From Nitrospira sp. (lineage in GTDB: Bacteria; Nitrospirota; Thermodesulfovibrionia; Thermodesulfovibrionales; SM23-35), in NCBI GenBank assembly GCA_016873615.1, contig VGWX01000021.1:1-34365 (forward strand): DNA of 34,365 nt. Reading direction: 5' to 3'. Below the pieces are notes generated by a model, which worked only from the letters and a program-made list of their open reading frames with translations, was not told the origin of the DNA and searched no databases. Positions 1-34,365 of the stretch are shown in pieces. Position 1 is the stretch's first letter, and every line of letters starts with the position of its first letter. A program made the translations under genes and the position numbers.

Positions 1-501
1 ACGCAAAAACCCTGCTTCGAAATTAATATCCTCAAGCTTAAGCGATATCAGCTCACTGACACGCAACCCGGAAGAATACAACAGTTCAAACATTACAAAA
101 TCTCTTATTGCATTAGGATCATCCAGGACAGGATACGCACCTGATTCAAGGAGCGATTTGACTTCAGAAATTGTCAATGCCTTCGGAAGCCTTTCCCATT
201 TCTTTGGCGCCTGGAGGTTTTCTGACGGATCTTCTTTGATAATATTTTCAATAATAAGGTATTTGCACAGTCCGCGGATTGAAGAGATGAACCTGCATAT
301 GCTCGCTATGGAATATCCCTTATCTCTCAGACTTTCTATAAAATCAATAATACCGGACTTTGAAAATGATTCAAAACCTTTATCCTTTGATGACAGGAAA
401 CCCTGAAATTTCCTGAGGTCGAGCCTGTACGATTCGACAGTATTCTTAGACAGCCCTTTTTCGGCTGAGAGATAACTCAGAAATTCATTCAGGAGATCCA
501 T
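1..501 (-). CDS. xerD: Tyrosine recombinase XerD/XerC (partial, cut by the window edge)
   Basis: Site-specific tyrosine recombinase of the Xer type, which resolves chromosome dimers at dif. Only the first 167 codons are in the window; the rest lies beyond position 1. Residues 1-85 look like the N-terminal SAM-like core-binding domain, including GLSKNTVESYRLDL near residues 16-29. The catalytic domain begins near residue 108, and the first catalytic Arg is R147 in YSSGLRVSEL. The start is well supported: the minus strand carries GGGAGGAATAT just before the ATG. The gene overlaps the stop of the upstream methyltransferase gene by 17 nt, so the two are probably cotranscribed. XerC and XerD cannot be firmly separated from this half; the symbol is the better guess. 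The reading is a normal, unbroken frame. Confidence 0.85.
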   Translation of the reverse strand, partial: MDLLNEFLSYLSAEKGLSKNTVESYRLDLRKFQGFLSSKDKGFESFSKSGIIDFIESLRDKGYSIASICRFISSIRGLCKYLIIENIIKEDPSENLQAPKKWERLPKALTISEVKSLLESGAYPVLDDPNAIRDFVMFELLYSSGLRVSELISLKLEDINFEAGFLR

Positions 502-1207
502 ATATTCCTCCCATCTCCTCGGTATAACTGCCGTCTTCTCCATAAATAAATAATGGATTTTCAATCTTCAATCCTGTCCTTCCTCCTTTTACAGCCTCAA
601 GCAAGACCATCTTTGCCTCTGACAACATATGAGAATGGACGAACCTCAATCTCTTGGGCTCAATTTCCCTTTTCTTTAACATGGTCATAAGTTCTGACAG
701 CCTGGCCGGGTGATATATAATGGCAAAGCGTCCTTTGGATCTCAAGAGAAAAGCTGCTGCATCAATAAGTTTTTCGAGGCTAAGTTTTATCTCATGACGC
801 GCTATTGCCCTTTCTTCAGCGATATTAAGACGGCCGCTCTTAACCTTTCTGAATGGGGGATTCGATACAACAAGGTCATAAGCGCCTTGAGCCTGGTACG
901 ATTCTGGAATTTCTCTCACATCACATTGTTTGACTGCTATCCTGTCCTGAAGATTATTCAAGACAATATTTTTTTCAGCCACCCTGGAGAGTGTTTCCTG
1001 GATCTCAAATAGCATTATGCGTGCTTCGTGATATTTCTTTGCCAGAAGAATTCCTATAATGCCTGAGCCGGCGCCGAGGTCGGCAATGGCAGAAACTTTC
1101 CGCAGGTTCACAAAATCATACAGGAGAAGAGCATCTACTGAAAAACGGTATCCTGTTTTCGACTGATACAATTTAATATTACGGATACTGTCAAGCGTGA
1201 CATCCAT
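485..1207 (-). CDS. TrmN6-like tRNA1(Val) adenine-N6 methyltransferase family
   Basis: SAM-dependent N6-adenine methyltransferase of 240 aa. Family members of the TrmN6/YfiC type methylate A37 of tRNA1(Val). The SAM-binding motif I is at about residues 41-52 (IADLGAGSGIIG), and the catalytic NPPF motif is at residues 116-119, the signature of amino-group methyltransferases. The N-terminal region with YQSKTGYRFSVDALLL matches the family's opening segment. The gene lies 17 nt after the response regulator and overlaps xerD, so a three-gene minus-strand operon is likely. The exact substrate cannot be read from the sequence: related enzymes modify rRNA or protein, so family membership is firmer than the tRNA target. 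No strong Shine-Dalgarno is seen before this ATG. Confidence 0.8.
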   Translation of the reverse strand: MDVTLDSIRNIKLYQSKTGYRFSVDALLLYDFVNLRKVSAIADLGAGSGIIGILLAKKYHEARIMLFEIQETLSRVAEKNIVLNNLQDRIAVKQCDVREIPESYQAQGAYDLVVSNPPFRKVKSGRLNIAEERAIARHEIKLSLEKLIDAAAFLLRSKGRFAIIYHPARLSELMTMLKKREIEPKRLRFVHSHMLSEAKMVLLEAVKGGRTGLKIENPLFIYGEDGSYTEEMGGIYGSPE

Positions 1208-1224
1208 ACTATGTGCTCAGAGAG

Positions 1225-2700
1225 TTATAGAGCTTTTCCCGGATTGGCAAGAATACCTTTTTCATGAAGAAGAGATATGAATATTTCTACGATATGAGGA
1301 TCGAACTGTATTCCGGAGAATTTATTCAACTCTTTTACAGCCTCGTCTATTGACAGCGCTTTCCTGTAAGGCCTGGTAGTCGTCATGGCCCCGAATGCAT
1401 CTGACACAGCAATTATCCTCGCGCCAAGTGGAATTATCTCACCTTTCAGGCCGTCAGGATAACCTGAACCGTCATAGCACTCATGATGATGTTTTATTAT
1501 TTCCCTGGCGTCTTTTATCGGCTCAATTGAATCAAGGATCTTTGCACCGTTCAAAGGGTGCTTCTTGATGACATCCATTTCTTCATCAGAAAGCTTATCT
1601 GCCTTCATCAGGATGTGATCAGGAACGCATATTTTGCCTAAATCATGCAAGAGAGCTGCTTTTCTGATGTTTTCTATATCATTATCATAAAGGTTTAACT
1701 TCCGGGCAATCTCGACAGAATATTCTGCAATATCTTTCATATGCTTATCAGTATATAAATCCCTTGCCTCCACCACACCGGAGAGAGTAACGATCATGGA
1801 CAGATAAGACTGCTCAATCTTTTCATAGAGACGGGCATTTTCGATTGCAGCTGCAGCCTGGCCGCTCAAAACGGAAACGAGTTCAACCTCTGAAGGAGTG
1901 AATGGATGTTCGCTGCCGATTCTATCCAAATAGATAATCCCGATACACTTGCCGCGAATGGTAAGAGGCATATATATGCTTGAAAACATATCCTCAATTA
2001 TTGCTATCTCATCAAAACCTGCGGGCAGTTTACCCTCCGGTGTTATAAGCAATGATTTTTTTTCTTTCGCAATATGCTTCATTATCTTATCCCCGTATCT
2101 CTCCTGGAAGTTTCTGAGAAAATCTGGTGATGTGCCATAATTTTCTTCCAGAGAAATATTGCCTGTTGCTTCATCGATCAGACACAAAAACGCTCTGTCA
2201 GCATGTGTTTCCCTGGCTGCAATTTCGACGATTGATTTAAAGAGTCTTTTAGGATCAATCTCGCTGATAATCTCCTTACTCACCTCAAAAAGAGGCATAA
2301 GCGTTCTCATCCTTATATTTTCTCTGATCAATCTTGTCTTTTCCAGCGCCTCAGCAACAGCCGTTCTGAGTTCTATTGGTGTAAACGGCTTCAATATAAA
2401 GCCCTGAGCGCCCAACCGCAGAGCATTAATGGCAATATCAAGTGTGCCATGTCCTGTAATAACGATGATAGGGATCTCTTTATTTGAAGTCCTTACCCGT
2501 CTGATAACATCAAGACCGCTAATCTCCGGCATCTTAATATCTGTTAAAAGAAGATCAAATTTTTCATTTTCGATGAGTTGAATGCCTGCGTTTCCATCTG
2601 ATATGGCTTTAACATCATAATTTATCTTTGACAGTATGTCTCTGGAAAGCTGCAGGATAAAATCCTCGTCATCGATTACAAGTATCTTCTCTTTTTGCAT
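1225..2700 (-). CDS. Response regulator with GAF and HD-GYP domains (c-di-GMP phosphodiesterase)
   Basis: A 491-aa signalling protein with three parts. Residues 1-120 are a receiver domain with acidic pair D10/D11, phospho-acceptor D54 (LLTDIKMP) and the conserved Lys in LKPFTP. Residues about 140-295 are a GAF sensor domain. Residues about 300-480 are a complete HD-GYP domain, with LLHDLGK and HHHECYDGSGYPDG visible. HD-GYP domains hydrolyse c-di-GMP to pGpG or GMP, so phosphorylation of D54 probably controls turnover of the second messenger. No sensor kinase gene is adjacent. A usable GAGGAG lies before the ATG. It is the first gene of a probable operon with the methyltransferase and xerD, separated from the ATP synthase operon by a terminator. 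Confidence 0.92.
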   Translation of the reverse strand: MQKEKILVIDDEDFILQLSRDILSKINYDVKAISDGNAGIQLIENEKFDLLLTDIKMPEISGLDVIRRVRTSNKEIPIIVITGHGTLDIAINALRLGAQGFILKPFTPIELRTAVAEALEKTRLIRENIRMRTLMPLFEVSKEIISEIDPKRLFKSIVEIAARETHADRAFLCLIDEATGNISLEENYGTSPDFLRNFQERYGDKIMKHIAKEKKSLLITPEGKLPAGFDEIAIIEDMFSSIYMPLTIRGKCIGIIYLDRIGSEHPFTPSEVELVSVLSGQAAAAIENARLYEKIEQSYLSMIVTLSGVVEARDLYTDKHMKDIAEYSVEIARKLNLYDNDIENIRKAALLHDLGKICVPDHILMKADKLSDEEMDVIKKHPLNGAKILDSIEPIKDAREIIKHHHECYDGSGYPDGLKGEIIPLGARIIAVSDAFGAMTTTRPYRKALSIDEAVKELNKFSGIQFDPHIVEIFISLLHEKGILANPGKAL

Positions 2701-2812
2701 AAACTAGGCGTCTCCTCTATAAAGAATTCAATGTTTTCAACTCATTAATTTGACACATTTAATTATAAGAATGCAATTGATTAACATTCATTAAAAGGTG
2801 TTGTGACGCAAT

Positions 2813-2845
2813 AAAAAAGGCCATGTATTCCGCATGGCCTTTTTT
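2813..2845 (-). terminator. Rho-independent terminator of the atp operon
   Basis: A-tract 2813-2818, stem GGCCATG (2819-2825), 7-nt loop, stem CATGGCC (2833-2839), then a T-tract 2840-2845. With the A/T tracts it is a 13-bp inverted repeat, so it could stop transcription in both directions. It lies 25 nt after the atpC stop and before the start of the HD-GYP response regulator, separating two minus-strand units. Confidence 0.9.
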
Positions 2846-2869
2846 ATTAATATGCAATTGCTTTATGTT

Positions 2870-3280
2870 TTATCTGAATTTCTCTGCTATCTGTACTCTC
2901 GCTACCGCCCTCTCAAGTGAAGATGTCGACCTTGCAAAATCAAACTCTTCTGCCTTTTTCAGCCTCTCTTCTGCCCTCTTCATTGCAGCTTTTGCCCTCT
3001 CAACATCTATGTCCTCGGATTTTTCTGCGCTGTCGGCAAGAACCATAACCTTATCAGGTCCAACCTCGGCATACCCCCAGTTCACAAAGACATATTTTGT
3101 TGTATTTCCTTTTTTATAAGAGAGCATCCCTATTTTCAGAGTTGTAAAGAAAAACTCGTGACCCGGTAGCACACCAAAATCTCCTTCACTTCCGGTGCAT
3201 GTCACTTCTTCAACATCTTCACTAAAAATAAGGCCGTAAGGTGTAACGATATCAAGTTTTAATTTACTTTCCTTCTCCAT
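2870..3280 (-). CDS. atpC: ATP synthase F1 epsilon subunit
   Basis: Epsilon subunit of F1, 136 aa, part of the central stalk with gamma and an intrinsic inhibitor of ATP hydrolysis. The N-terminal beta-sandwich shows the family opening (LDIVTPYGLIFSEDVEEVTC) and GSEGDFGVLPGH near residues 31-42. The C-terminal part (about 88-136) is Lys/Glu/Ala-rich and fits the two-helix hairpin. It is the last gene of the atp operon, 31 nt after atpD, and is followed by a strong hairpin terminator. Length is typical of the family. Confidence 0.95.
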   Translation of the reverse strand: MEKESKLKLDIVTPYGLIFSEDVEEVTCTGSEGDFGVLPGHEFFFTTLKIGMLSYKKGNTTKYVFVNWGYAEVGPDKVMVLADSAEKSEDIDVERAKAAMKRAEERLKKAEEFDFARSTSSLERAVARVQIAEKFR

Positions 3281-3311
3281 GAATTATTCTCCTGCCTTAG
3301 CCTTTATTTCT

Positions 3312-4748
<1,437 letters not shown>

Positions 4749-4778
4749 CTATATTAAAATTCGTTAATCCTTTATTCC

Positions 4779-5657
4779 TTAATCCTTTAATGCCTCAACG
4801 CCGCCGACAATATCCATCAGTTCTTTTGTAATGGACGCCTGTCTTACCTTGTTGGCAAGGAGTGTTACCTTAGTAATAAGTTCAGAACAGTTCTTTGTTG
4901 CGTTCTCCATGGCTGCCATTCTTGCCGCTTCCTCAGCAGCAGAGGATTCAAGCAAAGCCCTGTAAATCTGTATCTCGATATATTTTGGCAGCAGTCTTTC
5001 GAATATTGCCTCTCTTGTAGGTTCATACAGGAAATCACCACCCATAAATGGTTCCTTCCGGGCCTCCTCTGTCTCTATTGCACCTATTGGCAAGAGTTTT
5101 GTTATAGTTACCTTCTGTGCAATGAGCGACTTGAATTCATTATATATAACAACAATCTCATCTACAGTCTCTTTCGTATAATTTTCAGCCAGGTCGCCTG
5201 CAATCTCCTGAGCATTCGTATATGTTACTTTACCTGAGAGGCCAAGCCAGGCTTGCCTTCTCGGCACATTTCTCCTGCGGAAGTAATCACGGGCTTTTCT
5301 CCCCACAACACTAAGACTGAGCGCAACTCCTTCTTTTTGAAGGGTGTGGATATAATTACCCGCAGCCTTCAGAATATTTGTATTGAATGCTCCGCAGAGA
5401 CCTCTGTCGGAAGTAATAACGATAACCTCAACAGTCTTTTTAGGTCTCAGATCAAGGAGTGGATGAATCTGTCTTTCTGAAACCTTTGCAAGATCAGACA
5501 GCACTAACTCCATTCTCTGAGCGTAAGGCCTGAAATTCAGCATCCGGTCCTGAACCTTCCGCATTTTTGCAGCAGCCACCATTTTCATGGCAGCAGTAAT
5601 CTTCTTGGTGCTCTGGATTGCTTTTAATCTTTTTCTTATATCCCTTAAAGTTGGCAT
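4779..5657 (-). CDS. atpG: ATP synthase F1 gamma subunit
   Basis: Gamma subunit, 292 aa, the rotating central shaft of F1. The N-terminal helix carries the family signature (RDIRKRLKAIQSTKKITAAM, residues 5-24) and continues with KMVAAAKMRK. TSDRGLCGAFNTNI near residues 82-95 is the conserved Rossmann-like segment. The C-terminal helix contains MENATKNCSELI and ends with QASITKELMDIVGG, the classic gamma C-terminal motif. It sits between atpA (23 nt upstream) and atpD. Length and motifs are normal. Confidence 0.97.
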   Translation of the reverse strand: MPTLRDIRKRLKAIQSTKKITAAMKMVAAAKMRKVQDRMLNFRPYAQRMELVLSDLAKVSERQIHPLLDLRPKKTVEVIVITSDRGLCGAFNTNILKAAGNYIHTLQKEGVALSLSVVGRKARDYFRRRNVPRRQAWLGLSGKVTYTNAQEIAGDLAENYTKETVDEIVVIYNEFKSLIAQKVTITKLLPIGAIETEEARKEPFMGGDFLYEPTREAIFERLLPKYIEIQIYRALLESSAAEEAARMAAMENATKNCSELITKVTLLANKVRQASITKELMDIVGGVEALKD

Positions 5658-5680
5658 TTATCCTCTCCTATCAAAACTGG

Positions 5681-7192
5681 TTATACAGAGAAGGTTTTTT
5701 TGAATGCTGTGATCGCCTCGTTAAGCTTTGCTTTAAGGTCATCATCCAGTGCCTTCTTTTCCATGATCTCTTTTTTCAGCGCCTGTTTTTCAGCCCTGAT
5801 ATATCTCATAAACGCTTCCTCAAAGGCTCTTATTGAATCAACCGGGACATCATCGAGAAAGCCCTGGGTCCCTGCATAAATAACAATGATCTGATCATCA
5901 ACCGACATCGGGACAAATTGGTCCTGCTTCAGAAGCTCGACCATCCTTTTCCCTCTCTCAATCTGCGCGAGTGTTGCCTTATCAAGGTCGGATGCGAACT
6001 GCGCAAATGCAGCAAGCTCTCTGTACTGTGCAAGGTCAAGCCTGAGCATACCTGCAACCTGCTTCATGGCTTTGATCTGGGCAGCGCCGCCGACGCGGCT
6101 GACTGAAAGACCGGCGTTAACAGCAGGTCTTACACCGGCGTAGAAGAGTTCGGGCTCAAGATAGATCTGACCGTCTGTGATGGAAATAACGTTTGTCGGG
6201 ATATAACCGGAAACGTCACCGGCCTGTGTCTCGATAACCGGAATTGCCGTAAGGGATCCGGCGCCCATCGCATCGCTCATTTTTGCTGCTCTTTCGAGTA
6301 GCCTTGAATGGAGATAGAAGACGTCACCGGGATACGCCTCACGTGAAGGAGGACGCCTCAGGATCAGGGAAAGCTGTCTGTATGCCTGAGCCTGTTTGGT
6401 AAGGTCATCATATGCAATAAAAGCAGCCTTGCCGTTATCCCTGAAATATTCACCCATTGTACAACCAACATATGGCGCTATGTATTGCATTGGCGCGGGT
6501 TCACTCGCTGTTGCGACAACAACGATTGTGTGTTCCATGGCGCCCATCTGTTCAAGTTTCTGAACTGTATTAACAACAGCCGGCCTTCTCTGTCCGACTG
6601 CCACATATACGCATGTAACATCACCGCCTTTTTGATTGATGATGGTATCAATAAGAATGGCTGTTTTTCCGATCTGACGGTCGCCGATAACAAGCTCCCT
6701 CTGACCTCTTCCGATCGGGATCATGGCATCCACTGCCTTGACCCCTGTCTGGAGCGGTTCATGGACAGGCTTCCTCTTGATGATACCAGGGGCAACGACT
6801 TCGACCCTTCTTGTCTGTTTTGCGTTAATCGGGCCTTTCCCGTCTATAGGCTGTCCGATTGCATTGACAACCCTTCCCCTCAATTCCTCTCCAACCGGGA
6901 CTGACATAACCTTTCCGGTGCGTTTAACAATATCGCCTTCCCTGACAAGCTTGTCCTCACCAAAGAGAACAGCGCCAACTGATTCATCTTCAAGGTTCAG
7001 GGCCATACCGAAAACACCGTTCGGGAACTCAAGCAGTTCCATGGCCATGCAATTGTCAAGGCCATAAACCTTTGCAACACCGTCACCAATATATGTGACA
7101 GTGCCGATCTCACTGACATCAACCTTCTTCTCGAAATCTGTTATTTGCTTCTTTAGAAGTTCACTTATTTCTTCTGTCTTAATTTCTGCCAT
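5681..7192 (-). CDS. atpA: ATP synthase F1 alpha subunit
   Basis: Non-catalytic nucleotide-binding alpha subunit, 503 aa. The Walker A motif GDRQIGKTA is at residues 170-178. The alpha signature [17 protein letters not shown] lies in the C-terminal half, including the conserved Arg that completes the catalytic site of beta. The N-terminal segment before residue 30 would bind the delta subunit at the top of F1. It begins 4 nt after atpH, indicating tight coupling in the operon. Length is typical for the family and no break is seen. Confidence 0.97.
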
Positions 7193-7196
7193 AATA

Positions 7197-7736
7197 TCAC
7201 TCCTTTATTAGCTCATCTTTTAAAAGCCTTAACTGGCCTTTTATGCTGGTATCATACATTGTGCTTCCGATCTTGACGAGTATGCCGCCAAGAAGGGAAG
7301 GGTCTATCACATATTCTATATCCACATCCCTGTCCGTCAATTTTTTCAGGGATGCCTTAAGCGTATTTTCGCTATCTTTTTTTATCTCAATGGGGGTCAT
7401 GACAACCGCCTTAGCCCTCTTCTTGCTTTCGAGATAGAGATTGGTAGCTATCCTTATGATATCAGGGAGAACTGTTATTAGTCCTGATTCTGAGAGGTGC
7501 AAAATATATTGCACTGTGTTTACAGAAAGTTTAAGTTTCTCTGAAAGCTGTTTTATAACCTTTGCTCTCTCATCTGATGTGAAATGAGGGTTAACAAGGA
7601 AGCTCCTGAGTTCCTTACTTTTTACCATGAGGTTATTAATTGAATTAATTTCATCAATGGCCTGAGGTGCGTTTTCAATGCCGACTTTTCTCAGCAAAGC
7701 CTTTGCGTATCTGTTTGCTCCCTTTAGCTGTTTCAA
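7197..7736 (-). CDS. atpH: ATP synthase F1 delta subunit
   Basis: Delta (OSCP-like) subunit, 179 aa, which links the peripheral b/b' stalk to the top of F1. The opening [12 protein letters not shown] (residues 5-16) is the family start, and the C-terminal segment [23 protein letters not shown] matches the conserved delta end. It overlaps atpF by 4 nt (ATGA arrangement) and is 4 nt from atpA, consistent with translational coupling. Family size is about 175-185 aa. Confidence 0.95.
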
Positions 7737-8347
7737 CCCTTACCTCCTATCTTCACGAGGGAATCTTCAAGAAGTCTTTCCTGATCATTTTTTGTTAATT
7801 TCTCCTTGAGCTTTTTCTCTGCAAGCTCCATTGCCAACTCAACAGCTTCAGCCTTAATTGCCTCTTTCGCATGTTTCAGTTCGTAATCAATATTTGTCTT
7901 TGCCTGTTCCAATATCTTTTCCTTCAGTCTGGAGCTTTCCTCAATAATTCTATCACGCTCTTGTTCTCCTGAGCGCTGTGCTGTAGATAGGATTGCCTCT
8001 ATTTCAGCATCCTTCACTTTAAGCCTTTCCTCTACCTCATGCAATGCCTTTACTGCTGCCTCTTTTGCCTCTTTTGCCTCGTTTAGGGTCTTTTCTATCA
8101 ATTCCGTCCTGCTCTTAAGATAATTCTGGAGGGGTTTCTTGCCAAACTTAAAGAGGACAAAAACCAGGATTGCAAAATTGATAATCTTCCACATATAATC
8201 TTTCCATAGAGGCACATGCCCGGCCTCTTCACCCCCGCCGCTCCCAAAAGCATAAGAAGCAAAAGCAATACTAAAAATGAATAATGGAAAGATAAGTTTT
8301 TTATACTTCCGTGTTCTGGGCTCTAAGTTCTGAGTTCTGTTTCTCAT
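7733..8347 (-). CDS. atpF: ATP synthase F0 b subunit with signal-peptide-like N-terminus
   Basis: Peripheral-stalk b subunit, 204 aa. Residues about 16-36 (KKLIFPLFIFSIAFASYAFG) look like a signal peptide or extra hydrophobic helix. Residues about 50-68 (MWKIINFAILVFVLFKFGKK) are the membrane anchor, followed by a long Glu/Lys/Ala coiled coil that dimerises with b'. Signal-bearing b subunits of this type are known from deltaproteobacterial-like operons. The first ~14 residues (RNRTQNLEPRTRK) are odd: they are encoded by a 7-nt tandem array, so the native start may once have been nearer the hydrophobic segment. The gene overlaps both atpF' and atpH by 4 nt. Confidence 0.92.
   Translation of the reverse strand: MRNRTQNLEPRTRKYKKLIFPLFIFSIAFASYAFGSGGGEEAGHVPLWKDYMWKIINFAILVFVLFKFGKKPLQNYLKSRTELIEKTLNEAKEAKEAAVKALHEVEERLKVKDAEIEAILSTAQRSGEQERDRIIEESSRLKEKILEQAKTNIDYELKHAKEAIKAEAVELAMELAEKKLKEKLTKNDQERLLEDSLVKIGGKG
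8306..8340. repeat. Heptanucleotide array in the 5' end of atpF
   Basis: Five consecutive 7-nt units read on the plus strand: CTTCCGT, GTTCTGG, GCTCTAA, GTTCTGA, GTTCTGT. They encode residues 3-14 of the b subunit on the minus strand. The array sits directly after the ATGA overlap with atpF'. It belongs with the arrays in dapF, aspS and the epimerase gene. Confidence 0.65.
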
Positions 8348-8766
8348 ACTTTCACCAGCTTTCTTACGATTTCGTCAGAGAACTTATCAACATCAGCTCT
8401 TAGCGCCTGTCTTGCCTTTTCAGCCTCAGCTTTAATCTCTGCTTTGGCTTTTTCAAGTATTGAGACAGCCTCTGCTTCTGTAGCCGAGAGAACTTCTTTT
8501 TGCTGTTTCAGGCCTTCTGCCCTGAGAGCTTCGAAAGTCTCCTTTGATTTGCTTCTGGACTCGGCAAGTTCACGGTTCAAACTGGCAATGCCTTCTTCTC
8601 TTTTGACGCTCATCATTTTAGCTGCATCAAGAGCATCCTTAACCGTATCTTCTCTTTCTTTGAAAATCTTCAGGAGGGGTTTAAAGAGAATAGCATTCAT
8701 AATGAAAAGTAATGCAAAAAAATTGATGACCAAGACAAGTAACCACAGTGGTTGAATATCTAGCAT
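8344..8766 (-). CDS. atpF': ATP synthase F0 b' subunit
   Basis: Second b-type peripheral stalk subunit (b'), 140 aa, first gene of the operon. Residues about 5-30 form the membrane anchor (LWLLVLVINFFALLFIMNAILFKP), and the remainder is a charged Ala/Glu/Lys coiled coil. AAGGTGA precedes the ATG by about 4 nt. The a and c subunits (atpB, atpE), expected upstream in many bacteria, are absent here: the next gene upstream is the divergent bioF. They must be encoded elsewhere if the enzyme is complete. b' and b probably form a heterodimer as in other split-b organisms. Confidence 0.92.
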   Translation of the reverse strand: MLDIQPLWLLVLVINFFALLFIMNAILFKPLLKIFKEREDTVKDALDAAKMMSVKREEGIASLNRELAESRSKSKETFEALRAEGLKQQKEVLSATEAEAVSILEKAKAEIKAEAEKARQALRADVDKFSDEIVRKLVKV

Positions 8767-8804
8767 CTTTCACCTTCCATCAAATAGTTTAAAAAAGCGA
8801 AACC

Positions 8805-8834
8805 AGCATACCATAGGGCAAAAAAAATTGTCAA
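8805..8834 (-). promoter_or_regulatory. Probable sigma70 promoter of the atp operon
   Basis: On the minus strand a perfect TTGACA -35 (8834-8829) is followed after 18 nt by TATGCT (8810-8805). The start point would fall about 30 nt before the atpF' ATG at 8766. The placement, between divergent atpF' and bioF, supports the call. The -10 is a 4/6 match only. Confidence 0.55.
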
Positions 8835-8930
8835 GAGATTTTTCTAATCAAAAAAAATAGACTTAAAATACTAAGATTTATCCCTCTAAATAGTCAAGGT
8901 CACATCAACAAGCATATCCGATTATTGTGC

Positions 8931-8936
8931 TAAAAT
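8931..8936 (+). promoter_or_regulatory. Extended -10 promoter of bioF (possibly leaderless)
   Basis: TGC-TAAAAT (8928-8936) is an extended -10 element (TGN before the hexamer). The bioF ATG begins 7 nt after it, so transcription would start at or next to the start codon. No Shine-Dalgarno is present and no good -35 is visible. I looked for a BirA-type operator and found none. Confidence 0.5.
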
Positions 8937-8942
8937 ACGCAT

Positions 8943-10073
8943 ATGTTTATTGAAAAACTCAACCGCCTAAAAGAAAAAAAACTTTTCAGGGATTTAAAAG
9001 ACAGGGAATCTTCTCAGGGCCATCACATAAAACTGGACGGCAGGGAGTATATAAATTTCTCATCCAATGATTATCTCGGCCTTGTGAAGCATTCCCATAT
9101 AATTAATGAAGTCAAAAAAACGCTCGATGAATATGGGTTTGGCGCCGGCGCTTCGAGGCTTCTGTATGGAGGAAGCATTCTGCACAGAGAACTCGAAGAA
9201 AAGCTTGCGTCATTCAAAGGCACAGAATCCGCCCTTGTATTCAATTCAGGTTACGCGGCAAACACCGGAATCATACCTGCTATTGCTGATGAAGATACAA
9301 TATTATTAAGTGATGAGTTCAATCATGCAAGCATTATAGACGGATGCAGGTTAAGCAGGGCAAAGACAATAATATTCAGGCATAAAGACTTATCACACGT
9401 TGAAAAACTTCTAAAAAAGGAGCGTATAAAAAAGAAGATCATTATAACTGATTCAATCTTTAGCATGGATGGAGATATTGCTCTATTAAAAGAGATGTAT
9501 AGCATCTGTATAAAATATGATACATTCCTGTATATAGATGACGCCCATGCAACAGGAGTCATTGGAAACGGCAAGGGTTCCCTTACTCACTTTGCCATAA
9601 ACCCTGAACCGTGGATTATCCAGATGGGCACATTTTCAAAAGCCCTTGGTTCATTCGGCGCATTTCTTGCCGGAAGTTCTGATGTCGTCCGGTGGGCATT
9701 GAATAATGCACGAAGCTTTATGTACTCAACAGCCTTGCCCTCGTGTGTAATTGCCGCATCTATCGCAGCATTGGAAGTAATAGAAAATGATTCTGTATTG
9801 ATAAAAAGACTCTGGGCCAACAGAGAAAAGTTAGCTAACGGCATTCGGCAAACAGGGTATGACATAATGGGCAGTGAAACTCCTATAATACCGATAAAAA
9901 CAGGGAGCGTTGAAAATACTTTACAAATTTCTAAACACCTTTTTGAAAATGGCATTATAGCGCCGGCTATAAGACCGCCTACAGTGAAGGACCCGAGGAT
10001 ACGGATAAATGTGACTACTGCTCATACGGATGAGGATATCGAGAGACTGATTGAAGCGTTAAAAAAAGTGTAA
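8943..10073 (+). CDS. bioF: 8-amino-7-oxononanoate synthase
   Basis: PLP-dependent enzyme of 376 aa that condenses pimeloyl-ACP/CoA with L-alanine to form KAPA, the first committed step of biotin ring assembly. The PLP lysine is K233 in GTFSKALGS. SNDYLGL near residues 40-46, GFGAGASRLLYGG, and DDAHATGV around residue 200 are diagnostic of the alpha-oxoamine synthase family. Closely related enzymes (glycine C-acetyltransferase) share these motifs; the adjacent bioD supports the biotin assignment. bioD follows after about 120 nt that hold a palindromic element. No Shine-Dalgarno precedes the ATG. Confidence 0.93.
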   Translation: MFIEKLNRLKEKKLFRDLKDRESSQGHHIKLDGREYINFSSNDYLGLVKHSHIINEVKKTLDEYGFGAGASRLLYGGSILHRELEEKLASFKGTESALVFNSGYAANTGIIPAIADEDTILLSDEFNHASIIDGCRLSRAKTIIFRHKDLSHVEKLLKKERIKKKIIITDSIFSMDGDIALLKEMYSICIKYDTFLYIDDAHATGVIGNGKGSLTHFAINPEPWIIQMGTFSKALGSFGAFLAGSSDVVRWALNNARSFMYSTALPSCVIAASIAALEVIENDSVLIKRLWANREKLANGIRQTGYDIMGSETPIIPIKTGSVENTLQISKHLFENGIIAPAIRPPTVKDPRIRINVTTAHTDEDIERLIEALKKV

Positions 10074-10086
10074 TATTATATATCGT

Positions 10087-10170
10087 AAAATCCCCCTCAA
10101 TCCCCCTTTTCCAAAAGGGGGATAATATATTTTCCCCTCTTTGGCAAAGAGGGGAAATGGGGAGATTTTT
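10087..10170. repeat. Two-hairpin palindromic dispersed element, copy 1
   Basis: Outer arms AAAATCCCC (from 10087) and GGGGAGATTTT (to about 10169) enclose two hairpins. Hairpin 1 has 10-bp arms 10101-10110 and 10113-10122. Hairpin 2 has perfect 13-bp arms 10131-10143 and 10145-10157 around a single G. A second element of the same architecture lies at 23798-23877. The pattern fits a REP- or MITE-like repeat. Lying between bioF and bioD, it could also act as an mRNA processing or attenuation structure. Confidence 0.75.
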
Positions 10171-10195
10171 CAAAATTAAATCATCTGACAATAAA

Positions 10196-10912
10196 ATGGC
10201 AAAGGGTTTCTTTATAACAGGCACTGACACAGGCGTTGGCAAAACAATTATCACTGCAGCTTTGATCAAAGCTGCTCATCTTCTTGGATTTATGGCATGC
10301 GGCATGAAACCGATAGAGACAGGATGTAAAAGAGAAGAGTTCAAAGTTAAAGATATGTTAATACCGTCTGACGGAACTTTCCTCAGAGAGATAGCCGGAA
10401 CAGGTGAGTCCATCGATCTCATAACTCCTATTCGTTTCGAGAATCCGCTGGCGCCATTGCCCGCTTCCGAAATCGAAAACATGCCCGTTGATCTTGATAA
10501 GATCAAAACAGCATATAAAGAGCTCTCAAACAAATACGATGTTATTATTGTCGAAGGGATCGGTGGTCTTCTCGTCCCGATAAAAAGAGGGCATTTTGTA
10601 ATTGACCTTGCAAAAGATTTCGGACTGCCAATAATAGTCGTCTCCAAACCAGGCCTCGGCGCCATCAACCATACTATGCTGACAGTAAATTATGCGATCA
10701 AAGAGGGGCTTGATGTCGCAGGTATAATTATTAATCATACCCGGCCTCCGGAGAGAACACTTGCTGAGAATACGAATCCTGAGATTATCAGAAAGCTCAG
10801 CCCTGTTCCAATTATAGGAATATTCCCCTATCTGAAAGATTTAGAAAGCAGAACAATCGAGAGAGGTGTTGTGAAAAGCCTGAATCTGAAGATTATCAGG
10901 AAATACCTTTAG
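10196..10912 (+). CDS. bioD: Dethiobiotin synthetase
   Basis: ATP-dependent dethiobiotin synthetase, 238 aa from the chosen ATG, converting DAPA and CO2 to dethiobiotin. The P-loop FITGTDTGVGKT is at residues 5-16. MKPIETGC holds the catalytic Lys region, and VEGIGGLLVPI is the family's second signature. I chose the ATG at 10196 (MAKGFFITG) because family members open this way. An in-frame ATG at 10157 adds 13 residues but lies inside the palindromic element, where the repeat itself supplies AGGGG as a pseudo-Shine-Dalgarno. No clear ribosome-binding site precedes 10196. Transcription probably comes from bioF. bioA and bioB are not in the window. Confidence 0.92.
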   Translation: MAKGFFITGTDTGVGKTIITAALIKAAHLLGFMACGMKPIETGCKREEFKVKDMLIPSDGTFLREIAGTGESIDLITPIRFENPLAPLPASEIENMPVDLDKIKTAYKELSNKYDVIIVEGIGGLLVPIKRGHFVIDLAKDFGLPIIVVSKPGLGAINHTMLTVNYAIKEGLDVAGIIINHTRPPERTLAENTNPEIIRKLSPVPIIGIFPYLKDLESRTIERGVVKSLNLKIIRKYL

Positions 10913-10932
10913 GGATGGTATCAGGAAATATA

Positions 10933-11057
10933 AGGGGAAATTATAGTATTTGAGCGGATTCTTTTGCCAATAGTCAAATATATTTGTGAATATAAAGAGG
11001 CAAAAGCCTCGCAGGGAGGAACGACTGAGAATGAGCGAAAATGCTATAATCTCCCCT
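10933..11057. repeat. Long imperfect inverted-repeat element between bioD and dapA
   Basis: Outer arms 10933-10955 and 11035-11057 match at about 18-19 of 23 positions as inverted copies (AGGGGA-ATTATAG-ATTT core). Inside are TTTTGCC / GGCAAAA arms and a GAGGC-AAAA-GCCTC hairpin near 10997-11010. It lies between convergent genes, so it may be a nonautonomous mobile repeat that also serves as a bidirectional terminator. No ORF is seen within it. Confidence 0.55.
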
Positions 11058-11082
11058 GCGTCTCTCCAATAAACCGATCCGA

Positions 11083-11955
11083 TTAAATCAGCTTCAGATC
11101 AGCCAAAACTTTCTTCAGCTTCTCTCTGTTCGCAGGAGCCATTTCGCAGAGCGGAAGCCTGAACTCTTCCTGTATCTTCCCCATCATGGCAAGCGCTGTT
11201 TTTGCAGGGATGGGGTTCGTCTCGATGAACATCGCTGCATTGAGAGGTTCAAGTTTATAGTGAATCTCCCGTGCCTTGTCGTACTGCCCTTTCAGCATCA
11301 GAGAACACATCTTGGATACTTCCTTCGGCATAACGTTTGCAGTTACGGAAATAACCCCTTTCCCGCCAAGAGCCATGAGAGTGACCGTAGTGAAATCGTC
11401 ACCGGAAATAACAGCTATTCTGTTTCCACAGAGTCTTATTACCTCACTCACCTGTTTCATGTCACCGGTCGCCTCTTTTATTGCCACAATGTTCTTAACC
11501 TCTGCAAGGCGTGCAACCGTAGCCGGAAGCATGTTTACCGCAGTGCGTCCGGGGACATTATATAAAACAATCGGGATATCCACCTTTTCAGCAATTGTTT
11601 TATAGTGCCTGTAAAGGCCCTCCTGAGTCGGCTTATTGTAATACGGGGTGACAAGCAAAACTGCATCTGCACCTGATTTTTTTGCATGTTTGGTTATCTC
11701 TACCGTTTCATCTGTAGAATTCGCTCCGGTTCCGGCAATAACAGGAACCCGCTTGTTGACGGTTTTTACCGCGATATCAATTACCCTGTAATGTTCTTTA
11801 TAATCGAGGGTTGAAGATTCACCGGTAGTGCCGCACGGAACGATGGCATTGGTTCCCTGCGCTATATGCCATTCAATGAGGTCCCCGTAAGCCTTTTCAT
11901 CGACCTTCTCCTTTTTAAAAGGTGTAACGATTGCGACTATTGAACCTTTAAACAT
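11083..11955 (-). CDS. dapA: 4-hydroxy-tetrahydrodipicolinate synthase
   Basis: TIM-barrel aldolase of 290 aa that condenses pyruvate with aspartate semialdehyde, the entry to the diaminopimelate/lysine branch. The Schiff-base lysine is K160 (VAIKEATGD), the catalytic tyrosine is Y132 (LYNVPGRT), and CGTTGESSTL (residues 41-50) is the substrate loop. Length is normal. It is the last gene of the lysA-dapF-PilZ-dapA unit, 21 nt after the PilZ gene, and faces the convergent bioD across an inverted-repeat element. AAAAAAGGAGGCAG just upstream on the minus strand is a strong ribosome-binding site. Confidence 0.96.
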   Translation of the reverse strand: MFKGSIVAIVTPFKKEKVDEKAYGDLIEWHIAQGTNAIVPCGTTGESSTLDYKEHYRVIDIAVKTVNKRVPVIAGTGANSTDETVEITKHAKKSGADAVLLVTPYYNKPTQEGLYRHYKTIAEKVDIPIVLYNVPGRTAVNMLPATVARLAEVKNIVAIKEATGDMKQVSEVIRLCGNRIAVISGDDFTTVTLMALGGKGVISVTANVMPKEVSKMCSLMLKGQYDKAREIHYKLEPLNAAMFIETNPIPAKTALAMMGKIQEEFRLPLCEMAPANREKLKKVLADLKLI

Positions 11956-11976
11956 AGCTGCCTCCTTTTTTAGGGT

Positions 11977-12273
11977 TCATACAAACTTCAACCCTGCCCG
12001 ATATTGACTATGAATTTTTCCTGTCCATCTCACAATAGCAGCCTTCTTAAAAATACCTTTATTTATTTCCTTATCATCTTCAAAGGTCAGGACATGTCCT
12101 TGCTGAATGGGGAAGTCTGTTATTATTCCAAGCCCTTCGTCACTTATATCAACTGAAACAGCAACATTATGCACCTTCTTCAGTTCCTGCATATTCAGAA
12201 CAGATACGGAATATTTCAGCGGTGTGATAAATGCTGTCCTCTCATGTTCACGCAAATTGCCTTTTATAAACAT
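11977..12273 (-). CDS. Small PilZ-domain protein (putative c-di-GMP receptor)
   Basis: A 98-aa single-domain protein. It has both PilZ signature motifs: RxxxR at R8-R12 (REHER) and (D/N)xSxxG at D42-G47 (DISDEG). The remainder alternates strand-like segments, as expected for a PilZ beta-barrel, ending in RAGLKFV. PilZ domains bind c-di-GMP and alter an output by protein contact. What this one controls cannot be seen. It lies 9 nt after dapF and 21 nt before dapA, so it is very likely cotranscribed with lysine biosynthesis genes, which is unusual company. Two HD-GYP proteins encoded in the window could lower its ligand. Confidence 0.75.
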   Translation of the reverse strand: MFIKGNLREHERTAFITPLKYSVSVLNMQELKKVHNVAVSVDISDEGLGIITDFPIQQGHVLTFEDDKEINKGIFKKAAIVRWTGKIHSQYRAGLKFV

Positions 12274-12282
12274 GATCTTTCC

Positions 12283-13163
<881 letters not shown>

Positions 13164-13167
<4 letters not shown>

Positions 13168-14420
13168 TTTAAGAATGCCGGAATATGCTCATCCCTTGTT
13201 AAATCAGCATATGTCTGGCGTTTCCGTATTAAAAAATGCTTTTCATCCTTAACAAGGACCTCGGCAACTCTTGGCCTGCTGTTATAGTTTGAGCTCATGG
13301 AAAATCCATATGCACCGGCGCTCATAACAGCAAGGTACTCTCCCTGTTTTAATCTCTTCAGTTCTCTCTTCCTTGCAAGGAAGTCTCCTGATTCGCAAAT
13401 AGGGCCGACTACGTCACTGATAATGCTATCCCTTTTATTCCTGATAACCGGGACTATATGATGATACGCTTCATATAATGATGGTCTGATCAGGTCATTC
13501 ATCCCTGCATCCACAATAACAAATTCCTTGTCCTCCCCTTTCTTGAGATAGAGGGTTTTTGTAACAAGTATCCCTGCATTGCCTACAATAGACCTGCCAG
13601 GCTCCATAATCAATGTCAATTTCCTGCCTTCCAGTAAAGGGATGAGATTCTTTGCGAGGTCTTTTGGAACCGGCGGCTCTTCATCCTTGTATGAAATGCC
13701 AAGCCCCCCTCCTGCATCGAGATACTTTATTTCAACCCCCTGAGCACGAAGTTCATCGATGAGGATTAAGACCCTCTTTAAGGCGTCGACAAAAGGAGCA
13801 ACTTTGGTTATCTGTGATCCTATGTGTTTGTGTACCCCGATAACATCTATATTCTTCAGCTTCGATGCAAGTTTGTAATATTCCAGGGCCTCTTCTATCG
13901 GAATCCCGAACTTATATTTTTTCAAGCCGGTTGTGATGTAAGGGTGTGTCCCGGGATCGATGTCAGGATTAATCCTTAACGCAATCGGAGCTTTAGTCTT
14001 CATCTTACCGGCAACTCTGTCGATCTCCCTCAGTTCATTCTCAGACTCAACATTGAACATAAGAATCTTTGATTTCAAAGCAAATCGTATCTCATCCTCT
14101 GTTTTTCCAACGCCGGCATAGACGATCTTTTTAGAGGGAATGCCTGCTTGTAAGGCTATGTAAAGTTCGCCTCCTGAAACAATGTCAGCGCCTCCGCCAT
14201 TCTTTGCAAATAATCTGAGGATGGCTGTATTTGAATTGGATTTTACTGCAAAACAAATGATGTGCTGATAACCATTAAAAGCATCGGCATATGCCTTGAA
14301 ATGTCTGAGAAGGGTGTTGTAACTGTAAATATATAACGGTGTGCCATATTTTTCGGCAAGCTTTCTTACAGGAATATCTTCTGCAAATAACTCACCTGAC
14401 CGATATTTAAAAAAATGCAT
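13164..14420 (-). CDS. lysA: Diaminopimelate decarboxylase
   Basis: PLP enzyme of 418 aa that decarboxylates meso-diaminopimelate to lysine. The PLP lysine is K60 in CFAVKSNSN. VHKHIGSQI near residue 200 and DAGGGLGI near residue 235 are fold-III decarboxylase signatures, and CESGDFLARKREL carries the catalytic Cys region. It is the first gene of the lysA-dapF-PilZ-dapA operon and overlaps dapF (ATGA type). A good promoter lies about 30-60 nt upstream, and GGAG precedes the ATG by 7 nt. I looked for a lysine riboswitch upstream and the space is too short. Confidence 0.96.
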
Positions 14421-14450
14421 AGGAGGTCTCCATAAGTAGGTTTTCGCTAT

Positions 14451-14479
14451 ATTTTATACATATTTTGCTTTTTCCTCAA
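14451..14479 (-). promoter_or_regulatory. Probable sigma70 promoter of the lysA operon
   Basis: Minus strand TTGAGG (14479-14474), 17-nt spacer, TAAAAT (14456-14451). The start would be about 25 nt before the lysA ATG at 14420. Spacing is ideal and the -10 differs from consensus at one base. Confidence 0.5.
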
Positions 14480-14590
14480 GAGAGGAGAAGAAGTCATTTG
14501 GATTTAGCTGCATTAGATATGGTAAATTTTAAGGATTCCAGGCGAGCAAGAATGATGCTATTTATATAACTTATTATTTCGGAGGAGAAA

Positions 14591-16540
14591 TTGGGAAGAA
14601 ATATCGTAGAAAAAATCTTTGAAGCACACAAGGTTTACGGTGAACTAAAACCAGACAGCCCTGTCGGATTAAAGGTTGATCAGGTATACACACAGGATGC
14701 AACTGGGACAATGACCTGGCTGCAGTTTGAAGCGATAGGAATTGAGAGGGTCAAAGTTCCTCTTGCCGTCTCATACGTAGACCATAACATGCTCCAGCAG
14801 AATTACATGAACCCTGACGATCACCTGTTCCTTCAAACCGTTGCCGCTAAATACGGCGCTTTTTTTTCAAGGCCTGGCAATGGCATCTGCCATCAGGTTC
14901 ATCTTGAACAGTTTGCTGCTCCCGGAAAGATCTGTCTCGGCACTGACAGCCATACCCCTACAGGAGGCGGCATGGCTATGATCGCTATCGGTGTCGGCGG
15001 ACTGGATGCTGCGACAGTCATGGGAGGTTCTTCATTTGAAGTAACTATGCCAAAGGTCGTTAAGGTCAAGTTGACAGGAAAACTCCAGCGTCCCTGGGTA
15101 ACTGCCATGGATGTGATCCTCGAAATTCTGAGAAGGCTTACCGTAAAAGGTGGGGTCGGGAAGATATTCGAATACAGTGGTTCCGGCACAAAAGATCTTA
15201 GTATTCCTGAACGGGCAACCATTACCAACATGGGCGCTGAACTCGGCGCTACAACATCCATATTCCCAAGTGACAAAAAGACAAAGGCCTACCTTGCTGC
15301 AGTAGGAAGGGAAGCCGAATGGATCGAAATCAGGGCAGATAAGGGTGCCCGTTATGATGAAACCATTGAGATAGACCTCAGCCGGGTTGAACCGATGATC
15401 GCTCAGCCTCACAGCCCGGATAATGTTGTAACAATAAAGAGCCTTGCAAATACAAAGGTTGACCAGGTATGTATCGGAAGCTGTACAAATTCCTCTTATC
15501 AAGCGATGAAGGCTGTTGCTTTAATATTGAAAGGCAACGCAGTTGCCAAAGATGTAAACCTTCTGATAAATCCCGGATCAAAGCAGGTTTATGAGATGAT
15601 CGCAAGAGAGGGACTCACTGCATATATGATAGCTGCCGGCGCAAGAATGCTTGAATCATCATGTGGTCCCTGCATCGGCATGGGTGGAGCGCCGGGCAGC
15701 GGCCAGGTCTCAGTACGTTCATATAACAGAAATTTCAAGGGCAGAAGCGGCACCAAAGACGCCTCTGTCTACCTCGCAAGCCCTGTATCATGTGCGGTGT
15801 TTGCAGTGAAAGGAAGGATTATAGATCCACGTGAATCAGGGTTGCAGATCAAGAGTTTTAAAGAGCCTAAAAAGTACCTGATAAACAGGGATTTCATCAT
15901 CCCGCCCAAAGATGACACCTCTGATATTACAGTTATCAAAGGACCGAATATCAAGGAGATATCCGTGAAAGAACCCTTAAAGGATATGATCGAAGCAGAA
16001 GTCCTGTTAAAGCTCGGGGACAATATAACAACAGACGATATCATGCCTGCCGGTTCTGCAGTTCTTCCATATCGTTCCAATATCCCTGCAATTTCCGAAT
16101 TTGTTTTCGCCAATATCGACAGCTCATTCAGCAAGCGTGCGCAGGAGGCAAAATCTGCAGGAGGAGGAATCATAGTCGGGGGTGAGAATTACGGGCAGGG
16201 TTCATCAAGGGAACATGCTGCGATAGCGCCGATGTTCCTCGGCATTCAGGCAGTTATTGCAAGGTCTTTCGCCCGTATTCATCGTTCAAACCTGATCAAC
16301 TTTGGCATCCTGCCTTTGCTCTTCAGGAATGCTGAAGATTATGAGAAAGTTGAGAAAGGCGACAGGCTGATTATCCGGAACATTAAAAATTCATTAACAG
16401 GGAACCAGTCTTATACGATATATAACCAGACAAAAACCTATTCTTTCGAGGTATCTTCACAACTAAATGACAGGGAAAAGGAAATCATTCTGTCAGGCGG
16501 TCTGCTCCCGAATACAAAAAAACATATCCAGAATATTTGA
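14591..16540 (+). CDS. Aconitate hydratase (short, about 650-aa class)
   Basis: [4Fe-4S] enzyme of 649 aa that isomerises citrate and isocitrate. Iron-sulfur ligands are C298 (IGSCTNSS) and C358/C361 (SSCGPCIGMGG). GTDSHTPTGGGM near residues 117-128 is the substrate loop. The C-terminal swivel domain shows GDNITTDDIMPAGS and the GENYGQGSSREHAA active-site segment. Length fits the class of putative bacterial aconitases rather than the ~890-aa AcnA. The start is TTG at 14591, supported by GGAGGAG immediately upstream (14581-14587). It is monocistronic as far as seen and is followed by two tRNA genes. Confidence 0.93.
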   Translation: MGRNIVEKIFEAHKVYGELKPDSPVGLKVDQVYTQDATGTMTWLQFEAIGIERVKVPLAVSYVDHNMLQQNYMNPDDHLFLQTVAAKYGAFFSRPGNGICHQVHLEQFAAPGKICLGTDSHTPTGGGMAMIAIGVGGLDAATVMGGSSFEVTMPKVVKVKLTGKLQRPWVTAMDVILEILRRLTVKGGVGKIFEYSGSGTKDLSIPERATITNMGAELGATTSIFPSDKKTKAYLAAVGREAEWIEIRADKGARYDETIEIDLSRVEPMIAQPHSPDNVVTIKSLANTKVDQVCIGSCTNSSYQAMKAVALILKGNAVAKDVNLLINPGSKQVYEMIAREGLTAYMIAAGARMLESSCGPCIGMGGAPGSGQVSVRSYNRNFKGRSGTKDASVYLASPVSCAVFAVKGRIIDPRESGLQIKSFKEPKKYLINRDFIIPPKDDTSDITVIKGPNIKEISVKEPLKDMIEAEVLLKLGDNITTDDIMPAGSAVLPYRSNIPAISEFVFANIDSSFSKRAQEAKSAGGGIIVGGENYGQGSSREHAAIAPMFLGIQAVIARSFARIHRSNLINFGILPLLFRNAEDYEKVEKGDRLIIRNIKNSLTGNQSYTIYNQTKTYSFEVSSQLNDREKEIILSGGLLPNTKKHIQNI

Positions 16541-16579
16541 CAAGAAAACCTTCAAAAGGTTAAATTATTTATTACCTTT

Positions 16580-16655
16580 GGGCCGCTAGCTCAGTTGGTA
16601 GAGCAACGCCCTTTTAAGGCGTGGGTCGTTGGTTCGAATCCAACGCGGCTCACCA
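16580..16655 (+). tRNA. tRNA-Lys (anticodon TTT)
   Basis: 76 nt with encoded CCA. The acceptor stem GGGCCGC pairs with GCGGCTC, with one G-T pair. The anticodon stem ACGCC/GGCGT encloses the loop CTTTTAA, giving TTT. The T arm GTTGG-TTCGAAT-CCAAC is perfect. It is four nt upstream of tRNA-Glu, so the two are likely one transcript. Confidence 0.97.
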
Positions 16656-16659
16656 GAGC

Positions 16660-16737
16660 GTCCCCATCGTCTAGCCCGGCCTAGGACATTGCCCTTTCAA
16701 GGCAGTAACACGGGTTCAAATCCCGTTGGGGACGCCA
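16660..16737 (+). tRNA. tRNA-Glu (anticodon TTC)
   Basis: 78 nt with encoded CCA. The acceptor GTCCCCA pairs with TGGGGAC, with discriminator G. The anticodon loop CTTTCAA gives TTC. The T arm is ACGGG-TTCAAAT-CCCGT. Its 3' end, from the last base of the T arm through CCA and 5 nt beyond (16726-16742), is repeated exactly at 17726-17742, the usual sign of an integration target. Confidence 0.97.
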
Positions 16738-16929
16738 ATTTTTTATCTTACTTTCACATCATATAATCCAACTATTCTTCAATAGCAAAATTCCTACAGC
16801 TTGAAGACCCAGGGGATGTCCTGCAAAAAATCTTTCATAGATGTTTTTATCCCAAATTTGTTTCGGTATAATGTGCGGGGTACTTCTGGGGCCGGGTAAG
16901 AATGGAAAAGAGGATCTATGCTTTCAGTT

Positions 16930-17292
16930 TCATTTCTTTTTTTTCTTCGATTCCTTCAGATCGCTTAATATTTTCGTAATGGCAGGTTCAATAGCAGGCA
17001 ACTCTTTCTTGACGACCAACCAGACCACTTTGTAATTGATGCCGAAATAGAAATGCGTGATCTTGTCTCTCATCCTAGCCATTTCGGTCCAGGGAAGGTC
17101 CTTGTATTTTACCTTTATCTCCTTGGGTATGTTCTTGGAGGCTTCGCCGATATTCTCTATCTTGAATGCGACAGCGCTTCTGGTCTTCTCATCGGCAAGA
17201 AAATCCTTTCGCTTCATTGAGCCAACGAACTCTTTTATATACTGTATCGCGTCATAGATGTCCTGAATGAAGAATTTCCATTCCCGCGTCAT
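16930..17292 (-). CDS. hepT: HepT-like HEPN toxin
   Basis: A 120-aa all-helical HEPN (DUF86/HepT) protein, the toxin half of a HEPN-MNT module. The signature RX4HXY is intact: R75, H80, Y82 (RDKITHFY). In characterised systems this motif forms the RNase site, and its tyrosine is AMPylated by the partner nucleotidyltransferase, which neutralises the toxin. It overlaps the mntA stop by 4 nt. The C-terminus ends in a run of lysines (ESKKKKK). The pair sits inside a segment bounded by a tRNA-Glu 3' duplication, consistent with lateral acquisition. Confidence 0.85.
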   Translation of the reverse strand: MTREWKFFIQDIYDAIQYIKEFVGSMKRKDFLADEKTRSAVAFKIENIGEASKNIPKEIKVKYKDLPWTEMARMRDKITHFYFGINYKVVWLVVKKELPAIEPAITKILSDLKESKKKKK

Positions 17293-17597
17293 ATATATAC
17301 GACCTCTTTCAGTATGCCTTTCTTGAGCTCAGGCCGAATGCCGCTTTTTATAACCACATCGACTTTTTTTCTGAGAAGCTTCTCAAGATATATTTCCATC
17401 TCGATCAACCTGAGAAGGCCGGGGATATTTCTCGGTTCGAATTCAACAAGGATGTCAATATCGCTTCTCTTTTTCTGCTCTCCGCGCACAAAAGACCCAA
17501 AGATACCAATCTCGTTCACCCGGTATTTCCGGCTTACCTCTGCCTTGTGCTCTTTGAGGATTTTCTTCACTTCTTCAAGTGTGCCGGCTCTTTTCAT
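17289..17597 (-). CDS. mntA: MntA-like minimal nucleotidyltransferase antitoxin
   Basis: A 102-aa minimal nucleotidyltransferase. The catalytic motif GSX10DXD is complete: G34, S35, D46, D48 (GSFVRGEQKKRSDIDI). A third acidic residue is likely within KVDVVI. In studied HEPN-MNT pairs this protein transfers AMP to the HepT tyrosine. It is upstream of hepT with a 4-nt overlap. No Shine-Dalgarno is seen; instead TACAAT (17609-17604 on the minus strand) lies 6 nt before the ATG, suggesting a leaderless transcript. Part of that upstream region is an imperfect copy of sequence at 18416-18475. Confidence 0.85.
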   Translation of the reverse strand: MKRAGTLEEVKKILKEHKAEVSRKYRVNEIGIFGSFVRGEQKKRSDIDILVEFEPRNIPGLLRLIEMEIYLEKLLRKKVDVVIKSGIRPELKKGILKEVVYI

Positions 17598-17608
17598 AGG
17601 TATATTGT

Positions 17609-17667
17609 AGCAATTTTGTGAGGGGTTTTATATGAATTTCTTTCTCGGAGGAAAAAATTAACAGGAC
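17609..17667. repeat. Imperfect ~60-bp repeat, copy A (upstream of mntA)
   Basis: Aligns with 18416-18475 at roughly four fifths of positions by eye with one 1-nt gap. The shared core includes GGGGTTTTATAT and AATTTCTTTC. The two copies are direct repeats about 810 bp apart and bracket hicBA. Confidence 0.65.
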
Positions 17668-17725
17668 ACAGCCCGCCCGAGGCGGGTAAAGCAATCCCTT
17701 AACGGCCTTGTTCGCCTATGGCGAA

Positions 17726-17742
17726 TTGGGGACGCCAATTTT
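17726..17742. repeat. Duplicate of the tRNA-Glu 3' end (att-like)
   Basis: An exact 17-nt copy of 16726-16742, ending 5 nt past the CCA. The rest of the tRNA is not present here, so this is not a second tRNA gene. Confidence 0.75.
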
Positions 17743-17792
17743 ATTTTTTAATCAGGGAGTGACCTCCTTTCTTTCGAGCGTGTCCTCTTATA

Positions 17793-17822
17793 TTGCCTTC
17801 TCTATCTAATGACAGGTAAAAT
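17793..17822 (+). promoter_or_regulatory. Possible promoter of hicBA
   Basis: TTGCCT (17793-17798), 18-nt spacer, TAAAAT (17817-17822), about 40 nt before hicB. The spacing is one nt longer than ideal. Confidence 0.35.
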
Positions 17823-17862
17823 GAAAGTCAAAGATATATAGATTTAAAGGAGGTGATAAATC

Positions 17863-18066
17863 ATGTTAAGACATTTCACACTTGAATATTGGATAGATGA
17901 GGGATGGTATGTGGGTCGGATAAAAGAAGTTCCTGGCGTCTTCAGTCAGGGTGAAACGCTTGATGAATTAGAGAAAAACATCCGTGAGGCTTATAAACTG
18001 ATGACGGAAGAGGAAGAGCCGGTTTGGACTTCTGTTCAGCAAAAGGAAATTGAGGTCGAAGTGTGA
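17863..18066 (+). CDS. hicB: HicB-family antitoxin
   Basis: A 67-aa protein with the HicB fold signature: a strand pair followed by GRIKEVPGVFSQGETLDELEKNI and a helix (REAYKLM). HicB antitoxins block HicA by occupying its RNase site. No C-terminal DNA-binding domain is present, so this is the short form, and autoregulation may need another factor. The ribosome-binding site is excellent: AAAGGAGGTGA (17846-17856), 6 nt before the ATG. The gene overlaps hicA by 4 nt, with the antitoxin first. Confidence 0.85.
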   Translation: MLRHFTLEYWIDEGWYVGRIKEVPGVFSQGETLDELEKNIREAYKLMTEEEEPVWTSVQQKEIEVEV

Positions 18067-18239
18067 AACGGCAGGAGTTCATCAAGGAACTGTCTGCAGC
18101 AGGATGTTACCTAAAACGGCACGGGGCAAATCATGATATCTATGTAAATCAAAAGAACGGCAGAAAAGCCCCTGTTCCCCGCCATTCAGAAATCAAAGAC
18201 AGCCTTTGCATGCTTATAAGAAAACAGCTCGGGATATAA
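18063..18239 (+). CDS. hicA: HicA-family mRNA interferase toxin
   Basis: A 58-aa protein opening with GTG inside the hicB end (GTGTGA overlap). It reads MKRQEFIKELSAAGCYLKRH, then GANHDIYVN and APVPRHSEIK. This is the HicA double-stranded-RNA-binding-like fold, with the conserved His in the G-x-x-H-D-x-Y segment acting in RNA cleavage. It ends QLGI, as many HicA proteins do. Length is typical. The reading frame is intact, so the pair may be functional. Confidence 0.85.
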   Translation: MKRQEFIKELSAAGCYLKRHGANHDIYVNQKNGRKAPVPRHSEIKDSLCMLIRKQLGI

Positions 18240-18551
18240 AAAACTATCTATCTTCATTAAATGTCTTAAACTGTGGGGTATGCAGAACAATATTGCAATA
18301 CTTTTTATGACGCCTTCTGCTCTGCTTCCATTGGTTTTCTACCTGTAAACAGTCGGGCAATTATAAAATATGATATTGCAAGACCTGACCCTTTTGTTTT
18401 TTTGTTTAAGCCGGCAGCAATTTTATAAGGGGTTTTATATAAATTTCTTTCCTGGTGGGAAAAACGTGGCAGGACTTATAGACTTAATTTTACTTTTCTC
18501 TTTCTTCGATAACACTCTTGGAAAGAGAACTGTATAAGTTATTTTTTGCGA
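18240..18551. other. Intergenic stretch without a gene
   Basis: About 310 nt between hicA and the DUF3187 gene. I see no ORF with coding character. The only notable content is the second imperfect ~60-bp repeat (18416-18475) and AT-rich sequence with a T-run near 18391-18405. Confidence 0.6.
18416..18475. repeat. Imperfect ~60-bp repeat, copy B
   Basis: Partner of 17609-17667. Here no gene starts on the minus strand just downstream, so if the repeat is a promoter region this copy has lost its gene. Confidence 0.65.
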
Positions 18552-18580
18552 TTGACTTCAGAGCCTTCCTCTGCTAATTT
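18552..18580 (+). promoter_or_regulatory. Possible promoter of the DUF3187 gene
   Basis: TTGACT (18552-18557), 17-nt spacer, TAATTT (18575-18580). The ATG follows after 9 nt and no Shine-Dalgarno is present, which fits a leaderless message. Confidence 0.4.
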
Positions 18581-18589
18581 AATCCCGCA

Positions 18590-19555
18590 ATGAAGAAAAT
18601 TATCATATTACCTCTTATGCTGCTCATTTTTTCTTTTCATTCATCAGCATCATATGGATTTGATGGTCCTTTACAGGTAAGAAACCAATTCCCTTTATTC
18701 CTTTATCTCAATATTCCTTATTTAGAGTCAGCATCTGTTGAGAATTCGTTTTCTGCCGGTCTTTCATATTCAAGCCTCAACCTTGTCGAGAGTTCATCTG
18801 AATGGGATATCGGGCTTGATGTGGAGATTACGGAGTTTGATCTCAGGTTCAAAAAAAACATCAGGGATTTTGTTGAACTCGGGATTGAATTGCCGATCCT
18901 CAGTTTCAGTTCAGGTATTATGGATGGCTTTTTAAATACCTATCACGATGCATTCGGCCTTCCTGATTACGGCAGAAGCAACAGACCGGATAATGAGTTC
19001 CTCTATGAAGCGAGAAGAAACGGGGATCTTGTTGTAAAAGGGAGAAACGGGCATATCGGGATTGGCGATATAAGATTAACTTTCAAAAAGCCTCTGCTGA
19101 ACAGGGACCCTGCTATCAGCATTAAAGGTAATATCGAACTGCCGACAGGAGATGCAAAGGCAGGATTTGGGAACGGCAGCATTGATGCAGGGATCTCTGT
19201 GCTGATGGACAAAAAGCTGAGTGAATGCTTTAAATCTTATCTGAATATCGGCGCGGTATTCCCCGGCAATTTGAGAGGGCATGAAGAAATAAACCTCAGG
19301 GAATTTTTTTACGGCGGAGCAGCCATTGAGGCTTCCTTCTGGAAAAACATCAGCCTTATCGGCCAGGTGTTTATCCAGGGATCTCCTTTCCCAAAAACAG
19401 ATATTTCCTCAATCGACAGGGTGGCTGTACTTCTTTCCCTTGGAGGAAGATATTCTTACGGGAATAACAATTTTGAGTTTTCTTTGACTGAGGATCCGAA
19501 CACCTCCGGAGCGCCTGATTTCACTCTGAATTTTTCTTTTAAAAGAATATTTTGA
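18590..19555 (+). CDS. DUF3187-family outer-membrane-like protein
   Basis: A 321-aa exported protein. Residues 1-23 are a signal peptide (KKIIILPLMLLIFSFHSSAS). The mature protein opens with GPLQVRNQFPLFL, the characteristic start of DUF3187 proteins, and consists of alternating hydrophobic/polar strands ending in an aromatic residue (LNFSFKRIF), typical of an outer-membrane beta-barrel. This implies a diderm cell. Function of the family is unknown. The gene appears monocistronic, and no Shine-Dalgarno precedes the ATG. Confidence 0.8.
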   Translation: MKKIIILPLMLLIFSFHSSASYGFDGPLQVRNQFPLFLYLNIPYLESASVENSFSAGLSYSSLNLVESSSEWDIGLDVEITEFDLRFKKNIRDFVELGIELPILSFSSGIMDGFLNTYHDAFGLPDYGRSNRPDNEFLYEARRNGDLVVKGRNGHIGIGDIRLTFKKPLLNRDPAISIKGNIELPTGDAKAGFGNGSIDAGISVLMDKKLSECFKSYLNIGAVFPGNLRGHEEINLREFFYGGAAIEASFWKNISLIGQVFIQGSPFPKTDISSIDRVAVLLSLGGRYSYGNNNFEFSLTEDPNTSGAPDFTLNFSFKRIF

Positions 19556-19562
19556 TCAAAGC

Positions 19563-19592
19563 TTGTCACCCTGTCAGTCTGTAAGCTATTAT
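19563..19592 (+). promoter_or_regulatory. Probable promoter of the dCMP deaminase gene (leaderless layout)
   Basis: TTGTCA (19563-19568), 18-nt spacer, TATTAT (19587-19592), then the ATG at 19600 after 7 nt. Both hexamers match consensus at 5 of 6 positions. Confidence 0.5.
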
Positions 19593-19599
19593 AATGAGC

Positions 19600-20073
19600 A
19601 TGAAAAAAACGAAAAAACTACGCCCTGACTGGGACGAATATTTCATTAATATTGCAAAAGCTGTTGCTGCGAGGGCTACCTGCCTCAGAAGGAAGTATGG
19701 AGTGGTCATCACAAAAGACAATATCATAGTCAGTTCCGGTTATAATGGCGCTGCAGCAGGGATAAAGGACTGCCTTGAAGTCGGCAAATGTACCCGGAAA
19801 GAATTGCAGATACCTCATGGCGAAAGGTACGAACTTTGCCATAGCGTACATGCAGAGGCGAATGCGATCATCCGTGCATCAGTCGATGAATTGAGGGGTG
19901 CAACGATTTATATATCGGGCAGCGATGTCGGACACAGTGAATGTCTCTCTGAACCATGCATGATGTGCAAGCGGATGATCCTGAATGCAAAGATCTCAAA
20001 GGTTGTCTATTCAGACGGGAGCAACGGGTTTGCGGTTATTGATCCAAAGAAATGGCTGAATAAAAGGGTATAG
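19600..20073 (+). CDS. Deoxycytidylate deaminase (ComEB/dCMP deaminase family)
   Basis: A zinc-dependent deaminase of 157 aa that converts dCMP to dUMP for thymidylate synthesis. The zinc site is complete: H84-A-E86 (VHAEANAI) and P119-C120-x-x-C123 (EPCMMC). RPDWDEYFINIAKAVAARATC at the N-terminus is the typical family opening, and the G-Y-N-G (SSGYNGA) substrate loop is present. I chose the second ATG (19600) because the first (19594) lies two codons earlier and overlaps the promoter; either is possible. No Shine-Dalgarno is seen. The neighbours are unrelated. Confidence 0.9.
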   Translation: MKKTKKLRPDWDEYFINIAKAVAARATCLRRKYGVVITKDNIIVSSGYNGAAAGIKDCLEVGKCTRKELQIPHGERYELCHSVHAEANAIIRASVDELRGATIYISGSDVGHSECLSEPCMMCKRMILNAKISKVVYSDGSNGFAVIDPKKWLNKRV

Positions 20074-20080
20074 TCTATTG

Positions 20081-20179
20081 TTGTCATTCTGGCTTGTCCA
20101 GAATCCTTCTTCATTTCGTTGGAACCATAAGGGATTTAGAGACTGTTTAAGAAAGATTTCCGACAAGCGGGAATGACAA
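20081..20179. repeat. Inverted-repeat element, about 99 bp
   Basis: Terminal arms 20081-20111 and 20149-20179 are inverted copies over 31 nt with 6 mismatches, starting TTGTCATTC and ending GAATGACAA. The 37-nt centre has no ORF. The structure is MITE-like. It fills the gap between the dCMP deaminase and epimerase genes. Confidence 0.75.
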
Positions 20180-20226
20180 AATACTTACAGAGTGTTTTGC
20201 CTATTAATTAAGTTAGAGGTGAATTC

Positions 20227-21222
20227 ATGAAAAATGTTTTGGTTACCGGATGTGCAGGGTTCATCGGTTGGAAGGTAGCTGAGAAGCTGCTTGCGGAGAA
20301 TATAAATGTAATCGGCGTAGACAATATGAATGACTACTATGATACGAAACTGAAAGAATGGAGGCTTCAACAGTTAAAAGTTAAAAGTGAAAAGTTAAAA
20401 GCTGAAAAGGATACAGAATTCTTCTTTAAGAAAAGTGACATAGGGAATTTCGACGACATTAAAAAAATATTCTCAAGTCACAAAATCGATGCAGTTATCA
20501 ACCTCGCTGCCCGGGCCGGTGTAAGGGCATCCGTAGAAGATCCGTGGATATATCTTGACACGAATACAAAGGGCACTTTGAATCTTTTGGAATGCTGCAA
20601 GGATTTCGGTGTTAAGAAATTCATTCTGGCATCAACCTCAAGCCTTTACAGTTTCAATGAAATGCCATTCAGGGAGACAGACCGCACAGATACCCCCTTA
20701 GCGCCATATTCAGCCACAAAAAAGGCGGCTGAGGCGCTCTGTTACAGCTACCACTATTTGCACAGCCTCGACATAAGCATACCAAGGTATTTCACTGTTT
20801 ATGGCCCTGCAGGACGGCCTGACATGAGCATTTTCATCTTCATAAAAAATATAGACAACAGCACCACTATAACCGTTTTTGGAGACGGAAAACAGAAAAG
20901 GGATTTTTCCTTTATAGACGATATAGCTGACGGGACTATAAAATGCCTTCAGCCTTTCGGATATGAGATATTCAATCTCGGCAATGACAATTCAGTTGAA
21001 CTCATGTATGTTATAAATCTTATAGAAAATGCCCTCGGCAAAAAAGCTCTCATGAATTTTTCACCACGGCATCCTGCCGATGTTGTTGCGACCTGGGCGC
21101 ATATCGAGAAGTCAAAGGAAAAACTGAACTGGCATCCAAAAACAACTATAGAACAGGGTATTCAGAAAACTGTACAGTGGTACTTCGATAACAGGGAATT
21201 TATCAATACGCTGAAAAGCTAA
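20227..21222 (+). CDS. NAD-dependent sugar epimerase (UDP-glucuronate 4-epimerase-like)
   Basis: Short-chain dehydrogenase/reductase of 331 aa that probably epimerises a UDP-sugar for surface polysaccharide. The NAD loop is G8-C-A-G11-F-I-G14, the catalytic STSS is at 136-139, and Y161-x-x-x-K165 is intact. NDYYDTKLKEWRL and FTVYGPAGRPDMS resemble UDP-glucuronate epimerases, but the substrate is inferred. Residues 49-60 (QLKVKSEKLKAE) are encoded by a heptanucleotide array and fill the loop after EWRL, where relatives have a shorter link. GAGGTG precedes the ATG by 6 nt. No other sugar gene is nearby. Confidence 0.88.
   Translation: MKNVLVTGCAGFIGWKVAEKLLAENINVIGVDNMNDYYDTKLKEWRLQQLKVKSEKLKAEKDTEFFFKKSDIGNFDDIKKIFSSHKIDAVINLAARAGVRASVEDPWIYLDTNTKGTLNLLECCKDFGVKKFILASTSSLYSFNEMPFRETDRTDTPLAPYSATKKAAEALCYSYHYLHSLDISIPRYFTVYGPAGRPDMSIFIFIKNIDNSTTITVFGDGKQKRDFSFIDDIADGTIKCLQPFGYEIFNLGNDNSVELMYVINLIENALGKKALMNFSPRHPADVVATWAHIEKSKEKLNWHPKTTIEQGIQKTVQWYFDNREFINTLKS
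20372..20406. repeat. Heptanucleotide array inside the epimerase gene
   Basis: Five 7-nt units: AGTTAAA, AGTTAAA, AGTGAAA, AGTTAAA, AGCTGAA. Shifted by one they read GTTAAAA, close to the GTTGAGA and GTTGAAA units of dapF and aspS. They encode residues 49-60. Confidence 0.8.
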
Positions 21223-21260
21223 TAGGCCTGTTGCTTTTCGCTCTATCTCCGAAATCCATC

Positions 21261-22814
21261 TTATTTCTCTGTTCTTGCCTTTGCCCTCTGAACCTTCACC
21301 CTTTTGCCTTTCATAATTATGTCATTCACAGACCGTATTACATTATCAGCAAATTCTTTAGGCACTTCAACAAAAGTGAATTTGTCAAAAACATCTATTT
21401 TCCCTATCTTGTGAAATGGGATACCTGATTCTGACGAAATGGATTTTACAATATCAGCCACCTGTATCTTATCTGTCCTGCCGATGGTCATAAATAAACG
21501 GGCAGTTCCGTCTTTTTCAATATCTTCGGGGGGCGTTTCCTTTACCTCGCCAAATGCAGCATAGAGGGCTGCCGCTGCAATATCACCAAATGCATACTCT
21601 TCTGACAATTCCTTACACAGCGATAGATATGCCTCGTGTTTATTTTCTTTAATAATCCCGGAAATGTCCCTTATGACATTCTTTTCTTTTGCCTTAATGA
21701 CATCTTTCTGCGTAGGCAGTTTCTTTTTGTCAATGACTGTTTTCGCAGTCTTTTCTATCAAGCGCAGATGCCTGTATTCCCTTGGATTAACAAGGGTTAT
21801 CGCTATGCCTGACTTTCCGGCCCTACCTGTCCTTCCGATCCTGTGGACATAGCTGTCAGGATTCTGCGGGATGCTGTAATTTATGACATGGGTCACGTCT
21901 TTGATATCAAGCCCGCGGGCAGCAACATCAGTCGCAACAAGGATATCCAGCATACCTGCCTTGAATTTACCCATAACCTCATCCCTTCTTGCCTGAGTAA
22001 AATCACCGTGAAGCGCGCCTGCATTATATCCCATCTGTCCGAGTTTCAGAGAAACCTCATCAACATCCCTCTTTGTATGGCAGAAGACAATGGCAAGCTG
22101 CGGGTCTTCTACATCAAGGAGTTTTGAAAGGGCATTAACTTTATCCGGTTCCCTGACTTCATAAAATATCTGCCTTATCTTCGGGACAATAACATCCTTT
22201 GTATTCGCCCTTATCTTCTCGGGGTTTTTCATATAACGCCTGGCGATATTCATTATAGGCTGAGGTATTGTGGCTGAGAACAAAAGGCCCTGTCTTTCCG
22301 AAGGTATCGCCTTGAGTATCGTCTCCATATCTTCAATAAATCCCATATCAAGCATCTCATCCGCCTCATCAAGGACAACAATTTTTACATCTGCCAGTGA
22401 AAGGGTCTTCCTGTTCAGATGATCTATCACACGTCCCGGTGTGCCGACAATTACATTAACGCCGCGTTGCAATGTCTTTATCTGTCTCTCAATAGATGTG
22501 CCGCCATAAACCGGCAGGACACTGATTTTCTTATGCTTTCCTATTTTATTAATCTCCTGCGCAACCTGGACTGCCAGTTCCCTTGTCGGCTCAAGTATGA
22601 TAGCGAACGGATTCCTGCCCTTCTGACATTTTTCGACGATCGGGATGCCAAATGCAGCAGTCTTTCCTGTGCCGGTCTGCGCCTGTCCTACAATGTCACG
22701 TCCGCTCATTATGAGCGGGATAGCAGAAACCTGAATAGGTGTCGGCTCCTCAAATCCTATTTCTGATATAGACTTCATCGTTTCCCTGCTTAAATTAAAA
22801 TCTTCAAAATTCAT
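21261..22814 (-). CDS. DEAD-box RNA helicase with DbpA-type RNA-binding domain
   Basis: ATP-dependent RNA helicase of 517 aa (DeaD/CsdA-like) for RNA remodelling and ribosome assembly. The Q motif is near residues 22-28, motif I AQTGTGKT at 45-52, motif II DEAD at 149-152, motif III SAT at 180-182, and motif VI HRIGRTGR at 324-331. Residues about 435-510 form a DbpA-like C-terminal RNA-binding domain (RLFMTIGRTDKIQVADIV). AAGGAT precedes the ATG. A terminator-like hairpin lies about 95 nt upstream in what should be its leader, suggesting attenuation. The gene stands alone, divergent from rluB. Confidence 0.93.
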   Translation of the reverse strand: MNFEDFNLSRETMKSISEIGFEEPTPIQVSAIPLIMSGRDIVGQAQTGTGKTAAFGIPIVEKCQKGRNPFAIILEPTRELAVQVAQEINKIGKHKKISVLPVYGGTSIERQIKTLQRGVNVIVGTPGRVIDHLNRKTLSLADVKIVVLDEADEMLDMGFIEDMETILKAIPSERQGLLFSATIPQPIMNIARRYMKNPEKIRANTKDVIVPKIRQIFYEVREPDKVNALSKLLDVEDPQLAIVFCHTKRDVDEVSLKLGQMGYNAGALHGDFTQARRDEVMGKFKAGMLDILVATDVAARGLDIKDVTHVINYSIPQNPDSYVHRIGRTGRAGKSGIAITLVNPREYRHLRLIEKTAKTVIDKKKLPTQKDVIKAKEKNVIRDISGIIKENKHEAYLSLCKELSEEYAFGDIAAAALYAAFGEVKETPPEDIEKDGTARLFMTIGRTDKIQVADIVKSISSESGIPFHKIGKIDVFDKFTFVEVPKEFADNVIRSVNDIIMKGKRVKVQRAKARTEK

Positions 22815-22907
22815 TCTTTTTATCCTTCTTGAGTGTTTTTGCTGTTAGATATAAATCCTCTGAGGGTTTTATTATTAGAATTGTATTGTCTATGCCCTAA
22901 AATAAAA

Positions 22908-22937
22908 AACCCCGAAGCTTCCAAAGCCTTTGGGGTT
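22908..22937 (-). terminator. Terminator-like hairpin in the helicase leader (possible attenuator)
   Basis: Arms 22908-22917 and 22928-22937 (AACCCC core, 10 bp with one G-T) are followed on the minus strand by TTTTTTATTTTA. No minus-strand gene lies between here and divergent rluB, so it either attenuates the helicase mRNA or ends a short RNA. TATAAT (22972-22967 on the minus strand) is just upstream. Confidence 0.6.
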
Positions 22938-23038
22938 CTCGCAACTTAAACTCTAAAAGCTTTTTTATTATACCTTAAAACAACCCTGAATATCACTAAA
23001 GATTATAGGTTTATGATTTTATGTTATTATTTATCTCT

Positions 23039-23779
23039 ATGGAAAAACGAATTCAGAAGATCCTTTCAGAGATGGGAATAACGTCACGGAGGAATGCCGA
23101 GGAAATGATAATCGCAGGCAGGATAACTGTAAATGGTCAGATTGCAACCCTTGGCATGAAGGCAGATCCTGCGAAAGACCATATAAAAGTTGAACGGAAA
23201 CTCCTTATAAAACCTGAGCCAAAGGTTTATCTGCTGTTAAATAAACCGAAAAGTGTTGTGACTTCTCTATACGATCCGGAAGGAAGATCAACTGTGAAAG
23301 ATTTCCTTAAAAAAATAAAATACAGAGTTTATCCGGTTGGAAGGCTCGATTATGATTCTGAAGGACTGCTTTTACTGACAAATGACGGTGATTTTGCAAA
23401 TGCAATCCTGCACCCGTCAAAAAAGATACCGAAGACATATCTCGTTAAGGTTAAGGGGGTTCTTGAGGAAGCAGAAATTGATAAATTAAGGACCGGGGTA
23501 AAGCTTATCGACGGACTTACAGCTCCGGCAAAAGTAAGGAAGATAGGCACAACAGAAAATAATTCGTGGATTGAGATGACAATGCATGAGGGCAGGAAAA
23601 GGCAGATCAGGAGAATGCTCGAAACCATAGGGCATAATGTCCTTAAACTCAAGAGGATTAAAATAAATGGCATTGCATTGGGAAATCTTAAGCCTGGAGA
23701 ATACAGATATTTAAAGCCTGAAGAGATAAGCAAAATAAAAAAGGAACTTCTTTTTATAGATAACAAATCGAAGTTTTGA
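23039..23779 (+). CDS. rluB: RluB/RsuA-type pseudouridine synthase
   Basis: Pseudouridine synthase of 246 aa acting on rRNA, most likely 23S in the RluB manner. Residues 1-60 are an S4 RNA-binding domain (RIQKILSEMGITSRRNAEEM). The catalytic Asp is D104 in GRLDYDSEGLLLLTND. RKRQIRRML near residue 190 is the family's C-terminal motif. I prefer the ATG at 23039 (MEKRIQK); an in-frame ATG at 23021 adds six residues. Neither has a Shine-Dalgarno. RluB, RluE, RluF and RsuA share these motifs, so the exact uridine is not certain. Confidence 0.85.
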   Translation: MEKRIQKILSEMGITSRRNAEEMIIAGRITVNGQIATLGMKADPAKDHIKVERKLLIKPEPKVYLLLNKPKSVVTSLYDPEGRSTVKDFLKKIKYRVYPVGRLDYDSEGLLLLTNDGDFANAILHPSKKIPKTYLVKVKGVLEEAEIDKLRTGVKLIDGLTAPAKVRKIGTTENNSWIEMTMHEGRKRQIRRMLETIGHNVLKLKRIKINGIALGNLKPGEYRYLKPEEISKIKKELLFIDNKSKF

Positions 23780-23797
23780 TATCGAATATATATTCAT

Positions 23798-23877
23798 AAA
23801 AATCTCCCCTCACCCCTCTTTGCCAAAGAGGGGGAGATAAATCCTCCCTTTGGCAAAGGGAGGCAAGGAGGGATTTT
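23798..23877. repeat. Two-hairpin palindromic dispersed element, copy 2
   Basis: Same layout as 10087-10170. It opens AAAAATCTCCCC. Hairpin 1 has arms 23813-23822 and 23824-23833 (CCCCTCTTTG). Hairpin 2 has arms 23843-23852 and 23854-23863 (CCTCCCTTTG). It closes GGAGGGATTTT. It lies between rluB and aspS. Confidence 0.75.
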
Positions 23878-23929
23878 ATAAAAATAAATATTGTCGTTAT
23901 TATGGGATTGTTAATAATTGGGAGGATGC

Positions 23930-25732
23930 ATGGTTCGGGATAGAGGGTGTGGAGAAATAAGAGAATCTGATATGGGAAAAAACCTTACCCTGTGTGGCTG
24001 GGTTTTCAAGCGGCGGGACCACGGTGGTCTCATATTTATAGATCTGCGTGACAGGAGCGGGGTGCTGCAGGTGGTATTCAGTCCTGATGTTTCAGGCAAG
24101 GCACATGAACTCGCGCATGACCTGAGAAGTGAATTCGTAATCTCTGTATCGGGTAAGATAAGAAAAAGACCTGAGGGGACAGAGAATCCAAATATGCCGA
24201 CAGGCGCAGTCGAGATGTATGTAAATAAGCTCGATGTCCTGAATGAATCATCCCCGCTGCCGTTTACTATAGAAGATGCTGCTGATGCATCAGAAATGCT
24301 CAGGCTAAAACACAGGTATCTTGATCTGAGAAGACCCGAGATGCAGAGGAATCTGATCATAAGGCATAAGGTCACTAAGGTCATGAGAGACTATCTCGAT
24401 GAAAAGGGATTTCTTGAGATAGAGACACCCATACTTACAAAATCTACCCCTGAAGGCGCAAGAGACTACCTTGTCCCGAGTCGTTTGAACCCCGGTCATT
24501 TCTATGCGCTCCCGCAATCTCCTCAGATCTTCAAACAGATTTTGATGGTATCAGGCCTTGAAAAATATTTTCAGATCGTGAAGTGCTTCAGGGACGAAGA
24601 CCTCCGTGCCGACAGGCAGCCGGAATTTACACAGGTTGATTTAGAGATGTCTTTTGCCGGCAGAAAAGACGTCATCGGGAATATTGAGAGCATGATAAAA
24701 AGGGTCTTTAAAGACGTTCTCGATACAGAGCTTCAGGTCCCGTTTGAAAGATTGAGTTTTTATGATTCCATGGAAAGGTTCGGCAATGATAAGCCCGACC
24801 TGCGGTTCGGTCTTGAACTCAGGGAAATGGCTGACCTTGCAGAAAAAGGTTCCTTTAAGGTCTTTATTGACGCCCTTCAATCAGGCGGAAGGGTCAAAGC
24901 GATCAATGGAAAAGGCATGGCATCGCTATCGAGGAAAGAGATAGACATGCTTACCGAAGAGGCACAGTCTTTTGGCGCAAAAGGACTCGCATGGATAAAG
25001 GTAAAAAACGGGTTTGAATCACCCATAGCAAAATTTTTCCCTGAGGAAATTCTGAGACAGATGGCTCAAAGGCTTAATGCAGAGGAAGGGGATCTGATGC
25101 TTTTTGTAGCAGATAAGGGAAAGATTGTTCATGATGTATTGAGCAGGATGAGGCTCGAACTTGGCAAGCGGTTGAACCTTATAACCACCGGCTACAGGTT
25201 TGTATGGATTACGGATTTCCCGCTCCTTGAATGGAATGACGAGGAAGGACGGTTTGAGGCAATGCATCATCCGTTCACTTCGCCGATGGACGAAGACATT
25301 GAGAAATTATTTTCTGTTGATCTTTCCGGATCTCAACTTTCAACTTCTAACTTTCAACTTCTAACTTCTATACGGGCAAAGGCATATGATATAGTCCTCA
25401 ATGGTTATGAGATTGGAGGCGGAAGCATCCGTATCCACAGGCGCGATCTCCAGAGGAAGATGTTTGATCTCCTGAGAATATCAGAAGAAGATGCAAGAAT
25501 GAAATTCGGCTTTCTCCTGGATGCCCTTGAATATGGGGCGCCCCCGCATGGAGGAATAGCATTGGGACTCGACAGGCTTGTAATGATCATGGTCGGCGCT
25601 TCATCCATCAGAGACGTGATTGCATTTCCAAAGACACAGAAGGCATTCTGCCTGATGAGCGGCACCCCATCGGTAGTGGAGCCAAAACAACTGCGGGAGC
25701 TGTATATAAAATTGAACTTGCCCGAAGTGTAA
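23930..25732 (+). CDS. aspS: Aspartyl-tRNA synthetase
   Basis: Class II synthetase of 600 aa, bacterial type, charging tRNA-Asp (possibly also tRNA-Asn if a Gat amidotransferase exists elsewhere). The OB-fold anticodon domain ([20 protein letters not shown]) is followed by motif 2, [20 protein letters not shown]. An inserted GAD domain is near residues 310-400, and motif 3 GLDRLVM is at the end. I chose the ATG at 23930, preceded by GGGAGG; the frame is open back to a TTG at 23918 that would put this site inside the gene. Residues 468-481 are encoded by a heptanucleotide array, placed just before [18 protein letters not shown], near the active site. Confidence 0.96.
25331..25372. repeat. Heptanucleotide array inside aspS
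   Basis: Six 7-nt units: TCTCAAC, TTTCAAC, TTCTAAC, TTTCAAC, TTCTAAC, TTCTATA. The minus strand reads GTTGAAA, GTTAGAA, GTTGAGA, matching the dapF unit. It is 42 nt, exactly 14 codons. Confidence 0.9.
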
Positions 25733-25882
25733 TAATATCTGTAACAATCAAAAAATAATTTCCATTTGAACTATTGTGTCTGTCTGAGAATATAGCAAAC
25801 AAGACTTCTTCATGCAATTTTTAATTTTTTTAACGAATGCCAAAGTGTTTATAATATTCCTGCTTAGTGAGCGCTTATGGCT

Positions 25883-26650
25883 TCAATAAACGATACGTTC
25901 CAGGAAAAGGCCGTTTGGCGGCGCGGTCCGGCCTGCGCGTTTTCTGTCACGTGAATTGAGAATCTCTTTCATCGCATATTTGTGTGTCCTTCCCCTTCCG
26001 ATCTCAGTAAGTGTTCCGACAATATTCCTGACCATATGCCTGAGAAAACCATCCGCCGCTATCCTTATCTTTATAAAATTACCGTTCAAGGCAACGGTCA
26101 TGAAACCAATGCCCTCAAGTCTTTCTATGCTCAATGATAAGATCTCCCTTGCAGGGCTCTGTATGTCGCTGCCTGTTCCCATAAATGAAGAAAAGTCATG
26201 GTTGCCGATCAAGACTTCTGCAGCTTCTTTCATAGTCCTCATATCGAGCTGCTGCGCTACGAGCCATGAATACCTGGAGAGAAATACCGGAGATTTTCTC
26301 TGGTTTGCAATGATATAAAAATAACTCTTTTCAACTGCATCTTTTCTCGGATGAAATGAATCTTCGACCTCTGATGCATCAAGAACTCTAATATCCCCGG
26401 GGAGTAAAGCATTCAGCGCCTTTTTTATCGTTGTAGCGTCGAGGTCTGATCCTGTTCTGAAAGTAGCTGTCTGTCCGAGGGCATGCACACCCGCATCAGT
26501 CCTGCTTGCGCCAACAATCCTCGAATATTCTCCGGTTATTTTTACAATCCTGTCCTCAATAACACCCTGAAGTGTATCCCCCTTTGCCTGCAATTGCCAG
26601 CCGTGATATGCTGTGCCGTCATATTCAAGCAGCAACCTGATTTTCCTCAT
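25883..26650 (-). CDS. truA: tRNA pseudouridine(38-40) synthase
   Basis: TruA of 255 aa from the chosen ATG, modifying uridines 38-40 in the anticodon arm of many tRNAs. The catalytic Asp is D52 in GASRTDAGVHALGQ, and LEYDGTAYHGWQ at 8-19 is the family opening. FLRHMVRNIVGTL near residue 205 is the C-terminal signature. I chose the ATG at 26650 (MRKIRLLLEYDG) to match family starts; in-frame ATGs at 26677 and 26671 add up to nine residues. None has a convincing ribosome-binding site. It is divergent from the next gene, and the two starts are very close. Confidence 0.94.
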   Translation of the reverse strand: MRKIRLLLEYDGTAYHGWQLQAKGDTLQGVIEDRIVKITGEYSRIVGASRTDAGVHALGQTATFRTGSDLDATTIKKALNALLPGDIRVLDASEVEDSFHPRKDAVEKSYFYIIANQRKSPVFLSRYSWLVAQQLDMRTMKEAAEVLIGNHDFSSFMGTGSDIQSPAREILSLSIERLEGIGFMTVALNGNFIKIRIAADGFLRHMVRNIVGTLTEIGRGRTHKYAMKEILNSRDRKRAGRTAPPNGLFLERIVY

Positions 26651-26741
26651 GGTGTAACATATTATCACCATGCTCAATTTCTGGCAAATATGGACAGATG
26701 ATTTATCCTGATCAGGGGTTTTTCTTCACCCCTTCTGATAA

Positions 26742-26760
26742 AATATCCTCAGAGGATATT
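26742..26760 (+). promoter_or_regulatory. Palindrome that includes a Shine-Dalgarno
   Basis: AATATCCTC-A-GAGGATATT is a perfect 9-bp palindrome around one base. Its right arm contains the AGAGGA that would serve the ATG at 26764. It could be an operator or a hairpin hiding the ribosome-binding site. Confidence 0.5.
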
Positions 26761-26763
26761 ATT

Positions 26764-27837
26764 ATGATGACAGACATTCAGTCGCTTGCTTGCCAGATAA
26801 AACACAACTGCAATATTTCTGATGCCCGATACTGGGGAATGTATTCACTCTGCGGCCTGCTGCTCAGGCTCAGGGAACTCTACATGGTCGAAAAAGGCAT
26901 AAGGCCATGGGGAAATATCCTTCAGCAAGATATAGGAGAATGGATAACAGGCAGAGAGAATCTCTGGCGGGAGCTTGAAGATAAAGACTTTGGAAACATT
27001 TATATCAACGGAGATGTGTATGGTCCGTTCGAAGTTGAAAAGATCAATGCAGAATTAGAAAAATCAGGTCTTGTCTACGGCGCCGGTTACGGAGTCCATA
27101 TGAAGCCTTCGTTTTTTATTGCAGACATCATATCTAAAGAACATACAAACGGTTTCACTGTTTATATAACCGGCTCTGAATATGCCCGCGACCTCTCAGA
27201 TTACCCGGCAATGTTACAGGACCGGACTATACTCTCACGGGTTAATCCGACCAGTCTTCTACTCTGGGGCAAATTTGAGGAAATGAGAAGCAGGAAGTTT
27301 AAAGGAGCGCTTGCATATGCATTTTCACACTATGGCATAACACCTGACGATGAGCCAACAGCAGAGATTGACGAAAAGATATGCCGGATCGCTCTGTCCG
27401 AGGCCGAAACATATGTTCATCACGAACTGGGGGAAGCTGCTGAGGGAGAGAAGATCGGAGGAGACTGGAAATTTTTTCTCTCATCCCTGCCCGATGGAAG
27501 GGCAGAACTGTTTGCCCGTGCAGTAAAAGACATACTCTCTGATACGTCTGAACACGGCATGCTGAAACACATTATCCAAAAAAGAAAAGAGGCCTCTCTT
27601 GGCTTTTATATTGTATTCCTCGGGGGACTAAGAAAAATCATTTTCCCTGAGATACTAAATGCATTTCAGCAGTTCATTGAGACAGGAGGCTGGGAGGTTC
27701 TTGATAATGCCCGGAATGCCGGGTACAAAAAGGCTGAAGCATACGCAGAAAGACTGCTCTCGATTTTCAGAAGGCAGACAGATAATACATCCCTCGCGGA
27801 ATCTATAGAGAATAAAATACTGAGCGGCTTATTGTAG
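26764..27837 (+). CDS. Conserved-looking protein of unknown function
   Basis: A 357-aa soluble protein from the chosen ATG. I cannot identify the family. It is mixed alpha/beta with several Trp/Tyr-rich segments (DARYWGMYSLCGLLLRLREL near the N-terminus, GENLWRELEDKDF-like stretch, VYGPFEVEKINAEL). It has no signal peptide, membrane segment or obvious catalytic motif, and it ends with a helical stretch (AESIENKILSGLL). The start at 26764 is supported by AGAGGA 7 nt upstream, inside a palindrome. An earlier in-frame ATG at 26698 adds 22 residues and has no ribosome-binding site. The gene end overlaps the convergent HD-GYP gene by 9 nt. Coding character is strong, so it is a real gene. Confidence 0.7.
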   Translation: MMTDIQSLACQIKHNCNISDARYWGMYSLCGLLLRLRELYMVEKGIRPWGNILQQDIGEWITGRENLWRELEDKDFGNIYINGDVYGPFEVEKINAELEKSGLVYGAGYGVHMKPSFFIADIISKEHTNGFTVYITGSEYARDLSDYPAMLQDRTILSRVNPTSLLLWGKFEEMRSRKFKGALAYAFSHYGITPDDEPTAEIDEKICRIALSEAETYVHHELGEAAEGEKIGGDWKFFLSSLPDGRAELFARAVKDILSDTSEHGMLKHIIQKRKEASLGFYIVFLGGLRKIIFPEILNAFQQFIETGGWEVLDNARNAGYKKAEAYAERLLSIFRRQTDNTSLAESIENKILSGLL

Positions 27838-29136
27838 ATGTTCAGGAGTTATATTATTTACAAATACATCAACAAGCCAGAAATCAAACTGACTGCCGGC
27901 ATTGCGCTGCAACTCCAGGACAGCTGAATCAAAATCAAGGGGCACCTTGTATGAAGTCTCGCTAACCATCGCATCAAACGCCTCTGCTATCGCCATGATT
28001 CTTGACTCAAGAAAGATCTCATCTCCTTTGAGACCCTCGGGATATCCGAGGCCGTCATACCTTTCATGATGCTGAAGGATAAGCGGCGCAATATCCGCAT
28101 AGAAGTTTATCGGGCTTATCATCTCATAGCCGATCGCAGGATGTCTTCTGAAATGCTCGCTCTGATAATTCTCATCTGCCTTTATCTTCAGGAATCCGAC
28201 ATCATGGAGGAGGCATGCAAAATAGAGCCTTTTCATCTTTTCCTCAGGCATATTGATCGCCTTTGCTATAATGTTGCTATATTTTGCTACTCTCTTTGAA
28301 TGCCCCAGCTTCTCAGGGATCTGGACGTCAATTGCCTCAAGGAGGATATCTGTAATGTGAATCTCGTAGTTCTTCTGATCTTCATAAAACCGTGCCCGTG
28401 TCAATGAAATAGCCGCCTGGTCCGACAGGTATGTTATCAGCTCCTTGTCCTTTTCACTATAGAACCCCTCCTTCTTATTCAGCAATTCTATGACACCAAT
28501 CACCTCTTTTTTCATCAGGAGAGGGACGCAGAGCACCGACCTTGTCTCATAGCCTGTTACTGCATCCACATCAGCGTTAAATCTCTCATCAGACTTTGTG
28601 TCTGCAACGCGAAGAGGTTGAGCGTTCTCCGCAACCCAGCCGGCAATGCCTTTGCCTTTTGGGATTGCCGTGCCGGAGATTTCAGCAGCCTTTTCTCCTT
28701 TTACTACTTTAAAAAAAAGGTTATCGCCTTCGATGAGAAATATGGAGCCTGCATCAGACTGTGTGATTGAGAGTGAGGAATCCATTATCTTGTCGAGTAT
28801 GACATCAGCGTATATCTCTTCTCTCAACTCCTTTGTGACAGTGAGCATATGATCGAGTCTGTTCCTGTATTTCTCGATGCTCCGTATGATCTTTCTTGAT
28901 ACTACACCCCACATGTAAAAACCTGCAATTGTAAGAACAATGACTATCGCTATAATCAGAGTTATGGAGATATCCGGCAGGAAATCCACAGCTTCACTGA
29001 CTGGTTTATAGAGGTATCGCAAGATAACGGCAAGGAGTGTTATAACAATAAAAGCAGCGATCATGTTCAGGAGTCGTATCTTCTGCTTTATTTCAGTAAT
29101 GATGGTTTTTCTGTCTGGACCCGTCTTTTCTACCAT
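27829..29136 (-). CDS. Membrane GAF/HD-GYP protein with a divergent HD motif
   Basis: A 435-aa signalling protein. Two hydrophobic segments lie near residues 23-43 and 56-78, giving a short membrane anchor. A GAF domain spans about 100-250 (GKGIAGWVAENAQPLRVADT and VIGVIELLNKK). The HD-GYP domain spans about 265-430, with LLHDVG, HPAIGYEMI and HHERYDGLGYPEG. The usual Lys after HDxG is missing (HDVGFLKI) and the segment that follows is short, so catalysis may be altered or lost. If active it would degrade c-di-GMP in response to a GAF ligand. It is probably monocistronic. Confidence 0.85.
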   Translation of the reverse strand: MVEKTGPDRKTIITEIKQKIRLLNMIAAFIVITLLAVILRYLYKPVSEAVDFLPDISITLIIAIVIVLTIAGFYMWGVVSRKIIRSIEKYRNRLDHMLTVTKELREEIYADVILDKIMDSSLSITQSDAGSIFLIEGDNLFFKVVKGEKAAEISGTAIPKGKGIAGWVAENAQPLRVADTKSDERFNADVDAVTGYETRSVLCVPLLMKKEVIGVIELLNKKEGFYSEKDKELITYLSDQAAISLTRARFYEDQKNYEIHITDILLEAIDVQIPEKLGHSKRVAKYSNIIAKAINMPEEKMKRLYFACLLHDVGFLKIKADENYQSEHFRRHPAIGYEMISPINFYADIAPLILQHHERYDGLGYPEGLKGDEIFLESRIMAIAEAFDAMVSETSYKVPLDFDSAVLELQRNAGSQFDFWLVDVFVNNITPEHLQ

Positions 29137-29197
29137 AGATACAACTTTAATTAATATGCCTCAGAAAGTCAAATCATCTCCTCATGCCAAAGATTGC

Positions 29198-29226
29198 TTG
29201 AATAATAAGCCCCTAACCGTTAGAAT
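29198..29226 (+). promoter_or_regulatory. Probable promoter of hisD (leaderless layout)
   Basis: TTGAAT (29198-29203), 17-nt spacer, TAGAAT (29221-29226). The hisD ATG begins 8 nt later and no Shine-Dalgarno lies between. Confidence 0.55.
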
Positions 29227-29234
29227 TATCTTAA

Positions 29235-30533
29235 ATGAGGATTTTAAAAAACCATTCAGAGATTACAGCCTTTTTAAAGATACTGACAAAACGGGCTTCA
29301 GGCAGCAGCCAGGAAATCGAACAGAGGGTCAGGGATATCCTTGCCGATGTGAGGGATAACGGAGACAAGGCTGTATTCAAATACACCAGGGCTTTTGATT
29401 TCCTCGAAACCAGCCAATTCAGGGTATCACCGGAGGAGATTGCAGAATATGCGGGCAAGGCGAATAGCGAAGTAGTAAAGGCCCTCACATTCTCTGCAAA
29501 AAGGATAAGGGCTTTCCATGAGAAACAGAGAGAGAAATCCTGGTCTTTCACTGAAGAAGGCGCTCTGTTGGGACAGATAATCAGGCCGCTTGAGAGGGTT
29601 GGCGCATATATACCGGGCGGGAAAGCTTCTTATCCGTCCACTGTTATGATGAATGTCATCCCTGCACAGGTTGCGGGTGTGAAAGAAATAGCCATATGCG
29701 TGCCTACTCCAAAGGGGGAGATGAATCCGCAGGTCATGGCGGCGATAAAGCTCCTTGGAATAAAGGAGGTCTACAGGATTGGCGGAGCACAGGCAATAGG
29801 GGCAATGGCATACGGGACTAAAACAATAAAGAAAGTTGATAAGATTGTCGGTCCCGGCAATATCTATGTAGCAACAGCAAAAAAGATGGTGTTCGGAGTT
29901 GTTGACATAGACATGATCGCAGGACCAAGCGAAATTCTGATTATCGCCGACGATTCAGCCAATCCCTTGCTCATTGCTGCTGATCTTCTGAGTCAGGCAG
30001 AACATGACGAACTTGCGTCGTCAATACTCATAACTGATTCCGGGAGACTTGCTTATGCCGTTAAAAAGGAACTCACAGAACAACTTTCGAGGCTGAAGAG
30101 AAAAGATATAGCAATGAAGTCCATTCTGGATTATGGTTCAATAATAATCACCGGAGACCTGAAAGATGCCGCTGAATTATCCAACATAATTGCTCCGGAA
30201 CACCTTGAGATCATGACGAAGAATCCAAAGAAAATCCTGCCGATGATCAGAAACGCAGGCGCGATCTTTCTTGGAGAGTGGACGCCCGAGGCATTAGGTG
30301 ATTATTCTGCAGGCCCGAACCACACCCTTCCAACAGGCGGCACTGCGCGTTTTTCATCCCCGCTTGGAGTCTACGACTTTATCAAACGATCAAGTCTGTT
30401 AAGCTTCACGCAGAATGGCTTTAAAAAACTTGCCATGACTGTCAAGACAATCGCTGAGGCAGAGGGTTTAGAGGCTCATGCGAACACGATAAGGGTAAGG
30501 GAAATATTTAAAAAGGACAAAAGCCTGATTTAG
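29235..30533 (+). CDS. hisD: Histidinol dehydrogenase
   Basis: Zinc-dependent NAD enzyme of 432 aa that makes the last two oxidations of histidine synthesis. [14 protein letters not shown], then [16 protein letters not shown] and [14 protein letters not shown], are diagnostic. Zn/catalytic His residues are in [16 protein letters not shown] and [14 protein letters not shown]. The N-terminus ([20 protein letters not shown]) is plausible. No other his gene is in the window, so the pathway is dispersed or continues elsewhere. The region after its stop is decayed accessory DNA, making hisD the last core gene here. Confidence 0.95.
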
Positions 30534-30538
30534 TAAAA

Positions 30539-30613
30539 CTCAATCTGGTAATCAATGGTAATGGAACTGCATGGATTGACGACATCCATCTTATAAAAGG
30601 CCCGCTTCAGTAA
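30539..30613 (+). pseudogene. Possible C-terminal remnant of a beta-sandwich domain
   Basis: An open stretch reading LNLVINGNGTAWIDDIHLIKG, then PLQ and a stop. The W-x-D-D-x-x-L ending resembles the last strands of carbohydrate-binding or similar beta-sandwich domains. It overlaps nothing and has no start, so it would be a gene remnant next to hisD. The rest of 30614-30823 shows no gene. Confidence 0.35.
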
Positions 30614-30823
30614 TCAGACTTCATAAACTCTTAACTTGTATCGATCAATTCATCAAGTCTGCACAGAGATGACTCACGCGGATAAACATAACACCTGCAA
30701 AGAGAGAGTCACGACATACGATGAAAACGGGTGAATATCATTTGAAATAGTGAAGAAGTTCTTGCTTGAAAAAAGTTCGTTTCTATTGCTGAAATATGGG
30801 ATGTGTCCCTATTTAAATCTTGG

Positions 30824-30859
30824 TTGACATAAATTTAATATTGGTCTAAAATACCAATA
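30824..30859 (+). promoter_or_regulatory. Promoter with overlapping operator-like repeat
   Basis: Perfect TTGACA (30824-30829), 17-nt spacer, TAAAAT (30847-30852). A perfect inverted repeat TATTGGT / ACCAATA (30839-30845 and 30853-30859) flanks the -10. This is a likely binding site for the module's own regulator. The ATG at 30861 directly follows. Confidence 0.65.
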
Positions 30860-30860
30860 A

Positions 30861-31114
30861 ATGCCGGCAGAATTAATTGCTTACAAAAAAGCTAATTGCC
30901 GGAGCCTGCAAGCGATAAACAGCATAGCTATAAATATTCACTGGTTTATATTGTGAATGATGAAAGGGTGATAGGCTATGACAACGCAGAAGGCAAGGGA
31001 GACCATAGGCATTATGGCAAGACCGAAAAGCCTTACAAGTTTAAAGGCATTGACAGGCTTCTTGAAGATTTTTATAACGACATTGAACAGTATAAGAGGG
31101 GGATAAAACTATGA
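30861..31114 (+). pseudogene. TumE-like (DUF6516) toxin, broken near its N-terminus
   Basis: The ATG at 30861 encodes MPAELIAYKK, a plausible family start, but that frame soon runs out of family resemblance. The family's body resumes in a different frame from 30896: LPEPASDKQHSYKYSLVYIV, then DERVIGYDN and GKGDHRHYG, through KGIDRLLEDFYNDIEQY to a TGA at 31114. The segment expected between (about 15-20 residues) is missing, so an out-of-frame deletion is likely. The remaining frame could still start at TTG 30896 (72 aa). It overlaps the downstream antitoxin gene by 4 nt. The TumE assignment is from memory of the GYDN...GDHRH signature. Confidence 0.5.
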
Positions 31115-31482
31115 GAGTTAAAAAAGTAAAAGTAAGGATTAAAAGCCTTAAAGAGATTTTGAAGGATACGGCAGATGTTGTGAAAAGGATGGAAAAAGGA
31201 GAACGGTTAAAGCCTGTTAAAGAGCCTGAAATCTACTTCACCAGTTTTGAGGCTTTAAGGAAGGCATTGACACCTAAGAGGCTTGAACTCCTGCACATCA
31301 TCAAGACAAAAAAACCTTCTTCAATCAATGAACTTGCACGGATGGCGAAAAGGGACGTTAAGAACATTGCCGAGGATGTGAAGTGTTTAGAGCAAATGGC
31401 TTTGATTGAAAAGAAAAAGACTGACAATAAGACAACCCCGGTCATAAATTACGACAGGATAGCATTGGAAATTGCGGTGTAA
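31111..31482 (+). CDS. HTH antitoxin/regulator paired with the TumE-like gene
   Basis: A 123-aa protein that looks like the HVO_A0114-type DNA-binding partner of TumE. Residues about 45-120 resemble a winged helix: ALTPKRLELLHIIKTKKPSS, then INELARMAKRDVKNIAEDVK and a wing with LIEKKKTDNKTTPVINYDRI. The N-terminal 40 residues are Lys-rich. It overlaps the toxin frame by 4 nt, so the two are translationally coupled. It probably represses the promoter at 30824-30859. The frame is intact, so the antitoxin may outlive a damaged toxin. Confidence 0.65.
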   Translation: MRVKKVKVRIKSLKEILKDTADVVKRMEKGERLKPVKEPEIYFTSFEALRKALTPKRLELLHIIKTKKPSSINELARMAKRDVKNIAEDVKCLEQMALIEKKKTDNKTTPVINYDRIALEIAV

Positions 31483-31492
31483 CCCAATGACG

Positions 31493-31554
31493 GAAATTCG
31501 GGGGACACAATACCTGATTGATCAGGAATTAAGTAAGATGACCCCTGAAATTTT
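31493..31554. repeat. Imperfect inverted repeat (REP/IS200-end-like)
   Basis: Arms 31493-31519 and 31526-31554 pair imperfectly. GGGGGACACAATAC and AAGTAAGATGACCCC resemble the ends seen around REP-associated transposases. No transposase gene is present. Confidence 0.35.
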
Positions 31555-31588
31555 CATAGGCTGGCAAATATGTTAAGAGTTTATTTAC

Positions 31589-32621
31589 ATGAATAAAAAC
31601 AGACCTAAGATAGGAAGCAATATAACGGTAGAACCAATCCGATCTCTTCAGGATATTAAACGTATTAAAACCCTTCTTGCAGAGAACCCTCGAGATTTTG
31701 CTATTTTTGTTTTGGGGATAAATACTAATCTTCGGGCAAACGATATCATTAAGATAACAGTTGGACAGGTTAAACATTTAGTTGCCGGAGATAATCTTAT
31801 CTTGAGGGAAGAAAAAACAGATGAGATAAGACGCATAACAATTAACAAAGCGGCATATGAAGCCATCCAAAATTTGCTCTCTGCCATTCAGGATAAAAAA
31901 GACGATGCCCCTCTTTTTCAAAGTAGAAAGGGGCACAAACCACTTGGGATTTCACATCTAAATCATCTTGTAAAAAAATGGTGTTCTGCGATACGGTTGA
32001 AAGGTAACTATGGAGGCCCTACTCTACGTAAAACGTTTGGATATATCCAATTCATTCACTTTAAAACAGATATTCTTACGCTTATGGAGAATGTTTAACC
32101 ACCCATCACCTAAAGTAACTCTTTCTTATCTGAGTATAACTGTTGAAGAATTTACTTCTCTTATGCTCAACCACTCATCACCTAAACAAGCGCTTTCGCA
32201 TATAGGAATTCCGAACGCCTCGTCGTTAGCAAGACAGGCAGTAGGATCGACTGAAGAAAAAACCGAGCTAATAAGAACAAACTTCAGAAACCGTATGAAT
32301 CATATATATCAGGAATATAATCAATCTCGTATATGGCTTAATGTTGTTAAAGCAGTGATAGAGCGTGACAAGAAAACCTGTCAAGACTGTGGTACCCAAC
32401 CCAAAATAGGGATAGCGCATCACACCAGCTACCAAAACTGGGCGAAAGGAAATAATGAAGAAATTAGAGACTGTGTTTTTTTGTGCAAGAAGTGCCATAA
32501 TGCTCGGCATAGAAATAATAGAGATGAACCAACCCCATTTTGGGCTTCAAGAAATTATGACCCTGACTTAGACAAGATAGATGAGGGAGACGTTGTGAAG
32601 TTGTTAATGCAAGAAATATAA
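31589..32621 (+). pseudogene. Frameshifted tyrosine recombinase that runs into an HNH nuclease domain
   Basis: The first frame (31589-32098, 169 aa) is a tyrosine recombinase catalytic domain: R49 in NTNLRANDIIKITVGQV, then PTLRKTFGY, where Pro replaces the usual His of HxxR. The frame stops early. An extra G at 32086-32087 explains this: skipping it joins LM to RMFNHPSPKVTLSYLSI, carrying the NH and nucleophile Tyr motifs, in the frame covering 32010-32621. The box is then repeated as LMLNHSSPKQALSHIGI. The same frame continues to an HNH-like zinc domain: CQDCG, AHHTSYQNW, FLCKKCHNARH. Whether this is one fused gene or a neighbour HNH gene read through is unclear. Confidence 0.6.
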
Positions 32622-32732
32622 TAACCGGCAGGTATATACCATTGAGCTTTGTGAAACCCGTCAATCCCTTGCAATTTCTCGTTGGGTTGAAAAACACTGA
32701 TTTTGGATGCTACTAGAAAGGAGAGAATATCT

Positions 32733-33461
32733 ATGAGCACATGGGAAGATTTTGAACATGAAGCAAGTGAAGTCGAACGGTTCACAAAAGAGCAAGCACC
32801 TGACTGTGTTCAGTTGCTCCAAGATGCTGTTGGATTATTTGCTGATGCCTTTTCAAATGCAGACAACTCTGACACAGCGGATGTGACCCTCGCCAAAATG
32901 AGCCTACTCAGCTATAACTTTAATACTTTGAAATGTGCTGTAGATTTAGTGCTTAGAGGCTTTTATTCACAGTCCATGAATCTTCTTCGTCTCGTTTATG
33001 AAAACTGGATTGCCTTCCATTATTTAACGATAATGCCGGATGAGGCGCATGTTTTGTTGCGAGGACCTAATATAGGCGAACGGCTACCTGATCCCAACGT
33101 TATGCGCAATGCGCTTGGTGAAGACTTTAACCCGCTCAAGGAGAAAATTAGGGAATGGTATAAGATACTTTGTTGCTTTGCTCATCCTCATGCGGTAGGA
33201 GTACTTTCTCTAATATCGACTACTCTTGCTTCAGAAGAGACTTCTATCCACTATGGGTCAATATATAAGGATGAATTGTTCAGGGCATCTGTATACGTAA
33301 TAAGCATATGGACTGTTATTATGTTGGACGTTGTTGGTCAGTGGATTCCCGAAACAAATGAATGGTTTCAAAAAAGAAGCATGCTTGTGGAAAAAGTACT
33401 AAGATTTATTGATGAATATAATAAAAGCCGGGTTAGCTTAAGCGGAACGAATGTCGGTTAG
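32733..33461 (+). CDS. Helical protein of unknown function (weakly DUF5677-like)
   Basis: A 242-aa mostly helical protein. I do not recognise it firmly. FNTLKCAVDLVLRGFYSQSM followed by NLLRLVYENWIAFHYL resembles the helix-turn pattern of DUF5677/HEPN-like proteins. FAHPHAVG and a hydrophobic helix SVYVISIWTVIMLDVVG follow. Start chosen at the ATG 32733 because AAAGGAGAG (32717-32725) lies about 8 nt upstream; the frame is open back to 32703. The neighbours are a broken recombinase and another unknown gene, so it is accessory DNA. Confidence 0.6.
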   Translation: MSTWEDFEHEASEVERFTKEQAPDCVQLLQDAVGLFADAFSNADNSDTADVTLAKMSLLSYNFNTLKCAVDLVLRGFYSQSMNLLRLVYENWIAFHYLTIMPDEAHVLLRGPNIGERLPDPNVMRNALGEDFNPLKEKIREWYKILCCFAHPHAVGVLSLISTTLASEETSIHYGSIYKDELFRASVYVISIWTVIMLDVVGQWIPETNEWFQKRSMLVEKVLRFIDEYNKSRVSLSGTNVG

Positions 33462-33590
33462 ATGGAAGAAATTATGGGGGAGAAAAGAAAGCAAGAGGGA
33501 TGACTTTGGAAATAATAATTTTAATTACAAAAGATGACGAGAATATCAATATAGGTAAATTTTTATTGGCCGGAGTAAAAAGAGGTGATA

Positions 33591-34313
33591 GTGAATATCC
33601 CTGCGTCAAAACCTGGTGATCTTTTCTTGCTATTTCATAGCTTGCCATACGATTTTAGTGCAGATCTACCTTTGGCGATAGGTCATGGAGTTTGTTTAGA
33701 AACTACGCCTCAAGAGTTGCTTGCTACCGCAGAGAAAGGTCTTGCAGATTTCCTGCTGCCCGGTTACAGCCTCCACATGGGAATCTGCAATTGCTGCCTT
33801 CGCTGTTTTGTTAAATCTGTCCCATCTACAAATCTAACACCGACCAACTTACTTTTTCTTTCGGTCATTGCCCTTCGCCTCCATGCTCCAATAGGCATCA
33901 GCATTGGAGGTCAGTTCCGCCTCGGCGAGGAAGGCGACCGCATTCTTGAATTAACCTTATACGAAGTTTCTGCTCCGTGGTCCAGCGTGCACTCGGATGA
34001 ATATACGCCAGAAGCTATTGCATCAGCCGCACATATCGCAGACAGACTCATGAGAGTAGAACAACTTGGTTTCACAAAGCTGCAAACCGCTCTCATTTTC
34101 TTTGGCCAAGTCACCGTAGGTAAGTCCAGCTCATTTCAGTTATGTCATATGGGGCTATTCGCTGCTTTGGAGGCTATGTTTGTGCCTTCGGGGAATAAGG
34201 CGTTGACCCTTTCACGACGAGTGTCAAGCTTCTTGAGAAACTTCCAGTTTCCAAAGCCGATGGATAACCCGAATAATGTAATTAACCACAGAGAGCACGG
34301 AGAAACATATTGA
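33591..34313 (+). CDS. Protein of unknown function, C-terminus probably lost to a repeat
   Basis: A 240-aa protein starting at GTG 33591, preceded by AAAAAGAGGTG; an earlier GTG at 33585 adds two residues. I cannot name it. The body is mixed (LPLAIGHGVCLETTPQELL, GISIGGQFRLGEEGDRIL). The last part, LFAALEAMFVPSGNKALTLS then RRVSSFLRNF, resembles the LEAL...R start of an ApeA/HEPN-type helical domain, which should continue for about 80 residues more. Instead the frame runs into a dispersed repeat and ends NHREHGETY. It is therefore probably a truncated gene. Confidence 0.5.
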   Translation: MNIPASKPGDLFLLFHSLPYDFSADLPLAIGHGVCLETTPQELLATAEKGLADFLLPGYSLHMGICNCCLRCFVKSVPSTNLTPTNLLFLSVIALRLHAPIGISIGGQFRLGEEGDRILELTLYEVSAPWSSVHSDEYTPEAIASAAHIADRLMRVEQLGFTKLQTALIFFGQVTVGKSSSFQLCHMGLFAALEAMFVPSGNKALTLSRRVSSFLRNFQFPKPMDNPNNVINHREHGETY

Positions 34314-34361
34314 TAATAAAAGAGAATCTATCGGTTTTTATAATTTCCTCTGTGCACTATT
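34283..34361. repeat. Dispersed repeat with inverted ends at the right edge
   Basis: TAACCACAGAGAGCACGGAG (from 34283) is matched imperfectly by the inverse TTTCCTCTGTGCACTAT near 34344-34360. Such ACCACAGAGAGCACGGAG palindromes are common dispersed repeats in environmental genomes. The window ends within or just after it. Confidence 0.55.
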
Positions 34362-34365
34362 TTAT

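Follow-up and report, generated by a model that had tools for sequence, protein, structure and literature searches.

Cis-mobilizable elements (CIMEs) are decayed ICEs or IMEs that have kept their att sites (PMC5704250), and the classical CIMEs are 1.2-13 kb in length (PMC7563491). Toxin-antitoxin (TA) genes are found on composite islands as well: hipAB is reported to stabilise a 48-kb composite island at a tRNA-Trp gene of Shewanella (PMC8978831). The type VII TA systems carry a two-motif signature, RX4HXY in HepT and GSX10DXD in MntA (PMC7641770). In the present study we analysed a 34,365-nt stretch of DNA (the window) in which about one kb containing such a TA pair lies between a tRNA-Glu gene and a copy of the tail of that gene. 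This stretch is probably the worn remains of mobile DNA, at a site where foreign genes are frequently acquired in this bacterial group. The source genome (G000) is an assembly of 216 contigs. The features of the locus are as follows.

16580..16655, + strand: tRNA-Lys (TTT), identified by ARAGORN
16660..16737, + strand: tRNA-Glu (TTC), identified by ARAGORN, an integration hotspot target; the same gene bears an integrase-bearing island in G010 and inserts flanked by direct repeats (DR) in G002 and G057
16726..16742, + strand: T, the left copy of a 17-bp repeat, attL-like; the last 12 bp of tRNA-Glu plus ATTTT
16738..16929: non-coding DNA from tRNA-Glu to hepT, about 90% identical to G013 and absent from the other genomes of the order that were searched
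16930..17292, - strand: hepT, predicted HEPN RNase toxin (PF01934, E 3.4e-24), with RX4HXY as RDKITHFY
17289..17597, - strand: mntA, predicted nucleotidyltransferase antitoxin (PF01909, E 4.3e-19), with GSX10DXD as GSFVRGEQKKRSDID
17609..17657, + strand: P1, copy 1 of a 49-bp repeat, the upstream (promoter) region of mntA, kept upstream of mntA in other genomes
17671..17725: two-hairpin unit, CCCGCC-CGA-GGCGGG ... TTCGCC-TAT-GGCGAA, left of T′
17726..17742, + strand: T′, the right copy of the 17-bp repeat, a solitary tRNA-Glu 3′ end without a tRNA body, fossil attR-like
17863..18066, + strand: hicB-like antitoxin (PF21748 above cut-off, PF15919 below)
18063..18239, + strand: hicA toxin (PF07927, E 3.7e-11)
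18366..18403, - strand: piece of a dispersed repeat, GCAAGACCTGACCC..., which in G016 adjoins a Y1/RAYT-like transposase ORF
18416..18464, + strand: P2, copy 2 of the 49-bp repeat
18465..18529, - strand: 3′ part of a truncated vapB-like antitoxin gene; in G013 it adjoins P
18538..18560: right boundary of the inserted DNA, where ATTTTTTGCGATTGACTTCA resumes the flank that lies directly after tRNA-Glu in G008 and after the right tRNA copy in G002
18590..19555, + strand: DUF3187 gene, which comes directly after tRNA-Glu in G008, where the site is empty

An initial annotation of this DNA had pointed to a 17-bp tRNA-Glu 3′ sequence duplicated with a 1000-bp offset, and both exact copies of the 17-mer TTGGGGACGCCAATTTT were located, at 16726-16742 and 17726-17742, with a spacing of exactly 1000. 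The 17-mer consists of the final 12 bp of tRNA-Glu(TTC), including CCA, and 5 bp past the gene end. Only these two exact copies are present in the whole 2.9-Mb genome, the next best match having 2 mismatches, and a widely scattered sequence is thus ruled out. Using a first-order Markov model, the number of copies of the 17-mer expected by chance is about 8e-4 in the genome, and 3e-7 in the 2 kb that follow on the same strand. No other exact 17-mer repeat occurs in the window except two short local tandem stretches. The direct repeat T-T′ is derived from the tRNA and non-random. A terminator-like structure arising by chance was considered as an alternative, since T′ itself can be drawn as a small hairpin (AATTGG-GGACG-CCAATT) followed by a T-rich stretch. 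Against the copy numbers expected by chance, and with T′ not being picked up by a terminator scan and placed ahead of the two flanking operons, a position in which a terminator is not expected, the probability of such a coincidence is negligible. A short tandem repeat of AGAGTTG is also present in the window at 12701-12735, inside dapF.

The DNA enclosed by T and T′ contains hepT and mntA and no integrase, in agreement with the initial annotation, and the two hairpins that it had placed next to the right copy are found immediately left of T′. A second TA pair, hicB/hicA (17863-18239), follows directly after T′, and a relative of hicBA with 90% identity is found at an unrelated location in G015. 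From tRNA-Glu to DUF3187 the gene content is limited to hepT, mntA, hicB, hicA and the vapB fragment, with no relaxase or conjugation genes, and a search of 16738-18590 detected neither an integrase next to tRNA-Glu nor an integrase relic. The 190 bp between tRNA-Glu and hepT were considered as a relic of an integrase or another gene, and they have no constrained shared frame and no match beyond G013. A second direct repeat, P1/P2 (17609-17657 and 18416-18464; 49 bp, 86%), is interlocked with T/T′ in the order T-P1-T′-P2. T′ is short, and 0.8 kb of inserted DNA separates it from the true right edge (about 18540), at which a copy of tRNA-Glu is absent.

Three further observations concern other sequences in the window. 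The GCAAGACCTGACCC repeat (18366-18403) is dispersed in many genomes of the order and lies once directly beside a Y1/RAYT-like transposase ORF (L136), a label that comes from reading the translation and not from profile matching. Upstream of hicB, a leader of about 40 bp (17792-17845) recurs in G010, G011, G005 and G019, in several of them before genes other than hicB. At 31589-32621, near the right contig end, a short integrase-like ORF (PF00589, 1.8e-8) is followed by an HNH-like ORF.

HepT is an RNase and MntA its AMP-transferring partner, and HicA is paired with HicB. The products of both pairs in the window were compared with the profiles of these families. HepT scores 85.3 bits against PF01934 (cut-off 23.5) and MntA 69.1 bits against PF01909 (cut-off 21); the RX4HXY and GSX10DXD motifs are both present and the genes overlap by 4 bp. 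With 31.2 and 43.8 bits, the pair misses the NCBIfam equivalog cut-offs of 60. HicA scores 43.4 bits against PF07927 (cut-off 27), and its adjacent HicB-like partner passes PF21748 and fails PF15919. The dN/dS values are 0.05-0.07 for hepT, 0.08-0.20 for mntA, 0.01 for hicB (versus G015) and 0.02 for hicA. All four TA genes are under purifying selection. From what is known of these families, the pairs are most likely retained as addiction or defence modules through which the region becomes costly to lose.

We also compared the same tRNA-Glu site in related genomes, with integrases identified by Pfam searches. An empty site, which the initial annotation had proposed to look for, exists in G008, where tRNA-Glu is followed 50-60 bp later by the gene equivalent to DUF3187 of the window. 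The use of a tRNA 3′ end by a tyrosine integrase, which the initial annotation had called typical of these enzymes, is seen at this tRNA in G010, a genome of the same family: a gene for a 356-aa tyrosine integrase (PF00589, 2.7e-36) ends 7 bp after the CCA of tRNA-Glu, an HTH_17 excisionase-like ORF is also present, and a 25-bp partial copy of tRNA-Glu, cut by an assembly gap, lies 7.2 kb downstream. In G014, another genome of the family, an integrase fragment is found about 0.6 kb past tRNA-Glu. G002 contains a 1.9-kb insert without an integrase and with an RHH antitoxin-like ORF. Its right tRNA copy, GGGACGCCAAT, adjoins the conserved DUF3187 promoter flank, and the end of the insert, GGGACGCCAATTTTTTC, is positioned immediately before that flank as expected of attR; this copy is 11 bp only, and the attR assignment rests on position and flank, not length. 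The insert of G057 is 2.8 kb long and lacks an integrase; its DR measures about 50 bp, and it contains an IS3-type element and a kinase fragment. Judging from these relatives, the tRNA-Glu gene is a real insertion hotspot.

In G017 and G003 a large helicase-like gene is found at tRNA-Glu, and in G017 hepT-mntA comes after it. This gene, encoding 924-959 aa with a UvrD-like core and an ankyrin repeat, adjoins tRNA-Glu in two genera (L103:3338-6217; G003:C142) and is possibly island cargo or a defence gene.

In the clear islands (G010, G057 and the tRNA-Glu(CTC) islands) the tRNA copies start in the anticodon loop. Since T′ contains only 12 bp of the tRNA, it may be eroded, or it may be the product of another recombinase or process. 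Solitary copies of the other tRNA-Glu gene were seen as well. A 44-bp copy of the 3′ half of tRNA-Glu(CTC) is present in the source genome near a contig end (G000:C4:57469-57513, L240), and such copies also occur in G147 and in G144 (L253 near 5334, L254 near 1681), with a common left arm, GTATTTTCAAGC. The copies sharing GTATTTTCAAGC are, that is, putative right ends of a second family of tRNA-Glu islands with a crossover in the anticodon loop.

The most informative relative is G013, which belongs to another genus. On aligning the window with G013, the identity rises abruptly at the end of the tRNA, from about 70% to 90%: in 60-bp bins the aconitase gene gives 0.52-0.85 and the stretch from the tRNAs through hepT-mntA gives 0.82-0.98, the latter including 190 bp of non-coding DNA. 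The aconitase gene is saturated at synonymous sites (pS 0.76), and dS is 0.70 for hepT and 0.22 for mntA. Furthermore, the aconitase of the window is closer to those of G008 and G017 (85-86% aa) than to that of G013 (76%), yet the hepT-mntA DNA is closer to G013 (90% against 84%). From these contrasts in identity, dS and aconitase, it follows that the hepT-mntA block passed from one lineage to another, and that its left edge was the end of tRNA-Glu. The comparison thus shows that the block and its non-coding flank were horizontally transferred to the same tRNA in the window lineage and in G013. No instance of the same DNA was found on phages, plasmids or viral contigs.

The G013 locus also indicates which unit was transferred. 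hepT and mntA are present in G013, T′ and hicBA are absent, and the P repeat runs directly into a vapB-like gene whose last codons correspond to window positions 18465-18529, which in the window lie beyond hicBA. Because G013 is without T′ and hicBA and P joins vapB, the transferred block was tRNA-hepT-mntA-P-vapB′, not the T-T′ kilobase, and T′ belongs to a later or a deleted segment. The junction is marked by the 49-bp repeat, in whose left half G013 corresponds to P1 and in whose right half it corresponds to P2. The G013 junction sequence ACGCCGAT was also considered as an eroded attR; this is ruled out, as it encodes GIGVS of the vapB antitoxin. The spacing of exactly 1000 bp is a coincidence without meaning, because indels set the homologous locus of G013 apart and the right copy is missing there.

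These results bear directly on the suggestion of the initial annotation that the 1000-bp T-T′ segment forms a TA element of its own, minimal and without an integrase, whose excision and integration at tRNA-Glu would depend on an integrase supplied from elsewhere (in trans). The TA pair and the hairpins are indeed enclosed by direct tRNA 3′ repeats, and other small integrase-less inserts bounded by tRNA sequence exist at tRNA-Glu in G002 and G057. The source genome encodes at least 10 integrase-like ORFs, one of them 42% identical over 176 aa to the tRNA-Glu integrase of G010; none is specifically implicated, and no helper dedicated to the 17-bp repeat was identified among them. Against such an element, G013, which alone among the relatives carries this block, lacks T′ and runs on into the vapB fragment, the tRNA-Glu integrases known in this group use the longer anticodon-loop repeat, and a search of the source genome and of 176 genomes of the order did not find the segment at another tRNA gene; an excised form was not observed either. 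The T-T′ segment is not supported as the mobile unit, and we consider a discrete 1-kb element quite unlikely. Of the two outcomes that would have spoken against the initial annotation, neither was encountered: an empty site exists, and the 17-mer is confined to its two copies.

The interlocked repeats could also have arisen by tandem duplication without site-specific recombination, in which T-hepT-mntA-P was duplicated to give T-P1-T′-P2, with hicBA later taking the place of the second hepT-mntA. Such a duplication would yield the observed order, and GCCGGC precedes P2 as it does at the 5′ end of mntA. It should have left traces of the duplicated genes, but no hepT or mntA homology is left between T′ and P2, where the best local alignments are no better than those of shuffled sequences, and the DNA that follows T is absent after T′ beyond about 17-25 bp. 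This origin appears rather unlikely.

The hairpin unit next to T′ was searched for separately. The pattern of a hairpin pair plus spacer occurs at 2 places in the 176 genomes of the order, the window and G147, and in a 396-genome sample of the phylum, which overlapped with the order and did not list G147, it occurs in the window only. An abundant REP-type repeat is thus ruled out. In G147 (G147:C44:7173-7250, L188; match at 7183) the two-hairpin unit is fused to TTCGAATCCCGTTGGGACCGCCA, the 3′ end of tRNA-Glu(CTC). This hairpin-tRNA end is solitary and lies about 0.9 kb downstream of an RHH/PIN (VapBC-like) pair, and no tRNA gene was detected near it in 17 kb of the 17.2-kb contig. The fusion of the hairpins to a tRNA-Glu end in two of two cases is notable, and two cases are too few to define an element. 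They could be read as the terminus of a family of minimal integrase-less elements that target tRNA-Glu genes, carry single TA modules as an exchangeable cargo and depend for their movement on island integrases acting in trans, with members in the window (TTC) and in G147 (CTC); we regard this as very unlikely. The same observation suggests another origin of T′, namely a small mobile hairpin unit that has captured a tRNA-Glu end and is unrelated to integrases, with the block itself having moved by homologous recombination through the conserved tRNA-Lys/tRNA-Glu pair (natural transformation or island exchange). The left edge of the high-identity block does coincide with the nearly identical tRNAs, and the G147 hairpins carry the end of the other tRNA-Glu on a contig in which no tRNA gene was detected. 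However, T′ matches the neighbouring tRNA-Glu(TTC) together with its 3′ flank including ATTTT, 1 kb away, as for attR, and genuine integrase islands use tRNA-Glu. We consider this combination unlikely.

The explanation that we favour, with somewhat better than even confidence, is that the DNA between 16738 and about 18545 represents a small island, composite and decayed, which occupies the attachment site at tRNA-Glu(TTC) and no longer has its integrase. T′ would be a fossil att site: site-specific integration would have restored the tRNA and left a copy at the far end. Homologous recombination through the 49-bp repeat of the mntA promoter may have joined the part containing T′ and hicBA to a resident hepT-mntA-vapB island, for example by the single-crossover entry at P of a circle carrying T′-hicBA-P-hairpins. 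A single crossover at P predicts the order T-P1-T′-P2, and it also predicts that G013 resembles P1 on the left and P2 on the right. A reciprocal deletion in G013 would fit equally well, so that more than one order of events, entry of a circle in the window lineage or deletion in G013, is compatible with the island. The pieces would be movable only with help, either from an integrase acting in trans, or in cis after accretion of an active island, or else by homologous recombination through the conserved tRNA pair.

The kind of island is already known, and the locus is of some interest as an example. In these uncultured Nitrospirota the tRNA-Glu site gathers small integrase-less inserts, some of them with TA genes, and one such block has crossed genera. 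The site thus offers a concrete place to test whether TA pairs stop the loss of decayed islands, and it is suited to asking whether very small elements can be mobilised in trans by island integrases. Should only the conservative reading hold, the locus is still a well-dissected case of island decay and accretion.

In comparison with described systems, the TA pair resembles the HepT/MntA type VII TA in its Pfam families, overlapping genes and both motifs (PMC7641770), and differs in scoring below the NCBIfam equivalog cut-offs, which points to a divergent member with predicted activity. The Shewanella hipAB island (PMC8978831) is likewise composite, inserted at a tRNA gene and equipped with TA genes; it is far larger at 48 kb, and stabilisation by the TA pairs of the window is putative. 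With the tyrosine-integrase island of G010 the locus shares the target tRNA-Glu, a restored tRNA and a downstream copy of the tRNA 3′ end. Of the marks of a tRNA island with its own integrase, the empty target is found in a relative (G008) and the integrase beside the tRNA is not found here; the window is also without an excisionase, and its repeat is without the anticodon-loop half seen in the G010 and G057 copies. The likeness to CIMEs consists in att-like copies of the 3′ end of a tRNA, the lack of both integrase and transfer genes, a tandem composite structure and a size near the lower end of the published range. The differences are that the att copy of the window is 17 bp only and lies inside the composite rather than at its right edge. 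An intact ICE or IME ancestor was not found, the integrase islands at tRNA-Glu being those of the relatives G010 and G014. In the favoured reading, the island works like a CIME, as an integrase-less, att-flanked and accreted remnant. We do not file it as one, because its right att copy is not at the outer edge and its descent from an ICE or IME is only putative.
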